Shown: piece after piece, positions 1 to 64,000 of the stretch
Position numbering within the stretch: the first letter of the stretch is position 1
Layout: every line of letters starts with the position of its first letter
Source: Guptibacillus hwajinpoensis
GTDB lineage: Bacteria; Bacillota; Bacilli; Bacillales; Guptibacillaceae
Assembly: GCF_001039475.1 (NCBI RefSeq)
Contig: NZ_LELK01000004.1
Coordinates: 1,207,676 to 1,271,675 of the forward strand
DNA: 64,000 nt
Direction: 5' to 3'
Translations under genes and position numbers: made by a program
The notes under the pieces: generated by a model
The model's input: only the letters and a program-made list of their open reading frames with translations
The model's database searches: none
Told to the model about the DNA's origin: nothing

Positions 1-3000
1 TACCGTTACCACTATTGGAAGTGTTGCTGTTACCACTACTATTAGAATTGTTACTGTTGCCTTCATTGTTATTTGTAGAGGTAGATTCCTCAGACTCATC
101 CGCTTCATTGGAGTCATTGGAACTGTTGTTATTCTCCTCATTAGTAGAGGCGCCATCTCCATTTGCATTTCCATTTCCTTCATCTTCAGGCTCTGGTTCA
201 TGATCAGGATCGGGCTTGTTTTCAGGTTCTTTAGGTTTTGGTTCTTTCTTTTCAGGCTCGTTTGACCAATCGCCACTTATAACTTTAGCGGATGGTCCAG
301 ATTCGTTTCCTGCTACGTCAACTGCTGTAACGTAGAAAGCATAAGCACCAGAGGGAATGCTAAATGAACTTCCATCTGAAGACTTGATACTACCTAGCTT
401 TGTAAAAGAATTGCTACCATTCGATGCACGGTAGATTCGATAACCTACTATATCGCTTTCGCCTGAAGCACTCCAGTTTAATGTGGAGCCACTAATAGAA
501 ACGCCTCCAACAGCACCAGGATTCTTGCCATTTTCTTTAGCAGTTGTCCCTTCTGAGACAATGTTAAGGTTACTAAATTCAGATGGTAATAATTGTGCAA
601 GATCAACTCCAGAGAAGTAATCTTCTTTAATCATAACACCACTTGATACAAACTCCTGTGGAGTAGTTGAAAGTGCTTGATAGGTATTACCATTCATCAC
701 GACGTAACGTCCTTCAGTGAGGCTGTCATCAACTTCAGTGGGAACATACTTCGCATTAAATAGATCCGTTTGAACGAGGCCGGCTTTTTGACATAAATCA
801 GAAGCTAGCTTGCCTGAAATACCACAGAATGATCTGCGTACAATTCCAGTTGGCATCTTAAACGATTCCTTTGGATCGACTATTTCTGGTTTTGCGTCGT
901 ATGCTGCATTTGCAAAGAGTGCCCATAAGTTTTTATTCCGTTTAGAATAAAGGTTTGGATCCATTGGTAATTCAAGATCGTACCCTGTCCAAACACCAAG
1001 TGAGACGTTTGGATTAACGGCAACAAACCAGGCATCTTTGTAGTTTTGTCCAGTTCCTGTTTTACCTGCCCAATCGGAAGCAAACTTCAACTTACCAGGA
1101 ATATCTTGAGCGGTACCTTGACTGATTACATCGCGCATCATGTCAATCGTAAGATAAGCTGTTTGAGGACTGAAAACCTCAACAGGTTCAGGTTTTTGTT
1201 CGAAAATCGTATTTCCATCACTGTCCACTATTTTATCGATCATATAAGCATCGACGAATTTCCCGCCGTTTGCGAAAGTGCCAAACGCATTTGTGTTCTC
1301 TTCTACGCTAACTCCACGATCTAGAGAACCGATGGAAGTGGAAGCATTTGAACGATCAGGCTGAGTTAACGTATTAAAACCCATTTTCACTAAATAATTT
1401 GTAGCTTGATAAGGATCCATCTTTGAATAAATCCTAGTAGCTGGAACGTTATAGGACTGTTGTAATGCTTTACGAGCAGTTACTAATCCGTGGAAATTCT
1501 TTCCGTAATTGTCAGGCAGCCATAAATCGTCAGAAGGAAGGTCCGGTATAATATAACCTGGTTGAACTTTCCCCATCTCCATAGCTGGAGCATAGTCTAG
1601 TATCGGCTTCATTGTCGAACCGTTAGAGCGATAAGCTCCAGTAGCATGATTCAACTGTTCGGTACTGAAGTCACGGCCACCAATGAAAGATAGGATTTTT
1701 CCGGATTTGTTTTCAATTAGAATACTTCCAACTTCCATTGGAAGCTCTTTGTTAACGAGTTCGCCAGTTTTAGGATCTTGAACAGAAACTGTTTTAGTTC
1801 CCTGAAAATAGTTAGGATTATCGAGTACTTCATCTTTTGCTTGATTCATACCTTCATACATATCTTTGTCAATTGTAGTATGAATTTTATAACCGTTTTT
1901 TCTAAGTGCAATTTCTGCGTTACTCATAAATTCGAGAAAGACCTCTGAATCTTCTTGAATTCCTTTCCATTTTAGTTCTTTTTGTTTCGCAACTTCTGTA
2001 GCTGATTTTCCATAAATGTTAGCTTCGTAAGTAATTTGATTGTAGTTATCTAAACTTTTACCAAGTTTTTCTCCATCATATCCTTCTTCATCTGCAATCT
2101 GCTCGGCAAGAACTCGCTTCGCACGATCTTCAATCTCAAATGTAAGGTAAGGGTATTCTTCTACTGGTGAAGGCGATGACTCAGTTAGATTTTTCTCAAT
2201 ATCATACTCAAGTGCTTTGTTGTATTCTGCTTCCGTAATCGTTTCTTCTTGATACATACGATAAAGAACAAACTCCATTCGTTCGATTCCTGCAGAAAGA
2301 TCTTCTTTAACTCCCCCAGAGTTTGTGAACGGGGTGTATGTATAAGGATTTTTGGGAATACCAGCAATAAAAGCAGCTTGCGGTAAGTTTAATTCACTTG
2401 CATCAACTCCGAAGATTCCCCGTGATGCAGCTTGAACACCTGCAATATTGTTCCCTGATGCATTTCGTCCATAAGGTACAATGTTGAGGTATGCTTCTAG
2501 AATTTCATCTTTATTAAAGAAGTTCTCGAGACGGAGAGCTAGCAGCATTTCCTTAGCTTTTCGTTCGAATGACACTTCTCTCGTTAGAATTTGGTTTTTC
2601 ACTAACTGTTGAGTGAGTGTACTACCACCACTACGATCATCTGAATTAGTGACCTCTTGAAGAACAGCTCGTCCGATCGCTTTCGGAACGATGCCGTCAT
2701 GATCATAAAAATATTCATCCTCTGTAGAAATAACTGCTTTTTGAAGAAGAGGTGAAATATCTTTTAACTCAACTTCTTTTCGTTCAATATCTGACCTGAA
2801 GTTTCCAAGAAAGACGTCTCCAGCGAAGTAGACTTCACTCGTTTCTTCGTAGTTGTAGACATCTTTTTTCATTTCATCATAAGAACGAATTGGTTCATCT
2901 TTCACAAGAGATGCGAAATATCCCGCACCAACACCGCCGGCAAAAAAGGTGCCCATTAGACCAAGTACAAGAAAAATTAACAAAAGATTCCAGATCACTT

Positions 3001-3098
3001 TATAAGCAATTCTCGAGCCGGTCAAAACGTTGTATTCTTGTAATCTATCAATGAACGCGTTCCACTTCTGCCTGACAGTAGAAAAAAGCTCTCGCATT
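1..3098 (-). CDS. Class A penicillin-binding protein (bifunctional transglycosylase/transpeptidase) with FN3 domain, 3' end outside window
   Basis: Builds peptidoglycan at the outer face of the membrane. It polymerises lipid II glycan strands and cross-links stem peptides. The frame is open from the ATG at 3098 to the left edge (over 1030 codons), so the C-terminus is missing. Visible parts are an N-terminal membrane segment (about residues 34-57), a GT51 transglycosylase with the GGSTLTQQL motif near 155, a transpeptidase with SxxK (STMK, serine about 492), SYN near 547 and KTGTG near 678, then a fibronectin type III domain at about 852-942. A tail rich in Glu/Pro/Lys and then Ser/Asn/Gly follows. 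The RBS TGAGGGG precedes the ATG. A PBP beside tyrS is common in Bacillaceae. The family is certain; which B. subtilis paralogue it matches is not. Confidence 0.93.
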
Positions 3099-3185
3099 CT
3101 TATACCCCCTCAAATTAATCCTGTTTATTATAGCATATGTCGTCGAGATTTGTATAAACTGGTAAGGAACGATAGTAGGTTAAAA

Positions 3186-3215
3186 TTGACACATTTTCTC
3201 CTTTGTGATAATAAT
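3186..3215 (+). promoter_or_regulatory. Sigma-A promoter of the tyrS T-box transcript
   Basis: A perfect -35 TTGACA (3186-3191) is followed 18 bases later by AATAAT (3210-3215); an overlapping GATAAT at 3207-3212 would give a 15-base spacer. Transcription would start near 3221 and produce the T-box leader. The position suits tyrS, and no competing promoter is seen closer to the gene. Confidence 0.65.
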
Positions 3216-3224
3216 TTAACTAGT

Positions 3225-3479
3225 GATTTTTAAGAACGAAATGCATTGATTGGACGAAGTAACGTTTTTCTCCCTTTTTCAGAGAGCTGGTGGTAGGTGT
3301 GAATCAGCATAAAGGAAAATGTGAATTACCTCCATGAGCATCTAATGGGAAAGACTTAACGTCTGTGTAGCATTAGACGGTTCAGGCCGTTAATCTGACT
3401 GAGTGGGAGAAAGATTGCTTTCTTCAACAAGGGTGGTACCGCGATCAAACTCGTCCCTTTTACCTGGGGCGGGTTTTTT
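3225..3479 (+). ncRNA. Tyrosine T-box riboswitch leader of tyrS
   Basis: This untranslated leader senses uncharged tRNA-Tyr. The hallmark T-box sequence AAGGGTGGTACCGCG lies at 3429-3443 and contains the bulge that pairs with the tRNA acceptor end. A specifier-loop candidate GTGAATTACC at 3321-3330 carries TAC (3327-3329), a tyrosine codon, which agrees with the downstream gene. The AGAGAGCTGGTGG-type sequence around 3281-3296 is typical of stem I. When tRNA-Tyr is uncharged, the antiterminator that includes the T-box should displace the terminator at 3447-3479. T-box control of tyrS is established in Bacillus; the folding here is read by eye. Confidence 0.93.
3447..3479 (+). terminator. T-box attenuator terminator
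   Basis: The stem AAACTCGTCCC (3447-3457) pairs with GGGGCGGGTTT (3466-3476), including G-U pairs, and is followed by a T run. Its left side lies just downstream of the T-box, as expected for a terminator that competes with the antiterminator. Confidence 0.85.
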
Positions 3480-3546
3480 ATATGCTTTTTTGGTCAACGT
3501 TCGCCATATGACTATCATTAAACTCATAACAAAAGGAGTCGAAAAC

Positions 3547-4812
3547 ATGCACATTTTGGATGAATTAGAAGCAAGAGGCCTTTTGAATCAAGTAACAGAT
3601 AGAGAAGGTCTAGAAAAGGAATTAACAGAGAACAGAATTGCTCTTTATTCTGGTTTTGATCCGACAGCAGATAGTCTGCATATCGGTCATCTTTTGCCAG
3701 TTCTAGCTCTTCGTAGATTTCAGCTCGCTGGACACACACCGATTGCGCTTGTAGGCGGAGCCACTGGGTTAATTGGAGATCCAAGTGGACGCTCAGACGA
3801 ACGTACATTAAATTCAGAAGATATCGTAAAGGAATGGACGAATAAGTTACAGGGACAGCTTGCTCGCTTTCTGGACTTTGGTGATCAAGCAAATTCAGCT
3901 AAAGCTGTAAACAACTTCGACTGGATCGGAGAGTTAAACGTTATTCCATTCCTTCGTGATGTTGGTAAGAATTTCGGTTTGAATTATATGCTTGCAAAAG
4001 ATTCAGTTACTTCACGTCTTGAAGCGGGTATCTCCTTTACTGAATTCACGTATATGATTCTGCAATCATATGACTTCCTTCAACTTTACCGTCAAGAGAA
4101 TTGTCGCCTTCAAATTGGTGGTAGTGATCAATGGGGCAATATTACTGCTGGTCTTGAATTAATTCGTAAAGAAGAAGGTACTGACGAATCCACAAAAGCA
4201 TTTGGTGCAACATTCCCACTCGTAACGAAGAGTGATGGGTCCAAATTTGGTAAATCTGAAGGTGGCGCAATTTGGTTAGACGCTGATAAAACGTCTCCTT
4301 ATGAATTCTATCAATTCTGGATCAATGCCGATGATCGTGATGTAGTGAAATTCCTTAATTACTTTACTTTCTTAACAATTGAAGAAATTAAAGACATTGA
4401 GTCTAAGCACGAGGAAGCCCCAGAGAAAAGAGAAGCTCATCGTAAGTTAGCAGAAGAAGTTACAAAGCTCGTTCATGGGGAAGAGAAGCTTCAACAGGCA
4501 ATAAATATCTCTGAAGCGCTCTTTAGCGGAGATATTAAGCAGTTAACTGCCGAAGAAATCAAATTAGGCTTTAAAGATGTTCCTTCTTATCATGTAGAAG
4601 ATCATGAAAAAGGGTTGATAGATCTTCTAGTTGAAGCGGGCATTTCACCTTCCAAGCGTCAGGCAAGGGAAGATATTAAAAACGGAGCTGTTTACATTAA
4701 CGGCGAACGCTGTCAGGAAATGGATAAAGTCATTTCAGAAACTGACCAAATCGAGAATCAATATGTCATTATTAGAAGAGGTAAGAAGAAATACTTCCTT
4801 CTTACTTATTAA
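3547..4812 (+). CDS. tyrS: Tyrosyl-tRNA synthetase
   Basis: Class I aminoacyl-tRNA synthetase that charges tRNA-Tyr with tyrosine in the cytoplasm. The 421-residue protein has the HIGH signature (residues 45-48, LHIGHLLP), the tyrosine-site context GGSDQWGN, the KMSKS-equivalent KFGKS at 233-237, and a C-terminal S4-like RNA-binding domain. Length matches Bacillus TyrRS. The frame extends upstream into the T-box, but the ATG at 3547 follows the RBS AAAGGAG with proper spacing and begins MHILDELEARG, so the upstream part is not translated. Expression is expected to be controlled by the T-box leader, and a strong terminator follows. Confidence 0.97.
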   Translation: MHILDELEARGLLNQVTDREGLEKELTENRIALYSGFDPTADSLHIGHLLPVLALRRFQLAGHTPIALVGGATGLIGDPSGRSDERTLNSEDIVKEWTNKLQGQLARFLDFGDQANSAKAVNNFDWIGELNVIPFLRDVGKNFGLNYMLAKDSVTSRLEAGISFTEFTYMILQSYDFLQLYRQENCRLQIGGSDQWGNITAGLELIRKEEGTDESTKAFGATFPLVTKSDGSKFGKSEGGAIWLDADKTSPYEFYQFWINADDRDVVKFLNYFTFLTIEEIKDIESKHEEAPEKREAHRKLAEEVTKLVHGEEKLQQAINISEALFSGDIKQLTAEEIKLGFKDVPSYHVEDHEKGLIDLLVEAGISPSKRQAREDIKNGAVYINGERCQEMDKVISETDQIENQYVIIRRGKKKYFLLTY

Positions 4813-4821
4813 TCGATAGTA

Positions 4822-4857
4822 AAGGTGCACTCCTAGATAAAGGAGTGCACCTTTTTT
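4822..4857 (+). terminator. Rho-independent terminator after tyrS
   Basis: A 13-bp perfect stem AAGGTGCACTCCT (4822-4834) / AGGAGTGCACCTT (4841-4853) with a short loop, followed by six T. Confidence 0.92.
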
Positions 4858-4878
4858 GGTTATAAAGATTTATTAACA

Positions 4879-5100
4879 AGGCTCTTCTCATAGACATTGT
4901 TGCTATAGCTGGTCAATTTCCGCTCCAGAATGCTCGCTTTCCGCGGGGCGGGCGGTGAGCCTCCTCGTCGCTAACGCTCCTGCGGGGTCTCACCTGTCCC
5001 GCTAGTCCCGCAGGAGTCGAGCATTCTTCCGCTCCAATTAGCGTAATCAGGTTCTTTTAAGAAAATCCTTTCATAACAACAATCTTTTAGAAAAGAGCCT
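4879..5100 (-). repeat. MITE-like GC-rich palindromic repeat, copy A
   Basis: An intergenic element of about 220 bp with imperfect terminal inverted repeats: AGGCTCTTCTC at 4879-4889, and the complement of AGGCTCTTTTC ending at 5100. Its GC-rich core (about 4917-5040) contains nested palindromes ATGCTCG/CGAGCAT and CCTGCGGG/CCCGCAGG, and two direct copies of GGAGCGGAA (minus-strand reading) flank the core. Copy B (24204-24440) is closely similar over its full length in the opposite orientation, and copy C (54736-54864) matches over the core. It has no coding capacity. It sits between tyrS and rpsD. Confidence 0.85.
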
Positions 5101-5135
5101 TTAGAAAAGAGCCCTTAACAATTAGTAAGCAATAT

Positions 5136-5165
5136 AAAAACCCCGGAAACCATTCCGGGGTTTTT
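5136..5165 (-). terminator. Terminator of rpsD (bidirectional shape)
   Basis: Stem AAAAACCCCGGA (5136-5147) / TCCGGGGTTTTT (5154-5165). On the minus strand it lies just past the rpsD stop and ends in a T run. Confidence 0.9.
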
Positions 5166-5175
5166 GTGAAACAGC

Positions 5176-5778
5176 TTAACGAGAGTAGTACTCAACGATA
5201 AGAGCTTCAGTGATTTCAGCAGGAAGTTCAGAACGCTCAGGAAGACGAGAGAACGTACCTTCAAGCTTATCTGCATCGAAAGTAAGGTATTCTGGAACGA
5301 AATTGTTTACTTCGATTGCTTCTTTGATGATGTCAAGGTTGTTAGACTTCTCACGAACACTGATCACTTGACCAGTTGCTACACGGTAAGAAGGGATATC
5401 AACGCGTTTGCCATCTACAGTGATGTGGCCGTGGTTAACTAGCTGACGAGCCTGACGGCGAGTACGAGCTAGACCCATACGATAAACAAGGTTATCAAGA
5501 CGAGCTTCAAGAAGGATCATGAAGTTTTCACCGTGAACACCTTTCATTTTACCAGCATCATCGAAAAGACGACGGAATTGACGCTCAGTCATGCCGTACA
5601 TGTGACGAAGCTTTTGCTTCTCTTGAAGCTGAAGTCCATATTCAGAAAGCTTTCTACGCTGGTTAGGTCCGTGTTGACCTGGAGCGTAAGGACGCTTTTC
5701 CAATTCTTTACCTGTTCCACTTAGAGAAATACCAAGACGACGAGAAATCTTCCAACTTGGTCCTGTATATCGAGCCAT
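5176..5778 (-). CDS. rpsD: 30S ribosomal protein S4
   Basis: Primary 16S rRNA-binding protein that nucleates small-subunit assembly; in Bacillus it also represses its own synthesis. The 200-residue product begins [10 protein letters not shown] and contains the N-terminal S4 region ([12 protein letters not shown]) and the S4 RNA-binding domain ([20 protein letters not shown]). The frame extends 28 codons upstream, but the ATG at 5778 has the RBS AAAGGAGG (minus strand) and matches the family N-terminus. The gene is monocistronic, with its own promoter, leader and terminator. Confidence 0.98.
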
Positions 5779-5963
5779 AATTAGCTCCTCCTTTATACCA
5801 TTTAGATTGGTATAAAATAAAAACAGTGTCGTGATTCCGGTTTGCGCACATTGTGTTTTCACACGCCTTCACCTCGACAGCCGGAGGGTACGCGGCGTAC
5901 CTATTTAAAGGAACACAATGAAATCGCAGCCCGTCACGCTGCTGCCCATTCTTATTTTACACA
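5779..5963 (-). ncRNA. rpsD autoregulatory leader (S4-binding mRNA leader)
   Basis: The roughly 185-base 5' leader of rpsD is GC-rich and structured. It contains GGTACGCCGCGTACC (minus strand, complement at about 5886-5900), then CCTCCGGCTG and GTGTGAAAACACA hairpin segments. Bacillus rpsD is known to be repressed by S4 binding to its leader. The location, length and inverted repeats fit such an element; the exact pseudoknot was not modelled. Confidence 0.65.
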
Positions 5964-5969
5964 AATGCA

Positions 5970-5998
5970 ATTGTAACTCTTTCACGTTACTCTGTCAA
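5970..5998 (-). promoter_or_regulatory. Sigma-A promoter of rpsD
   Basis: Reading the minus strand, TTGACA (complement at 5993-5998) is separated by exactly 17 bases from TACAAT (complement at 5970-5975). This near-consensus strong promoter lies directly before the structured rpsD leader. Confidence 0.85.
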
Positions 5999-6085
5999 CT
6001 TGGGTAACTATTTTAACACTACTAGAGTTATGAGACCCAAAATTTTTATTTCTAATTATAAGTGATTACCCCTTCACCTTATTTA

Positions 6086-6099
6086 AGAAAGCGCTTACA
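6086..6099 (+). promoter_or_regulatory. Candidate cre (CcpA) site upstream of methionine gamma-lyase gene
   Basis: AGAAAGCGCTTACA differs from the cre core consensus TGNAANCGNWNNCA only at the first base. It lies about 45 bases before the TTG start of the downstream gene. Regulation by CcpA is inferred from sequence only. Confidence 0.5.
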
Positions 6100-6141
6100 A
6101 TAATAAAGGACAGAGTAAACCGATCATAAGGGGGAAATACT

Positions 6142-7320
6142 TTGACAGACAATCATCGCTTTGAAACAAGAACAATTCACGATGGATATGAAGATAAATC
6201 ACATCATAATAGTTTAGCGGCACCAATATACCAAACATCCACGTTTACTTTTGAAACGGCAGAAGCGGGAGAACGAAGATTCGCAGGCGAGGATCCGGGC
6301 TACATTTATTCAAGACTTGGAAATCCTACTGTTCGGATGCTAGAAGAGCGCATTGCATCTCTTGAAAATGCGGAAGCAGGATTAGCGTTTGGTTCCGGAA
6401 TGGCAGCCGTTTCTGCCGTTCTATTGAATCTAGTTAAATCAGGAGACCATATTCTTTGTTCTGAAGGAGTATATGGCTGTACGTTTGGATTACTTAAAAT
6501 GCTAGAGGGAAAATTTTCTATAGATCATGATTTACTTCCTTTAGATTCAGTGGAACAAATTCGTAGTGCCATTCGCCCTACCACAACTGTGATTTATATT
6601 GAGACGCCAATTAACCCAACGCTAAAGTTGATTGATCTCGAGATGATCGTATCAGTTGCAAAGGAATATGGTATACAAGTTGTCGTCGATAATACGTTTT
6701 CTACTCCATATTTACAAAGACCTCTTGAATTTGGATGTGACATTGTGTTGCATAGTGCAACGAAATACATTGGAGGACATGGAGATGTGGTAGCGGGACT
6801 TGTAGCAGGAAGTAAGGATGCGATGACATCCATTGCAAAAAGCACCCAGAAGGACATTGGAGGAATTCTGTCTCCGTTTGATGCCTGGTTGCTACTACGT
6901 GGGTTAAAAACATTACCATTACGAATGGACAGACATTGTGCGAACGCAAGAAGTATTGTCGAGAACCTTAGCAGTCATCCACGTGTAAAAAAGGTTATGT
7001 ATCCTGGAACTGAAACATCTCCTTCGTACGCTATTGCAAAGAAACAAATGAAGTACCCTGGAGGATTAATAAGCTTTGAATTAGATGGAGGGAAGCAGGA
7101 AGCACAAGAATTTATGAATAAGCTAAAAATGATCAAAATTGCCGTAAGCCTAGGAGATGCTGAGACATTAATTCAACATCCTTCAACAATGACGCATGCT
7201 GTTGTTCCTGAAGGTGAACGAAGAAGAATGGGAATCAGTGATTCTTTAATTCGATTATCAATTGGACTCGAAGCATGGGAAGATATTTGGGAAGACGTTC
7301 TTCAAGCCCTCGAAGCATAG
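6142..7320 (+). CDS. Methionine gamma-lyase / Cys-Met metabolism PLP enzyme
   Basis: A 392-residue PLP-dependent enzyme of the cystathionine gamma-synthase family. The PLP lysine is K208 in HSATKYIGGHGD. A cysteine at 113 in the GVYGCTF motif matches the active-site Cys position typical of methionine gamma-lyases, favouring cleavage of methionine to methanethiol, 2-oxobutyrate and ammonia over cystathionine synthesis. GSGMAAVSA and the N-terminal PIYQTSTF are family features. The start is TTG at 6142 after AGGGGG. A cre-like site lies upstream, a terminator follows, and the next gene (opposite strand) repairs free methionine sulfoxide. Cystathionine gamma-lyase activity remains an alternative. 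Confidence 0.85.
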   Translation: MTDNHRFETRTIHDGYEDKSHHNSLAAPIYQTSTFTFETAEAGERRFAGEDPGYIYSRLGNPTVRMLEERIASLENAEAGLAFGSGMAAVSAVLLNLVKSGDHILCSEGVYGCTFGLLKMLEGKFSIDHDLLPLDSVEQIRSAIRPTTTVIYIETPINPTLKLIDLEMIVSVAKEYGIQVVVDNTFSTPYLQRPLEFGCDIVLHSATKYIGGHGDVVAGLVAGSKDAMTSIAKSTQKDIGGILSPFDAWLLLRGLKTLPLRMDRHCANARSIVENLSSHPRVKKVMYPGTETSPSYAIAKKQMKYPGGLISFELDGGKQEAQEFMNKLKMIKIAVSLGDAETLIQHPSTMTHAVVPEGERRRMGISDSLIRLSIGLEAWEDIWEDVLQALEA

Positions 7321-7321
7321 T

Positions 7322-7364
7322 AAAAACAGTCTTGGCTCCAGATTGGAACCAAGACTGTTTTTTT
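7322..7364 (+). terminator. Terminator after the methionine gamma-lyase gene
   Basis: Stem AAAAACAGTCTTGG with its complement CCAAGACTGTTTTT around a short GC loop, ending in a seven-T run. It lies between convergent genes and could serve both strands. Confidence 0.88.
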
Positions 7365-7367
7365 GTA

Positions 7368-7853
7368 CTATAGGTGATCTTGTAAAGCGGAAGTGAACTT
7401 TTCTAGATACTCTTGATCAATTTCGTCGAATCGTCCTACATTTGGACTATCGATATCTAGCACGCCAAGTAAGTTGTCAGCTTTGTATATTGGTACGACG
7501 ATTTCAGACTGCGAAGCAGCGTCACAAGCAATGTGGCCAGGAAATTCATGTACATTTTCGATTCTCATCGTTTTACCTTCTTTAGATGCTGTCCCACAAA
7601 CGCCTTTTCCATTTTGAATTCGAACGCAAGCTGGAAGTCCCTGGAACGGTCCGAGCACAAGTTGGTCTGTTTCTTCTTCGTAAAGATAGAATCCAACCCA
7701 GTTTACATCAGACAAAAACTGATTTAATAAAGCAGACGCATTTGCCAAATTAGCTAGCTGGTTTTGCTCGCCATCTAACAGCGCTCTTAGTTGTTTAATA
7801 ACCATTTGATAATCTTTTTCTCTTTTTCCTGAATAGGATTCGACTTCAAACAC
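7368..7853 (-). CDS. Free methionine-(R)-sulfoxide reductase, GAF type
   Basis: A single GAF domain of 161 residues (YtsP/fRMsr family). The family reduces free L-methionine-(R)-sulfoxide in the cytoplasm with thioredoxin as electron source. Three conserved cysteines are visible: C76 (LPAC), C86 (GVCGTA) and C110 (HIACDAAS). They correspond to the catalytic and resolving set of the E. coli enzyme. The start is GTG at 7853, preceded by AGGAAGAGGTG. Its nearness to the methionine gamma-lyase gene is suggestive, but the two genes are convergent and not an operon. Confidence 0.9.
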   Translation of the reverse strand: MFEVESYSGKREKDYQMVIKQLRALLDGEQNQLANLANASALLNQFLSDVNWVGFYLYEEETDQLVLGPFQGLPACVRIQNGKGVCGTASKEGKTMRIENVHEFPGHIACDAASQSEIVVPIYKADNLLGVLDIDSPNVGRFDEIDQEYLEKFTSALQDHL

Positions 7854-8001
7854 GTCAATGCACCTCTTCCTTAACTCGAAATTATGCTAATCATATCAAA
7901 TCCTGACGGTTAATACACATATTTTGTCGCACGATTTGTAAAGGAACGGGTTAGAATTTCTCGAATATGTTAATGATCGATCAATTTGGAGGTGGTTACT
8001 A

Positions 8002-8655
8002 GTGAAACAGGAGCGAGATACAGTATCGAAGCGAAGTGTTATACAGGCCGCCATTCAACTTTTTAATACGAAAGGATTCAACGGTACTTCTGTTCGTGAC
8101 ATTGCAGGCAAAGCCGAAGTAAATGTGGCGCTAATTTCTTATTATTTTAATGGAAAAAAAGGACTCGCAGAATATCTTATGACATCTTTTCTTGAAGGAT
8201 ATGTGAAAGAAATTGAAGCGGCCTATCAGCAACTGGACATGAAATCAGCGAAAACATGTCTGATCGATGCTATTCAGCGTGTAATGGAATATCAGCATCA
8301 AAACAGACAGTTGGCTCGTTTTGTACATCGAGAAATCACATTTGATTCTGTCCTAGTTCGTGAGATTATGACAACATACCTTTCAAAGGAGAAGTTCTAT
8401 TTCTCTAAAATATATGAAGTTGGTTTTGCGAGAAAGGAATTTCGACCACAATCAATAGATTATATAATTATGCAAATGAAAGGCATGCTGTCTATGCCGT
8501 TTTTGCATCCCCAATATATACTTGAAGTTCATCATATACAACCGCATGAGCATTACTTTATAGACCGATACACGAAGCAATTAAAGGAATGGATTGAACT
8601 ATATATATGCGATACTGAAAGCTGGGGAGTAAGACCGCTCGTTATGAACGGCTAA
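8002..8655 (+). CDS. refZ: TetR-family regulator RefZ
   Basis: A 217-residue TetR/AcrR-type protein with an N-terminal helix-turn-helix (about residues 10-55, including GTSVRDIAGKA and ISYYFNGKKG). In B. subtilis, RefZ (YttP) binds palindromic motifs near the origin and affects FtsZ-ring placement at the onset of sporulation. The assignment rests on position between ytsP- and hisJ-like genes and near ezrA, and on length. The start is GTG at 8002 after GGAGGTGG. The 3' end overlaps the convergent hisJ by 14 bp. No RefZ-binding motif was found in this window. Confidence 0.8.
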   Translation: MKQERDTVSKRSVIQAAIQLFNTKGFNGTSVRDIAGKAEVNVALISYYFNGKKGLAEYLMTSFLEGYVKEIEAAYQQLDMKSAKTCLIDAIQRVMEYQHQNRQLARFVHREITFDSVLVREIMTTYLSKEKFYFSKIYEVGFARKEFRPQSIDYIIMQMKGMLSMPFLHPQYILEVHHIQPHEHYFIDRYTKQLKEWIELYICDTESWGVRPLVMNG

Positions 8656-9475
8656 CCCTATATGGAGAAGAAAGTGTTTGTGTCATGATCATTTCAGTTC
8701 CCTGACCTATCCCTTTTGCGCTATGGGCATCAGATCCATAGACAAGAGGGATTTCTCGATTTATTGCTTCCTTGATCACCCAATCAGGTGGGTAGGGTTC
8801 CCCGCATAGAGGCTTAACCGTTCCAGCCCCATTATAATCAAGGGAATAGCCATGATTTTTTACTTCATCAAGAAGTGAGGATATTTCTGCTTGAAAACGA
8901 CTTTCGAAAGGAAACTCTTTCTGAAATTTATTTGCAAGAGTAATGTGGCCTATCCGCCTAGGTTTATATATACCTAAATCAGCGTGAACGGATTTTAATA
9001 CAGTATCATAATATTTCTGATGGACGCTTTCAATTGATCCAAGAGAGTCTACCAACTCTTTAAATGCAGTCGGACTATAGTCGAGGCAAGTATATTGGTC
9101 ACCGTGTTTAATGAAATGAACAGAAAGAATAGCGTCATCTAACTGAGGTCCTACCCTTTGAAGAAAATGCTTAGTCTCATCTTCAAAGCCTTCGATGTAA
9201 TCGATTTCAAGACCACATCTTATTTCGATTTTTCCAGCATAGGTACTTTTCAACTGATGTACAGCTTTAAGGTATTCGTTTAAGTTCTTTTCTGACATGC
9301 CACTATCCTTATTGGGAACCGGATCATTGAAATTTTGAGGCAAAGGAGCGTGCTCTGTAAATGTCATTCCTTTATAACCAAACGTAATTGCTTCTTCAAC
9401 ATATTCTTCTAATTGATCAGTCGTTCCATGTGGGCAGAATGGAGAGTGAACATGACCATCATATGAAATACTCAT
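8642..9475 (-). CDS. hisJ: Histidinol-phosphatase, PHP family
   Basis: A 277-residue PHP-domain phosphoesterase that removes phosphate from L-histidinol phosphate, the penultimate step of histidine synthesis. Metal-binding motifs are visible: DGHVHSPFCPHG at the N-terminus, FTEHAP near residue 40, a central LSVHF and a C-terminal GSDAHSAK. Length and motif order match HisJ of Bacillus rather than the HAD-type enzyme. No other his genes are nearby, as in B. subtilis, where hisJ is also detached from the his operon. The RBS AGAAGGTG precedes the ATG at 9475. Confidence 0.92.
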   Translation of the reverse strand: MSISYDGHVHSPFCPHGTTDQLEEYVEEAITFGYKGMTFTEHAPLPQNFNDPVPNKDSGMSEKNLNEYLKAVHQLKSTYAGKIEIRCGLEIDYIEGFEDETKHFLQRVGPQLDDAILSVHFIKHGDQYTCLDYSPTAFKELVDSLGSIESVHQKYYDTVLKSVHADLGIYKPRRIGHITLANKFQKEFPFESRFQAEISSLLDEVKNHGYSLDYNGAGTVKPLCGEPYPPDWVIKEAINREIPLVYGSDAHSAKGIGQGTEMIMTQTLSSPYRVSRS

Positions 9476-9553
9476 CCTAAAGCACCTTCTTTCTGATTAT
9501 GAAAAAGTTTATAATAATATCAAGGATTTTACATGCCGAATATTGAATTTACT

Positions 9554-9582
9554 TAGTCAAACAGGTAATTACATGGTATCAT
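9554..9582 (+). promoter_or_regulatory. Candidate promoter of ezrA
   Basis: TAGTCA (9554-9559), a 17-base spacer and TATCAT (9577-9582) form a moderate sigma-A match about 115 bases before the ezrA start. The -35 box is weak, so the call is tentative. Confidence 0.4.
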
Positions 9583-9698
9583 AAAAACATTACTAAATTT
9601 CGTACATATTCGTCTACAAACGATCTATATCTGACGATTTAGACTGCTAAATTAGCATGATTACATAAATTGATGATGTGGAAGAAGGGGTGCTTCCG

Positions 9699-11396
9699 TT
9701 GGAGTATATTGTCATTGCGATTATTATATTGGTAGCCGTCATATTATACGGCACTTTTGCGAGAAGAAAAATATACAATGAAATCGATCGTCTTGAGGAA
9801 TGGAAGATTGATATATTAAACAGACCTGTGACCGATGAGATCTCGAAAGTAAAAGGGCTTATCATGTCAGGCCAAACGGAAGAGAAATTCGAGAAATGGC
9901 GTGAAGAGTGGGATGAAATTGTTGCTGTGAAGCTGCCTAATCTTGAAGATCAGCTCATGGACACAGAGGATGCAGCTGAGAGATATCAATTTCGAAAAGC
10001 CAAAAACACGCTTGTTGAAACGCGCGATCGACTTGAGCAAATTGAAAAACGAATCGAGCTTATGTTAAATGACATAAACGAACTTGTTTCTAGTGAAGAA
10101 CAGAACCGAACTGAAATCGTTTCAGTACAGGAAGTGTTCAGAGAAGCGAAACAGAAATTGCTTTCTCAAAACCGTTCGCTGGGTAAAGCTTTTCCTACGC
10201 TAGAAGCTGAGTTAGAAGAACTAAGACAAAAGCTTCAACAGTATGAAACGTTAACAGAGGATGGGAATTATCTTGAAGCAAGGGATGTACTGAAAGAAAT
10301 TCAAGATCGTTTAACTGCAGTACAAGAGAAGATTGTGATCACGCCAGAACTCATTACACTAGTTCATACGCAAATCCCTGCTCAGCTTAAAGAGCTTGAA
10401 GATGGCACTTCTGCTATGGAGTCTGAAGGATATGTTCTTGATCATCTTGAAATTCAAGAACACATTGAGAATGTAGAATCTGATCTCGTGAAATGGGATT
10501 CTGCCATTGAGAAAACGGATATAGAAGAAGTGAAGACGGAAGTCGATGCAGTTAGAAGAAGTATTGAAGGACTTTATGACCAGCTTGAATCTGAAGTTGA
10601 CGCTAGACAACTTGTTACCGAGAAAGTGGAAGAACTCGAGCGTGAATTGTTTAAAACGAATAATCATTTTCAAGATTTGCAGGAAGAAACAAATGTTGTT
10701 CAGCTTAGCTATCGATTAGAAGAGCAAGAACTTAAGATGATTAAAGAAGTTGAGAGTAAAATATCAGATATGCATCTTAGGTTTAGTGCAGTTCGTGAAG
10801 CGGTAGAAGGGAATAAACAGGCGTATACTACTTTAGCCGAAACTGTTCTGACACTCAAAGAGGATCTAGCAACGATCGATCACGATATGCAAATCCAGAA
10901 AGAGAATTTGCATATGTTAAGGAAAGATGAATTAAAAGCACTTGAAACAATCAAAGAATTGAAACGAAGGTTGATTGAATCAAGGAGAATGATGAAGCTT
11001 AGCAACCTTCCTGGTATACCAGAATCTTATATAGACGGTTTTGAACTTGCTGAGGATATCATTATCGAATTAAATGATCGATTATCGGATGTACCGCTAG
11101 ATATTTATCAAGTAAACGAAGTGTTAGCAGATGCAGAGCGTGCAGTTGAACATAGTACCGAAGTAACCAAGAAGTTAGTGGAAGACGCAATCTTAACTGA
11201 ACGACTAATACAATTTGGTAATCGTTATCGTGGTAAGTACAAAAGTATGAATGAATTGCTTCAGAAAGCAGAAGATCACTTTAGAAGATACGAATATGAT
11301 GAAGCTCTTTCAACAGCTGAAGCAGCCATTGAAAAAGTGGATCCTGAAGTTCTTCAATCACTAAAAGATGATGTAAGAGAACCTGTTAGAACATAA
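9699..11396 (+). CDS. ezrA: Septation ring formation regulator EzrA
   Basis: A membrane-anchored regulator that interacts with FtsZ and limits Z-ring formation away from midcell in Firmicutes. One N-terminal transmembrane segment (about residues 3-20) precedes a basic RRKIYNEIDRLEEWK stretch, and the remaining 540 residues are almost entirely Glu/Lys/Leu-rich coiled coil (spectrin-like repeats). The length of 565 matches B. subtilis EzrA (about 562). The TTG at 9699 is chosen over an in-frame GTG at 9678 because AGAAGGGGTG sits just upstream and the resulting N-terminus aligns with the family. Confidence 0.95.
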   Translation: MEYIVIAIIILVAVILYGTFARRKIYNEIDRLEEWKIDILNRPVTDEISKVKGLIMSGQTEEKFEKWREEWDEIVAVKLPNLEDQLMDTEDAAERYQFRKAKNTLVETRDRLEQIEKRIELMLNDINELVSSEEQNRTEIVSVQEVFREAKQKLLSQNRSLGKAFPTLEAELEELRQKLQQYETLTEDGNYLEARDVLKEIQDRLTAVQEKIVITPELITLVHTQIPAQLKELEDGTSAMESEGYVLDHLEIQEHIENVESDLVKWDSAIEKTDIEEVKTEVDAVRRSIEGLYDQLESEVDARQLVTEKVEELERELFKTNNHFQDLQEETNVVQLSYRLEEQELKMIKEVESKISDMHLRFSAVREAVEGNKQAYTTLAETVLTLKEDLATIDHDMQIQKENLHMLRKDELKALETIKELKRRLIESRRMMKLSNLPGIPESYIDGFELAEDIIIELNDRLSDVPLDIYQVNEVLADAERAVEHSTEVTKKLVEDAILTERLIQFGNRYRGKYKSMNELLQKAEDHFRRYEYDEALSTAEAAIEKVDPEVLQSLKDDVREPVRT

Positions 11397-11422
11397 CTCT
11401 CCTCATATGAGGAGAGTTTTTT
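11395..11422 (+). terminator. Terminator after ezrA
   Basis: Stem AACTCTCCTCA (11395-11405) / TGAGGAGAGTT (11408-11418) plus a T run, overlapping the stop codon of ezrA. Confidence 0.9.
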
Positions 11423-11440
11423 GTAACATGTGAAGAGCTA

Positions 11441-11480
11441 ATAAAGAAAAACGCAGGCAAATGCCTGCGTTTTTCTTTAT
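11441..11480 (-). terminator. Terminator of the brnQ-type gene
   Basis: A 19-bp perfect inverted repeat centred at 11460/11461 (AACGCAGGCA/TGCCTGCGTT core) with T-rich arms. The stop codon of the minus-strand gene lies inside the right arm, at 11477-11479. Confidence 0.9.
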
Positions 11481-12787
11481 TTTTTCTGTTTGTACTGCAG
11501 CATAATGAATCCTATCATTCCACCAGCAACTGCAGGAATGAGCCAGCCTACCCCTTCGCTGTATAATGGTAAAGCGTGCAAGAATCCAAACTCGACCAAT
11601 CCTGCTCCTTCAATTGCGTTAGGAATACTAATCAGGATTGTAAGTAAGATAGCCCCCCTGTAAACGTAGGTGTGAACTGGAATCGCATAGTTAATGAAGG
11701 TTAAGAAAATCAGTACGATTGCAACTGGATAGATTGCGATTAAAACAGGCACAGTAAATGTGATGAGCTGTGTAAGGCCTAAGTTTGCGACGAATGCACT
11801 AAACAGCGTTACGAGTAGGATCACTACTTTATAAGAGAGTTTTGGATACGCCTTCGAGAAGTATTCACCACAAGCTGTTACTAACCCTACTGAAGTCGTT
11901 AAACAAGCAAAGGTAATGGCAGCACCTAGTAATGCTGTTCCAAATGATCCAAATAAGTAACTAGCGACACGTGAGAGAATTTCCCCTCCATTATCGGCTT
12001 TCCCTACAAGATCAAGGCTTGTAGCGCCAATATAGGCAAGTGATAAGTAAATAGCTGTTAGTCCGACTGCAGCAATCATACCTGCCTTTAGAACTGCTAG
12101 AGAAACCGTTTTTCGATCGGTTACGCCTCGATCATTGACTGCTTTAATGACCACAATTCCGAATACAAGCGCTGCGATGGCATCCATTGTTAAATACCCA
12201 TCAAGGAATCCCTTGAAAAATACGCCGTTCTCATAGTTAGGAGAGGGTGGCGAAAGTGATCCAGGTGGATTAACGAACGCACCGACAATTAGACTTCCAA
12301 GTACGAGAATTAACATAGGAGTAAGGAATTTACCTACCCGATCAACTAACCTAGTGGGATTCAATGCTACCAAGAAAGTGATCCCGAAAAAGACTATTGT
12401 ATAAAGAAGTAAAGGTAGACCAGTAGGGTTTGTAGATTCACCTAGGAAAGGAACGACACCAATCTCAAAAGCAACTGTACCGGTACGAGGGATCCCAAAC
12501 AATGGTCCAATCGCAAGATAAAGAACTGCTGTGAAGGTAAGTCCAAACACGGGATGTACCTTAGAAGCAATATCATTCAAGCTACCGCCTGTTAAGCCGA
12601 TGGCGGTTACACCAAGCAGAGGAAGTCCAACGCCTGTAAAAAGAAAACCAGCAATCGCAACCCAGATATTTTCACCGGCAGCTTGACCAAGTGCTGGAGG
12701 AAAGATCATGTTTCCTGCTCCGAGAAAAAGCGCGAAGAGCATTAACCCTATTGTAAACGTATCTTGATTTGATAATTTTGCTTTCAT
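11477..12787 (-). CDS. Branched-chain amino acid:cation symporter, BrnQ/BraB family
   Basis: A 436-residue LIVCS-family permease that imports leucine, isoleucine and valine with sodium or protons. About 12 hydrophobic segments are visible. The N-terminal LFLGAGNMIFPPALGQ signature is diagnostic of the family. In B. subtilis the paralogue braB sits at this position between ezrA and nifZ. The RBS CAGGAGG precedes the ATG at 12787. A poor partial match to a CodY box (AATTTTCGGACTTTA, about five mismatches) upstream was not accepted. Confidence 0.93.
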   Translation of the reverse strand: MKAKLSNQDTFTIGLMLFALFLGAGNMIFPPALGQAAGENIWVAIAGFLFTGVGLPLLGVTAIGLTGGSLNDIASKVHPVFGLTFTAVLYLAIGPLFGIPRTGTVAFEIGVVPFLGESTNPTGLPLLLYTIVFFGITFLVALNPTRLVDRVGKFLTPMLILVLGSLIVGAFVNPPGSLSPPSPNYENGVFFKGFLDGYLTMDAIAALVFGIVVIKAVNDRGVTDRKTVSLAVLKAGMIAAVGLTAIYLSLAYIGATSLDLVGKADNGGEILSRVASYLFGSFGTALLGAAITFACLTTSVGLVTACGEYFSKAYPKLSYKVVILLVTLFSAFVANLGLTQLITFTVPVLIAIYPVAIVLIFLTFINYAIPVHTYVYRGAILLTILISIPNAIEGAGLVEFGFLHALPLYSEGVGWLIPAVAGGMIGFIMLQYKQKK

Positions 12788-13000
12788 AAATGCCTCCTGA
12801 TTAAACTGTTTAACCTGTCCTAATTTTCGGACTTTATATTAACACAATTAACCGACAAATCATAATGATTCTGAAATGATTAATTATTCAAATAATTATC
12901 CATCAATGATAACGGGGAGGGAGCGACTGTTGGGAATGTTAACCAGGCATGCATAGGATTTAAAATGATTTCCTCAGCTAAAAATTCATGTGGAATTTAT

Positions 13001-13029
13001 TTGGTCTTTCTATAACGCTGTGGTAAGAT
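13001..13029 (+). promoter_or_regulatory. Promoter of the nifS-like/thiI operon
   Basis: TTGGTC (13001-13006), 17-base spacer, TAAGAT (13024-13029). This is a good sigma-A match about 40 bases before the start codon. Confidence 0.6.
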
Positions 13030-13068
13030 TGTTAGTTGGAAATATAAGATGACTGAAGGTGTCATAAT

Positions 13069-14208
13069 ATGATTTATTTGGATAATAGTGCAACGACCAA
13101 ACCATACCGAGAAGTTCTAGATGCTTATCGAACAGTAGCAGAAGATTTCTTTGCAAATCCTTCCTCTCTTCATCGAAAAGGTGGAGAAGCAGAAAGGCTA
13201 CTTAGACAAGCTAGAAAAAGCATTTCTGAATTATTAAATGTTTCGATAAGTGAAGTTGTCTTTACCTCTGGTGGAACAGAGAGTAACAATTTAGCAATAA
13301 AAGGTGTAGCACTTCAATATATGAGTCGCGGAAAGCATCTCATTACGTCACAAATTGAGCATGCTTCTAGCATGCAATCTTTTCACCAGCTTGAAGACAT
13401 GGGCTTTGAAGTGACTTATCTTCCAGTTGATACAAACGGACAAATTTCCATACACGATCTTGAAAATGCCCTTACTTCTGAGACAACACTTGTTTCAATT
13501 ATGCATGTTAATAATGAGATAGGTGCGATACAGCCCATTCAAGACATCGGTCACATCATTAAAGAGAAATCACGTGCTGTCTTCCATATTGATGATGTTC
13601 AGGGGATAGGGAAGGTTCCGCTCGATTTTAATAATGTTAAAGCGGATCTCATTTCTTATTCCGCTCATAAATTTCATGGATTAAAAGGAAATGGACTTCT
13701 CCTAAAGAAGAAAAACATTGCGCTTTTTCCTTTGTTATCTGGTGGTGGGCAGGAGAGTGAAATACGCTCAGGAACAGAGAATGTACCAGGCATTGTTGCG
13801 ATGGCTAAAGCTCTGAGGTTATATTTTGATACAGCTGATGCAAAGAAGGGTAAGCTTGAAGAATGGAGAAAGAAACTGGTCGATGAACTTCCTGAGATTC
13901 CAGAAGTTGAACTTAATACGTCTCGATTTGCGGCTCCACACATTATTAATTTTTCGGTTCGTGGCATAAAGCCAGAAGTCTTGATTCACACTTTAGAAGA
14001 AAAAGACATCTATGTTTCAACACGATCTGCTTGTTCTTCAAAAGCTACAGAAACTAGTCATGTGTTAACGGCTGCTGGTTTTCCGGTGGAAAGAGCCAAA
14101 ACGGCAATAAGGATTAGCTTGTCATACGATACAACTGACGATCAGATCGGCATATTTCTTAGTGAGCTTCAAAACGCCATTTCTAAACTAAAACATGTAA
14201 TGAGGTAA
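13069..14208 (+). CDS. nifZ: Cysteine desulfurase, NifS/IscS family (NifZ-type partner of ThiI)
   Basis: A 379-residue PLP enzyme that takes sulfur from cysteine as a persulfide. The PLP lysine is K201 (SAHKFHGLKG) and the persulfide-forming cysteine is C322 in STRSACSSK. The N-terminus MIYLDNSATTKP is typical. It lies 5 bases upstream of thiI, so the pair is most likely an operon that supplies sulfur for 4-thiouridine in tRNA, as shown for B. subtilis NifZ-ThiI. The symbol relies on this context, since several NifS paralogues exist in Bacillus. Confidence 0.92.
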   Translation: MIYLDNSATTKPYREVLDAYRTVAEDFFANPSSLHRKGGEAERLLRQARKSISELLNVSISEVVFTSGGTESNNLAIKGVALQYMSRGKHLITSQIEHASSMQSFHQLEDMGFEVTYLPVDTNGQISIHDLENALTSETTLVSIMHVNNEIGAIQPIQDIGHIIKEKSRAVFHIDDVQGIGKVPLDFNNVKADLISYSAHKFHGLKGNGLLLKKKNIALFPLLSGGGQESEIRSGTENVPGIVAMAKALRLYFDTADAKKGKLEEWRKKLVDELPEIPEVELNTSRFAAPHIINFSVRGIKPEVLIHTLEEKDIYVSTRSACSSKATETSHVLTAAGFPVERAKTAIRISLSYDTTDDQIGIFLSELQNAISKLKHVMR

Positions 14209-14213
14209 TAGCT

Positions 14214-15410
14214 ATGTATGATCATATTATTATTCGATACGGGGAGATCTCCCTTAAAGGTAAAAACAGAAAAGGATTTATTACTTCTTTGAAAAAAAGA
14301 GTAAAGCAGGTTTTAACGGATTACGATTCGATTGAAGTACACCAATCTTTTGATCGTATGGTCGTTAAATTAAATGGAGCAAATCATGAACCGGTTATTA
14401 ATAAACTTAAAACAGTGTTTGGCATTCATTCGCTTAGTGTGGCTATTAAGACGGAGCATGATTTAGACCTTATTAAAGAGAAAGCATTGCAGCTAGTTGA
14501 GGATCAACAGCGAGGGGAAAGCATGACATTTAAAGTAACGGTGAGACGACCGTTTAAACAGTTCCCACACCGTTCACAGGATATGAATCGTGATATTGGA
14601 GGGTTCGTTCTTCGGAATACTGAGAATCTTACAGTAGATGTGCACAACCCTGGTATGGAGCTTAAAGTAGAGGTTAAGCAAGATGGTGCTTATTTGAGTT
14701 GCAATAACTCAGTTGGTGCTGGTGGCCTACCGACGGTTCAGGACAACAAAGTGATGCTAATGTTATCAGGCGGGATTGATAGTCCGGTTGCTGGGTATCT
14801 TACAATGAAGCGAGGAGTGAAGGTAGAAGCCGTTCATTTTCATAGTCCTCCTTTTACTAGCGAACGATCTCGTCAAAAAGTTGAAGATCTCGTGAAAGTT
14901 CTAACACGTTATGGTGGAGATATACGTCTTCATATCGTACCATTTACAAATACCCAAAAAACCATCCAGAAAGAAATGCCTGATAACTACAGCATGACAA
15001 TTATGAGAAGAATGATGATGCGTATTACTGAGAAATTAGCAGAGCAAAATCATGCCCTTGCAATTGCAACAGGAGAGAGCCTTGGGCAGGTTGCAAGCCA
15101 AACGATTCAAAGTATGAATACGATTAATGAAGTGACAAACTACCCGATTCTTCGTCCGCTTATCTCAATGGACAAACTTGAGATCATGAAAATTTCAAGA
15201 GCAATTGATTTATATGATATTTCCATTCGCCCTTATGAAGATTGCTGTACCGTATTTTTACCTGAAGCACCGAAAACAAAGCCAAAACGAGAGCATGCGA
15301 ACAAATTTGAACAATACTTACCTGTAGATGAATTAGTGCAGGAAGCTGTTGCTGGCGTTGAAACAATTATTATCAATGAAAAAGACGAAGAATTTAGCGA
15401 TTTGCTATAA
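14214..15410 (+). CDS. thiI: tRNA 4-thiouridine synthetase ThiI
   Basis: Adenylates U8 of tRNA and replaces its oxygen with sulfur. The 398-residue protein has an N-terminal ferredoxin-like/THUMP region (about 60-165) and a PP-loop ATPase domain with LSGGIDSPVAGY near residue 184 and ATGESLGQVASQT. There is no C-terminal rhodanese domain, as is usual for Bacillus ThiI, so the upstream desulfurase probably donates sulfur directly. The RBS GAGGTAA precedes the ATG at 14214. Confidence 0.95.
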   Translation: MYDHIIIRYGEISLKGKNRKGFITSLKKRVKQVLTDYDSIEVHQSFDRMVVKLNGANHEPVINKLKTVFGIHSLSVAIKTEHDLDLIKEKALQLVEDQQRGESMTFKVTVRRPFKQFPHRSQDMNRDIGGFVLRNTENLTVDVHNPGMELKVEVKQDGAYLSCNNSVGAGGLPTVQDNKVMLMLSGGIDSPVAGYLTMKRGVKVEAVHFHSPPFTSERSRQKVEDLVKVLTRYGGDIRLHIVPFTNTQKTIQKEMPDNYSMTIMRRMMMRITEKLAEQNHALAIATGESLGQVASQTIQSMNTINEVTNYPILRPLISMDKLEIMKISRAIDLYDISIRPYEDCCTVFLPEAPKTKPKREHANKFEQYLPVDELVQEAVAGVETIIINEKDEEFSDLL

Positions 15411-15454
15411 AGCTTCCAACATTTGACCATATTCCCATAAGTTAAAAGGAATAA

Positions 15455-15492
15455 CACCTCCCTGTCTATCAAATTCTATAGGCAAGGAGGTG
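15455..15492 (+). promoter_or_regulatory. Hairpin enclosing the SASP ribosome binding site
   Basis: CACCTCCCTGTCTAT (15455-15469) is nearly complementary to ATAGGCAAGGAGGTG (15478-15492), with one mismatch and one G-U pair and an 8-base loop. The right arm contains the full Shine-Dalgarno AGGAGGTG of the following SASP gene, so the fold would mask it. No T run follows, so this is not an intrinsic terminator of thiI. Confidence 0.6.
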
Positions 15493-15500
15493 AACATCCC

Positions 15501-15701
15501 ATGGCAAATAACAGCTCAAACAACCTAGTAGTACCAGGTGTACAACAGGCTCTTGATCAAATGAAGTATGAAATTGCTTCTGAATTTGGTGTAACGCTTG
15601 GTCCAGATTCAACTTCACGTTCAAACGGTTCAGTTGGTGGCGAGATTACTAAGCGTCTTGTACAACAGTCTGAACAACAATTTGGAGGATACTCTAAATA
15701 A
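15501..15701 (+). CDS. Small acid-soluble spore protein, alpha/beta type
   Basis: A 66-residue DNA-binding protein that coats and protects spore DNA. The central motif SEFGV (in [11 protein letters not shown]) fits the recognition site of the germination protease GPR, and [11 protein letters not shown] is the conserved second helix. The N-terminal [16 protein letters not shown] is typical of SspA-like members. The location between thiI and a ytcI-like gene matches sspA of B. subtilis. A forespore sigma-G promoter is expected, but I could not identify one with confidence. The RBS AGGAGGTG is unusually placed in a hairpin. Confidence 0.95.
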
Positions 15702-15718
15702 TTGAATACTCATGGCTT

Positions 15719-15750
15719 GCGGAAGGTGCATATAGCATCTTCCGCTTTTT
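15719..15750 (+). terminator. Terminator after the SASP gene
   Basis: Stem GCGGAAGGTGC (15719-15729) / GCATCTTCCGC (15735-15745), 5-base loop, followed by five T. Confidence 0.92.
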
Positions 15751-15766
15751 GATTTATTCAGAAATG

Positions 15767-15795
15767 TTCAAAACTTTCCCATTTTTATGTATAAT
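15767..15795 (+). promoter_or_regulatory. Promoter of the acyl-CoA synthetase gene
   Basis: TTCAAA (15767-15772), 17-base spacer, extended -10 TGTATAAT ending at 15795. It lies about 30 bases before the start codon. Confidence 0.7.
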
Positions 15796-15825
15796 GAAAC
15801 TATTACATACAAGAGGAGGAATAGC

Positions 15826-17403
15826 ATGGGAGATTTAATTGCACCTAACTATTACAATCTAACAAGCGAGATCGAGCGTTTTACTAAACAAGAACATAAG
15901 ATTGCTCTTAAATGGCGAAGTGATAAAGGAGAATTCCATGAGATTACATACAATAATTTAATGGATAAAGCGAACCAAATTGCAGGGGCTTTAACATCAG
16001 AAGGGTTAAAGAGAGAGGATCGTGTACTAATCATGATGCCTCGCCTTATCGATACATACGCGGTTTATATCGCTTGTCTAAAAGCAGGTCTAGTTGTTAT
16101 TCCATCATCAGAGATGTTAAGAAAGAAAGACCTTGTTTATCGAATTAATCATTCAGAAGCTAAGGCGGTTATCTGTGACTCTAAGCTAACAGGCTCATTC
16201 GAAGATGTAGAAGCTGAGGCGCCTTCACTGAAAATGAAATATGTTGTTGGGGATGCGCAAGACGGTTGGATTTCATTACTTGATAAAGCTCAAAATGAAA
16301 GCGTTTTATTTGAAGGGGTAAAAACATCTAGGGACGATATGGCATTCTTATCTTATACATCTGGGACAACTGGTAATCCGAAAGGTGTTGTTCACAGTCA
16401 CGGTTGGGCATATGCTCATCTCAAAACTTCGTCAGCTTCATGGTTAGATATACAAGAAGGAGACAATGTTTGGGCGACAGCTGGACCAGGGTGGCAGAAA
16501 TGGATCTGGAGCCCTTTTGTAGCCACATTATGTAGTGGTGCTACAGGATTTGTGTATAGCGGCAAATTTGATCCAGAAACCTATCTTGGCTTTCTAGCTG
16601 AATATGATATTAACGTGCTTTGCTGTACACCTACAGAATATCGCTTAATGGCGAAAGTAGATGAGTTAGATCGCTTCAGCCTCCCGTCCTTAAGAAGTGC
16701 TGTTTCAGCAGGTGAACCGCTGAACCGTGAAGTTATTGACACGTTTAGACGTTATTTCAATATAGACGTGAGAGATGGGTATGGACAAACTGAGAACACA
16801 CTTCTTGTTGGAATTATTAAGGGGATGGAAGTGAAGCCAGGGTCGATGGGTAAGCCTACACCTGGGAATAAGGTTGAAATTATTAATGATGAAGGTAACC
16901 CTGTCGGAGTCGGAGAAGTTGGTGATATCGCTGTTCATAAAGATGTGCCTGCTTTGTTTAAACATTATTATAAAGATGAAGAACGTACACAAATGGCATA
17001 TCGGGGTGATTACTACTTAACTGGCGATAAAGCGTCTAAAGATGCTGATGGTTACTTCTGGTTCGAGGGTAGAGGAGATGACATTATTATTAGCTCTGGT
17101 TATACGATTGGACCATTTGAAGTAGAGGATGCTCTTGTAAAGCATCCGTCTGTCCAAGAGTGTGCAGTAGTTGCAAGTCCAGATGAAGTACGTGGCAATA
17201 TTGTTAAAGCATACGTTGTACTTAAGGATCAAAGTCAGGCTGGAGACGCACTAGTTCGTGATTTACAGGATCATGTGAAAGAGCTAACTGCACCTTACAA
17301 ATACCCGCGTAAAATAGAGTTTATTAAAGAGCTCCCAAAAACGACCTCGGGTAAAATTAGGAGAATAGAACTTCGTCAAAAAGAAACACAGAGTGTTTCC
17401 TAA
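15826..17403 (+). CDS. Acyl-CoA synthetase, ANL superfamily (YtcI-like)
   Basis: A 525-residue adenylate-forming enzyme that activates a carboxylic acid to its acyl-CoA with ATP. The AMP-binding P-loop SYTSGTTGNPKGVVHSHG, the GYGQTE motif, LTGDKASKDADGY and the C-terminal catalytic lysine in TTSGKIRR are all present. Similarity to medium-chain acyl-CoA synthetases and to B. subtilis YtcI is suggested by position and length. The substrate cannot be read from sequence. The ATG at 15826 follows AAGAGGAGG; an in-frame upstream ATG at 15787 overlaps the -10 box and is rejected. Confidence 0.88.
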   Translation: MGDLIAPNYYNLTSEIERFTKQEHKIALKWRSDKGEFHEITYNNLMDKANQIAGALTSEGLKREDRVLIMMPRLIDTYAVYIACLKAGLVVIPSSEMLRKKDLVYRINHSEAKAVICDSKLTGSFEDVEAEAPSLKMKYVVGDAQDGWISLLDKAQNESVLFEGVKTSRDDMAFLSYTSGTTGNPKGVVHSHGWAYAHLKTSSASWLDIQEGDNVWATAGPGWQKWIWSPFVATLCSGATGFVYSGKFDPETYLGFLAEYDINVLCCTPTEYRLMAKVDELDRFSLPSLRSAVSAGEPLNREVIDTFRRYFNIDVRDGYGQTENTLLVGIIKGMEVKPGSMGKPTPGNKVEIINDEGNPVGVGEVGDIAVHKDVPALFKHYYKDEERTQMAYRGDYYLTGDKASKDADGYFWFEGRGDDIIISSGYTIGPFEVEDALVKHPSVQECAVVASPDEVRGNIVKAYVVLKDQSQAGDALVRDLQDHVKELTAPYKYPRKIEFIKELPKTTSGKIRRIELRQKETQSVS

Positions 17404-17410
17404 ACAGTAA

Positions 17411-17446
17411 GAAAGACGAGGACCGTTATGGTCCTCGTCTTTCTAT
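17411..17446. terminator. Bidirectional terminator between convergent genes
   Basis: A 14-bp perfect stem GAAAGACGAGGACC (17411-17424) / GGTCCTCGTCTTTC (17430-17443). It serves the acyl-CoA synthetase gene on the plus strand and overlaps the stop of the MurG-like gene on the minus strand. Confidence 0.8.
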
Positions 17447-18510
17447 TTGGCTTTGTTCTTAATTAATGCCTCAATTTTGTTTGCTTGATCTCCTGCATTG
17501 TCCTGTTCCATTGAATGAATATATGTCTCTCGATTTTGATAGGTTTCACGAACAGACTTCATGAAAGATTCTTCAGTAAGATCTTCTTCTAATAGGACAT
17601 TTGCATAACCAGATTTCTCGAAAGATTGGGCATTCAAAATCTGATCACCTCTACTTGCTGCTCTCGATAAAGGAATAAGAAGCATAGGTTTCTTTAAAGC
17701 AAGGAATTCGAAGATTGAATTTGAACCTGCTCTTGAAATAATCAAATCTGCCGTTGCTAATAGGTCAGGTAGTTCATCTGTTACATATTCGAACTGTTTG
17801 TATCCATTCATGTGAATCGTTGAATCTACTTGACCCTTACCAGTTAGGTGGAGAATATCAAACGTTTTTAGAAGTTCATCAAGCTGGTTTCTAACCGCTT
17901 CGTTGATTCTTTTTGCTCCGAGGCTTCCACCCATAATAAGCATGACTGGTTTGCTACCGGTAAACCCAGAGAAGGACAATCCTTTAGCTCGATTTCCGCT
18001 TTTTAGTTCATCTCGAACAACAGCACCAATGTATTCAGCCTTATTTTCTGGAAGGTGTTTCACCGTTTCTGGGAATGTTGTGCACACCTTTGAAGCGAAT
18101 GGGATGGCAACTTTGTTAGCAAGACCTGGAGTTAAATCAGATTCGTGAATAATAACAGGCACGCTATTCATTTTGCCTGCAATTACAACAGGAACAGAAA
18201 CAAATCCACCTTTTGAGAAAATTACAGAAGGTTTTTCGCGTTTAATAATAGAGAACGCTTCTCCTACCCCTTTAATAACCTTAAATGGATCTTTGAAATT
18301 ATTCCAATCGAAATACCTGCGTAATTTTCCTGTTGAAACATGATGGTACGTTACGCCTTTCAGTGGTTCTATTAACTGACGTTCGATGCCATTTTCTGAA
18401 CCAATATAATGAATGTCCCAGTCATCTTTAAGAAAACGTGGAATAAGAGCTAGATTAACTGTCACATGTCCGGCAGAACCGCCACCGGTAAATAAAATTT
18501 TCTTTTTCAA
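17443..18510 (-). CDS. MurG-type undecaprenyl-PP-MurNAc-pentapeptide GlcNAc transferase
   Basis: A GT28-family glycosyltransferase that would add GlcNAc to lipid I to give lipid II at the inner membrane face. Family motifs include the N-terminal [27 protein letters not shown], and [23 protein letters not shown] in the C-terminal UDP-GlcNAc domain. The TTG at 18510 (355 residues) is preferred because the glycine-rich motif normally starts within a few residues of the N-terminus and GAAGGTGAGG lies upstream; an ATG at 18546 is the alternative. It is isolated from any mur/fts cluster, suggesting a second copy as in some other Bacillaceae. Confidence 0.85.
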
Positions 18511-18682
18511 CGAGATTTCCTCACCTTCAACAATTGTCTTGCTCATTTTATTCACTCTCCCTATTGTATCATGATTAAAAAAATACAAAGAGTTCAATTT
18601 AAAATCCAGAAGATTCACAGCATAAGAGTAGAGTGATACAATAAGTGAACAATTGACATTAGATATAAAGGGGAGAAAATCA

Positions 18683-20278
18683 TTGGGAACGCTTTGGTTT
18701 GGTGGGAAAATATATACGCTTGATCAAGAGAATGAGACAGTAGAAGCAGTTTATACAGAAGGCGGACGTATTAAAAAAACAGGTACTGAAGCTGAACTAA
18801 GATCTCTTTTTGGCAGTCAAATAAATGAGCGCCGTGACCTTAAAGGTCACGTTATGATTCCAGGTTTTGTTGATAGTCACCTCCATATGATTGGTCATGG
18901 CGAGAAACTTCTGCGTTTGGACTTATCTCAATCTCAATCAGCCGAGGAAATGAAAAGGCTACTTCTTGAGAAAGTAAGCAATGCTTCTTCAGATGAGTGG
19001 ATTATTGGTGAAGGATGGAACGAGAATAACTTCGCTGATCGTAAGATTTTTCATCGTGATGAACTTGATGAAATTTCGCCAAACCATCCGATGATGCTAA
19101 CGCGCGTCTGTCGACATGCCATTCTTGCAAACTCCATAGCGCTTGATCTGGCTGGTATCACCGATGAGACGAAAGATCCTGAAGGTGGAGTCATTATGCG
19201 AGATAGTAATGGCAAGGCGACTGGTTATCTTCTTGATCGTGCTCAGGAGTTAGTGAAAAATGCTATGCCAGAAGTGAGTATAGGATTCCTTGAACGAGCC
19301 CTTTCATCTTCCGTTGATGATCTTGTATCAAAAGGTGTCACAGGTGGACATAGTGAAGACCTAAATTACTATGGTGGCTTTACCCGAACATATGAAACCT
19401 TTATGAATGTAATTAATGGCAAACGCAAGTTTAGAGCGAATTTGCTCGTTCATCATGAAGTCATTGATGAGATGAGAAGGCAAGGATTAGGTTATGGTGA
19501 TGGCACGGAATACGTAGAACTTGGTGCCATGAAAATATTTGCTGATGGTGCGCTTGGAGGTCGAACAGCATTATTGAGTCATCCATACAATGATTCTCCT
19601 GACACATCAGGAGTTGCGATACACAGCATAGAAGGGTTAACAACGCTCGTTAGAGAAGCGAGAACTCATGATATGCCTGTTGCCATTCATGTCATTGGAG
19701 ATTTAGCACTAGAATATGCCATTGAAGCAATTGAACAATTCCCTGCCCCATACGGTTTGAGAGACCGCTTGATTCATACACAAGTTGTTCGACCAGACTT
19801 AATAGATCGTCTTAACCAACTATCTGTCATTCTTGATATTCAACCAAGATTCGTTGCATCTGATTTCCCGTGGGTGATGGAGCGTTTAGGAGAAGAGAGA
19901 ATGGCTATGTCGTTCGCGTGGAAAACCTTGTTACATAGTGGCATCCCAATAGCAGGTGGATCTGACGCCCCAATTGAGCCGGTTGATCCGCTGCTCGGGA
20001 TTCATGCAGCCGTTACGAGAAAACGTCCAAATGATACGCATGAAGGCTATTACCCTGAGCAGAAGCTATCCATGTTTGAGGCAGTGTCACTATTTACTAC
20101 AGGAAGCGCATACGCAATTGGTCGTGAAGATGAGCGGGGGAAAATAATGGAGAACTATGATGCTGATTTCACTGTTCTAAACCGTGATATATTCGCATGC
20201 GATTCGGATTTACTCCTACAAACAAAAGCAGTTATGACGGTGGTTAATGAATCTGTTGTGTATAGTGACTTTAATTAG
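18683..20278 (+). CDS. Amidohydrolase, YtcJ-like (amidohydrolase 3 family)
   Basis: A 531-residue metal-dependent hydrolase. The metal site HLH is in [14 protein letters not shown] near residue 66. Further ligands appear in AIHVIGD, IHTQVV and a [12 protein letters not shown] motif near the C-terminal third. The family cleaves C-N bonds of small molecules, but the substrate is unknown. The TTG at 18683 is chosen over the upstream TTG at 18653 because AAGGGGAG lies directly between them. The neighbour is a divergent MurG-like gene. B. subtilis ytcJ occupies the corresponding position. Confidence 0.85.
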
Positions 20279-20307
20279 TTGCATGACGGAAGTTTAATGG
20301 TTAAATC

Positions 20308-20345
20308 GAAAGAAGCACCGCTATATATAGCGGTGCTTCTTTCTT
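20308..20345. terminator. Bidirectional terminator between the amidohydrolase and NAD kinase genes
   Basis: An 18-bp perfect palindrome (GAAGCACCGC/GCGGTGCTTC core) centred between 20325 and 20326, with T-rich arms on both strands. Confidence 0.88.
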
Positions 20346-20360
20346 GGCGATTCAGCTTTT

Positions 20361-21158
20361 TTACAGGAAACTTCTCTGAACTTTGTGCCAGAAGGAATTA
20401 TCCTTTAGCTTCACTGTTTTGATTCGTTTTTCAGGGATGTGGATATGGATTTCTTTCGCATGTTGAATACTTAACGCTTCATTGTCGATTCCAATAACCG
20501 GATAATCATTACCGTCTTGGATAACTTGAAGTGTTAGTGATCTTTCATCACTTAGTACAAATGGCGATCCGAGTGTACGGTAGTGGTTATTATTTAGTGA
20601 AGCGAGCTCACTAACCTGCATACAAGCTAGTTTAGGATCCATTACTGCTCCATTTACTGATTTGTTATAAGCTGTGCTCCCAGTAGGAGTCGACACGATC
20701 AGCCCATCTCCTCTGAATGTCTCAAAGTGGAAATCTTCTACATACACTTCCATTGCAAGCGTTTTAATAATAGAAGATCGAATTGTACATTCGTTTAAAC
20801 AGTAAAAAGAGGATTCATTATTTACCTTAACTTCAATGGTTGGGTACCGACGAACTTCAATGCCCTCTGACAAAATATCTCCTACCATTTCCTGCAAGTT
20901 ATCGATGTGAAAATCGCAATAGAAGCCAAGCTCTCCGGTTGAGATTCCTACGTATAGACAGTCTTCTCGAAATCCTGTTTGTCTAACTGCTTGTAGGAAA
21001 GCACCGTCTCCACCTATGCTTGCAATAATGCTTGCATCTTTTGCTTCTTCAACGATATGAAAATCGTTTTTTTCAGCAAGCGCTTTTAGAGGTTCTACTT
21101 TCTCCTGCAATTCTTTTGTTTGTTTATAGAAAAAGAATAAATTACGGCGATTTGGCAT
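20361..21158 (-). CDS. NAD kinase
   Basis: A 265-residue ATP-NAD kinase that makes NADP from NAD. The GGDG signature (ASIIASIGGDGAFLQA) near residue 50 and the downstream TPTGSTAYNKSVNGA loop are diagnostic. The location beside sppA matches B. subtilis ytdI, the second of two NAD kinase genes in Bacillus, rather than ppnKA. The RBS GGGAGG precedes the ATG at 21158. Expression may start in the 238-base divergent gap shared with sppA, where no clear promoter was found. Confidence 0.93.
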   Translation of the reverse strand: MPNRRNLFFFYKQTKELQEKVEPLKALAEKNDFHIVEEAKDASIIASIGGDGAFLQAVRQTGFREDCLYVGISTGELGFYCDFHIDNLQEMVGDILSEGIEVRRYPTIEVKVNNESSFYCLNECTIRSSIIKTLAMEVYVEDFHFETFRGDGLIVSTPTGSTAYNKSVNGAVMDPKLACMQVSELASLNNNHYRTLGSPFVLSDERSLTLQVIQDGNDYPVIGIDNEALSIQHAKEIHIHIPEKRIKTVKLKDNSFWHKVQRSFL

Positions 21159-21396
21159 TTGAATTCCTCCCTGTCCAACTGTTAGTCTTCTTTACTTTAT
21201 CATTCTCTCTTTTTAGAAAAAAGAAAAAATTTCATTTTTTAATCGGATATCTATTAGTTTAGCGCTTCTTTTTGAAATGATACAACAAGTTTAAAGAGTG
21301 CGGTTCCTTATTTTGTATGATATTCTCGAAAATATGAAACCAATAATATGGCTTCATCGTACATACTATAGCATCAGGATATAGAGGAGGCTTATT

Positions 21397-22392
21397 ATGA
21401 ATGGAAAACGGTGGATAGCGCTTGGTATAGCTGTCGTTCTTATCATCGTATCAATTGGGTTTAATTTCGTTTCTAGTCTTGCTTTTGGCGGATGGAAAGA
21501 GGAAATAAATTCATCAGATCAGTTCGCTGAGACGGTTATTGAAGAAGGGAGCGGTTTAAACAAAATCGCAGTGCTGAATGTAGAAGGCGTTATTCAGGAT
21601 ACGGGAGCGAATAATAGCTTTTTGCCACAGGCGGGTTACAATCACGATGTCTTTCTTAAGCGTCTTGAACATGCAGGGGATGATAACAGTGTTAAAGGAA
21701 TCATACTTCGCTTGAACACGCCAGGTGGCGGTGTTGTTGAAAGTGAAGAGATTCATGATGAGATCTTAGAGTTGAAAGAAAAAACAGATAAGCCGATTTA
21801 TGTTTCAATGGGTAGTATGACAGCATCAGCAGGGTATTACATATCAGCTCCTGTTGATAAAATCTATGCTAGTCCATCAACAATTACAGGGTCAATTGGC
21901 GTTATCATGCAGTCAATGAATTACTCTGAGCTTGCAGAGAAAGTTGGAGTGAAGTGGGAGACTATTAAGAGTGGTCCTCATAAAGATATCATGTCTCCTA
22001 ATCGTGAGATGACTGATGAAGAACGTGATATTCTACAGTCTATGATTGATAATTCTTATGACGAATTTGTTCGAGTTGTAAGTGAAGGAAGAGAGATAGA
22101 CGAAAGCAAAGTTCGAGAGCTTGCTGACGGAAGAATCTACGATGGAAGACAGGCAAAGGATGTTGATCTTGTTGATGATCTTGGCAACCTAGAAGACACC
22201 TTCGAAGCGATGAAGAAAGACTTAGGGGATAGCAATCTTCAAGTTATTCAATACAAACAGAACCTAGGTTTTAACTCATTATTCGAAATGACAGCTGCCA
22301 AATTAATGGGGCCAGATAAAGACCTACTAGGTATTCAGCAGCTACTGTCTACGCCGCAATCACCGAAACTAATGTATTTATACTCTGAATAA
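21397..22392 (+). CDS. sppA: Signal peptide peptidase SppA
   Basis: A 331-residue membrane-anchored serine protease of the S49 family that degrades leftover signal peptides. An N-terminal transmembrane segment is at about residues 6-24. The Ser/Lys dyad is inferred as S144 (MTASAGYYIS) and K196 (IKSGPHKD), 52 residues apart as in B. subtilis SppA. GSIGVIMQ follows the serine motif. The RBS AGAGGAGG precedes the ATG. It is followed after 13 bases by a YteJ-like gene, the B. subtilis operon arrangement. Confidence 0.95.
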   Translation: MNGKRWIALGIAVVLIIVSIGFNFVSSLAFGGWKEEINSSDQFAETVIEEGSGLNKIAVLNVEGVIQDTGANNSFLPQAGYNHDVFLKRLEHAGDDNSVKGIILRLNTPGGGVVESEEIHDEILELKEKTDKPIYVSMGSMTASAGYYISAPVDKIYASPSTITGSIGVIMQSMNYSELAEKVGVKWETIKSGPHKDIMSPNREMTDEERDILQSMIDNSYDEFVRVVSEGREIDESKVRELADGRIYDGRQAKDVDLVDDLGNLEDTFEAMKKDLGDSNLQVIQYKQNLGFNSLFEMTAAKLMGPDKDLLGIQQLLSTPQSPKLMYLYSE

Positions 22393-22405
22393 GGAGGCAG
22401 GCAGA

Positions 22406-22879
22406 ATGGACGAAACAATGAATACAACTGCCCCTCCTGCATCCGTTTCTAATGAATTGTCGAACGTTCGATTTGCTGGATTTTGGATGCGTTTTTGGGC
22501 ATATTTAGTCGATATTATTGTTGTAGCAAGTCTAAATGGTATTTTAATTACTCCTGCTATAAGAGGGTTTGATATCCCTGCAGGTGAACCGGCATTTTTA
22601 CCACTTCAAGCCATTTTAACAGGAACTGTCTATTATGCTTATTTTATCTTGATGACGAAGTTTCTGTCTCAAACGCTTGGGAAGATGCTTTTCGGGTTAA
22701 GAGTTGAGTCTGATAAAGTTGCTAAGTTAACATGGGGAACTGTTATTTTCCGAGAAGGTATTGGCCGTTTTATAAGCAAAACCATCTTTTTTGTCGGATT
22801 TATAGTAGTGGCATTCACAAAGAAGAAACAAGGGATACATGATCTATTTGCAGATACGATCGTTGTTCATGAAAAATAA
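22406..22879 (+). CDS. RDD-family membrane protein (YteJ-like)
   Basis: A 157-residue protein with the RDD domain. FWMRFWAYLVDIIVV at residues 27-41 carries the family Arg and Asp residues, then there are two or three further membrane segments and GKMLFGLRV. In B. subtilis, YteJ works with SppA and affects resistance to antimicrobial peptides. The gene sits 13 bases after sppA with an AAGGAGG RBS, so the two are probably cotranscribed. Function here is inferred from that context. Confidence 0.88.
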   Translation: MDETMNTTAPPASVSNELSNVRFAGFWMRFWAYLVDIIVVASLNGILITPAIRGFDIPAGEPAFLPLQAILTGTVYYAYFILMTKFLSQTLGKMLFGLRVESDKVAKLTWGTVIFREGIGRFISKTIFFVGFIVVAFTKKKQGIHDLFADTIVVHEK

Positions 22880-22889
22880 CGTTTAGTGT

Positions 22890-22921
22890 ATAAACCTGTC
22901 CACACTGGGCAGGTTTATTCT
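22890..22921 (+). terminator. Weak terminator after the RDD gene
   Basis: ATAAACCTG / CAGGTTTAT stem with a CC/GG extension and a poor T tract. It probably ends the sppA operon. Confidence 0.55.
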
Positions 22922-23000
22922 ATGTGGCATTTTTTTGCTTATTAATCATTCGTATATAAAAGGTGCTTTAAAAAGCCTATAAAAAGGAGGGGCATGTTTA

Positions 23001-23600
23001 TTGATTATAGCAATTGTTGCTGTATTTGGTTTGCTTCTAATTGCTTCCGTGCCTCTCATTATCTTTTCAACTGTTAAAGTCACAGTAACAATTGAACATT
23101 CGAGAGCTGTAGAGGAGCTACAGATCGATGTTAAGGCGCTGTTTGGTCTATTGTTTTACTCTACAGCTATTCCGCTTAAAGAGCTGCTAGAAAGCGGAGA
23201 AGAAGCAATTAAAGACAAAGCTGAAGAAACAACTTTTAAAGGGGACATACAAGAACTTCTGAAATTATTTAAAAAAACGCATGGAGCGAAAGATGCTGTT
23301 CAATTTATTCTAGAGAAAACAAGTGTAAGAAAAATTCAGTGGGAAACTAATTTTGGAATGACCAACGCAGCAAATACGGCGGTGGGAGCTGAGCTACTGT
23401 TAAATGCAAAAATTGCTTTATTTGCGCTTCTATCTCACTATTCGAACTTACTTACCGTTCCCCAATTAATTGTTACACCTATTTATGAAATGAAAACAAT
23501 CCAAACATATATTAAATGCATGATCACCTTTAAACTGGGGCATGCTATGATCGCGGTAATTAAATTATTGAAGTCTCAGAAGAATATTCAAGGGACTTAA
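23001..23600 (+). CDS. DUF2953 protein (YtfI-like)
   Basis: A 199-residue protein with an N-terminal membrane segment (about 3-25) followed by a soluble region and a hydrophobic C-terminal region (LLLNAKIALFALLSHY). It matches the DUF2953/YtfI family by architecture and by lying directly before ytfJ, as in B. subtilis. Function is unknown, with a sporulation role implied only by its partner. The TTG at 23001 follows AAAGGAGGGG; an ATG at 22994 is in another frame and does not stay open. Confidence 0.82.
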   Translation: MIIAIVAVFGLLLIASVPLIIFSTVKVTVTIEHSRAVEELQIDVKALFGLLFYSTAIPLKELLESGEEAIKDKAEETTFKGDIQELLKLFKKTHGAKDAVQFILEKTSVRKIQWETNFGMTNAANTAVGAELLLNAKIALFALLSHYSNLLTVPQLIVTPIYEMKTIQTYIKCMITFKLGHAMIAVIKLLKSQKNIQGT

Positions 23601-23629
23601 CGGTCTAGTAGGTGAAGGAGGAAAACGAG

Positions 23630-24166
23630 ATGGCTGAACATCCTATTGAAGGACTTATGCAAACTGCAATGGAGAACCTTAAAGACATGATCGATGTAAA
23701 TACAATCATTGGAGATCCTGTTGAAACGCCTGATGGCAGTGTTATTCTAACTGTGTCAAAGGTAGGGTTTGGCTTTGCAGCAGGTGGAAGTGAATTTATG
23801 TTGAAACAGCAGTCGGGCTCGAGCCGTGATCAGAACCAAAGTAAAGGAGAGCCATTTGGAGGAGGGAGCGGTGGTGGCGTGTCCATCACTCCAATTGCAT
23901 TTCTAATTGTTAGCGCAGGCGATATTAAAATGATACATCTTGATAACACAACACATCTATATGAACGCTTATTGGACCTTGCACCTCAAGCGATTGAAAA
24001 GGTGCAAAGTATGCTTCAGAACATGAACAAAGATTCCAAAGAGAAAAAGGATCAATCAAATGGACAACAGGGCAGTGGCCAAAAACATACAACTCAGTCC
24101 AAGAATCTTTTTCGCTCGCACCAACGCGGACAACATGATGACGAAAAGCAGGATTTAAACTTCTAA
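23630..24166 (+). CDS. ytfJ: Spore protein YtfJ / GerW family
   Basis: A 178-residue protein of the spore YtfJ family; the homologue GerW is required for normal germination in other spore formers. The conserved core runs from EGLMQTAMENLKDMIDVNTIIGDPV to the glycine-rich GGGSGGGVSITPIAFLIV around residues 85-110. The C-terminal 40 residues are polar and Gln/Lys/Ser-rich, making it longer than the about 150-residue B. subtilis protein. The start at ATG 23630 follows AAGGAGG, and an upstream in-frame GTG overlaps that RBS. A terminator follows immediately. Confidence 0.92.
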   Translation: MAEHPIEGLMQTAMENLKDMIDVNTIIGDPVETPDGSVILTVSKVGFGFAAGGSEFMLKQQSGSSRDQNQSKGEPFGGGSGGGVSITPIAFLIVSAGDIKMIHLDNTTHLYERLLDLAPQAIEKVQSMLQNMNKDSKEKKDQSNGQQGSGQKHTTQSKNLFRSHQRGQHDDEKQDLNF

Positions 24167-24193
24167 GTCGCTTATATCTAAGCGGCTTTTTAA
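24165..24193 (+). terminator. Terminator after ytfJ
   Basis: Stem AAGTCGCTTA (24165-24174) / TAAGCGGCTT (24179-24188, one G-U) followed by T residues. Confidence 0.8.
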
Positions 24194-24203
24194 TAGGTTA
24201 AAA

Positions 24204-24440
24204 AAGGCTCTTTTCTAAAAGGTTGTTGCTTTTGAAAGAAGTTTTGTATAAAGAACCAGATTTAGCTAATTGGAGCGGAAGGATGCTCGACTCCTGCGGG
24301 ACTAGCGGGACAGGTGAGACCCCACAGCCGCAATGTTTTTGTGCGCCGAGGAGGCTCAGCGCCCGCCCCGCGGAAAGCGAGCATCCTGAAGCGGAAATCA
24401 ACCACTACTCTTATAACAACAAAGTTTACGAAAAGAGCTT
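24204..24440 (+). repeat. MITE-like palindromic repeat, copy B
   Basis: A copy of the same element as 4879-5100, in opposite orientation, with ends AGGCTCTTTTC (24205-24215) and GAAAAGAGCTT (24430-24440). The core keeps GGAGCGGAA, the ATGCTCG/CGAGCAT arms and the CGGGACAGGTGAGACC segment. The central loop differs: the second CCTGCGGG partner is replaced by a stretch around 24323-24347. A more decayed fragment with the GTTGATTGTAGTGG and GGAGGCTCATCGCCC pattern follows at about 24494-24528. An ORF runs through the region but is an artefact of its GC content. Confidence 0.85.
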
Positions 24441-24584
24441 TAAAAAAGTTGTTTTTGAAAAGGATTTTGTATCAAAAATCCTCACTTCGATGTTGATTGT
24501 AGTGGAGGAGGCTCATCGCCCATCCGCACGAAAATATCCTCTTCATATGTATCAATTAAGAGGATAACCAGATTAGCTAATTTC

Positions 24585-24613
24585 TTGAAATATAATCTCA
24601 GCACATATATGAT
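24585..24613 (+). promoter_or_regulatory. Promoter of tpx
   Basis: TTGAAA (24585-24590), 17-base spacer, TATGAT (24608-24613). A perfect palindrome GTCGTA-CA-TACGAC lies at 24621-24634, starting at about the expected +1, and may be an operator. Confidence 0.75.
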
Positions 24614-24656
24614 GAAAGCAGTCGTACATACGACCAATTATAAAGGAGGTATGAAC

Positions 24657-25154
24657 ATGGCTAATATTACATTTAAAGAAAATCCAATGACTCTTCTTGG
24701 TGAAGAAGTGAAAAAGGGTGATAAAGCTCCGAATTTCACAGTACTAGCAAATGATCTATCAGAAAAAACACTTAATGACTATTCAGGCGTGCGTATTATC
24801 AGTGTAGTTCCATCACTTGACACGGGTGTTTGCGATGCTCAGACGCGTAAATTTAACGAAGAAGCAGCTGGTTTGAATAATGTTAACGTGTTAACGATAA
24901 GTGCTGATCTTCCATTCGCACAGAAACGCTGGTGCGGTGCTGCAGGCATTGAGAATGCCATTACTTTATCTGATCATCGTGATCTATCATTTGGTAAGGC
25001 GTTTGGCGTTGCTATTAAGGAACTTCGCTTGTTGGCGCGTGCTGTTTTTGTCGTAGATAGTAAAGACGAAGTGGTTCATGCAGAGTATGTAAGTGAAGCA
25101 ACAAACCATCCTGATTATGAAGAAGCATTAAAGGCTGCGAAGCAAGCTGAATAA
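24657..25154 (+). CDS. tpx: Thiol peroxidase (atypical 2-Cys peroxiredoxin)
   Basis: Reduces hydrogen peroxide and alkyl hydroperoxides using thioredoxin. The 165-residue protein has the peroxidatic C59 in [11 protein letters not shown] and the resolving C93 in RWCGAAG, the Tpx arrangement. The start is ATG at 24657 with AAAGGAGGT upstream; a longer frame from 24585 begins in the -35 box and is rejected. Gene order ytfJ-tpx-ytxK-ackA is conserved with B. subtilis, but a repeat element has entered between ytfJ and tpx. Confidence 0.97.
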
Positions 25155-25170
25155 AGAAACGAACCTAGAG

Positions 25171-25207
25171 AAGGACTTCGATGAAAAACTCATCGAGGTC
25201 TTTTTTT
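25171..25207 (+). terminator. Terminator after tpx
   Basis: Stem GACTTCGATGA / TCATCGAGGTC with a short A-rich loop and a seven-T run. Confidence 0.9.
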
Positions 25208-25252
25208 AGGAGTTCTTGATCACCTGCAATTAAGCAAGATTATCCTGCATTG

Positions 25253-25281
25253 TTGCGAAAGCGTTCAAGACTGTTTACAAT
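25253..25281 (+). promoter_or_regulatory. Promoter of ytxK
   Basis: TTGCGA (25253-25258), 17-base spacer, TACAAT (25276-25281). It lies about 30 bases before the start codon. Confidence 0.65.
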
Positions 25282-25311
25282 AGAGACGGCAAACTGATAG
25301 GAGGCCAAATG

Positions 25312-26304
25312 ATGTCTGATATGACTGTAGAAGCTTTATATAAAGTACTAGATGAATCGACGCTTGTTCTACAAAATAAATTAGAAATGTCTTATCTTGA
25401 GGGACTTGTTGAAACGGGACTAAACCTTTTTGAAAATAAGGTACTTCAAGAAGAATTGGATGCGGATACGGTTGTGCGCCTTAAAAATCTGTATGACTCA
25501 TGTGATTTGGAAGGTGTTGAGAAAGAAACCATTCGTAAAGGAATCCAACTCGCCCTACTGAAAGGGATGAAAAAAGGTATTCAGCCTCACCATGCAATGA
25601 CACCAGATAGTGTTGCACATCTAATCGGATACCTTGTGAAAAAATATAAAGATGTATTAGGCATAGACGAAATGAGAATTCTGGATCCTGCAGTAGGAAC
25701 TGGAAATTTATTAACCTCGGTTCTCAACCAGTTAGAAGGAGAGACTGTTGAGGCATATGGTGCTGAACCAGATGATTTACTACTGCACCTAGGATTTGCA
25801 AATGCTAATTTGCAAAAACACCAAGTTGAATTTCTCCACCAGGATAGCGTGAAGCCACTGTACATTCCGCAGGTGAATACGGTTGTTACGGATCTTCCTG
25901 TAGGTTATTACCCACACGAGGAAGCTGCTGCGAATTACACGTTAAGAGCTAGCGAAGGAATGTCTTACGTCCATCATCTTCTTATTGAGCAAAGTTTGAA
26001 TATGACAGAAGACTCAGGAATGCTCTTCTTTATGATTCCAAACTTTCTCTTCGGTGACGATGGAGCGAAACAAGTAAGGAACTTATTGAATGAACGCTCT
26101 GTCATTCATGGAATTATTCAATTACCTACTAGCCTTTTTGCAAATGAATCTCAAGCAAAAAGCATTCTAGTTGTTCAGAAGAACGGTGAGCATACGTTAA
26201 AACCGAAGCAGGTAATGATGGCGAAATTACCGTCCTTCTCCAATCGTGAAGCGATGTTAAACATGATGTCTCAAATTAATGGCTGGTTCTCACAACTTTC
26301 ATAA
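25312..26304 (+). CDS. ytxK: Class I SAM-dependent methyltransferase, YtxK
   Basis: A 330-residue protein resembling the catalytic part of N6-adenine DNA methylases (HsdM-like). The SAM-binding motif DPAVGTGNLL is near residue 125. At the position of the catalytic NPPY/F it has DLPVGYYP (about 194), so the usual Asn-Pro-Pro is lost. No specificity subunit, restriction gene or target-recognition domain is near. It sits before ackA as in B. subtilis. Substrate is unknown; methylation of DNA should not be assumed. The second ATG (25312) is preferred for spacing to GGAGG. Confidence 0.88.
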   Translation: MSDMTVEALYKVLDESTLVLQNKLEMSYLEGLVETGLNLFENKVLQEELDADTVVRLKNLYDSCDLEGVEKETIRKGIQLALLKGMKKGIQPHHAMTPDSVAHLIGYLVKKYKDVLGIDEMRILDPAVGTGNLLTSVLNQLEGETVEAYGAEPDDLLLHLGFANANLQKHQVEFLHQDSVKPLYIPQVNTVVTDLPVGYYPHEEAAANYTLRASEGMSYVHHLLIEQSLNMTEDSGMLFFMIPNFLFGDDGAKQVRNLLNERSVIHGIIQLPTSLFANESQAKSILVVQKNGEHTLKPKQVMMAKLPSFSNREAMLNMMSQINGWFSQLS

Positions 26305-26309
26305 GCGGT

Positions 26310-26323
26310 TTGAAACGTTTACA
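26310..26323 (+). promoter_or_regulatory. Candidate cre site upstream of ackA
   Basis: TTGAAACGTTTACA has one mismatch (second base) to TGNAANCGNWNNCA and lies about 43 bases before the ackA -35 box. CcpA activates ackA from an upstream cre in B. subtilis. A second, weaker cre-like sequence (TGTAAGCGGTTTTC) lies at about 26348-26361, closer to the promoter. Confidence 0.55.
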
Positions 26324-26365
26324 TTTCTGAATTGGCGGAATACTTATATGTAAGCGGTTTTCGCC

Positions 26366-26394
26366 TTGAATAAAGTAATGGTGGGTGTTTAAAT
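26366..26394 (+). promoter_or_regulatory. Promoter of ackA
   Basis: TTGAAT (26366-26371), 17-base spacer, TTAAAT (26389-26394), placing the start about 90 bases before ackA and downstream of the cre-like sequences. Confidence 0.55.
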
Positions 26395-26486
26395 AATAAG
26401 AGTGTTAAAAGATAGAAGGGACCTTCCCTTCTATTTTCGTGTCGTACGTCAATTTATCATTAATTGAATTAAAGGAGCTGTCACAT

Positions 26487-27674
26487 ATGGCGAAAATAAT
26501 CGCAATCAACGCCGGTAGTTCTTCATTGAAGTTTCAACTTTTAAACATGCCGGAAGAAACTGTTATCACAAAAGGACTCGTGGAGAGAATCGGCCTTGAT
26601 GACGCCATTTTCACAATAGAAGTAAACGGTGAGAAAAACGAAGAAGTAACAAATATTCCTGATCATGCAGTGGCAGTTAAAATGCTTCTGGACAAGCTTA
26701 TTAATTTCTCAATTATCTCTTCTTATGATGAAATAGAAGGTGTCGGACATCGAGTAGTTCACGGTGGAGAGAAGTTTAACGACTCCGCTATGATTACTGA
26801 AGAAGTATTAGAGGGTATTGAGGAAGTTTCTGAACTTGCTCCATTGCATAACCCTGCTAACCTTGTTGGGATTCGTGCATTTCGTGAAATCCTTCCAGAT
26901 GTGCCATCTGTTGCTGTATTTGATACTGCTTTCCATCAGGCAATGCCGGAGCAGTCATACTTATACAGCCTGCCATATGAGTACTATCAAGATTTTGGAA
27001 TTCGTAAGTACGGTTTCCACGGTACTTCTCATAAATATGTTTCTGAAAGAGCAGCTGAAATGCTCGGTCGTCCATTAGAACAGCTTCGTTTGCTGTCTTG
27101 TCACCTCGGAAATGGTGCGAGTATTGCAGCAATTGAAGGTGGTAAATCAATTGATACGTCAATGGGCTTTACTCCACTAGCTGGTGTAACAATGGGAACT
27201 CGTTCTGGTAACATTGATCCAGCATTGATTCCATTCATTATGGAGAAAACAGGGCAATCTGCTGAAGAAGTAATGAATACGTTAAATAAGAAAAGTGGAC
27301 TTCTAGGCGTTTCTGGATTCTCAAGCGATCTTCGAGATATTACAACTAAGGCTGAAGAAGGAAACGAACGTGCAGAATTGGCACTTGAAGTATTTACTTC
27401 ACGCATTCACAAATACATCGGCTCCTATGCAGCTCGTATGTCTGGCCTTGATGCTATTATCTTTACTGCTGGTATCGGTGAAAATAGTGAAGCTGTTCGC
27501 GCTCGTGTTCTTCGCGGACTTGAATTTATGGGTGTATATTGGGACCCGACTCTTAACAAGGTAAGAGGAAAAGAAGCATTCCTTAACTATCCTCATTCAC
27601 CTGTTAAAGTTATGATTATCCCTACAAATGAAGAAGTCGTTATTGCAAGAGATACTGTAAGGCTTTCACAATAA
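26487..27674 (+). CDS. ackA: Acetate kinase
   Basis: Converts acetyl phosphate and ADP to acetate and ATP, the final step of overflow metabolism. The 395-residue protein starts [16 protein letters not shown] (first kinase signature) and has the second signature [11 protein letters not shown] near residue 175, plus GMGTRSG-like [12 protein letters not shown] and TAGIGENS. The ATG at 26487 follows AAAGGAG; an in-frame ATG at 26439 lacks an RBS. The upstream cre-like site suggests CcpA activation in glucose, as known for B. subtilis. Confidence 0.97.
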
Positions 27675-27760
27675 AATAAGCTCTTCTGTTGCGATAAGAG
27701 TTGTTGATTTCAGCTAGTGTTAACTCTCTAATCATAATAGTATAAAGTCTAAAAATAATT

Positions 27761-27786
27761 GAGCATCCAAAAGGGTGCTCTTTTTT
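27761..27786 (+). terminator. Terminator downstream of ackA
   Basis: GAGCATCC (27761-27768) / GGGTGCTC (27773-27780) followed by six T, about 90 bases after the ackA stop. The intervening sequence holds nothing recognisable. Confidence 0.85.
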
Positions 27787-27804
27787 GTGTGTTTTGCACC
27801 TTTA

Positions 27805-27834
27805 TTGGAAGTTTTTGATTGAAAAAGCTACAAT
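27805..27834 (+). promoter_or_regulatory. Promoter of the EcsC-family gene
   Basis: TTGGAA (27805-27810), 18-base spacer, TACAAT (27829-27834), about 30 bases before the TTG start. Confidence 0.5.
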
Positions 27835-27865
27835 ATAAGAAAGTGTTTGAAGGGAGCGAATTCGT

Positions 27866-28708
27866 TTGGCCTGGACAGAAAGAGAACAAAAGAAGCTTGA
27901 TGCAATTAAACAATGGGAACAAGAGCATTTTACGCAAAATGCAACTGATATAGAACGTACCTTTCAGAAATGGTATGATTACAAAATTAATCAGTTGGAA
28001 CCAACTACCAAAAATCGCGTTTATTCAGTTATTGACTCTGCTCTATTTCATACGCATTCTTTTATTCAGAATTCCCAATCACAGGTTGATGCGAGCCATC
28101 GTCTGTTAACGGAAGCTCGGTTATTCAATCCAGCAATTGAACAGATTCAGGATATGAAAGAGTTAACGATTGATCAGCTTAGTTATATAGCAGATCAACA
28201 AATTGCAAGGCAGCGAATGGTTTCGTTTGCTCAAGGTGGGCTCGCAGGTACAGGAAGTCTTCTCTTATTAGGTCTTGATTTGCCTGCTGTACTCGCGATC
28301 AATCTTAGGACGGTGCAGTTAATTGCGATGACATACGGTTATCCGGTCAATTACCCTTCAGAAATGATGATAGCGCTTAAAGTATTTCATATGGCAACAC
28401 TTCCTAAGGGAATGCAGGAAAAAGCCTGGGTTTCTCTTGAAGAAGAGGTGAATTACAATCAAGCTCATCCTTATTTTTATGAAGGTCCTGAAGAAATTGC
28501 AGATGCCAAATGGATACAAGGACCACTGAAACAAGTTGTAAAAGGTACAGTGCTAATGATGTTAAGGAAGAAAATCATTCAGGGAATTCCACTTTTCGGT
28601 ATTGCAATTGGTGCAGGGGTAAATTACAGATTTACGAGGTCTGTTAGCGAAACTGCTCATCACTTTTATCAAAAACGCTTTCTATCAGAGCTTGAAAGGG
28701 GTGAATAG
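27866..28708 (+). CDS. EcsC-family protein
   Basis: A 280-residue protein of the EcsC family. The conserved features are a charged N-terminal half, then the glycine-rich hydrophobic GGLAGTGSLLLLGLDLPAVLAINLR segment (split here around residues 128-152) and a second hydrophobic stretch GIPLFGIAIGAGVNY near 248. EcsC is encoded with an ABC transporter in B. subtilis, but no transporter genes are here, and this is a stand-alone paralogue of unknown function. The TTG at 27866 follows AAGGGAG. It is followed after 2 bases by moaB, so the two are probably cotranscribed. Confidence 0.85.
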   Translation: MAWTEREQKKLDAIKQWEQEHFTQNATDIERTFQKWYDYKINQLEPTTKNRVYSVIDSALFHTHSFIQNSQSQVDASHRLLTEARLFNPAIEQIQDMKELTIDQLSYIADQQIARQRMVSFAQGGLAGTGSLLLLGLDLPAVLAINLRTVQLIAMTYGYPVNYPSEMMIALKVFHMATLPKGMQEKAWVSLEEEVNYNQAHPYFYEGPEEIADAKWIQGPLKQVVKGTVLMMLRKKIIQGIPLFGIAIGAGVNYRFTRSVSETAHHFYQKRFLSELERGE

Positions 28709-28710
28709 GA

Positions 28711-29217
28711 TTGAGTGCAAGTGAACACAAGAAAGAGGCACCTTCCACTGTAAGATGCTTTATTATTACAGTCAGCGACACTAGAACACTTACTACAGAC
28801 AAAAGCGGCCAGCTAATCTCATCTATGCTTACTGAGAGCGGACATGTGGTTAGTGACAGAATCATCGTTAAAGACGTCCAGGATGACATTAAAGATGCCA
28901 TACAATGGGCGGTCAACGCAAAAGAGGTAGACATTGTTCTTTTAAATGGTGGAACTGGCATAGCAAAAAGAGATGTTACATATGAAGTAGTTCAAGGATT
29001 GCTTGAGAAAGAGCTCTCTGGATTTGGTGAGTTGTTTCGTATGATCAGCTATACAGATGATATTGGAACTCCTGCAATGCTAAGCAGAGCGATAGGAGGC
29101 GTTGTTGGAGATACAGCAATATTTGCTATGCCGGGATCTTCAGGAGCAGTTAAGCTTGCGATGTCGAGACTGTTGTTACCGGAACTTCCACATATAGTTA
29201 GAGAGTTAAATAAATGA
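28711..29217 (+). CDS. moaB: Molybdenum cofactor biosynthesis protein MoaB/MogA family
   Basis: A 168-residue MoCF-fold protein. The expected reaction is adenylation of molybdopterin, preparing it for molybdate insertion. Family motifs are ITVSDTRTLTTDKSG at the N-terminus, LNGGTGIAKRDVT near residue 75 and the C-terminal FAMPGSSGAVKLAM. The TTG at 28711 follows an AGGGGTGAATAGGA stretch. It is 2 bases from the EcsC gene, and no other molybdopterin genes are in the window. Its 3' end overlaps the convergent small gene by 12 bp. Confidence 0.93.
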   Translation: MSASEHKKEAPSTVRCFIITVSDTRTLTTDKSGQLISSMLTESGHVVSDRIIVKDVQDDIKDAIQWAVNAKEVDIVLLNGGTGIAKRDVTYEVVQGLLEKELSGFGELFRMISYTDDIGTPAMLSRAIGGVVGDTAIFAMPGSSGAVKLAMSRLLLPELPHIVRELNK

Positions 29218-29538
29218 TGAGGACGATCTTCTTGGTTTGTAGGGAGAAATGAACATCTCTTTACGATACCAGAGCCATAAATCATTAATAATAGAAGCGA
29301 GGTCAGCTATTTCTGTGTTCAGAAGACATGACTGCTGGAAGTTGGCTTCATCACTTAATTTAGCTTGCTTATAACAAATCATTTGTTCCAGTTCAGCAAT
29401 GCGATCGGGTATTAAGCTTTTGATTTGTTCCCACTTAAGGAGGATAGCCTCCTGATCTGCTATTGAAAGGTTTTCCCAGCTGTCGTCAAGCATTGGTAGC
29501 GTAATTTGCAGCCGATGATCGTACTGAAATTTATACAT
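29206..29538 (-). CDS. Hypothetical protein, 110 residues
   Basis: I do not recognise this protein. It reads as a soluble, mostly helical product with a Trp/Tyr-rich middle (NDLWLWYRKEM) and a basic/serine C-terminus. Evidence that it is real: a good RBS AAAAGGGGAT 8-9 bases before the ATG (minus strand), location in an otherwise empty strand past the moaB stop, and an amino acid composition unlike antisense shadows. It overlaps the 3' end of moaB by 12 bp. No function is proposed. Confidence 0.65.
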   Translation of the reverse strand: MYKFQYDHRLQITLPMLDDSWENLSIADQEAILLKWEQIKSLIPDRIAELEQMICYKQAKLSDEANFQQSCLLNTEIADLASIINDLWLWYRKEMFISPYKPRRSSSSFI

Positions 29539-29651
29539 AACATGTATCCCCTTTTATTTGGAAATAATCAACTTCACTCATATTAAGTAATCCTACGTGT
29601 TATCGGAAAGAATACGAAGGCAAGAGTCCGAAATCACAGGAGGTTGCTCAT

Positions 29652-29813
29652 ATGCCAGACAAGAGAAATGAACTAATTTACGATGAAAGCGGCGAAATGG
29701 CCGTTCACCAACAACTAAGTGAATCGTACCAAAGTGGAGTTATTGATCAGGAAGAGAATAAAGAAAATGCAAAAAAGATGCCTCGGAAGCAAGACCGAAA
29801 AAGTTACTATTAG
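29652..29813 (+). CDS. Small hypothetical protein, 53 residues (possibly DUF4025/YozQ-like)
   Basis: A short gene with a strong RBS CAGGAGG 8 bases before the ATG and its own terminator directly after the stop. The product is highly charged: MPDKRNELIYDESGEM, a central AVHQQLSESYQSGVIDQ and a lysine/arginine-rich end. The central pattern recalls small Bacillus proteins of the DUF4025/YozQ type, but this is from memory and weak. There is no signal peptide or membrane segment. The divergent neighbour is the 110-residue hypothetical gene. Confidence 0.6.
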   Translation: MPDKRNELIYDESGEMAVHQQLSESYQSGVIDQEENKENAKKMPRKQDRKSYY

Positions 29814-29823
29814 AATACTGAGA

Positions 29824-29851
29824 GTTCATGCCTTATAGCATGAACTTTTTT
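29824..29851 (+). terminator. Terminator after the 53-residue ORF
   Basis: GTTCATGC (29824-29831) / GCATGAAC (29838-29845), 6-base loop, followed by six T. Its presence supports the small gene being expressed. Confidence 0.88.
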
Positions 29852-29888
29852 GTTTAGTGGAAGTGAAAATATTTTTTGTTATAAAGTG

Positions 29889-29923
29889 GTTGATTTCCGC
29901 TCCAGATGCTCGATTTCCGCTAC
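29889..29923 (-). repeat. Deletion relic of the palindromic repeat (copy D)
   Basis: The minus-strand reading is GTAGCGGAAATCGAGCATCT followed by GGAGCGGAAATCAACC. This keeps the right arm of the repeat (CGAGCATNTGGAGCGGAAATCAAC) and a left GNAGCGGAA, but the whole internal palindrome is missing. It looks like loss of the core between the two direct GGAGCGGAA copies. The rest of 29852-30047 holds nothing recognisable. Confidence 0.6.
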
Positions 29924-30047
29924 AATCCACTTGATGAGTGGTTTTTATACCAAACCTTTTTATAACTAGGCTGCCAAAAATCAACATAGTCCATTAACAG
30001 AGCCTAAAACTAAAAGGTTTTGAAAATGAACTAGGGAAAATCTGTTG

Positions 30048-31373
30048 TCATCGAACCATCGCTTTTCGAGAAGCGAGGTAGACGATGCTTGTTACAATAA
30101 ATGACAGGAATCCTGGTGAGTATGCTGTTGGGAGTAAAAGATATAGAAGAAGACCAGAACCTATAGCCACAAAACCAGGGTGATTTAAGGTGTTGGTGCG
30201 TTCAGATAGTTCCTGAAGCATTTCTGTCGTGAATCGTCCTTTTTTCACCACAATAAAATCGCTAACAATCACGGCAGAGAGTGGAATGACAAACGCTCCT
30301 AGAAAGGAGATGAACGTCTCAGCTTGATCAACAAATTCAGGGAAGCTACTTAGTAGTATTGCTGCACAACCAAGCAATAGTGCGCTTCTAACTCTACCAA
30401 GTGAAGGGAAGGTATTGAGAAGGCTATACCCTCCTGTATAAGCATTACTAATGTTAATCATAATCATTGAGCAAAGAGCTGATGCAAAGATAAGAATCAG
30501 TAGCAGAGTTGAATTTGTCTGCTGACTTGTAATTAGAAAAGGATTCCATGTTCCTGCAACGGCAGCTGTATAAGCACCGAGCAATGCAGTGAGCGTAAAC
30601 CCAATTGTATTACCAGAGAATATCCCCCAAAAAGCATGGCCGGTGGATTTCGCGTATCGAGCCATGTCAGACGAACTACTCACTCCAGATACATATTGAA
30701 CAAAAGCAAGACTTGAGAAAAAAAGAAATGAGCTTAGATCAGGCTGCTCATTCATGGAAAGAATGGATGAATAATGGTTTCCTTCAACTGAAGTAGTAAA
30801 ATAAACAAAGAACATCGCCACGCCTCCTGCAAAAAGAAGCGGGAGAAAGTATTTAGTTGCTTTTTTAACGGCATCAAATCCAACTAATGCAAGTGCTGCC
30901 ATGACAGCTGCTAGAAATAAAGCGGTAGGAAGGAATTGAAATTGAAAGTTAAAAGCTCGTTTCATTAGTTCTACAACCATGTAAGTACCGCCGATTGTTT
31001 GAACAGCAAACCAATAGAGCGAGGTAATGGTTCTAACAGGTGAGGCGAAATACTGTGCGCCCTTAATGCCGACAAATGATCTAACAGCATATTGAGAAGG
31101 GATTCCCATACGAGCACCTGGAAAAGAAAGATAGGAAACGAATAGAAAAGCAATTGTTGCTCCAAGTATAGTTGAAAGAACTGCCCAAATAAAACTAAGA
31201 CCACCTTCAAGTACGGCAAGAGCGGGAACGAGAAAATTACCAGCGTTAACGGAAACGGTCATTTGAATCATGGCGTATTCGTACCAGGAAGTTGTTCGTA
31301 ACTTCTGCGGTACTGATTCCAGTCCATATCGCTCGATTTGTATACTAGTTGTTTGTTTACTGATTGTGCTCAT
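30048..31373 (-). CDS. NCS1-family permease (cytosine/purine type)
   Basis: A 441-residue integral membrane protein with about 12 hydrophobic segments, of the nucleobase:cation symporter 1 family. The N-terminal pattern SVPQKLRTTSWYEYAMIQMTVSVNAGNFLVPALAV is typical of cytosine permease-like members. The family imports nucleobases or related compounds such as allantoin, hydantoins and thiamine precursors. Substrate is not readable from sequence, and no catabolic genes are adjacent. The RBS AAAGGAG precedes the ATG at 31373. The 125 bases upstream show no feature I can support. Confidence 0.82.
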   Translation of the reverse strand: MSTISKQTTSIQIERYGLESVPQKLRTTSWYEYAMIQMTVSVNAGNFLVPALAVLEGGLSFIWAVLSTILGATIAFLFVSYLSFPGARMGIPSQYAVRSFVGIKGAQYFASPVRTITSLYWFAVQTIGGTYMVVELMKRAFNFQFQFLPTALFLAAVMAALALVGFDAVKKATKYFLPLLFAGGVAMFFVYFTTSVEGNHYSSILSMNEQPDLSSFLFFSSLAFVQYVSGVSSSSDMARYAKSTGHAFWGIFSGNTIGFTLTALLGAYTAAVAGTWNPFLITSQQTNSTLLLILIFASALCSMIMINISNAYTGGYSLLNTFPSLGRVRSALLLGCAAILLSSFPEFVDQAETFISFLGAFVIPLSAVIVSDFIVVKKGRFTTEMLQELSERTNTLNHPGFVAIGSGLLLYLLLPTAYSPGFLSFIVTSIVYLASRKAMVR

Positions 31374-31502
31374 ATTTTCTCCTTTACGATCGCGGACTTA
31401 TGTTTCATTTTAGTTGCAGTAAGAGAAGGATGCAATCCTGTTTACTTTTTAGGTGAATAATATTCATTGTTTTCCGTCAATCTAAGATAGAGGTGATGAA
31501 TG

Positions 31503-31877
31503 ATGAAAAAGGTTGTTTGTTTAGCATTCGCTGTATATCTTTTTACTTTTCCTATTCACTCTGAAGCAACCACACTTGGAAATAGTTTTTCTTTTAAATG
31601 TATGGTAATGACAAATGGAGTTGAACACGAGTGGGAATTCTCAAGTCCTAATGAATATGAGTTCGAAAAAGGCAATACCGTTGAGAAAGGATCTGCAGCT
31701 AAGCAGAAAGTGTCAGCTCTATTTCAACATCTTAATGTAAGTGAATTAGCACAAGTTGATGAGCTAGTTGAGAAGATGGGTACCTATGGCTATAAGGATG
31801 TTGAACGATTCGAAATGAAATGGATGGATTCAAATGGTAGGCTTTATACATGGGTTTGGAATGAAGAAGACAAGTAG
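31503..31877 (+). CDS. Small secreted protein of unknown function
   Basis: A 124-residue product with a clear signal peptide: MKKVVC, a hydrophobic core CLAFAVYLFTF and a likely cleavage site near SEA-TT (about residue 22). The mature part is about 100 residues, acidic and aromatic-rich, ending YTWVWNEEDK. I recognise no domain. The second ATG (31503) has the better spacing to AGAGGTGAT than the ATG at 31500. It lies about 55 bases before the crcB pair, and cotranscription is possible but unsupported. Confidence 0.75.
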   Translation: MKKVVCLAFAVYLFTFPIHSEATTLGNSFSFKCMVMTNGVEHEWEFSSPNEYEFEKGNTVEKGSAAKQKVSALFQHLNVSELAQVDELVEKMGTYGYKDVERFEMKWMDSNGRLYTWVWNEEDK

Positions 31878-31932
31878 ACTTTAATTGGCGGTTTCGTTAA
31901 GATGGGGAAGAGGTGAAAGGAGCCGCATTCAA

Positions 31933-32316
31933 TTGAAAAATAGTCTAGCAATCGTATCTGGAGGCGCTCTTGGTGCAACGCTTCGAGCTATGATTGGAAC
32001 AGGTTTGAACGGAGTTCCTGTATCAACATTTCTAGTGAATGTAACAGGTTCAATTATCCTTGGATTCTTCTATCAATTTGTACAATCCAATCATCGAATT
32101 TCAGGAACCCTTAAGAAATTTATAGCAACAGGCATCTTGGGCTCGTTCACAACTTTTTCTACTTATTCACTAGACCTTTTCGTGTATGTAAGAGAAGGTC
32201 AGTTTTTCGTTGCATTTCTCTACGGAATAGGAAGCATTCTTTTAGGGATAATAGGCATCCTCCTAGGAATGACAATTGCACGCAAAATGAGGAGGAATCC
32301 TGCATGGAATGGGTGA
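31933..32316 (+). CDS. crcB: Fluoride channel subunit CrcB/Fluc (first)
   Basis: A 127-residue four-helix membrane protein that forms dual-topology fluoride-export channels. Fluc motifs are GGALGATLRAMIG (N-terminal), FLVNVTGSIILGF (pore Asn) and GSFTTFSTYSLD (the Na/F-site region). The TTG at 31933 is used because AAAGGAG lies 10 bases upstream; the longer frame starts before that RBS. The next gene is a second Fluc subunit overlapping by 13 bp, so the channel is probably a heterodimer. No fluoride riboswitch was found upstream. Confidence 0.88.
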   Translation: MKNSLAIVSGGALGATLRAMIGTGLNGVPVSTFLVNVTGSIILGFFYQFVQSNHRISGTLKKFIATGILGSFTTFSTYSLDLFVYVREGQFFVAFLYGIGSILLGIIGILLGMTIARKMRRNPAWNG

Positions 32317-32642
32317 TGATTGCGGTTGGAGGTGGAGCAGGAGCATGGTTGCGTTATATGATTGCACTAGTGGTAAGCAAGTGGGATCATTCTCCTTTCC
32401 CTTTTGCAACTTTCATTGTGAATTTAGCAGGTAGCTTTCTAATGGGAATGGCATATGCAGCAGGTGATTTTGGACCGGCATTCTCTACGGGTTTTCTAGG
32501 CGCTTTGACTACATTCTCAACCTTCATGTATGAAGCCGTTACTATTGCTGCTGAAAAGTTGTGGCTTTCTGTTTTCTACATCTTAATAAGTTTGATAAGC
32601 GGGCTGTTAATGGTAGTGTTCGGTTACTTAATGATTGGGTAA
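32304..32642 (+). CDS. crcB: Fluoride channel subunit CrcB/Fluc (second)
   Basis: A 112-residue paralogue of the preceding subunit with GGGAGAWLRYMIA, FIVNLAGSFLMG and GFLGALTTFSTFMYE motifs and four membrane helices. The ATG at 32304 lies inside the 3' end of the first crcB, implying coupled translation. Tandem crcB genes are common in Firmicutes, where the two proteins insert in opposite orientations. Confidence 0.92.
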   Translation: MEWVMIAVGGGAGAWLRYMIALVVSKWDHSPFPFATFIVNLAGSFLMGMAYAAGDFGPAFSTGFLGALTTFSTFMYEAVTIAAEKLWLSVFYILISLISGLLMVVFGYLMIG

Positions 32643-32687
32643 TGCGAGAGGGTATTGAAAGGGTTTTCAATTTGTTATAACTTATGG

Positions 32688-32716
32688 TTTCGAAACGAGA
32701 GTCGAAGTGTTATGAT
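32688..32716 (+). promoter_or_regulatory. Candidate promoter of ald
   Basis: TTTCGA (32688-32693), 17-base spacer, TATGAT (32711-32716), about 65 bases before the ald start codon. The -35 match is moderate. Confidence 0.45.
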
Positions 32717-32781
32717 GATAGAGGTTTTTGATAAAGCCCTTACAATGTAAAGATTTTGAAGGATATAGAGGAGGAATTTAA

Positions 32782-33906
32782 TTGCGTATAGGTGTACCTG
32801 TAGAAATAAAGAATAATGAAAATCGTGTAGCTATGACTCCAGCTGGTGTTTTGAGTCTAATGCGCTTTGGACATGAGGTATATATCGAGAAAGGTGCAGG
32901 AGTTGGATCTGGTTTTACAGATGAACAATATCTTGAAGCTGGTGCTAATATAGTAGAAACAGCAAGAGAAGCTTGGTCTATGGAAATGGTGATGAAAGTG
33001 AAAGAGCCTCTTCCACAGGAGTACGGTTACTTCCGAGAAGGACTGATCTTATTTACATATCTTCACCTTGCAGCTGAGTCTGAGCTTACAAAAGCACTTG
33101 TTGAGAAAAAAGTGATCGGGATTGCATATGAAACAGTTCAGCTTCCAAATCATTCGTTACCGCTACTTACTCCAATGAGTGAGGTGGCAGGACGTATGTC
33201 TGCTCAAATTGGCGCTCAATTTCTTGAGAAACCTAAAGGCGGACTTGGTATACTTCTAGGTGGTGTTCCAGGCGTTAAACGGGGCAAAGTAACTGTCATC
33301 GGTGGAGGTGTTGTTGGAACAAATGCAGCCAAAATTGCAATGGGTCTAGGTGCAGATGTTACTATTATGGATTTAAGTCCTGAACGTATGCGTCAACTTG
33401 ATGATATTTTTGGTACTGAGATCAACACGATGATGTCGAATCCTTTAAACATTGCAGAAGCAGTAAAGGAATCTGATCTTGTCATTGGTGCCGTGCTTAT
33501 ACCAGGAGCTAAAGCACCAAAGCTTGTAACAGAAGAGATGATTAAGGATATGAAGCCTGGATCTGTTATCGTGGACGTTGCAATTGATCAGGGAGGAATT
33601 TTCGAAACAACTGATCGCATTACTACGCACGACAACCCAACATATACGAAGCACGATGTTGTTCATTATGCAGTAGCAAATATGCCTGGAGCCGTTCCAC
33701 GCACATCTACAATTGCATTAACGAACGTAACAGTGCCATATGCGGTTCAACTTGCTAACAAAGGATATGAGAAAGCTTGTCTAGAAAATGAACCATTGTT
33801 GAAAGGAATTAATACAATGGATGGTTTTGTGACGTACCAAGCAGTTGCTGAGGCAAATGAGCTTGAGTATAAAAGTGCTCGAGCAATGCTTGCTCCGACG
33901 GAATAA
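32782..33906 (+). CDS. ald: Alanine dehydrogenase
   Basis: Reversible oxidative deamination of L-alanine to pyruvate with NAD; needed in B. subtilis for growth on alanine and for normal sporulation. The 374-residue protein starts [20 protein letters not shown] (family signature), has [14 protein letters not shown] and a Rossmann [20 protein letters not shown] near residues 172-194, and a C-terminal [11 protein letters not shown]. Length equals the family norm. TTG at 32782 after AGAGGAGG. It is flanked by its own promoter candidate and terminator. Confidence 0.97.
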
Positions 33907-33911
33907 AGATA

Positions 33912-33948
33912 AAAAATAAAGTAGCCGATGAGCTGCTTTATTTTTTTT
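33912..33948 (+). terminator. Terminator after ald
   Basis: AAATAAAGTAGC / GCTGCTTTATTT stem (one G-U) with a short loop and eight T. Confidence 0.85.
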
Positions 33949-34081
33949 GCGGATATAGCTAATATTGTAGACGAAGACTACACTATAATGTGAATGAGAT
34001 TACATAATTATGTAAAGCTTGAATCGATCGAAAGGTATTTGCCTTTCTTGCTCGAACAGAAGAAGAGGAGGTGCATGCACG

Positions 34082-34549
34082 ATGGCATTTTGGAATAAAA
34101 AAGGTAAGGAAAAGAAGGAATCTACTCAAGCGAAAGTAATAGATGTTTCCATTCAAGAGGTTAGAAGAGCGATTAGCACATTTGCTGAAGAGAAAAGGGA
34201 TGGCATTTCACTAAAAATTCTAGTGCTAGAAGACAACTCGATTGACCATTCCCTTCTAAGTTCTTATTTAGGAGGAATTCCTTCAGAGCCATTTTTTATG
34301 TCTAAAGAGACTTTTGAACTTTTTGAGGGTAAAGACAAACACATTCCTTTTTGGATTGATAAAATGCAAAAAGCTGTTGATACCTATATTCGAACGGAGG
34401 AGGAACTTCCGGTTATTGATGGGGATCCGTTTCGTAAGCTCAGTTTCTATAAGCTTGAAAAAAAGGCTATGCTACAGGAGAGACCTCCAATTGATTTCTA
34501 TTTAACAGAGCAAGAACAAATGGTATCGCACCGTAAGCCAGAAAAATAA
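34082..34549 (+). CDS. DUF3939 protein
   Basis: A 155-residue cytosolic protein that matches my recollection of the Bacillus DUF3939 family: a short lysine-rich N-terminus (MAFWNKKGKEKKE), then VIDVSIQEVRRAI, LSSYLGGIPSEPFFMSKETFELFE and a conserved VIDGDPFRKLSFYKLEK to PPIDFYLTEQE end. Function is unknown. The ATG at 34082 follows GAGGAGGTG; the longer frame would place that RBS inside the gene. It stands 51 bases before the DUF4178 gene and may be the first gene of the PspA cluster. Confidence 0.82.
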   Translation: MAFWNKKGKEKKESTQAKVIDVSIQEVRRAISTFAEEKRDGISLKILVLEDNSIDHSLLSSYLGGIPSEPFFMSKETFELFEGKDKHIPFWIDKMQKAVDTYIRTEEELPVIDGDPFRKLSFYKLEKKAMLQERPPIDFYLTEQEQMVSHRKPEK

Positions 34550-34600
34550 GCGAAACTTTATTGAAATCAGTTCGTAAATAGAAGAGAGGAGGGTTTGAAG

Positions 34601-35110
34601 GTGGGATTTCTATCGAAATTGTTTGGGAAGAAAGAAGAAGAAAATACAGTTGAAGAAAGAACAGTAATGAATATCCAGGTCGGGGATATTATAACGTATG
34701 ATCTTGAAGATTATCAGGTTGTAGGAACATTGACTTATACTGTAAGAGGGTATAAATGGCAGGCCTATCAGCTTCAATCTGAAGGATCATCGATCTGGCT
34801 TAGTGTTGAAATGGATGATGAGCTAGAGCTTGGCATTTACAAAACAGTTAAAGAAAAAGTATCAAAACCAATACCAAAAGAATTAACGATAGATGGTGTT
34901 GTTTATTATCAGGATGAACATGGGCATGCTAATGTGTCTGGTAAAGGCCGAGGAAGTAATGTGAATGGCCAGGATGTCGAATATTATGACTTCTCCAATG
35001 AGGAAGAAACGGAATTTCTATCAATTGAGATTTGGGGATCTGAGATAGAAGTCAGCAAAGGCTATGAAATTGAAGAATATGAAATCAAAATTCTTGCTGG
35101 AAGCAAATGA
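34601..35110 (+). CDS. DUF4178 protein
   Basis: A 169-residue protein dominated by beta-strand-rich sequence. The N-terminus FLSKLFGKKEEE is basic/amphipathic, and the DUF4178 core contains NIQVGDIITYDLEDYQVVG, YQLQSEGSSIWLSVE and YYDFSNEEETEFLSIEIWG. DUF4178 proteins recur beside PspA and DUF350 genes, but their chemistry is unknown. GTG at 34601 gives normal spacing to GAGAGGAGGG, while TTG at 34595 is too close. It is 14 bases before pspA, so the two are almost surely cotranscribed. Confidence 0.85.
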   Translation: MGFLSKLFGKKEEENTVEERTVMNIQVGDIITYDLEDYQVVGTLTYTVRGYKWQAYQLQSEGSSIWLSVEMDDELELGIYKTVKEKVSKPIPKELTIDGVVYYQDEHGHANVSGKGRGSNVNGQDVEYYDFSNEEETEFLSIEIWGSEIEVSKGYEIEEYEIKILAGSK

Positions 35111-35124
35111 GAGGATGAGTATTA

Positions 35125-35796
35125 ATGTTTAGTATGTTTAAACGAGTTAAAACACTTATGTCGTCTGAGTTAAATGCTGCTCTTGATAAGGCGGAAGATC
35201 CAGTTAAAATGCTCGAGCAATTCATGCGTGATATGGAAACGGACATTCGGGAAGCAGAGACAGCAGTTGCAAAGCAAATTTCTAATGAGAAAATGCTAAA
35301 GAAAAAATGGGATGATGCAAGTGCGATGGTCACAAAGCGACAAGATCAAGCTGTAAAAGCCCTTGAAGCAGACAATGATGACCTTGCAAGAAGAGCGCTT
35401 CAAGATAAGAAAGATCATGAAACAAAGGCAGAGACGTTGAAAGAGTCTTATGAGAGAGCAAAAACAGATGCGGATACTCTACGCTCGAAGCTTGATGAGA
35501 TGAAAGAGGAATACCGTCAAATGCAGTTGAAGAAGGATAGCTTGAAAGCACGTGCAGAATCTGCAAAAACAAAAACAAAAATAAATCGCGCAATGTCTGA
35601 CATTGGTGGAGACGATTCCCGACGTGGCTTTGATCGTATGGAAGAGAAGGTTCTTCAGTATGAAGCTGAAGCAGAAACAAGTGAGGATATGCGTTCGAGC
35701 AGTCGTTCTCTTGATGACGAGCTAGATTCGCTTGATAAGAATAACGGAATTGATGATGAGCTTTCAGAACTTAAGAAAAAAATGGGGAAAGAATAA
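35125..35796 (+). CDS. PspA/IM30 family phage-shock protein
   Basis: A 223-residue, nearly all-helical coiled-coil protein of the PspA/Vipp1/LiaH family (an ESCRT-III relative) that binds stressed membranes and forms oligomeric scaffolds. The N-terminus MFSMFKRVKTLMSSELNAALDKAEDPVKMLEQ is the characteristic amphipathic helix and first hairpin; the long charged coiled coil runs to about 180. No LiaFSR genes are adjacent. Instead it sits between DUF4178 and DUF4247 genes, with an aminopropyltransferase downstream. This points to a paralogue separate from the Lia response (inference). Confidence 0.9.
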   Translation: MFSMFKRVKTLMSSELNAALDKAEDPVKMLEQFMRDMETDIREAETAVAKQISNEKMLKKKWDDASAMVTKRQDQAVKALEADNDDLARRALQDKKDHETKAETLKESYERAKTDADTLRSKLDEMKEEYRQMQLKKDSLKARAESAKTKTKINRAMSDIGGDDSRRGFDRMEEKVLQYEAEAETSEDMRSSSRSLDDELDSLDKNNGIDDELSELKKKMGKE

Positions 35797-35823
35797 TACT
35801 TTCCCCTTTAATGGGGTGGAAGA

Positions 35824-36381
35824 ATGAAATGGCTAACAGGATTGCTGACAGCATTCATTCTGCTCTTATCGGCATGTGGAATCACGAAGGATATTCAAGA
35901 AATCGTGGAGGACCGATATCAGCTTGAAGATGTAATTGAGAGCAGCGTTGATTCGGGAGATGTTTCTAAAGTCTATAAGGCTGATAAAGATCTCGCATCC
36001 GTTGCCTCCTATCTTCAGGATCAAATTAAGCCGAATGAAGTCAGTGAAGTTAAAGAAGGAAAGCAAATTCTTGTTTATGATGATTATATTGTTACGTTAT
36101 CTGAAGAAGACTCTAATACCCTTGTTGAGGTAGCAACTGTAGGTTTTGTTAGAGATAACTACCAACCGAGCTTTTTTGATGGTTTACTAGCTTATTACAT
36201 ACTAGACGAAATACTTGACGTTGATGACTGGGGTAAAAAGCAAAAAAATCGTTGTAATAGTAGTAGCGGAAATTGCTATGGAGGCTACAGTGCAACTGGT
36301 GGGGCATATAAAGGTCCTACAAATACACCATCATTTCGAGGATCTAGTAGTCGTGGTGGCGGACCAGGAACAGGAAAATAA
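35824..36381 (+). CDS. DUF4247 lipoprotein
   Basis: A 185-residue secreted lipoprotein. The signal ends in lipobox LLSAC with the lipidated cysteine at about residue 18. A mixed alpha/beta region follows (to about 115), then a Cys-Ser-Gly-rich segment (NRCNSSSGNCYGGY) and a glycine/arginine-rich tail SSSRGGGPGTGK. The DUF4247 assignment is from architecture and neighbourhood. The two extra cysteines in the tail could form a disulfide. It would place part of the system outside the membrane. Confidence 0.82.
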   Translation: MKWLTGLLTAFILLLSACGITKDIQEIVEDRYQLEDVIESSVDSGDVSKVYKADKDLASVASYLQDQIKPNEVSEVKEGKQILVYDDYIVTLSEEDSNTLVEVATVGFVRDNYQPSFFDGLLAYYILDEILDVDDWGKKQKNRCNSSSGNCYGGYSATGGAYKGPTNTPSFRGSSSRGGGPGTGK

Positions 36382-36399
36382 TTAAAGGAGAGTTTAGAT

Positions 36400-36795
36400 A
36401 TGGGGCCATTTTTATTAACGTTTTTATATTTTATTGCATCCATCGTAGTGGTAGCGATTGGACTTGTTATATTTGAATTAATCACAACGAAATACAAAGA
36501 TTGGGAACAAATTGAAAAAGGGAATACAGCTGTAGCCCTCTCGATCGGAGGCAAGATCGTTGGTATTTGTTTGATTCTCGCCTTTTCCATCTATCATAGC
36601 TCAGATGTACTTGATACTGTAATTTGGGGCGCTTATGGAGTTGTCTTACAACTGGTTGCTTACTACATTTTTGACTTTCTTACGAGACGGTTCTCTGTAG
36701 AACAGAAACTCAATGAGGGCGTTGTATCAGTAGGCATACTATCAATGTGCGTATCGATTGGATTAGGGTTGGTAGTCGGAGCTTCTATTACGTAG
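36400..36795 (+). CDS. DUF350 membrane protein
   Basis: A 131-residue protein with four predicted membrane segments (about 4-26, 45-64, 72-93, 107-129). FELITTKYKDWEQIEKGNTAVALSIGGKIVG is the conserved DUF350 pattern with Lys, Glu and Asn before the second helix. E. coli YjfL, another DUF350 protein, is also encoded beside a PspA homologue, so the association spans phyla. Molecular function is unknown. It is 18 bases after the lipoprotein gene with the RBS AAAGGAG. Confidence 0.88.
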   Translation: MGPFLLTFLYFIASIVVVAIGLVIFELITTKYKDWEQIEKGNTAVALSIGGKIVGICLILAFSIYHSSDVLDTVIWGAYGVVLQLVAYYIFDFLTRRFSVEQKLNEGVVSVGILSMCVSIGLGLVVGASIT

Positions 36796-36823
36796 AAGAA
36801 ATTCACAGCTGAAGGTGAAATAC

Positions 36824-38368
36824 ATGAGCAAGAAAATGAATAAAAGCAGTCAGCTGTACTGGGCTTCAGGAATTGTATCCATTTGTGGAATTATTTTTGA
36901 AGTGTTATTCGGTGCGCTTGGCTCATACATACTTGGTGACGGAGTTAAGCAGTATACGCTAACTATTTCTCTTTTTCTAACTGGGATGGGTATTGGTGCA
37001 TCCTTAAGCGAAAGGGTCGTTAAAAGACTTATTACAAGATTTATAGCCATCGAGCTTCTTATTGGTTTGATTGGTGGCTTATCAAGTTTCACTGTTTTCG
37101 GTATTACAGCTGTTGCTGGTGAAGAAGCAACAGCTATAGTTTTGTATAGCATTATTTTGGTGATTGGTGGTCTTACAGGACTTGAATTACCTATACTCAT
37201 TCGAAAAGCAAATGAGATTGGCGTTGAAATGAATAAAAGTACTGCCCGTGTGTTGTTTTCTGATTATGCAGGTGGGCTTGTCGGTGGGTTACTCTTTGCC
37301 TTTTACTTAAGACCTGAGTTTGGATTAGTGAAGTCTGCGTTTCTTGTCGCGCTTGTTAACATTTCCGTTGCCTTTTGGATGATTTATGCTTTTCGTAAGG
37401 AGATCGTGCATCGAGTTAGCTATCTAGTCGTGGCGATTCTTATCTTTCTATTAATGATTGCTGGAACGATTTTTGGTGAAGAAATTGCTTTTTCATTTGA
37501 ACAACGTCTTTATAAGGATCCGATTATTCACTCAGAAGAAACGTCCTATCAGAAAATTATCCTTACGAAAGAGCAGGGTGATGTTCGACTCTTTTTAAAT
37601 GGGCAACTTCAGTTTAGCTCAAGTGATGAACACAGGTATCACGAGCCGCTTATTCACATCCCTATGGCTGCTGCTACAAAAACAGAAGATATTTTAATTC
37701 TTGGCGGTGGCGACGGATTGGCTGTAAGAGAACTCCAAAAATATGAGGAGGTAAAATCGATTACAGTTGTAGACCTCGATCCTAGAATGGTGGAGCTTGC
37801 TTCAGAAAATCATTTGTTAACAGAATTAAATGGACATGCTTTTGAGGATGAACGTGTCAGGGTCATTCATAAGGATGCTTTTCAATATATTGAGGAAGAT
37901 AATAATCGTTATGACGTTATTATATCTGACCTTCCAGACCCGAATAATGAATCGTTAAATAAGCTATACACGTGGGAATTCTATTCTATGTTGAGAAATC
38001 ATCTCCGTTCAGACGGTGCTTTAATGGTGCAGGCGACAAGTCCTGTTTTTGCAAGGGAAGCGTATTGGACCATTTCTAGAACAATTGAAGAAACAGGGCT
38101 AATCACGTCAAATTATCACGTTGATATCCCGAGCTTTGGTAACTGGGGCTTTGTAATGGGGACGAGGAAGCCAATCCAACAGAACAAATTAGATGTTGCT
38201 GTTGAGACGGATTATTTATCATCTGATATGATTCCTTCTCTTACCTCGTTTGGCAAAGATGAGGATGAGCATATCATAAAAGATGGAGAAGAAGTTACCT
38301 TTGAACCGAACACCTTAATTCGCCCTCATTTAATTGAGAAGTATGAAGCTGCCTGGTTGTATTATTAG
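36824..38368 (+). CDS. Membrane-fused spermidine synthase-like aminopropyltransferase
   Basis: A 514-residue protein with about seven transmembrane segments in residues 12-215, followed by a spermidine/spermine synthase domain. That domain has the SAM-site GGGDG (about 293-298), VVDLDPRMVELA and the catalytic-loop ISDLPDPNNESLNKLY near 368. Classical SpeE is soluble and about 280 residues; the membrane part is a distinct family often found near PspA and DUF350 genes. The acceptor is not known and may not be free putrescine. The ATG at 36824 follows GAAGGTG. It is the last gene of the cluster, and no clear terminator was seen in the 204 bases downstream. Confidence 0.88.
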   Translation: MSKKMNKSSQLYWASGIVSICGIIFEVLFGALGSYILGDGVKQYTLTISLFLTGMGIGASLSERVVKRLITRFIAIELLIGLIGGLSSFTVFGITAVAGEEATAIVLYSIILVIGGLTGLELPILIRKANEIGVEMNKSTARVLFSDYAGGLVGGLLFAFYLRPEFGLVKSAFLVALVNISVAFWMIYAFRKEIVHRVSYLVVAILIFLLMIAGTIFGEEIAFSFEQRLYKDPIIHSEETSYQKIILTKEQGDVRLFLNGQLQFSSSDEHRYHEPLIHIPMAAATKTEDILILGGGDGLAVRELQKYEEVKSITVVDLDPRMVELASENHLLTELNGHAFEDERVRVIHKDAFQYIEEDNNRYDVIISDLPDPNNESLNKLYTWEFYSMLRNHLRSDGALMVQATSPVFAREAYWTISRTIEETGLITSNYHVDIPSFGNWGFVMGTRKPIQQNKLDVAVETDYLSSDMIPSLTSFGKDEDEHIIKDGEEVTFEPNTLIRPHLIEKYEAAWLYY

Positions 38369-38572
38369 TTTGGCTATGTTAGCTCATATTGTTGATTTCT
38401 CGATTTTGGGTCATTCGGTACCACAGGGCGTAAATGAGCCGAAAATTAACATTGTTCATTAACATTGCCATTAGTTTAGTTCATGAGTGAAAGGGAATTA
38501 GTTAAATACAACCTTCCCATCAACTAAAGCCAAGATGGGAAGTAATCTCAAACCGTTAAAGGAGCGATTCAA

Positions 38573-39253
38573 TTGAAGGTAACGTTTCATGGTCATTCGG
38601 TTGTCGAAGTTGTAACGGACAAGGCAAAAATTCTAATTGATCCATTTATTTCAGGAAACGGTCAGTGCGATTTAGATGCGAACACGGTCAAATGTGATGT
38701 TATTTTACTTACACATGGACATAATGATCACGTAGGTGACACAGTTGAGATTGCCAAACGTAACGATGCGCTAGTTGTAGCACCGTTCGAGCTTGCTACA
38801 TATTTAGGATGGAAGGGTGTTAATGCACATCCTATGGCTATTGGTGGCGCACACGAATTTGAATTCGGTAAAGTGAAACTTACACAAGCATTCCATGGAT
38901 CGAGTTATACAGAAGAAGATACGAAGCAAATTATCTATACTGGAATGCCTGCGGGAATTCTATTGAGTGCGGAAGGAAAGACAATTTATCATGCTGGAGA
39001 TACTGGTCTCTTCTCTGATATGAAGCTTTTAGCTAATGAACGTATAGATCTAGCATTCCTTCCAATAGGGGATAATTTCACAATGGGACCTGAAGACGCT
39101 TCTATTGCAGCAAAATGGATAAAAGCGGATTTAACAGTTCCGGTTCATTACAATACATTCCCTCTTATTGAGCAGAATCCAGATTCATTTATAGATAGTC
39201 TCGAAGAAACAAAAGGGAAAGCATTAAGACCAGGTGAAACAATTGAATTATAA
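38573..39253 (+). CDS. ytkL: Metal-dependent hydrolase, UPF0173 (YtkL)
   Basis: A 226-residue metallo-beta-lactamase-fold protein. The metal motif [10 protein letters not shown] near residue 47, the [11 protein letters not shown] motif and [10 protein letters not shown] near the C-terminus provide ligands. The family includes zinc hydrolases with uncharacterised substrates. The name comes from the conserved position near ytoI/ytpI in Bacillus. TTG at 38573 follows AAAGGAG. A terminator lies directly downstream. Confidence 0.9.
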
Positions 39254-39257
39254 GTTG

Positions 39258-39288
39258 AACAAAACCGATGCATTGCATCGGTTTTGTG
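39258..39288 (+). terminator. Terminator after ytkL
   Basis: AACAAAACCGATGC / GCATCGGTTTTGTG-type stem with a minimal loop and a TTTTGTGTTT tail. Confidence 0.75.
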
Positions 39289-39356
39289 TTTGAATAACGT
39301 ATTAAATAGCAACACTTTAACATACCCTGTTATAAAGACGATGAGGGGGAATGTTA

Positions 39357-39593
39357 GTGAAACAGCGTTTGTTTCTATCGGTCCTTTGTATCTTATTTCT
39401 GATGTATGATGCTATACCACGATTCCAAATTGATTTAACACTAGAAGGAGCCTTTTTCAGTCTGTGGCTTGTTTTTGCCATTATGGCGCTAGGCGGCAAT
39501 CTTGCAGGCTTATTCTTTGATCGGACTAGGGTTCAGAGCATGCCAGAAGAAGATTCGGTAACGGAATTGAGAAAAAAACAATACAGCCGTTGA
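39357..39593 (+). CDS. Small hypothetical membrane protein, 78 residues
   Basis: I do not recognise this protein. It has two hydrophobic segments (about 3-17 and 30-52) joined by PRFQIDLTLEG, and a polar, charged C-terminal tail ending KKQYSR. The GTG at 39357 is used because GAGGGGGA lies 7 bases upstream, while the ATG at 39351 is adjacent to it. A terminator precedes it and ytoI follows about 107 bases later, so it may be monocistronic. Confidence 0.65.
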   Translation: MKQRLFLSVLCILFLMYDAIPRFQIDLTLEGAFFSLWLVFAIMALGGNLAGLFFDRTRVQSMPEEDSVTELRKKQYSR

Positions 39594-39700
39594 AGTTATA
39601 GCCGTGAGTTATGTATAATGAAGTCAATTCTAACACCACTATAACAGAAGAAGTTTAGCTACTGATACAGATGTGCACGTAGAAAGTATGGTGAGAGACA

Positions 39701-41011
39701 TTGACAACGAAACATGAACAAATTCTGGCATATATTGAAACGCTTGATGTAGGAAGCAAGATCTCTGTCCGTCAAATTGCAAGAGAATTGAAAGTCAGTG
39801 AAGGAACGGCGTACAGAGCAATTAAAGATGCAGAAAATAAGGGTACGGTAAGCACGATTGAACGTGTGGGTACAATTCGTATTACAAAAAAAGAAAAAGA
39901 AAATATTGAGAAATTAACTTATGCAGAAGTAGTGAACATTGTAGATGGACAAGTGCTTGGAGGAAGAGATGGATTACATAAAACCCTCCATAAATTTGTC
40001 ATAGGCGCGATGAAACTAGAAGCAATGATGAGATATGTAGATCCTGGTAGTTTGCTGATTGTCGGTAATCGCGATAATGTTCACAAAATCGCACTTGAGG
40101 CAGGGGCTGCCGTTCTAATTACGGGGGGATTCGATGCACAGGATGATGTGAAGAAAATGGCAGATGAGTATGACCTTCCAATCATTTCAACATCATATGA
40201 TTCCTTTACCGTAGCTACAATGATTAATCGTGCCATTTATGATCGATTAATCAAGAAGGAAATAGCACTTGTAAGTGATATATTAACACCACTTACAAAA
40301 ACAAGTTTCCTTGTAACTACTGAGAATGTTGGGCGCTGGCATGAACTGAATGAATCAACAATGCATAGTCGGTACCCTGTAGTTGATCCAAATATGAAGG
40401 TTCAAGGAATTGTAACGTCAAAGGATATTCTTGGAGAGCAGCACGAAACGATCATTACAAAGGTGATGACAAAGCATCCACTAACAGTTAATGAACAAAC
40501 TTCTGTAGCATCTGCCGCACATACGATGATCTGGGAAGGGATTGAAATGCTGCCAGTTCTAGATCAATATCAGCGATTAATTGGTATTATTAGCAGGCAA
40601 GATGTACTAAAAGCGCTACAAATGATTCAGCAACAGCCACAAATTGGAGAGACGTTTGATGACTTAATAACAAGTCAGATCAAGGACGTTTCGGTTGGGA
40701 ATGAGAGTCGATATAGTTGTGAAGTGACTCCGCAAATGACAAGCCTTCTTGGTACATTATCTTATGGGGTAGTGACAACGCTTGTAACGGAAGCGGGGAG
40801 CAGAGTACTAAAGAAGTATAAAAAAGGTGACCTTGTTGTCGAGAATATCACTCTTTATTTTATTAAGCCGGTTCAAATTGATCATACGATTGAGATTGTA
40901 CCAAGAGTTCTTGAGGTGTCACGGAAGTTTGGTAAAGTTGATGTTGAGATTTATCACGAAGGTTCGGTTGTGGGTAAAGCACTTATGATGGCGCAGCTTA
41001 TTGATCGATAA
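39701..41011 (+). CDS. ytoI: YtoI: HTH-DRTGG-CBS-hotdog regulatory protein
   Basis: A 436-residue multidomain protein. There is an N-terminal winged helix (about 1-60, ISVRQIARELKVSEGTAYRAI), a DRTGG domain (about 75-185, NIVDGQVLGG), two CBS motifs (about 190-310) and a C-terminal hotdog thioesterase-like domain (about 330-436). CBS and DRTGG domains often bind adenosine nucleotides, so ligand-controlled DNA binding is plausible, but the ligand is unknown. TTG at 39701 after GGTGAGAG gives a complete helix-turn-helix. The order ytoI-ytpI-nrnA is conserved with B. subtilis. Confidence 0.88.
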   Translation: MTTKHEQILAYIETLDVGSKISVRQIARELKVSEGTAYRAIKDAENKGTVSTIERVGTIRITKKEKENIEKLTYAEVVNIVDGQVLGGRDGLHKTLHKFVIGAMKLEAMMRYVDPGSLLIVGNRDNVHKIALEAGAAVLITGGFDAQDDVKKMADEYDLPIISTSYDSFTVATMINRAIYDRLIKKEIALVSDILTPLTKTSFLVTTENVGRWHELNESTMHSRYPVVDPNMKVQGIVTSKDILGEQHETIITKVMTKHPLTVNEQTSVASAAHTMIWEGIEMLPVLDQYQRLIGIISRQDVLKALQMIQQQPQIGETFDDLITSQIKDVSVGNESRYSCEVTPQMTSLLGTLSYGVVTTLVTEAGSRVLKKYKKGDLVVENITLYFIKPVQIDHTIEIVPRVLEVSRKFGKVDVEIYHEGSVVGKALMMAQLIDR

Positions 41012-41043
41012 AAAGAAAAACCGCCATGAGTCAATGGCGGTTT
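41011..41043 (-). terminator. Terminator between ytoI and ytpI
   Basis: AAACCGCCAT (41018-41027) / ATGGCGGTTT (41034-41043). On the minus strand it is followed by TTTCTTTT, so it works best for ytpI. On the plus strand it lacks a good T run but may still serve ytoI. Confidence 0.75.
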
Positions 41044-41055
41044 CCGTGCTTATTG

Positions 41056-41355
41056 CTACTTCATGCTATTTGCTTCTTCGATAGCAAAAGGAAGATAGTG
41101 GCGATATTTCTTATACCCAACGACGACGTTAGCTACACCAAGTATGATAAATGCAGCACCAACGATATAAGTGACTGTCGAGATATATACGGTAAATGAA
41201 TTGATAGCAAAAAAAATAAGGAATAGTCCAAGCGCAATGCTTGCTTTCGAGCTAAGCCATTGCTTTGTCGCTACACCGTTGGTTCTAAAAGATTTTACTC
41301 GGTAAAATAAATAGAAAACGATTGAAAAGACAATTAAAATGATAAAGATCGGCAT
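41056..41355 (-). CDS. ytpI: YtpI-like membrane protein
   Basis: A 99-residue protein with three membrane segments (about 2-20, 37-55, 58-77) and a basic loop KSFRTNGVATKQWLSSKASIALG typical of the YtpI family. Function is unknown. The RBS GGAGGAAAG precedes the ATG at 41355. It lies between ytoI and nrnA on the opposite strand, the arrangement found in B. subtilis. Confidence 0.85.
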   Translation of the reverse strand: MPIFIILIVFSIVFYLFYRVKSFRTNGVATKQWLSSKASIALGLFLIFFAINSFTVYISTVTYIVGAAFIILGVANVVVGYKKYRHYLPFAIEEANSMK

Positions 41356-41463
41356 GGTAGCTTTCCTCCAGATAACAGTTTCACTTCTATTGTATAGAAC
41401 TTAAACGTGAAAATCTATGGCGGAAGTAGAACAATTCGGAAGGCAACCGAAAGGAGAAGTTTG

Positions 41464-42399
41464 ATGAAAGAACAAATATTAGCTGCAATTGAAGAACACG
41501 AAACAATTATTATTCATCGACATGTTCGACCAGACCCTGATGCTCTAGGTTCACAGGGCGGTCTTGCTGAGCTCATTCAAACCACTTTTCCTGAGAAGAG
41601 GGTATTTATCGTAGGTGAAGAAGAACCATCGCTACTGTTTTTAAATCGTATGGATGAAGTTGCAAATGAAGAATATGAAAGTGCGCTTGTTATCGTCTGT
41701 GACACAGCCAATCAACCTCGAATTAGTGACGATCGCTATCGTAATGGAAAGCTATTGATTAAGATTGATCATCATCCAAATGAGGACCCATACGGTGATC
41801 TACTCTGGGTTGATACAAATTCAAGTTCGGTGAGTGAGATGATTGTAGACTTGTATGTTACTGCAAGAGAGCGGGGGTACAAGCTATCGGACAAAGGAGC
41901 ATTTCTCCTTTACGCTGGCATTGTAGGAGACACTGGTCGCTTCATGTTTTCTAATACAACACAGCGCACATTCCAGTATGCTGGTGAACTTTTGGAATTT
42001 GGAGTCGATACAGATTCTTTATACAATGAATTATACAAAACGGAAAAGCATATTGCTCGATTAAATGGTCATGTATTACAGAACTTTGAAACCTCTGAGA
42101 ATGGGGCAGGGTGGATTAAAATTACGAAAGAAACCATCGCATCATTTGGAGTTACTGCAAGCGAGTCCTCTCAGCTCGTTAACTCATTCTCAAATGTAGC
42201 TGGTTTAAAAGCATGGGTGTTTTTCATTGAAGAAGCCGATCAAATACGGGTCCGTCTTCGCTCTAAGGGTCCGGTTGTAAACACTATTGCAGCAAACTAC
42301 AACGGTGGTGGTCATCCAAGGGCTGCTGGTGCTACGGTTTACACGTGGGAAGAAGCGGATCGTGTATTGGCTGATCTTGAAGAAGCATGTCTTTCCTAA
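41464..42399 (+). CDS. nrnA: NrnA: oligoribonuclease / 3'-phosphoadenosine phosphatase
   Basis: A 311-residue DHH-DHHA1 phosphoesterase that degrades nanoRNAs (2-5 nt) and dephosphorylates pAp in the cytoplasm. Metal-binding motifs are HRHVRPDPDALGSQ (residues about 18-31), VCDTANQPR and IDHHPNEDPYG in the DHH domain, then GGGHPRAAGA in DHHA1 near residue 285. The ATG at 41464 follows AAAGGAG; the in-frame upstream ATG at 41407 lacks an RBS. Confidence 0.95.
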   Translation: MKEQILAAIEEHETIIIHRHVRPDPDALGSQGGLAELIQTTFPEKRVFIVGEEEPSLLFLNRMDEVANEEYESALVIVCDTANQPRISDDRYRNGKLLIKIDHHPNEDPYGDLLWVDTNSSSVSEMIVDLYVTARERGYKLSDKGAFLLYAGIVGDTGRFMFSNTTQRTFQYAGELLEFGVDTDSLYNELYKTEKHIARLNGHVLQNFETSENGAGWIKITKETIASFGVTASESSQLVNSFSNVAGLKAWVFFIEEADQIRVRLRSKGPVVNTIAANYNGGGHPRAAGATVYTWEEADRVLADLEEACLS

Positions 42400-42414
42400 C
42401 TTCATAACAATAAC

Positions 42415-42455
42415 AAAAGACCGGCATCTCCGTAGTGAGATAGTCGGTCTTTTCT
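42415..42455. terminator. Terminator between nrnA and the ytzJ-like gene
   Basis: AAAAGACCG with its partner CGGTCTTTT, plus an inner ATCTC/GAGAT stem. T-rich on both strands. Confidence 0.8.
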
Positions 42456-42457
42456 AG

Positions 42458-42649
42458 TTAAGGTTGATCCTGAGTTTTGGGAATGAACCAGGAGCCAAAG
42501 CTTGTCACGTCCTCATGCACGTCGATGTTAAGTGACTGCAATTCTTTCTTAATTAGAGCTGTCATTTCACGCGTCTCAGCGTAAGCGGATCGCCCATTCT
42601 GCAAATCAGCAACTTTGGTTCTAGCAAGTTGCTTGCGATCTATAACCAT
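42458..42649 (-). CDS. YtzJ-like small protein
   Basis: A 63-residue soluble protein with a basic N-terminus (MVIDRKQLARTKVADLQNG) and a conserved-looking end DVTSFGSWFIPK. The RBS TTGGAGGTGG precedes the ATG at 42649. The position just before ytrI/ytrH on the minus strand matches ytzJ of B. subtilis, a small gene in the same sporulation neighbourhood. I assign it by context and size only. Confidence 0.7.
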   Translation of the reverse strand: MVIDRKQLARTKVADLQNGRSAYAETREMTALIKKELQSLNIDVHEDVTSFGSWFIPKTQDQP

Positions 42650-42744
42650 CGTGCCACCTCCAATTTTTACGGTACTCTTATCATATACTACACGGGCGAA
42701 AATTGCGACTTGTCTGACAAATATTCACGATAAATTGCGACTTT

Positions 42745-43251
42745 TTATTGAACAAGGTTTATAGTGAGTACAACTTCAACTGTTGTCCATAGAATAAATT
42801 CCCTCACTTCGAAGCCGTATTTAATGTTATCGATGGTGAGCGTCTTATTCTCAAGTGACTTAATAACAAAGCTTCTAGTTCTAGCAACGGAACCAAGGTC
42901 CTTATTTAATAAATCATTTAGTTCAGTTTGAACATCTTTTTTAAGTTCATGACGTGTTAATGAGTTTAAGGGAAGATCCTCATCCTTCTCAAATGTGACG
43001 TGGATATTCTTTACGAGAAGGGTTTTTTCAATATCTTGGTTATCATAGCTTTTCATATCATCCAATAACGTCTTGTTTTGGGTTTTAAGGTCATAAATCT
43101 CGATTTTGTGTTCTTTGATGGAGGTAATCTGTTTTTCGTACATGATTCCGAACAGCATTAGAAAGAATAGCCAACCGAAGATTACGCCTACTGAAAACCC
43201 TGCGAGGAATCTTTGCCAGCCTTTTCTTGAATAAATAGGTGGTACTCTCAT
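42745..43251 (-). CDS. ytrI: Sporulation membrane protein YtrI
   Basis: A 168-residue protein with one membrane segment (about residues 18-41) after the basic MRVPPIYSRKGWQRF start, and a coiled-coil-like outer region. In B. subtilis, ytrH-ytrI is a sigma-E operon needed for efficient sporulation. The ATG at 43251 overlaps the TGA of ytrH (ATGA), so translation is coupled; the longer upstream frame is a shadow within ytrH. Confidence 0.88.
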   Translation of the reverse strand: MRVPPIYSRKGWQRFLAGFSVGVIFGWLFFLMLFGIMYEKQITSIKEHKIEIYDLKTQNKTLLDDMKSYDNQDIEKTLLVKNIHVTFEKDEDLPLNSLTRHELKKDVQTELNDLLNKDLGSVARTRSFVIKSLENKTLTIDNIKYGFEVREFILWTTVEVVLTINLVQ

Positions 43252-43583
43252 AAAGATGAGCGTTCCTGAGTTAACCAATTGATGACTTCCATCCCTGCCT
43301 GTGCACCACCTAAAGCGCAGAAGATCCATAGGAACTGGCGCATGATTTCATCTGGAGAACCACTCAGAAAGCTTCTTTCCATATTGTTTATCGTATCAAA
43401 AGTTCCCCCTATGGCTGCGGCAATTGCCCAGATTTTCAAACGCTGAGCAACAATGTAAATCCAATGTAGCGGCGGTTCACCAGAGAGGAAAGCGCCGATG
43501 CCACCAATAATAGATCCGCCGACGATAACACCGAACGCTACGAAAAAAGCAATAATTAGAGTGACGAGTGTTACTCTCTCCAT
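43248..43583 (-). CDS. ytrH: Sporulation membrane protein YtrH
   Basis: A 111-residue protein with two or three hydrophobic segments (VTLVTLIIAFFVAFGVIVGGSIIGGIGAFLSG at the N-terminus, split here as one glycine-rich stretch, and another at about 80-100). Mother-cell membrane protein of the YtrH family. The ATG at 43583 follows AGAAGGA. It overlaps ytrI by 4 bases. I searched upstream for a sigma-E promoter but found no convincing match. Confidence 0.9.
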   Translation of the reverse strand: MERVTLVTLIIAFFVAFGVIVGGSIIGGIGAFLSGEPPLHWIYIVAQRLKIWAIAAAIGGTFDTINNMERSFLSGSPDEIMRQFLWIFCALGGAQAGMEVINWLTQERSSL

Positions 43584-43760
43584 TATGATTCCTTCTTTCT
43601 GATTGTTATACTTGTAGTACATAACCTTTTAATTAGACAAGTTTACGTATCTAGTAAAGCCTATGCGAAAAGGAGAGCCAGTTATGCTTGATAATGTTTG
43701 TTCGGGATGCATCAAGTATTTATAATAGAAAGTAATAGCAAAGCGAAAGTGGGATTAGTT

Positions 43761-46700
43761 ATGGAATTTGTGCATCTTCGTGTCTACAGTGAATATAGCC
43801 TTCTCGACAGCCCAAGTCGAATTGAATCTCTTGTTAGGTCTGCGAAAGAGAAGGGATACCAGTCACTTGCCTTAACAGATAAAGGAACGATGTTTGGAAC
43901 GATTCCTTTCTATAAAGCGTGTAAAGAGCATGGGATTAAGCCTATAATTGGCCTTGATGTACGTGTTGGAGCTGGCGATAGTGGTTTATATCTGCAAGAA
44001 AGGAATTATGATAACCTTGTGTTGCTTGCTCAAAATAGTGAAGGATACGAGAATTTATTGAAAATAAGTACACTTATGCAGCATGCGGAAGGTCGAACGC
44101 CATACATAAACGAAGCAGAGCTGTTGAATTTAACTGATGGTCTAATTGCAATGTCAGGAACTGTAGATAGTAGAATTGGACAGCAGCTACTCCATGGAGA
44201 AGAAGCGGCTGCTCTACAACTTGCAACTCGCTATCAAAACGCTTTCTCACAAGGGTTCTATTTAGAAATGCAGGATCATGCCTTGCGAGAAGAAAGACAG
44301 CTGAACCACCTGATTTCTAAATTTGCAGCTGAGACGACAATTCCCCTGACAGCTACAAATGCCGTTCATTATATAAGTAAATCAGATGGTGAAGCACACG
44401 ATTGTTTAAGATGCATAGATGCAGGGCAGCGCTATGAAGAGAAAAGTAAGGTGGCCCTTCCTAATCACGAATATTATTTAACATCAATAGATGACATGAA
44501 CAGTCGCTTTAAAGGATACGAAGCAGCGCTAGAAAATACAGTACATATTGCCGAGCAATGTAAGTTGGAGCTGCCGTTTGGGGACACTCATTTGCCAGTT
44601 TACCCTGTTCCAGGTGACTTAACTGCGTTTGAGTATCTTGAAAAGATATGCCGAGAGAACCTTTCGTCTCGATATGAAAACTCTACAACACAAATTATAG
44701 AACGATTGAATTATGAGCTCTCCATTATAAATGAAATGGGATTTAACGATTACTTTTTAATTGTATGGGATTTTATGAAGTATGCACATGACAACCACAT
44801 GATTACTGGCCCTGGAAGAGGTTCTGCGGCTGGTTCACTTGTTGCATACTTACTGAACATAACGAACGTGGATCCAATTGAGCATAACCTATTATTTGAG
44901 CGATTTTTAAACCCTGAACGTGTAACAATGCCTGATATCGATATTGATTTTCCAGACGTAAGACGGGATGAAGTGATCGAGTATGTTCATAAGAAATACG
45001 GTAACAATCGGGTCGCGCAAATTGTAACATTCGGAACACTTGCAGCGAAGGCGGCAATCCGTGATGTAGGACGGGTATTAGAAGTAGATAACAAAGTTCT
45101 TGATACAATGTCTAAAGCGATCCCTTCAAGACCTGGCATGACGCTTCAACAGGCTTTAAAAGAGTCAAAAGATCTTGAAAATCTTCTTTCTTCATCTTCA
45201 GACGGAAAACGAGTTTTTGACATTGCTAGCACAATTGAAGGATTGCCACGTCATACATCTACTCACGCAGCTGGAGTTGTGATTTCTGCTGAGCCACTGA
45301 CACAGCATGTCCCCTTACTCGGTGGGCATGAGATAAGTCTGACGCAATTTCCGATGAACGATCTTGAAGAAATTGGGCTACTCAAAATGGATTTTCTTGG
45401 ACTAAGAAATTTAACATTAATCGAAGGCATATTGAATGATATCGAAGGGCAAAGCGGAGAGCGCCCAACTCTCTCAGATCTACCGATGGATGATGAAGCA
45501 ACATTTCAAATTCTTCAACAGGGGGATACTACAGGTGTTTTTCAACTAGAATCAGACGGCATGCGTCAAGTATTACGTAGATTGAAACCGACAGAATTTG
45601 AAGACATCGTAGCAGTGAATGCGCTCTATCGCCCTGGTCCAATGGAAAATATTCCGTTATTTATTTCAGGAAAACACGGAGAGAGAGCTGTCGATTACCT
45701 TCACCCTGACCTTAAGCCGATTTTGAAATCAACATACGGTGTCATTGTCTATCAAGAACAAATTATGCAAATTGCTTCAAAACTAGCAGGATTTTCACTT
45801 GGAGAAGCAGATCTTTTACGACGCGCAGTTTCAAAGAAAAAGCGAGAGGTACTCGAATCAGAAAGAGAGCACTTCGTAAATGGGTGTATAGCAAAAGGAT
45901 ATCCTAGTGAAACAGCTCTAAAAGTCTATGAGTATATTGTGCGTTTTGCTGATTATGGATTTAATAGAAGTCACGCCGTTGCTTATAGTGTTATTGCATA
46001 TCAACTAGCGTATTTAAAAGCTAACTATTCACGCTACTTCTTCTCCAGTCTTTTAACTTCAGCGATTGGAAACCAGGACAAATTGTCGGTCTATTTAACT
46101 GAATCTAGACAAAAGGGCATTACCATTCTTCCACCATCTATCAATCAAAGTTTCGAGACTTTTACGGTTGAAGAAGATGGTCTGCGTTTTGGATTGCTAC
46201 CCATCAAAAATGTTGGTAGAAATGCGATTCAAGAAGTTATTGCTAAACGCAGTGAATCTTCCTACAAAAGCTTATTTGAATTGTGTGCAAGAATTTCATT
46301 AAAGATTGTCAATAAGCGAGCGTTAGAATCTATGATATTTGCCGGATGCATGGATGAATTTAACGTGAGCCGATCGTCTATGCTTGCATCTCTTGAAGGG
46401 GCAATGAACTACGGTGCTGAGCAAAGCGAACAAGCAGGATTTTTTCTTGATCGAGAAGTTGAACCTGCCTATGAAAGTGTTCCTCCTTTTGAAGAAAAGG
46501 AAATGCTTGCCTTTGAGCAAGAAGCCATTGGATTCTATTTAACAGCACATCCGATCGACCCTTATTTAGAGAACCTTAAAGGATACCAACGAACCGTCAT
46601 TGTGGATGCTCATAAGACTTCAGATCGTGAACCATTACGAATTGCAGCTCAGGTAAAGAAAGCGAGAAGTATCCGTACGAAAAAAGGACAAATGATGGCA

Positions 46701-47126
46701 TTCGTTACGTTTGAAGATGAAACAGAAGAAATGGAAGGCGTTGTGTTCCCTGATGTTTGGGAGAAAACGTCAAGCGTATTAGAAAAAGGCGAGTTCGTAT
46801 ATGTTGATGGTTTGTCTCAAAAAAGAAATGATCAAACCAATATTATTGTTTCAAGGGCTATGAAATTAAAAGACATATCACCAAAGATAACGAAAAAAAC
46901 GCTTTTTCTGAAAATAGAGCAGGAACACCACGATAAAGGTATTCTGAATAAGGTTAAACAAGTACTTAAGGAAAGCCCTGGTGATACACCTGTCGTAATC
47001 TATTATAGCGAGACACAAAAAACCGTTAAGCTAGGCAAAGAGTGGCTTGTTAACGCTGATTCTCCGTCCTTAACAAAGTTAAGAGAGTTACTAGGTGAAG
47101 CAAATGTTGTAAAAAAGACGTCATGA
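43761..47126 (+). CDS. dnaE: DNA polymerase III alpha subunit DnaE
   Basis: Replicative C-family polymerase. In Bacillus, DnaE extends primers before hand-off to PolC. The 1121-residue protein has an N-terminal PHP domain (HLRVYSEYSLLDSPSRI), palm catalytic aspartates in MPDIDIDFPD near residue 392, the YIVRFADYGFNRSHAVAYS helix-hairpin region, and a C-terminal OB fold (TKKGQMMAFVTFEDE). There is no exonuclease insertion, distinguishing it from PolC. ATG 43761 gives the family N-terminus, though its RBS (AAAGTGGG) is weak. B. subtilis DnaE is 1115 residues. Confidence 0.97.
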   Translation: MEFVHLRVYSEYSLLDSPSRIESLVRSAKEKGYQSLALTDKGTMFGTIPFYKACKEHGIKPIIGLDVRVGAGDSGLYLQERNYDNLVLLAQNSEGYENLLKISTLMQHAEGRTPYINEAELLNLTDGLIAMSGTVDSRIGQQLLHGEEAAALQLATRYQNAFSQGFYLEMQDHALREERQLNHLISKFAAETTIPLTATNAVHYISKSDGEAHDCLRCIDAGQRYEEKSKVALPNHEYYLTSIDDMNSRFKGYEAALENTVHIAEQCKLELPFGDTHLPVYPVPGDLTAFEYLEKICRENLSSRYENSTTQIIERLNYELSIINEMGFNDYFLIVWDFMKYAHDNHMITGPGRGSAAGSLVAYLLNITNVDPIEHNLLFERFLNPERVTMPDIDIDFPDVRRDEVIEYVHKKYGNNRVAQIVTFGTLAAKAAIRDVGRVLEVDNKVLDTMSKAIPSRPGMTLQQALKESKDLENLLSSSSDGKRVFDIASTIEGLPRHTSTHAAGVVISAEPLTQHVPLLGGHEISLTQFPMNDLEEIGLLKMDFLGLRNLTLIEGILNDIEGQSGERPTLSDLPMDDEATFQILQQGDTTGVFQLESDGMRQVLRRLKPTEFEDIVAVNALYRPGPMENIPLFISGKHGERAVDYLHPDLKPILKSTYGVIVYQEQIMQIASKLAGFSLGEADLLRRAVSKKKREVLESEREHFVNGCIAKGYPSETALKVYEYIVRFADYGFNRSHAVAYSVIAYQLAYLKANYSRYFFSSLLTSAIGNQDKLSVYLTESRQKGITILPPSINQSFETFTVEEDGLRFGLLPIKNVGRNAIQEVIAKRSESSYKSLFELCARISLKIVNKRALESMIFAGCMDEFNVSRSSMLASLEGAMNYGAEQSEQAGFFLDREVEPAYESVPPFEEKEMLAFEQEAIGFYLTAHPIDPYLENLKGYQRTVIVDAHKTSDREPLRIAAQVKKARSIRTKKGQMMAFVTFEDETEEMEGVVFPDVWEKTSSVLEKGEFVYVDGLSQKRNDQTNIIVSRAMKLKDISPKITKKTLFLKIEQEHHDKGILNKVKQVLKESPGDTPVVIYYSETQKTVKLGKEWLVNADSPSLTKLRELLGEANVVKKTS

Positions 47127-47131
47127 AAATC

Positions 47132-47159
47132 TTTACAGCAAATGATGATTTGTTATAAT
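47132..47159 (+). promoter_or_regulatory. Promoter of the malic enzyme gene
   Basis: TTTACA (47132-47137), 16-base spacer, perfect TATAAT (47154-47159). The start would be near 47166, five bases before the palindromic operator. Confidence 0.75.
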
Positions 47160-47170
47160 GGTGAAAATAG

Positions 47171-47185
47171 AGTGGTCTGACCACT
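47171..47185 (+). promoter_or_regulatory. FadR/GntR-type operator in the malic enzyme promoter
   Basis: The perfect palindrome AGTGGTC-T-GACCACT contains TGGTC-N-GACCA, the core recognised by many FadR-subfamily GntR regulators. It begins about 5 bases after the expected start of transcription, a position for repression. A FadR-subfamily GntR gene lies directly downstream of the malic enzyme gene (48633). Confidence 0.6.
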
Positions 47186-47250
47186 GCCCAAATGTGCTAG
47201 GGAAAATATCATAATCTAATAATGCTTCTGAAAAAAGGAGAGTGGGTTTA

Positions 47251-48495
47251 TTGTCCATTACAAGAGAAGAAGCTCTACATATTCATCGCGTGAGACAGGG
47301 AAAGCTAGAATCAAAGTCTAAAGTACCAGTTCGAAATGCAACAGATTTGAGCCTTGCTTATTCACCGGGAGTTGCTGAGCCATGTAAAGAAATTTATGAT
47401 GACAAGAATAAAGTTTATGAATATACAATGAAAGGCAACATGGTGGCAGTTGTGTCCGACGGGACAGCAGTTCTTGGGCTTGGAAATATTGGTCCAGAGG
47501 CAGCACTTCCAGTAATGGAAGGGAAAGCGGTACTTTTCAAAAGTTTTGCGGGTGTAGATGCATTTCCGATCTGCTTAAATACAACTGATGTAGATCAAAT
47601 TGTTCAAACCGTTAAGTTGATGGAACCTACTTTTGGTGGGATTAACCTTGAAGACATTGCTGCACCAAATTGTTTTGTCATTGAGGAACGTCTCAAAAAA
47701 GAAACAAATATACCAATCTTTCATGATGATCAACACGGTACGGCGATCGTGACCGTTGCTGGTCTTGTGAATGCACTTAAATTATCTGATAAAAAAATGA
47801 GTGAAATAAAGGTTGTTATTAACGGGGCTGGAGCAGCTGGAATTGCCATTATCAAACTACTGAATCGTTTTGGTGTCAAGGACATTATCATGTGTGATTC
47901 AAAAGGTGCTATCTATGAAGGTCGTTCATACGGAATGAATGACGTGAAGGCTGAAGTAGCAAAATATACGAATCGCGATAAAGCAGAGGGCTCGTTAAAA
48001 GAAGTGATTGCTGATATGGACGTGTTTATTGGTGTTTCTGTTGAAGGAGCATTAACGAAAGAAATGGTCCAATCAATGAATGTAGAACCGATTATTTTCG
48101 CCATGGCCAATCCTAATCCAGAAATTATGCCTGATGATGCACGAGAAGCGGGTGCTAGAGTCATTGGAACAGGACGTTCGGACTTTCCAAACCAAATAAA
48201 CAATGTTCTTGCATTCCCAGGTATATTCAGAGGTGCGCTAGATGTTCGTGCAACACATATTAATGAAGATATGAAGGTTGCTGCTGTTCATGCTATCGCT
48301 GACTTAGTTGCAGAAGAAGACCTCAATTCAGATTATGTAATCCCTGCTCCATTTGATCCACGAGTAGCACCTGCTGTCGCAGCGAGCGTAGCAAAGGCAG
48401 CAATGGAGACTGGAGTAGCACGTATAAACGTAGACCCTGAAGCTGTTAAAGAAAAAACGCGTTCTCTTGCTATTATTGAAGAAGATAACGAGTAA
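47251..48495 (+). CDS. NAD(P)-dependent malic enzyme (YtsJ-like)
   Basis: Oxidative decarboxylation of malate to pyruvate with formation of NADPH. The 414-residue protein is a short-type bacterial malic enzyme: AYSPGVAEPC, YTMKGNMVAVVSDGTAVLGLGNIGPEA, catalytic-region KAVLFKSFAGVDAFP, FHDDQHGTAIV and Rossmann INGAGAAGIAI. B. subtilis YtsJ, in the same location before accD, is the main NADPH-producing malic enzyme. The TTG at 47251 is chosen over GTG 47242 because AAAGGAG ends at 47240. The product MSITREEALHIH aligns with the family start. A TGGTC-N-GACCA operator suggests GntR control. Confidence 0.93.
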   Translation: MSITREEALHIHRVRQGKLESKSKVPVRNATDLSLAYSPGVAEPCKEIYDDKNKVYEYTMKGNMVAVVSDGTAVLGLGNIGPEAALPVMEGKAVLFKSFAGVDAFPICLNTTDVDQIVQTVKLMEPTFGGINLEDIAAPNCFVIEERLKKETNIPIFHDDQHGTAIVTVAGLVNALKLSDKKMSEIKVVINGAGAAGIAIIKLLNRFGVKDIIMCDSKGAIYEGRSYGMNDVKAEVAKYTNRDKAEGSLKEVIADMDVFIGVSVEGALTKEMVQSMNVEPIIFAMANPNPEIMPDDAREAGARVIGTGRSDFPNQINNVLAFPGIFRGALDVRATHINEDMKVAAVHAIADLVAEEDLNSDYVIPAPFDPRVAPAVAASVAKAAMETGVARINVDPEAVKEKTRSLAIIEEDNE

Positions 48496-48526
48496 GTGGG
48501 GAAGAGTTTGACTTTCTCACTTTTTT
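48494..48526 (+). terminator. Terminator after the malic enzyme gene
   Basis: AAGTGGGGAA (48494-48503) pairs with TTTCTCACTT (48513-48522) with two G-U pairs, followed by a T run to 48526. It overlaps the stop codon. Confidence 0.75.
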
Positions 48527-48632
48527 CTTGCGGTTCAAGTACAGAGTTACTTTGTAAAAGACGAATGAAAGATCTGTTTGGAACAAAGATGGCGAATGAT
48601 TGGTTAGGGATAGGAAAGGGTGTTGATTTTCT

Positions 48633-49280
48633 ATGACAACCCAGAGAAAAGTTTATCAGGATATCCTTCAGAAGATTAAAGCGATTATTTACAATGATGG
48701 TTTGCAGACAGGTGATAAGCTCCCTTCAGAAAGGGAGCTTTCTGAACGCTTAAATGCCGGGAGATCTTCTGTCAGAGAAGCATTAAGATCGATGGAGATG
48801 CTTGGTCTCATTGAAACGAGACGAGGCGAAGGTACATTTATAGCAAATGCAAAAGATCATCGATTAGTTGAAGTTATCGCTTCTTTTATTCTTAAAGACA
48901 CGAAGTCTAGAGAAGATCTACTAGAAACTAGAAAGCTAATCGAAAAAGACATTCTTAGAGTAGCTTGTGAACGAATATCAGATGAATATCTTTTGCGATT
49001 AAGAACTATGATGGAACATAAGGACAACTCTTCAGAAGGGGAGATCTTCTCTACTGAATTTGATACAGCTTTCTTTCGAATCATTGTTTCATCCACCGGA
49101 AACTATTTATTAATGAGATTATGGAGCGAGCTTGCAGATTATCACCAGACAATCTGGCATCATCTAACATTTCGTCCATCTATTTATTATAAGCAACTCA
49201 TTGAAGCACTTTCTATTAAAGACCAGGAGAAAGCCATACGACTATTAGACAAGTATGAAATGAAAAGAACGGATGAATAA
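48633..49280 (+). CDS. GntR-family regulator, FadR subfamily
   Basis: A 215-residue DNA-binding regulator. The N-terminal GntR winged helix runs from about 5 to 72 (GDKLPSERELSERLNAGRSSVREALRSMEMLGLIETRRGEGTFI, quoted here by its ends), and the C-terminal FCD-type ligand domain from 80 to 210. The FCD metal-ligand histidines are only partly visible (ADYHQTIWHHLT). The gene lies between malic enzyme and accDA, and the operator upstream of the malic enzyme gene fits its family. The likely job is control of malate/NADPH and fatty acid supply; the effector is unknown. Confidence 0.88.
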   Translation: MTTQRKVYQDILQKIKAIIYNDGLQTGDKLPSERELSERLNAGRSSVREALRSMEMLGLIETRRGEGTFIANAKDHRLVEVIASFILKDTKSREDLLETRKLIEKDILRVACERISDEYLLRLRTMMEHKDNSSEGEIFSTEFDTAFFRIIVSSTGNYLLMRLWSELADYHQTIWHHLTFRPSIYYKQLIEALSIKDQEKAIRLLDKYEMKRTDE

Positions 49281-49316
49281 ACAACATGATTTAAATGGTG
49301 AAAGGGATGGTCAACA

Positions 49317-50174
49317 TTGTTAAAGGATTTATTCAATAAAAAGAAAAAGTATGCGACGGTTCCCTCCGATAAAATAAAACAGGATGTTCCGGAAGGCATT
49401 ATGACGAAATGTCCTAGCTGCAAAAGTATTATTTATACGAAGGAACTCGAAAAATCACATAAAGTATGTGTGAAGTGTGGGTATCATCACCAAATGTCTG
49501 CTCCAGAACGGTTAAAGAATACGCTTGATGAGGGATCGTTTAAGGAACTGGATGCTGATATGATTTCTGAGAACCCCCTTTCTTTTCCAGACTACGTCGA
49601 ACGTCTCGAGAAAGATCAAAAGAAATCTTCTCTTAATGAAGCTGTTGTGACAGGTGAAGGAACGATCGATGGATATCGAACAGCAATCGCTGTTATGGAT
49701 TCTCGTTTTCGTATGGGGAGTATGGGGTCAGTAGTTGGTGAGAAAATCACGAGAGCAATTGAACACGCTGATAAAGAGAAGATACCTTTCATTATCTTCA
49801 CTGCGTCAGGTGGTGCACGTATGCAGGAAGGTGTCTTGAGCCTTATGCAAATGGCGAAATCAAGCGTTGCCCTAAAGCGGTTCAGCGACCGTGGAGGACT
49901 GTTCATTTCAATCATGACACATCCAACAACAGGTGGAGTTTCTGCTAGTTTTGCTTCAGTGGGTGATTTTAATTTTGCAGAACCAAAGGCATTAATCGGA
50001 TTTGCAGGTAGACGTATTATTGAGCAAACAATACGTGAAGACCTTCCAGAGGATTTTCAAACAGCAGAATTCCTCTTGCATCACGGACAGCTTGATCGCG
50101 TCATCCACCGTGCTGATATGAAGAAGACGCTTTGTAAAGTATTAATGATTCATGGAAATAGGGGTGAGAAATAA
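49317..50174 (+). CDS. accD: Acetyl-CoA carboxylase carboxyltransferase, beta subunit
   Basis: With AccA, transfers carboxyl from carboxybiotin to acetyl-CoA, giving malonyl-CoA for fatty acid synthesis. The 285-residue protein has an N-terminal zinc ribbon (CPSCK near residue 32 and CVKCGYH near 51) and the crotonase-like carboxyltransferase fold with [12 protein letters not shown] and [16 protein letters not shown] at 49317 after AAAGGGATGG. Its stop overlaps the accA start by one base (TAATG), so the two are translationally coupled. It lies 36 bases after the GntR gene. Confidence 0.97.
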
Positions 50175-51151
50175 TGGCACAACGCCTTGATTTTGAACGA
50201 CCACTTCAAGAGCTTGAAGACAAAATTGCTGAACTTAATTCCTTTATGGAAGAGAAAAACGTTGATCTAACTGATGAGGTTTCACGTTTACAGAAAAGAC
50301 TTTCCAAAATGGAAGAAGAAATATATGAGAACCTCACAGCTTGGAACCGTGTGCAACTTGCTCGTCATCCAGAACGCCCGACTACTTATGACTACATTGA
50401 CCGTATTTTTCAAGACTTTCTTGAGTTACACGGTGATCGTCTTTTCGGTGATGATGAAGCGATAGTTGGAGGTATTGCAACGTTTGAAGGAAAGCCTGTG
50501 ACGGTAATAGGTCATCAAAGAGGTAAAGACACGAAGGAAAATTTACGAAGAAATTTTGGTATGCCTCATCCAGAAGGATATCGTAAAGCGCTTCGCCTGA
50601 TGAAACAGGCGGAGAAATTCAATCGTCCAGTTGTATTCTTGTTAGATACAAAAGGGGCATTCCCTGGTAAAGCAGCAGAAGAAAGAGGGCAAAGTGAAGC
50701 GATTGCTAGAAACCTGATAGAAATGGCTGGATTAACTGTACCGATTATCTGCATGGTTATAGGTGAAGGTGCAAGTGGAGGGGCTCTAGCTATTGGTGTA
50801 GGGAATCACGTTCACATGCTTGAGAATTCTTGGTACTCTGTTATATCTCCAGAAGGAGCTGCGGCGCTTCTTTGGAAAGATTCAGGACTTGCACAGCAAG
50901 CTGCCGATACGATGAAGATCACAGCGCCTGATTTGAAAGAGCTTAATGTGATCGATGAGATCATACCAGAAGTAAAAGGTGGGGCACATCGTAATGTAGA
51001 AGAGCAAGCCAAGTCGATCCAACAGGCACTTTCCAAATCGCTTGAAGAATTGACACAACTTACCAAAGATGAGCTTGTTCTGCATCGCTATGAAAAATAC
51101 AGAAATATTGGACAATATACGTTTGTAACCGATACCATTGGCTTAAAATAA
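50174..51151 (+). CDS. accA: Acetyl-CoA carboxylase carboxyltransferase, alpha subunit
   Basis: Partner of AccD in the carboxyltransferase complex. The 325-residue protein starts with a helical [19 protein letters not shown] region and carries the fold's [36 protein letters not shown] and [14 protein letters not shown] motifs. Length is usual for the family. A strong terminator follows, ending the accDA (and possibly GntR-accDA) transcript. Confidence 0.97.
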
Positions 51152-51153
51152 GG

Positions 51154-51188
51154 AAAGTGCTTTCTCAAAAAAGAGAAAGCACTTTTTT
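51154..51188 (+). terminator. Terminator after accA
   Basis: AAAGTGCTTTCTC / GAGAAAGCACTTT stem, A-rich loop, T tail. Confidence 0.92.
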
Positions 51189-51205
51189 ACGAGCTAGCTT
51201 AGCTA

Positions 51206-51234
51206 TTGTATTAAACGGTTGTATTTGATATTTT
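51206..51234 (+). promoter_or_regulatory. Promoter of pfkA
   Basis: TTGTAT (51206-51211), 17-base spacer, TATTTT (51229-51234), about 33 bases before the pfkA start. Confidence 0.5.
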
Positions 51235-51260
51235 AGTAACACAAAGAATTAATGAGGTGA

Positions 51261-52226
<966 letters not shown>

Positions 52227-52243
52227 TAGTTAGAACGTTGGTT

Positions 52244-52264
52244 CACCCCTTCGAGTAAGGGGTG
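52244..52264 (+). other. Hairpin between pfkA and pyk
   Basis: CACCCCTT / AAGGGGTG with a 5-base loop and no following T run. It may mark RNA processing or partial termination between the two glycolytic genes. Confidence 0.5.
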
Positions 52265-52350
52265 TATCGTAATGTCTTAATTTATATTGTATAACAGTCA
52301 TCTATTGATGAAAACTAAGCGAAGAATAGCTTTTAGGAGGAGACAGGCCC

Positions 52351-54105
52351 ATGCGTAAATCGAAAATCGTCTGTACGATAGGACCAGCAAGTGAGGATGC
52401 ACAAACACTAGAAAAATTAATTCAAGCAGGTATGAATGTTGCACGTCTTAATTTCTCACACGGTGATTTTGAAGAACATGGTGCACGTATTAAGACGATC
52501 CGTTCTGTAGCAGAAAAGCTAGGCAAGAACGTAGCAATTCTTCTTGATACAAAAGGACCAGAAATTCGTACTAACACAATGGAAAACGGCGGCATTGACC
52601 TTGTAGCAGGTCAGCAGCTAATTGTTTCAATGGAAGAAGTACTTGGTACAACTGAAAAGATTTCAGTAACTTATCCTGATCTTGTAAATGATGTACATGT
52701 AGGATCTAAGATTCTACTAGACGACGGCTTGATTGAGCTTGAAGTTAAAGAAGTAGGGAAGAATGAACTTTATACTGAAGTGCTTAACAACGGTACATTA
52801 AAGAATAAAAAAGGTGTTAACGTACCAAACGTTAGCGTAAACCTTCCTGGTATTACTGATAAAGATGCAGCTGATATTGAATTCGGTATTGAACAGGGTG
52901 TTGATTTCATTGCAGCATCTTTCGTACGTCGTGTTTCTGACGTTCTTGATATCCGTAAACTTCTAGAAAAGCATAAAGCAACTGACATTCAGATCATTCC
53001 TAAAATCGAAAACCGTGAAGGTGTAGATAACATTGACTCAATCCTTGAAATTTCTGACGGATTGATGGTAGCTCGTGGTGACCTTGGGGTTGAAATTCCA
53101 GCTGAAGAAGTGCCTCTTGTACAGAAGCAGCTTATTAAGAAATGTAACGCTCTTGGTAAACCTGTTATCACAGCAACACAGATGCTTGATTCTATGCAAC
53201 GTAACCCGCGTCCAACACGTGCTGAAGCAAGTGACGTAGCAAACGCTATTCTGGATGGGACAGATGCAATTATGCTATCTGGTGAAACAGCAGCTGGTTC
53301 TTATCCAGTTGAAGCAGTGCAAACGATGCATAACATTGCTTCATACACTGAAAAATCACTTAACTTCCGTGAACTTCTTTCTGTAAGAAGTAAGGAAACT
53401 GAGACAAACACGACAAATGCAATTAGTGAATCTGTTGCTCATACAGCTTATAACTTGAATGTACCAGCAATCATTACTGCTACAGAAAGCGGTCATACAG
53501 CTCGTATGATCTCTAAATATCGCCCTAAAGCACCAATTGTTGCTGTAACGAATACAGCTAGCGTATGCCGCAAGCTTGCTCTTGTATGGGGTGTACATGC
53601 TCAAGAAGGCCATAAAGTCGCAACAACAGATGAAATGCTTGAAGTAGCTGTTGATGCTTCTATTCAATCTGGTATTGTAAACCACGGTGATACGGTTGTT
53701 ATTACAGCGGGAGTACCGGTTGGAGAATCAGGTACAACGAACTTGATGAAAGTACATGTCATTGGTGACATTCTTGCAAAAGCACAGGGAATCGGTAGAA
53801 CATCGACTTCTGGAAAGATTGCCATCGCAAGAACAGCTGAAGAAGCAATTGAAAAAGCTGACGCAGATACGATTCTTGTAACAATCGCTTCTGACAAAGA
53901 TATGGTTCCTGCACTCGAGAAAGCAGCTGGACTTATTACAGAAGAAGGCGGTCTTACTTGCCATGCAGCTGTTGTTGGATTAAGCCTTGGACTTCCAGTT
54001 ATTGTTGGCCTTGAAAATGCAACAACTCTCTTTGAAGAAGGTCAGCAAGTTACTCTAGATGCTACAACAGGCATTGTTTATAACGGCAAAACAAGTATTT
54101 TATAA
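52351..54105 (+). CDS. pyk: Pyruvate kinase with C-terminal PEP-utilizing domain
   Basis: Final step of glycolysis: PEP and ADP to pyruvate and ATP. The 584-residue protein has the catalytic barrel ([56 protein letters not shown]) and a C-terminal extension of about 110 residues homologous to the PEP-synthase phosphohistidine domain ([21 protein letters not shown]). The extension is usual in Bacillus and Geobacillus enzymes. RBS TAGGAGGAG. A perfect-stem terminator follows. Confidence 0.98.
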
Positions 54106-54118
54106 AATAGAGTTATTT

Positions 54119-54150
54119 AAAAGGCTGTCGATTAATCGACAGCCTTTTAT
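54119..54150 (+). terminator. Terminator after pyk
   Basis: AAAAGGCTGTCGATT / AATCGACAGCCTTTT, a continuous 15-bp inverted repeat with a T-rich end. Confidence 0.85.
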
Positions 54151-54213
54151 CTTACAGAAACGAATAGATCTATGAAATGATAAGTCGATTGATGATTACA
54201 TAATGCGTGTTGG

Positions 54214-54242
54214 TTCGAAAAGAAGTAAATATCGCGTATAAT
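54214..54242 (+). promoter_or_regulatory. Promoter of fxsA
   Basis: TTCGAA (54214-54219), 17-base spacer, perfect TATAAT (54237-54242), about 47 bases before the start codon. Confidence 0.65.
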
Positions 54243-54288
54243 AGAGGTAACGGGAAGAGTACCCGATTATGATTGAGGGAGCTTTCAT

Positions 54289-54681
54289 ATGTTTCGAATA
54301 TTATTACTGTTTATTATAATTGTACCAGCTCTAGAGATTGCCCTTTTGCTTTTATCAGGAAGAACGCTTGGTCTTCTTCCAACGGTTCTACTCATTATTA
54401 GCACCGGAGTGCTTGGAGCCTGGCTTGCTCGAAGAGAAGGATCGGAAGCTATTCAGAAAGTGAATCGTCAAATGCAAACCGGTCAGATGCCGGGTGATGC
54501 GATTCTTGATGGGTTATGTATCCTGATCGGTGGTGTTGTGCTACTAACTCCCGGTTTTATTACAGATGCAGTAGGTTTCTTACTTCTTATTCCAGCAACT
54601 AGAAAGCCATTCAAACGCTGGATGTTGACATTCATTGAACGCAAAATGAAAAATGGACAGTTTATGTTTATTAGAAGATAA
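54289..54681 (+). CDS. fxsA: FxsA-family membrane protein
   Basis: A 130-residue protein with three or four hydrophobic segments and the FxsA-family pattern: PALEIALLLLSGRTLG, STGVLGAWLARREG and DGLCILIGGVVLLTPGFITDAVGFLLLIP. In E. coli, FxsA overproduction relieves exclusion of phage T7 by the F-plasmid protein PifA; its native role in Bacillus is unknown. The RBS TTGAGGGAG precedes the ATG. Location after pyk is conserved among Bacillaceae. Confidence 0.9.
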   Translation: MFRILLLFIIIVPALEIALLLLSGRTLGLLPTVLLIISTGVLGAWLARREGSEAIQKVNRQMQTGQMPGDAILDGLCILIGGVVLLTPGFITDAVGFLLLIPATRKPFKRWMLTFIERKMKNGQFMFIRR

Positions 54682-54735
54682 GGATATTAGGATATTTTCG
54701 ATTGGGGTTTTGAATGAAAGTAATTGCACATCAAA

Positions 54736-54864
54736 GTTGATTGGAGCGGAAGGTGCTCGACTCCTGCGGGACTAGCGGGACAGGTGAGACCCCGCAGGAG
54801 CGTTAGCGACGTGGAGGCTCACCGCCCGCCCCGCGGAAAGCGAGCACCTGGAGCGGAAATCAAC
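54736..54864 (+). repeat. GC-rich palindromic repeat, copy C (core only)
   Basis: Matches the core of copies A and B: GGAGCGGAA at 54743, GTGCTCG, CCTGCGGGACTAGCGGGACA, the complementary CCCGCAGG arm, GGTGAG/CTCACC, CGAGCAC and a second GGAGCGGAA ending near 54858. The ends GTTGATT / AATCAAC are inverted. The outer AGGCTCTTTTC ends are missing. The outer arms have changed together (TGCTCG with an adjacent G, paired with CGAGCAC), which points to selection for pairing or intra-element conversion. No gene is encoded. Confidence 0.85.
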
Positions 54865-54970
54865 AACTACTTTTATAGCGATAATGTTTTATCGTCAAGA
54901 ACAAGAATCTCTAAGAAATAAACGAAAGATAAATATTGAATACCACATTAATAATGTACTTTAAATCTCT

Positions 54971-55000
54971 ATGGAGCTTGAATGAAAATTCAAGCTCCAT
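54971..55000 (+). terminator. Hairpin, possible distal terminator downstream of fxsA
   Basis: A 13-bp perfect stem ATGGAGCTTGAAT (54971-54983) / ATTCAAGCTCCAT (54988-55000) with loop GAAA, followed by TCATTTATT. The T tract is interrupted, so efficiency is uncertain. Otherwise 54865-55040 shows nothing recognisable. Confidence 0.55.
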
Positions 55001-55041
55001 TCATTTATTAGTAGACTTAATTAAAGTGTAAGTCGTATTAG

Positions 55042-55070
55042 TTGAACGTATTTCAAATTTGTATTATATT
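55042..55070 (+). promoter_or_regulatory. Promoter of the marR-nitroreductase operon
   Basis: TTGAAC (55042-55047), 17-base spacer, TATATT (55065-55070). It adjoins the inverted repeat at 55071-55101. Confidence 0.65.
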
Positions 55071-55101
55071 AATTGATGAGTCAACTATTGACCCGTCAAT
55101 T
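55071..55101 (+). promoter_or_regulatory. Candidate MarR operator
   Basis: AATTGATGAGTCAA (55071-55084) and TTGACCCGTCAATT (55088-55101) form an inverted repeat, 12 of 14 positions, separated by CTA. It covers the expected start of transcription, where binding of the encoded MarR protein would block its own operon. Confidence 0.6.
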
Positions 55102-55121
55102 GATTTAAGGAGGAATGTTTT

Positions 55122-55556
55122 TTGTCCAATCGATGTTCAGACGAAGGTAAGATAATATACCAGTTGAATGAGATATTTAAGCAAATGAGTCCTAAATTCG
55201 AACGATGCACTGGTATCAGTCAGTCTCGCTTAGATCTTCTGCACAAGCTGTTTGAAGTGGACGAAACTAGTCAGTCGGCATTGCAGAAAGAAGTGAACAT
55301 TGATTCTGCCGCTGTGACAAGACACTTAAAGCAACTTGAGGGGAAAGGGATGGTGGCTCGTCGAAAGAACCCCAATGATAATCGGTTTACGTTTGTAAGC
55401 TTAACTGAAGAAGGTCGTGAACGGATTGTATCTTATCGGTTAGAGAAAGAGCAGTTCATCACAAAGGTATTAAAGGACTTTAGTGAAGAAGAACAAACTT
55501 CACTATCAAATATGCTTACTCGTATTCAAAAGAATGTGAAAGACATTCAATATTAA
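55122..55556 (+). CDS. MarR-family transcriptional regulator
   Basis: A 144-residue winged-helix regulator. The recognition helix region is QSALQKEVNIDSAAVTRHLKQLEGKGMVARRKNPNDNRF (about residues 48-86, described by its ends), including the wing with the conserved Asp-Arg pair. TTG at 55122 after AAGGAGG. The following genes encode a nitroreductase and a monooxygenase, so it probably represses a response to quinones or nitroaromatics. B. subtilis ydgJ (MarR) next to ydgI (nitroreductase) is a likely parallel. Confidence 0.9.
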   Translation: MSNRCSDEGKIIYQLNEIFKQMSPKFERCTGISQSRLDLLHKLFEVDETSQSALQKEVNIDSAAVTRHLKQLEGKGMVARRKNPNDNRFTFVSLTEEGRERIVSYRLEKEQFITKVLKDFSEEEQTSLSNMLTRIQKNVKDIQY

Positions 55557-55584
55557 CTAGAACTTCTAGAAGGAGATTATAAGA

Positions 55585-56220
55585 ATGAATGCAACAAGAA
55601 TCAACGACTTTAATGAAATTATTACTGGAAGACGTTCGATCCGCAACTATGATCCATCAGTGAAGATTAGCAAACAAGAAATGACGGAAATATTAACAGA
55701 AGCTACTCTTGCTCCATCTTCGGTAAATCTTCAGCCTTGGCGTTTTGTGGTTATTGATAGCGAAGAAGGGAAAGCTACATTAGCACCACTTGCTAAATTT
55801 AATCAGACTCAGGTAGAAACGTCTTCAGCAATGATCGCTGTATTTGTTGACATGAATAGTTTGGACTATGCAGATGAAATCTACGATACTGCTGTGCAAA
55901 AAGGGTATATGCCTGCAGAAGTGCGAGATCGACAGCTTCCATCTATTAAAGGCTTATTGGGAACCTTGTCAACTGAGCAATTTAGAGAAATGAATGTTAT
56001 TGATGGTGGTTTGGTTTCGATGCAGCTGATGCTTGCAGCACGTGCACATGGTTATGATACAAATCCAATTGGTGGGTACGAAAAAGATCAAATCGCTGAA
56101 GCATATGGTATGGACAAAGATCGCTATTATCCAGTTATGTTAATTTCGATCGGTAAAGCTGCAGATACGGGTTATCAATCCGTTCGTTTACCAGTTGAAT
56201 CGATTACTGAATGGAAATAA
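55585..56220 (+). CDS. NAD(P)H nitroreductase family protein (YdgI-like)
   Basis: A 211-residue FMN-dependent oxidoreductase. The N-terminal GRRSIRNYDP and ATLAPSSVNLQPWRFVV motifs bind FMN phosphate and ring, and the C-terminal half includes GGLVSMQLMLAARAHGYDTNPIGG. Substrates in the family include nitroaromatics, quinones and flavins. RBS AGAAGGAG. It lies 28 bases after marR and 25 bases before the ABM gene, so all three are most likely one operon. Confidence 0.9.
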   Translation: MNATRINDFNEIITGRRSIRNYDPSVKISKQEMTEILTEATLAPSSVNLQPWRFVVIDSEEGKATLAPLAKFNQTQVETSSAMIAVFVDMNSLDYADEIYDTAVQKGYMPAEVRDRQLPSIKGLLGTLSTEQFREMNVIDGGLVSMQLMLAARAHGYDTNPIGGYEKDQIAEAYGMDKDRYYPVMLISIGKAADTGYQSVRLPVESITEWK

Positions 56221-56245
56221 AACTTTAGAAAAGGGGAATTAAACG

Positions 56246-56542
56246 ATGATTATTACACATGCAGGACTACAAATTAACGTAGATAAAGAGCAAGCATTTC
56301 TTGAAGAGGTTCGCACTCTTATTGAGGAATCTAGAAAAGAAAAAGGTAACATTTCTTACACTCTTATGAAAGATGTAGAGCAAGATAATGCCTACACTAT
56401 GGTAGAAATTTGGGAGAGCCTTGATGCAGTAGAAGAGCATGGTCAAAGCGAGCACTTCAAAGCTTTCGTGCAGAAAGCACCTGAATATTTGGTTGCCCCT
56501 CTAGAAGTGAATAGCTACGAAGGTCATGAAGTAAAAAGATAA
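56246..56542 (+). CDS. Putative quinol monooxygenase, ABM domain
   Basis: A 98-residue antibiotic-biosynthesis-monooxygenase fold protein (YgiN-like dimeric ferredoxin barrel). Typical features are FLEEVRTLIEESRKEKGNISYTLMKD, a central MVEIWES and EHGQSEHFKAFV. These small enzymes oxidise quinols without a cofactor or bind haem; the exact reaction is unknown. RBS AAAAGGGG. Its link with a nitroreductase and a MarR regulator suggests a quinone/electrophile detoxification operon. Confidence 0.88.
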   Translation: MIITHAGLQINVDKEQAFLEEVRTLIEESRKEKGNISYTLMKDVEQDNAYTMVEIWESLDAVEEHGQSEHFKAFVQKAPEYLVAPLEVNSYEGHEVKR

Positions 56543-56552
56543 CATCAATTCA

Positions 56553-56592
56553 AAAAGCTTGCAGGTGAATTCCCCTGCAAGCTTTTCTTTTT
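56553..56592 (+). terminator. Terminator after the marR operon
   Basis: AAAAGCTTGCAGG / CCTGCAAGCTTTT stem with a T-rich tail; it also faces the convergent ytvI. Confidence 0.9.
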
Positions 56593-56609
56593 ATAAAGCA
56601 TTACTTGAA

Positions 56610-57716
56610 CTATCCCATAATATAACGCCAAGTGTCTTTAAATACATTAGCTTGGTATAGGGTTTTAACCACAACGAGTAAAACAGGGCCGATTATTAAG
56701 CCAAGAAAACCTAGCACCTGAAACCCCACAAATAAAGCGATTAACGTAGCGAGAGGATCCAGGCCAATGTTAGAGGAAAGTACCTTTGGCTCCATTACTT
56801 GACGTTGAATAACCACAACACCGTATAGAATCGAAAGACCGATGGTTAACCCATAATTTCCTGTAAGGAATGAATAAATCATCCATGGAACAAAAATTGC
56901 CCCAGTTCCAAGGTAAGGTAGTAGATCAACAAACCCAATGATAATCGCAATCGTGATTGCATAATCTACTCTTAGTATTAGTAAACCAACAAGAACGATA
57001 ACTGCTGTCATAGAGATTAGCGTCAGTTGAGCTTTAAGAAACCCGAACAGTGCTCTCCTCAGATCGACATAAACCGTTCCAATGCTTTTCTGAACGTTTG
57101 TAGATACTTTCTTCTTGACCCAGTTTATGAATTTATACCAGTCCTTACTAATGAAAAAGGTAGCGAGCATCGAAAAAACAAGTACTGTTAAAATTGTAGG
57201 CAAACTCAGAATTAATGAACGAATTCCTTCTACGAGAGATTGAAGAATGTTTGTAACGGTTGCAGTTACCGTCGTGCCGATCGATTGAATGTTATCCATA
57301 ACAGTTGTTTGTTGGTCTTTGTTTAAATCTTTAAAGAGGTCTTCAAGTTGATTATAAAGCGGTAAAACATGTGAAACGAACAAATTCTCAACGAATAAAA
57401 CAATCTCTTGAAAGTTTCCAGGCAGTACGTTCGCGATATATACGATACCCTGTACGATTTCGTTTACGAGAAGTGCAATGAACGCTGCAAGAACTCCAAT
57501 TAGGAATAGAATAGCTATTGCAACAGAAAGTGGCCTCGGGATTTTCCCCCTTCTTTCTAGAAGATCTACCATCGGATTTATTAGGAATGCAAGGAAAAGT
57601 GCTATGACGAACGGAAATGCTAGGTGCCAGATATAATAAAAGGCGATCAAGGTAAGAATAATGAGAGCAACCACTAATAAGAAACGTAGAAATCTATGTA
57701 CGTATTTCCAGTTCAT
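56610..57716 (-). CDS. ytvI: AI-2E (PerM) family transporter YtvI
   Basis: A 368-residue integral membrane protein of the AI-2E/PerM family with about seven membrane segments; the family includes AI-2 exporters and ion transporters. The conserved features are the early FALFLAFLINPMVD pattern, a long soluble insert (about 115-170) and the C-terminal GFVDLLPYLGTGAIFVPW and GFLGLIIGPVLLVV. The ATG at 57716 follows AAGGAGG. Location between fxsA and a DUF441 gene agrees with B. subtilis ytvI. The substrate is unknown. Confidence 0.9.
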   Translation of the reverse strand: MNWKYVHRFLRFLLVVALIILTLIAFYYIWHLAFPFVIALFLAFLINPMVDLLERRGKIPRPLSVAIAILFLIGVLAAFIALLVNEIVQGIVYIANVLPGNFQEIVLFVENLFVSHVLPLYNQLEDLFKDLNKDQQTTVMDNIQSIGTTVTATVTNILQSLVEGIRSLILSLPTILTVLVFSMLATFFISKDWYKFINWVKKKVSTNVQKSIGTVYVDLRRALFGFLKAQLTLISMTAVIVLVGLLILRVDYAITIAIIIGFVDLLPYLGTGAIFVPWMIYSFLTGNYGLTIGLSILYGVVVIQRQVMEPKVLSSNIGLDPLATLIALFVGFQVLGFLGLIIGPVLLVVVKTLYQANVFKDTWRYIMG

Positions 57717-57857
57717 CGGAAACCTCCTTCTGTAGCTTTTCCTATATATTACACCTCGTGATTCCATACAATCAATCGTATGTTTGCTGTTTTCGTGCTT
57801 AATTTGTAAAAGTTTGTTATGCTAAAGTAGTTCTGTTAATGTGAAAGAGGGAACAAT

Positions 57858-58325
57858 ATGACCATTTTTTCTCAGTCCTTTATATTCCTGCTCATTTTGC
57901 TTGTTATCGCAATGATTGCAAAGAATAGTACGCTTATTATTGCAGTTGCTTTTCTACTTGTAGTAAAAGTCTTTGGACTTAGTGACAGGATATTCCCAAT
58001 CATTCAATCAAAAGGCATTTCCTGGGGAGTTACAATTATTACGATTGCAGTTCTTGTCCCAATTGCAACAGGTGAGATCGGTTTCAAGCAACTTGGCGAA
58101 GCTGTAAAGTCCTCATATGCTTGGATTGCGATGGCATCTGGAATTTTTGTTGCAGTCATCGCTTCAAAAGGAATTGTCCTACTGCAAAATGATCCTCATA
58201 TCACTACTGCACTTGTGTTCGGCACGATCTTTGCTGTAGCTGTTTTCCAAGGAATAGCTGTTGGGCCGCTTATTGGTGCTGGTATTGCTTACATGGCTAT
58301 GAAAGTTGTCGAACTTTTTACCTGA
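57858..58325 (+). CDS. DUF441/UPF0756 membrane protein (YtwI-like)
   Basis: A 155-residue, four-to-five-helix membrane protein of the UPF0756 family. Glycine/alanine-rich helices and the C-terminal GTIFAVAVFQGIAVGPLIGAGIAYM pattern are characteristic. Function is unknown. It lies upstream of citZ, as ytwI does in B. subtilis, on the same strand but with a 254-base gap that holds the citZ promoter and cre. Confidence 0.88.
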   Translation: MTIFSQSFIFLLILLVIAMIAKNSTLIIAVAFLLVVKVFGLSDRIFPIIQSKGISWGVTIITIAVLVPIATGEIGFKQLGEAVKSSYAWIAMASGIFVAVIASKGIVLLQNDPHITTALVFGTIFAVAVFQGIAVGPLIGAGIAYMAMKVVELFT

Positions 58326-58427
58326 ACAACCGTTCAGACAAGTGTTTTAGCGCTATAGCACTCTTCATGGTAGAGCATAATTAGACAACCTGAGAAAAAA
58401 AGGAATGGACGAAATCATGCATATTCA

Positions 58428-58456
58428 TTCACAAATATCAGAGAATTGTTTATAAT
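58428..58456 (+). promoter_or_regulatory. Promoter of citZ
   Basis: TTCACA (58428-58433), 17-base spacer, TATAAT (58451-58456). This leaves a leader of about 117 bases before the citZ start. Confidence 0.7.
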
Positions 58457-58508
58457 GAGAATTGACGCACCATCTTTGTACATAGGTTCTTATTTTTTTG
58501 GAGCGTTT

Positions 58509-58522
58509 TAAAAGCGTTATCA
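58509..58522 (+). promoter_or_regulatory. cre (CcpA) site in the citZ leader
   Basis: TAAAAGCGTTATCA matches 13 of 14 positions of TGNAANCGNWNNCA. It lies about 46 bases downstream of the inferred start, a roadblock position. CcpA repression of citZ is established in B. subtilis. Confidence 0.7.
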
Positions 58523-58579
58523 AAGCAGAATTTTTAGAAAATACTAGAGCCAATAATATGGAAAAGGAGAGGGGAACGT

Positions 58580-59695
58580 ATGACGACTACTCGCGGTTTA
58601 GAAGGCGTAGTTGCAACAACATCATCGATTAGTTCCATCGTAAACGACGTCTTAACATATAGAGGGTACAACATCGATGACCTCGCTACGAATGCTAGTT
58701 TTGAAGAAGTAATTTATTTATTATGGAATGATAAACTTCCAAATAAGACAGAACTTGATCAGTTCACTGCAGAGCTCGCAGTTAATGCGACAATCCCTAA
58801 AGAGATTGTAGATCAAATGAAAGCTTATCCTATTGATAAAGTGCATCCAATGGCTGCTCTTCGCACAGCTGTGTCTACACTTGCACTCTATGACGAAGAA
58901 GCTGACGATATGAGTGAAGAAGCAAACTATCGTAAGGCAATTCGTTTACAAGCGAAAATCCCTACAGTTGTAACAGCTTTTTCACGTGTTCGTGAAGGAA
59001 AAGATCCCGTTGAGCCAAAGAAAGATCTAAGCTTTGCTGCTAACTTTTTGTATACGCTAACAGGAGAAATTCCTGAAGATGTAGCTGTAACAGCCATTAA
59101 TAAGGCTCTTGTCCTTCATGCAGATCATGAGTTAAATGCGTCAACGTTTACTGCTCGCGTATGTGTGGCTACGCTCTCAGATATGTATTCTGGTGTAACA
59201 GCTGCTATCGGAGCACTTAAAGGTCCACTTCATGGAGGTGCTAACGAGCGCGTAATGGCTATGCTAAGTGAAATTGATAGCGTAGACAATGTAGAACCTT
59301 ACTTACAGAACGCTTTCGAAAATAAAGAAAAGATTATGGGCTTTGGACACCGTGTCTACAAAACCGGAGATCCTCGTGCGAAACATTTAAGAGAAATGTC
59401 TCGTAAACTAACTGATCTTACTGGTGAAACAAAGTGGTACGAGATGTCTACTAAAATGGAAGAAGTCGTCACGAATGAAAAGGGACTTCCACCAAACGTA
59501 GATTTCTATTCAGCTTCTGTTTATCATAGCCTTGGCATCGATCATGACTTGTTTACACCATTATTTGCGGTAAGCCGTGTATCAGGATGGATTGGACATA
59601 TTCTTGAACAGTACAGCAATAATCGCTTAATTCGTCCACGTGCCGAGTATGTCGGCTCAACGAACCAAACTTATGTTAGTGTGGAAAATCGATAG
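58580..59695 (+). CDS. citZ: Citrate synthase
   Basis: Entry enzyme of the Krebs cycle (oxaloacetate and acetyl-CoA to citrate). The 371-residue protein has the catalytic-region HADHELNASTFTARV, the GPLHGGANE motif and MGFGHRVYKTGDPRA with the active-site His; the C-terminal Asp is in VDFYSASVYHSLGI. RBS GGAGAGGGG. Promoter and cre lie upstream. A terminator separates it from icd, which usually gives a citZ-only and a longer transcript in Bacillus. Confidence 0.97.
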   Translation: MTTTRGLEGVVATTSSISSIVNDVLTYRGYNIDDLATNASFEEVIYLLWNDKLPNKTELDQFTAELAVNATIPKEIVDQMKAYPIDKVHPMAALRTAVSTLALYDEEADDMSEEANYRKAIRLQAKIPTVVTAFSRVREGKDPVEPKKDLSFAANFLYTLTGEIPEDVAVTAINKALVLHADHELNASTFTARVCVATLSDMYSGVTAAIGALKGPLHGGANERVMAMLSEIDSVDNVEPYLQNAFENKEKIMGFGHRVYKTGDPRAKHLREMSRKLTDLTGETKWYEMSTKMEEVVTNEKGLPPNVDFYSASVYHSLGIDHDLFTPLFAVSRVSGWIGHILEQYSNNRLIRPRAEYVGSTNQTYVSVENR

Positions 59696-59706
59696 AAGAA
59701 ATCAAT

Positions 59707-59735
59707 AGGGAAGACATCATCTTCCCTTTTTTCAA
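59707..59735 (+). terminator. Terminator after citZ
   Basis: AGGGAAGA / TCTTCCCT with a 5-base loop and a T run. It may be partially read through into icd. Confidence 0.85.
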
Positions 59736-59770
59736 AAAAGATAAAGTAAATTCAGTAGGAGGAATTAATA

Positions 59771-61042
59771 ATGGCTAATGGAGAGAAGATTACCGTAAAT
59801 AATGGGGTACTAAACGTTCCAGATCATGCAATCATTCCATTTATTGAAGGCGACGGCACTGGCCCTGATATTTGGGCAGCAGCTTCTAAAGTTCTTGAAG
59901 GTGCAGTAGATAAAGCATACGGCGGTAAGAAGAAAATTGTGTGGAAAGAAGTATACGCTGGTCAAAAAGCATTTGATAAAACAGGTGAATGGCTACCAGG
60001 TGATACTCTTGATGCAATTCGAGAATACATAATTGCGATTAAAGGACCTCTAACAACTCCAGTAGGGGGAGGCATTCGTTCTCTTAATGTTGCCCTTCGT
60101 CAGGAATTAGATTTGTTTACATGTCTTCGTCCAGTGCGTTACTTTAAAGGAGTTCCTTCACCAGTAAAACGCCCTGAAGATACGGATATGGTTATCTTCC
60201 GCGAAAATACTGAAGACATTTATGCTGGAATCGAATTCCAAAAAGGAACTGATGAAGTTAAGAAAATCATCTCTTTCCTACAAGATGAGATGGGTTCTAA
60301 GAATATTCGTTTCCCTGAAACTTCAGGAATCGGTATTAAGCCTGTATCTGAAGAAGGAACAAAACGTCTTGTTCGTGCAGCAATTCAATATGCACTTGAT
60401 GAAGGCCGTAAAAATGTAACGCTCGTTCATAAAGGGAATATTATGAAATTTACAGAGGGTGCATTTAAAAACTGGGGCTATGAAGTTGCTGAGCAAGAAT
60501 TCGGTGATAAGGTGTTTACTTGGGCAGAGTATGACCGTATTGTTGAAGAAAAAGGTAAGGATGCTGCTAACGAAGCACAGTCGAAAGCAGAAGGAGAAGG
60601 CAAGTTAATCGTGAAAGATTCCATTGCGGATATCTTCTTGCAACAGATCCTTACTCGTCCAGCTGAATTCGATGTAGTAGCAACAATGAACTTGAACGGT
60701 GATTATGTTTCTGATGCTCTTGCAGCACAGGTTGGCGGAATCGGTATTGCGCCTGGAGCAAATATTAACTATGAAACTGGACATGCTATTTTCGAAGCGA
60801 CTCATGGTACTGCTCCGAAATATGCAGGACTTGATAAAGTAAACCCTTCATCTGTTATTCTTTCAGGTGTTCTAATGCTTGAACATATTGGATGGGGAGA
60901 AGCAGCGAAGCTTGTTCTGGATTCAATGGAGAAAACAATCGCTAATAAGGTTGTAACGTATGACTTCGCTCGTCTAATGGATGGAGCAACAGAAGTTAAA
61001 ACTTCAGAGTTTGGTGATGAACTCATCAACAACATGGAATAA
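59771..61042 (+). CDS. icd: NADP-dependent isocitrate dehydrogenase
   Basis: Oxidative decarboxylation of isocitrate to 2-oxoglutarate with NADPH formation. The 423-residue protein shows [25 protein letters not shown] (substrate-binding serine), [32 protein letters not shown] and [26 protein letters not shown]. Length and motifs match Bacillus Icd (CitC). RBS GTAGGAGG. It lies 75 bases after citZ and 42 bases before mdh, the citZ-citC-citH arrangement of B. subtilis. Confidence 0.98.
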
Positions 61043-61084
61043 GAGCGATACCATTAAGAACTGGATTAAAGGAGTGGCTTACAA

Positions 61085-62023
61085 ATGACAATGAAACGCA
61101 AAAAAGTTTCCGTTATTGGTGCTGGTTTTACTGGAGCAACAACAGCTTTTTTACTAGCTCAAAAAGAGCTTGCTGATGTCGTTCTTGTAGACATTCCAAA
61201 TCAGGAAGGTCCCACAAAGGGAAAGGCACTAGATATGTTTGAAGCGAGCCCTGTACAAGGATTTGATTCTAAAATTACAGGTACTTCAAACTATGAGGAT
61301 ACAGCTAATTCAGACATTGTTGTAATTACTGCAGGTATCGCTAGAAAACCTGGAATGAGCCGAGATGATCTGGTTAATACTAATGCTAAGATTATGAAAA
61401 GCGTAACGAAGGAAATTGTGAGGTATTCTCCTGATACTATCATTGTTGTCCTAACAAATCCGGTTGATGCGATGACCTACACAGTTTACAAAGAATCTGG
61501 TCTTCCTAAAAACCGTGTTATTGGTCAATCAGGAATCCTCGATTCTGCACGATTCCGTTCGTTCATTGCTGAAGAACTTAACTTATCAGTTAAAGATATT
61601 ACTGGTTTCGTTCTTGGAGGCCATGGTGATGATATGGTACCTCTTGTACGCTATTCGTTCGCTGGTGGTATTCCTCTTCAAAGCCTCATTTCTGAAGAAC
61701 GCCTTGGAGAAATTGTAGAACGTACGCGTAAAGGCGGAGGAGAAATAGTGGGTCTATTAGGAAATGGTAGTGCGTACTATGCGCCAGCCGCTTCTCTCGT
61801 TGAAATGGCTGAAGCAATCTTAAAAGACCAGCGTCGTGTTCTTCCTACCATCGCCTATCTCGAGGGAGAGTACGGCTATAACGGACTCTACCTTGGCGTT
61901 CCGACGATCCTTGGTGGAAGTGGGATTGAAGATATTATCGAATTAGATCTAACTGATGATGAGAAGAAAGAACTAGATAAGTCAGCTGATTCTGTTCGTA
62001 AAGTGATGACTGTATTAAGCTAA
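61085..62023 (+). CDS. mdh: Malate dehydrogenase
   Basis: NAD-dependent oxidation of malate to oxaloacetate. The 312-residue LDH-like enzyme has Rossmann [14 protein letters not shown], active-site [15 protein letters not shown] (substrate-binding arginines) and [14 protein letters not shown] with the catalytic His. Of two close ATGs the first (61085) has better spacing to AAAGGAG. It is followed by a terminator. It completes the Krebs-cycle operon upstream of the phosphate regulator genes, as in B. subtilis. Confidence 0.98.
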
Positions 62024-62030
62024 ATAAGTA

Positions 62031-62057
62031 GGTCCGGTGCAAGCCGGATCTCTTTTT
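62031..62057 (+). terminator. Terminator after mdh
   Basis: GGTCCGG (62031-62037) / CCGGATC (62044-62050) with one G-U pair, followed by TCTTTTT. Confidence 0.75.
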
Positions 62058-62067
62058 ACACAAAAAC

Positions 62068-62081
62068 AGAAAGCGCTTTCT
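62068..62081 (+). promoter_or_regulatory. Candidate cre site before the MaoC-like gene
   Basis: AGAAAGCGCTTTCT is a perfect 14-base palindrome that matches the cre core AAAGCGCTTT; the outermost bases deviate from TG...CA. It lies about 21 bases before the start codon. Confidence 0.5.
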
Positions 62082-62102
62082 TTATGAGAAGGGGGAGTAG
62101 CT

Positions 62103-62582
62103 ATGATTTTAGGCAAAAAACGTAAAATAGGTCGGATGATTGAAGAGATTTCTGTAGGAGAAAAACTTGAAGTAACAGAGAAAATAGAAGATCGTGATTT
62201 ACTGTTATTTCTAGGGCTTTCTAATGATAACAATCCTCTATTTATTCAACATGATTATGCATCTATGACACCATTCAAAAAACCAATTGTTCCACAGATT
62301 ATGCTTCTTGCCATCGTAACTGGCGCGATTTCTAAATACCTACCCGGCCCTGGTAGTAGTATTAAAAAGAGTGATGTGACATATAACAATCCGGTTTATC
62401 ACTATGAGACGGTACACTACCAGTTTGAGGTAATTGATGTTTCAAAAGAAGCTCATGAAGTTCTTATTCGTGTGAACGGTACAAATGAAACGGGGCATTC
62501 AGTTCTTGAAGGCGAGTTCACAGTGTGTCCTCCATATCCTGTAAAGCCATTAACTAAAACAACATCCTTTGATAATTTTTAA
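62103..62582 (+). CDS. MaoC-like hotdog-fold protein lacking the catalytic histidine
   Basis: A 159-residue MaoC/(R)-hydratase-type hotdog protein. The expected hydratase motif D-x-N-P-L-H appears as SNDNNPLFIQHDYA, with Phe in place of the catalytic His, and the later substrate-gate AHGM-type motif is IVPQIM. The PGPGS element and YNNPV strand (about 80-97) confirm the fold. Enzymatic hydration is therefore doubtful, and it may be a binding or regulatory paralogue. The start is ATG 62103 after AGAAGGGGGAG. It lies between mdh and phoP, with a cre-like palindrome upstream and its own terminator. Confidence 0.82.
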   Translation: MILGKKRKIGRMIEEISVGEKLEVTEKIEDRDLLLFLGLSNDNNPLFIQHDYASMTPFKKPIVPQIMLLAIVTGAISKYLPGPGSSIKKSDVTYNNPVYHYETVHYQFEVIDVSKEAHEVLIRVNGTNETGHSVLEGEFTVCPPYPVKPLTKTTSFDNF

Positions 62583-62607
62583 GAGCCTACTCCGTAGGCT
62601 CTTTTTA
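62581..62607 (+). terminator. Terminator after the MaoC-like gene
   Basis: AAGAGCCTAC / GTAGGCTCTT with a 3-base loop and a T run. It overlaps the stop codon. Confidence 0.9.
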
Positions 62608-62623
62608 TGTATGTTTTTATGAT

Positions 62624-62637
62624 AGTAAGCGCTTAAT
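62624..62637 (+). promoter_or_regulatory. Candidate cre site upstream of phoP
   Basis: AGTAAGCGCTTAAT has the palindromic core TAAGCGCTTA and two deviations from TGNAANCGNWNNCA. It lies about 140 bases before phoP. CcpA represses phoPR in B. subtilis. Confidence 0.45.
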
Positions 62638-62777
62638 AAACGGGTTTGCTGTAAGTTCTTCTTTTGCCTTATCAAAAATAATAGTATGATGAGTGTAATC
62701 AGGCAAAAATAATAGAACATGCCTGATCTACGGTATCGGCATTGATGAATGGGGAAATTCGTTAGGGGGACTTTACA

Positions 62778-63494
62778 ATGAGTCAAAAAATTCTAGTTGT
62801 CGATGATGAACTATCAATCTTGACATTGCTTCAATTTAATCTTGAACAGGCAGGTTATGAGGTTGTTACAGCTGAAAATGGGGCTGAAGCTCTTGAAGTT
62901 GTTACTGCTGAAAATCCTAAATGTATCATTCTTGATCTTATGCTACCTGAAATGGATGGATTAGAAGTATGTAAAGAATTAAGACAACGGCATATTCACA
63001 CACCTGTTCTTATGCTTACCGCGAAGGACGACGAATTTGACAAGGTACTCGGTCTCGAACTTGGGGCTGATGATTATATGACCAAACCCTTTAGTCCAAG
63101 AGAAGTAGTTGCTCGAGTGAAAGCCATACTAAGGCGAGTGAAGCAGCTAGAAGAATCCAAAACAGCTTCTGAAATGCAAGAAGAAGAGAAAATTCAAGTT
63201 GGGCAGTTAGCAGTTTACCCAAATAACTATGAAGCATTTTTCCAAGGAAAAATAATGGAAGTTACACCAAAAGAGTTTGAATTGTTGGTATACCTTGTTC
63301 GTCACAAAGGACGTGTTCTGACTAGAGAGCAGCTTCTAAGTGCAGTTTGGGATTATGATTTTGTTGGTGATACAAGAATTGTTGATGTTCATGTTAGTCA
63401 TCTACGGGAGAAGATTGAACAAAACACTCGTAAACCTGAATATATTAAGACGATTCGAGGACTTGGTTATAAGTTAGAGGAGCCTTCAATTTAA
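62778..63494 (+). CDS. phoP: Phosphate response regulator PhoP
   Basis: OmpR-family response regulator of the phosphate starvation response. The 238-residue protein has a receiver domain with phospho-acceptor D53 (ILDLMLPEMDG), acidic pocket VVDDE (7-11) and TKPF with the conserved Lys near 102, then a winged-helix output domain (about 140-236, TPKEFELLVYLVRHKGRVLTREQLL and VDVHVSHLREKIE). The position after mdh matches B. subtilis phoP. The ATG follows AGGGGGA. Its stop overlaps the phoR start by one base. Confidence 0.95.
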   Translation: MSQKILVVDDELSILTLLQFNLEQAGYEVVTAENGAEALEVVTAENPKCIILDLMLPEMDGLEVCKELRQRHIHTPVLMLTAKDDEFDKVLGLELGADDYMTKPFSPREVVARVKAILRRVKQLEESKTASEMQEEEKIQVGQLAVYPNNYEAFFQGKIMEVTPKEFELLVYLVRHKGRVLTREQLLSAVWDYDFVGDTRIVDVHVSHLREKIEQNTRKPEYIKTIRGLGYKLEEPSI

Positions 63495-64000
63495 TGAAAA
63501 AGTTTCGCTCGCGGTTTCTTAATGCGCAGTTTGTAATCCTCTTTATTGTTTTTATAATCATGATTGTCTTTCTTGGAAATCTATTTGAGGGAATCCTGTT
63601 CGAGGATGCGAGTCAAGAAGCTTTAACGAATATGTGGCTTATATTAATTAGCTCGTTTGCAACGGCCTTTTTCGTCATTATCTATATAAGCCTGAGCATC
63701 TCCAACCAGCTAACAAAGCCACTTGAAGGTGCGCTTAAAGTTGCAAATGAACTTGCTTCTGGAAATTTTCAGGCAAGGACTTACGAGTATAAGCTAGATG
63801 AGACAGGACAATTAAGTCATGCTCTCAACATTTTAGCTCGCAATTTGCAAAATATGACAAGCTCATATGAAATGCAGCAAAATCGATTAATGACGTTAAT
63901 TGAAAACATGGACAGTGGGTTAATCCTAATTGATACAAAAGGTTTTATTAACCTTGTGAATCGTTTCTATAAAGAAACGTTTGGGATTGACTCTAAAGAA
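63494..64000 (+). CDS. phoR: Phosphate sensor kinase PhoR, N-terminal part (cut by right edge)
   Basis: The first 169 codons are open to the window end. Transmembrane segment 1 is at about 8-30 and segment 2 at about 48-70, with only about 18 residues between them (NLFEGILFEDASQEALTN). A HAMP region follows (ISNQLTKPLEGALKVANELASGNF) and then the start of a PAS domain (LIENMDSGLILIDTKGFI). B. subtilis PhoR has a sizeable extracytoplasmic sensor domain between its membrane helices, and that domain is absent here. Coupling to phoP by a TAATG overlap supports the identity. The kinase core is outside the window. Confidence 0.88.
   Translation, partial: MKKFRSRFLNAQFVILFIVFIIMIVFLGNLFEGILFEDASQEALTNMWLILISSFATAFFVIIYISLSISNQLTKPLEGALKVANELASGNFQARTYEYKLDETGQLSHALNILARNLQNMTSSYEMQQNRLMTLIENMDSGLILIDTKGFINLVNRFYKETFGIDSKE

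Follow-up and report, generated by a model that had tools for sequence, protein, structure and literature searches.

In the 64,000-nucleotide stretch of the Guptibacillus hwajinpoensis genome analysed here (the window), six genes follow one another on the + strand, encoding a DUF3939 protein, a DUF4178 protein, PspA, a DUF4247 lipoprotein, a DUF350 protein and a membrane SpeE (mSpeE), with spacers of 45, 14, 27, 18 and 19 bases between them, respectively. Profile matches recovered the whole set, on one strand and with short gaps, as an earlier sequence-only reading had described it. The features, numbered from the first letter of the window, are as follows:

34082-34549, + strand: DUF3939 protein (PF13075, 166 bits)
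34595-35110, + strand: DUF4178, predicted cytoplasmic all-beta protein (PF13785, 120 bits)
35125-35796, + strand: PspA/IM30 family membrane scaffold (PF04012, PspA_IM30, 155 bits)
35824-36381, + strand: DUF4247 surface lipoprotein, proposed acceptor (PF14042, 51 bits; lipobox LLSAC)
35875-35877: Cys18 of DUF4247, in the lipobox LLSAC
36355-36378, + strand: C-terminal tail GGGPGTGK of DUF4247 (from the sequence)
36376-36378: terminal Lys codon of DUF4247, the proposed modification site
36400-36795, + strand: DUF350 (YjfL-type) four-helix membrane protein (PF03994, 126 bits)
36815-38368, + strand: mSpeE, whole gene (Pfam Spermine_synth, 133 bits; NF002956, 593.5 bits against a cut-off of 472 bits)
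36815-37510, + strand: mSpeE residues 1-232, seven-helix membrane domain, predicted N-in/C-out (hydropathy, K+R bias, AlphaFold2)
37523-38365, + strand: mSpeE residues 237-517, spermidine-synthase-fold catalytic domain, predicted extracytoplasmic (Foldseek)
37703-37717, + strand: GGGDG motif of mSpeE
37928-37942, + strand: D372-L-P-D375-P motif of mSpeE

Scanning the operon for promoters and terminators gave no more signals than shuffled sequence. The surrounding genes are ald and ytkL/ytoI-like genes, and the classical Psp/Lia partners (PspF/PspB/PspC or LiaFSR) were not among these neighbours, as the sequence-only reading had noted for the Lia/Psp regulators. The PspA of the operon scored 114 and 120 bits against the NCBIfam PspA/LiaH equivalog cut-offs of 243 and 380, below both.

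The order DUF4178-PspA-DUF4247-DUF350-mSpeE is found again in nearly every Bacilli-type locus, and these loci occupy several distinct sites in their genomes; this recurrence far exceeds chance. In a sample of 149 Bacillota genomes, full-length mSpeE was found in six and DUF4178 in nine, with 5/6 of the mSpeE genomes among those nine and the two genes always within about 4 kb of each other where both were present. In Actinomycetota, mSpeE occurred in 9/149 genomes, and all genomes with DUF4247 (6/6) fell among those nine. Loci of the Actinomycetota, Acidobacteriota and Lachnospiraceae type combine mSpeE, a tail partner and DUF4178 without PspA, and some of them carry a band-7 protein in its place. 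PspA is missing from approximately half of the loci and from every Actinomycetota locus read, and was thus rejected as a defining member; its part in the system is lineage-specific, being a real link in Bacilli and not a general one.

DUF3939 adjoins the operon in 3/91 loci, only in the window's own family, suggesting a local neighbour that probably does not belong to the core; it was rejected as a core member and is dropped from the set in which it had initially been placed. Comparison of DUF3939 with the CesT/Tir-like YjfI by hhalign gave no significant similarity, using a weak profile of only three sequences, and a Pfam search of the operon genes returned no CesT/YjfI match. The AlphaFold2 model of DUF4178 (pLDDT 92) is all beta, and a Foldseek search against the PDB gave no match at E<=0.001, the best being lipocalin/FABP-like at 0.14; therefore, no function is claimed from the fold. 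In 17 loci, DUF4178 is fused to DUF4247 through a TM helix.

The catalytic domain of mSpeE found its best Foldseek match in the T. thermophilus aminopropyltransferase 1uir (E 4e-16), and it shares the fold, donor site and catalytic Asp of soluble SpeE (1uir, 3anx, 7xif, and 1iy9). The donor-site and catalytic residues GGGDG, D322, D354, D372, and Y275 are common to mSpeE and soluble SpeE (38 soluble sequences compared), and GGGDG and D-L-P-D-P are invariant across the mSpeE homologues. Both motifs had been noticed from the letters of the window, as had the LLSAC lipobox, located here in DUF4247 with Cys18, and the approximately seven helices fused to a spermidine synthase domain, which correspond to residues 1-232. 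The acceptor side differs, as position 408 (two after a conserved Gln) is Thr in 81/83 mSpeE but D/E in 29/38 soluble SpeE, where the acidic residue presumably holds a free diamine by its distal amine. In addition, Tyr441 is Phe in mSpeE, and an invariant Arg274 occurs in mSpeE only. The residues for donor binding and catalysis are retained in mSpeE, but the acidic one predicted to lie opposite the acceptor is gone. The membrane domain and the tail protein in the operon further distinguish it from soluble SpeE.

In the AlphaFold2 model, the membrane domain of mSpeE comprises helices at residues 2-40, 43-65, 72-101, 103-134, 139-192, and 200-232 (pLDDT 90). Lys and Arg number 12.4 on the N-terminal side versus 2.9 on the catalytic-domain side, with the same direction in 83/83 homologues; the catalytic domain is thus predicted to face the outside of the cell, this charge bias being the sole basis for its sidedness.

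The C-terminus of DUF4247 covaries with mSpeE. Where DUF4247 is encoded beside mSpeE, the tail GGGx(1-5)GK closes the protein in 64/65 cases and the last residue is Lys in 65/65, whereas DUF4247 proteins from operons without mSpeE carry this tail in 0/70 cases and have encoded RRR/KRR ends instead. The content of Lys plus Arg in the last six residues is 1.0 with mSpeE versus 3.8 without it, and a single genome (G401) harbors both kinds, RGGGPDEGK beside mSpeE and SSKKR 65 kb away. The covariation table yields a nominal p = 3e-38, which overstates the evidence because the tabulated sequences are related by kinship; the link between tail and mSpeE is near certain. In loci lacking DUF4247, the same kind of tail is found on exported, unannotated peptides, 58-80 residues long, that precede mSpeE, and those of Chloroflexota, Nitrospirota, Gastranaerophilales, Acidobacteriota, and Gemmatimonas have no Pfam match. 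Overall, a tail ORF occupies the operon position at 81/95 mSpeE loci, compared with 7/6274 background ORFs (0.1%). At 8 mSpeE loci having enough sequence the tail was not seen, which counts against its modification by mSpeE.

The computation shows the gene set, the way the tail varies with mSpeE, the conservation of donor-site and catalytic residues, the changed acceptor side, the charge bias in topology and the exported partners; the reaction, its site, which way the donor is supplied and what DUF350, DUF4178, and PspA do are inferred. On balance, we lean slightly towards mSpeE aminopropylating an exported protein on its C-terminal lysine, the likely acceptor being that of the DUF4247 lipoprotein. 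SpeD would make decarboxylated AdoMet in the cytosol, and DUF350 together with the seven-helix domain would pass this donor across the membrane. DUF4247 would be exported, lipidated at Cys18 and display a flexible Gly-rich tail closing in a single lysine, whose side chain, (CH2)4-NH2, is putrescine-shaped. The mSpeE catalytic domain, sitting on the outer membrane face, would then move at least one aminopropyl group from decarboxylated AdoMet onto the epsilon-amine of this lysine, giving a polycationic surface tail that could bind anionic membrane or wall polymers. DUF4178 would be held at the membrane from the cytoplasmic side, in Bacilli through PspA and elsewhere through a TM helix of its own, and may couple the system to the membrane state. 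For the broader formulation, the chances appear about even: an outward-facing SpeE-family enzyme would aminopropylate the C-terminal Lys of a dedicated protein or micro-peptide, possibly repeatedly to form a polypropylamine tail, which an amine oxidase exported by the Tat route would, in some phyla, convert to an aldehyde for cross-linking. The polyamine-type modification or transfer at the membrane surface suggested by the sequence-only reading is thus strengthened and made specific by the tail and the predicted outside domain; the link to PspA that it proposed holds in Bacilli and does not extend to all loci.

Alternatively, mSpeE may be a membrane-anchored synthase of free polyamine (spermidine or longer) whose product is released or exported, with the lipoprotein tail merely binding product or enzyme. 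The fold and catalytic residues are those of free-polyamine synthases, NCBIfam names the protein polyamine aminopropyltransferase (NF002956), and the seven-helix domain shows weak MFS similarity in one homologue; however, two soluble SpeE paralogues already exist in this genome, the acceptor-side acidic residue is gone in 81/83 mSpeE, and the Lys end of unrelated exported peptides would be left unexplained, making this alternative unlikely. Regarding the donor, this genome has two copies of the AdoMet decarboxylase gene speD, both away from the operon; SpeD adjoins the operon in 22 other loci and was present in 46/50 mSpeE genomes tested. Among the Actinomycetota with mSpeE, 6/9 had no recognisable AdoMet decarboxylase, several of them being near-complete contigs, and five of these six still have the tail, suggesting that the donor may differ there. 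Corynebacterium glutamicum ATCC 13032, whose genome carries mSpeE, DUF4178 and DUF4247, gave no PF02675 match. A strict dependence of mSpeE on SpeD is not supported in Actinomycetota.

The tail could also be a docking or autoinhibitory element, its terminal lysine entering the active site of mSpeE as a pseudo-substrate that senses or gates the enzyme, which would explain, without covalent change, why the tail covaries with mSpeE and why its place is strictly C-terminal. A conserved tail may serve docking rather than being a substrate, which counts against the modification reading. We nonetheless hold the docking role to be improbable, as the loss of mSpeE goes with extra encoded Arg/Lys on the tail, as if charge were the output, and an exported amine oxidase encoded next door implies that the polyamine group forms outside: a flavin amine oxidase follows mSpeE in 12 loci, and most of the readable N-termini show either a lipobox or a twin-arginine signal. 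Modification of the lysine tail before export, by a cytosolic mSpeE catalytic domain acting on the pre-lipoprotein as ATP-dependent YjfC-type ligases would need to, is very doubtful, for although decarboxylated AdoMet and ATP are cytosolic and the genes of the E. coli YgiC/YjfC peptide-spermidine ligases lie beside those of DUF1190 proteins ending in Gly-Gly, the seven helices and the positive-inside pattern in 83/83 homologues place the domain outside. Aminopropylation outside the cytoplasm would need decarboxylated AdoMet to cross a membrane, and the analysis turned up no precedent for such a crossing.

Ravi et al. 2024 (PMC11237479) described an operon type of PspA, 7TM spermidine synthase, DUF350, DUF4178, and a lipoprotein, as the second CesT/Tir group of that paper with its DUF4247 variants, and already raised the possibility that other substrates are aminopropylated. 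Compared with that type as described, the present operon shares gene families and order type, including the 7TM spermidine synthase, DUF350, DUF4178, and PspA; it has a surface lipoprotein, but DUF4247 rather than the paper's Ctha_1186 lipoprotein, and the CesT/Tir partner was not found, the DUF4247 lipoprotein occurring with PspA. In the main text of PMC11237479, 'lysine' and 'glycine-rich' each occur 0 times and the Lys tail is not mentioned, nor are small tail peptides, covariation or an extracytoplasmic catalytic domain; the apparent novelty lies in the lipoprotein. The description of the set as poorly understood was only half right, since the association of the genes had already appeared in print in 2024. 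A literature search on membrane SpeE, DUF4178, and DUF4247 did not find an experimental study of the operon.

This widespread gene set suggests the attachment of polyamine units, by bacteria, at the tail end of a surface protein, a modification not described before. If true, this would represent a new class of bacterial protein modification across many phyla, an aminopropyl analogue of hypusine, as well as an extracytoplasmic use of decarboxylated AdoMet and a family of overlooked genes of 58-80 residues. For years the cluster has appeared in listings without a known product; the tail offers a concrete substrate, residue and mass shift, and bears on the long-standing question of why PspA, DUF350, and the membrane spermidine synthase travel together. 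Hypusine is made from spermidine by an enzyme unrelated to the SpeE type. In hypusine of eIF5A and in silaffins, the lysine epsilon-amine carries propylamine/butylamine units, as proposed here, but both are eukaryotic and involve internal lysines. For the silaffins of diatoms, aminopropyltransferases are suspected in this polyamine modification of the lysine epsilon-amine (PMC3820600).

In E. coli, yjfJ (PspA) and yjfL (DUF350) share a gene cluster but are separated by yjfK, which qualifies the adjacency given in the sequence-only reading. YgiC/YjfC of E. coli, paired with YgiB/YjfM, are reportedly peptide-spermidine ligases (Pederick et al. 2023, Biochemistry 62:899). These systems likewise place a polyamine enzyme beside a protein with a Gly-rich C-terminus, with PspA/DUF350 relatives in the yjf cluster, and polyamines on the end of a surface protein would be the common principle if the proposal is true. 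None of the six operon genes encodes an ATP-grasp protein; the present enzyme has the SpeE fold and its exported partner ends in Lys (GGGPGTGK), unlike the Gly-Gly end of the YjfC/YjfM-type partners, where the combination of ATP-grasp ligase and Gly-Gly terminus points to a probable amide at the carboxylate.

All six genes that a sequence-only reading of the window had grouped together were confirmed in place, on one strand and with small spacing, in the following order:

DUF3939 gene, + strand
DUF4178 gene, 34595-35110, + strand
PspA gene, + strand
DUF4247 gene, + strand, lipoprotein with lipobox LLSAC
DUF350 gene, + strand
mSpeE gene (membrane SpeE, which joins membrane helices to a spermidine synthase domain), + strand, 593.5 bits against NF002956 (cut-off 472)

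CrcB-type genes and alanine dehydrogenase lie 5' of the operon, and a metallo-beta-lactamase-fold hydrolase and other genes resembling B. subtilis ytkL, ytoI, ytpI, and ytqI lie 3' of it. The DUF4178 protein (34595-35110) was modelled confidently (pLDDT 92), and no clear structural relative of the model was found in the PDB.

A profile built from nine mSpeE proteins, run against 84,980 species genomes, revealed at least 80 mSpeE loci. ORFs were called and then labelled by iterated profiles seeded from the window proteins. In Bacilli, the order DUF4178-PspA-DUF4247-DUF350-mSpeE was nearly invariant across several unrelated genomic sites. DUF3939, previously counted in the set, does adjoin the operon in the window but was found only in the window's own family. 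Among 91 loci, DUF4178 was detected in 77, DUF350 in 64, DUF4247 in 63, and PspA in 46, the DUF350 count being too low because half-size copies fell below the length limit. Such DUF350-like proteins (~70 residues, apparently two helices) are located between DUF4178 and mSpeE in seven Acidobacteriota loci (L126, L128, L138, L150, L156, L157, and L160). Also encoded near the operon were a confirmed AdoMet decarboxylase (PF02675; 22 loci), a flavin amine oxidase-type protein (12 loci), an RCK potassium channel (9 loci), and a band-7 protein (6 loci). The gene association per se is not new, having been published by Ravi et al. (PMC11237479), who proposed a PspA-based system monitoring polyamines or the aminopropylation of other substrates. 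A literature search found no experimental study of the mSpeE operon.

DUF4247 proteins were divergent over most of their length, with C-terminal ends that were alike. In a first set, 61/63 had a final GK and 62/63 had GGG within the last 14 residues, compared with 17 and 10, respectively, of 1288 other ORFs; both exceptions to the final GK came from operons without mSpeE. The dependence of this tail on mSpeE was tested in 151 Paenibacillales genomes, of which 99 had DUF4247 and 70 were read in detail. Full mSpeE was present in only two of the 70, and DUF4247 ended in a basic run (e.g., GGGRIMRRR, SGSFKRR) in 69 of these loci, the sole locus ending VRGGGPGVGK (L282/L289) being the one adjoining mSpeE. 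The second mSpeE genome (G401) carried two DUF4247 genes: the product of the mSpeE-adjacent copy ends RGGGPDEGK, whereas that of the other, 65 kb distant, ends SSKKR. In the Paenibacillales loci L215-L284, DUF4178 and DUF4247 form an operon that lacks mSpeE and often includes DUF350 and PspA, and its lipoprotein tail has encoded Arg/Lys instead. After duplicate genomes were dropped and actinobacterial copies added, a GGGx(1-5)GK end was found in 64/65 mSpeE-linked DUF4247 proteins versus 0/70 others (nominal Fisher p 3e-38, which ignores the relatedness of the sequences), and terminal Lys in 65/65. The one exception ends GGPGGTK, as do two further mycobacterium-like copies outside this comparison. 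Neither the contrast within G401 nor the occurrence of the tail across many phyla depends on the Fisher p. The strict link between tail and mSpeE is strong and apparently undescribed in the literature; the main text of PMC11237479 uses neither "lysine" nor "glycine-rich".

Where a locus lacked DUF4247, ORFs of any kind with a comparable C-terminal end were sought, and each of the following loci contained one, immediately 5' of DUF350 or mSpeE:

L129, Ardenticatenales: 59 aa, ends ...RVSGGGPGSGK
L139, Anaerolineae: 58 aa, ends ...IMGGGPGSGK
L155, Nitrospirota: ends ...RMGGGPGAGK
L124 and L151, Gastranaerophilales: 80 and 76 aa, end ...HGGK and ...SGGK
L126, L128, L134, L138, L150, L156, L157, and L160, Acidobacteriota or Gemmatimonas: ~60 aa, ...SVRDNPGAYRSHY...YFGGK, with the L134 ORF ending LRGK

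These small proteins start with a hydrophobic segment, many carry an upstream S-[VI]-R motif common to DUF4247 tails, and none of the four tested matched a Pfam family. Overall, a tail ORF in operon position was found at 81 of 95 mSpeE loci (that of L152 being probably a chance match) versus 7 of 6274 ORFs elsewhere; soluble-SpeE loci gave five weak matches in 1581 ORFs. Among the 14 loci scored without a tail, three were interrupted by contig ends, two (L212 and L163) had a tail ORF overlooked by automatic placement, and L130 encoded a short exported peptide ending SHK, leaving 8/95 truly without one.

The AlphaFold2 model of mSpeE was confident (pLDDT 90), and its C-terminal domain matched aminopropyltransferases (1uir, E 4e-16). 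Comparison of 83 mSpeE with 38 soluble SpeE proteins revealed that the two share the catalytic centre and the donor site (Q246, D271-E272, Y275-H276-E277, GGGDG 297-301, D322, D354, D372, and P376). The differing residues lay on the acceptor side. Position 408 was Thr in 81/83 mSpeE and acidic in 29/38 soluble SpeE, position 441 was Phe in 82/83 and Tyr in 33/38, respectively, and Arg274 and Pro374 were invariant in mSpeE only. Going by solved SpeE structures, an acidic residue at 408 would hold the diamine by its distal amine, and its loss is therefore consistent with an acceptor that has a peptide at its far end; the C-terminal carboxylate may be bound by Arg274. We lean, with some reserve, towards extracellular aminopropylation of the terminal lysine as the best explanation. 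Three Paenibacillaceae loci (L286, L287, and L288) encode soluble 314-320-residue proteins close to the mSpeE catalytic domain, without membrane helices or a nearby tail ORF.

Hydropathy averaged over the 83 homologues gave seven hydrophobic segments; AlphaFold rendered residues 139-192 as a single helical element, and the TM5/TM6 break was placed by hydropathy and the RPEFG turn. The side comprising the N-terminus and loops 2-3, 4-5, and 6-7 averaged 12.4 Lys+Arg per protein, versus 2.9 for the opposite side, where the catalytic domain begins. This bias runs in the same direction in 83/83 homologues and predicts an extracytoplasmic catalytic domain. Independent hints agree with this location: the tail proteins are either lipoproteins or signal-anchored; 13 of 17 DUF4178-TM-DUF4247 fusions have their positive charges N-terminal to the TM helix, thus placing DUF4247 outside; and amine oxidases 3' of mSpeE often start with RRxFL-type or lipobox signals (some N-termini being mis-called and unreadable). 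The fusions, joined via one TM helix (L118, L122, L132, L137, L148, and 12 more), link cytoplasmic and outside parts of the system. DUF4178 occurred with PspA in the locus and no TM helix in 40 proteins, with its own TM helix and no PspA in 29, with neither in 10, and with both in 4; although not independent, these counts suggest that in Bacilli PspA acts as the membrane adaptor of DUF4178.

For donor supply, PF02675 was detected in 46 of 50 mSpeE genomes tested, in 9/11 of a second set selected by the presence of mSpeE or DUF4178, and in only 3/9 Actinomycetota. Six actinomycetotal genomes (G335, G305, G355, G283, G329, and G316) and the C. glutamicum control carry the operon without it, C. 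glutamicum being positive for mSpeE, DUF4178, and DUF4247. These PF02675-negative Actinomycetota have either an unrecognised AdoMet decarboxylase or a different donor.

In E. coli, YjfJ (PspA) and YjfL (DUF350), noted earlier as a pair, are both encoded in yjfIJKLMC, with yjfK between them. The cluster also encodes a DUF1190 protein with the C-terminus ...ARGHWGG, as well as YjfC, named peptide-spermidine ligase in RefSeq, an activity reportedly described by Pederick et al. in 2023. The Gly-Gly end of the yjfM and ygiB proteins is likely a C-terminal acceptor for spermidine. The mSpeE and YjfC/YgiC systems may both attach a polyamine to the C-terminal end of a surface protein, by different chemistry. 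Both yjfM (L292:8388-9026) and ygiB (L293:1745-2416; adjoining ygiC, product ending ...SSRSMGG) encode DUF1190 proteins with a Gly-Gly end beside peptide-spermidine ligases.
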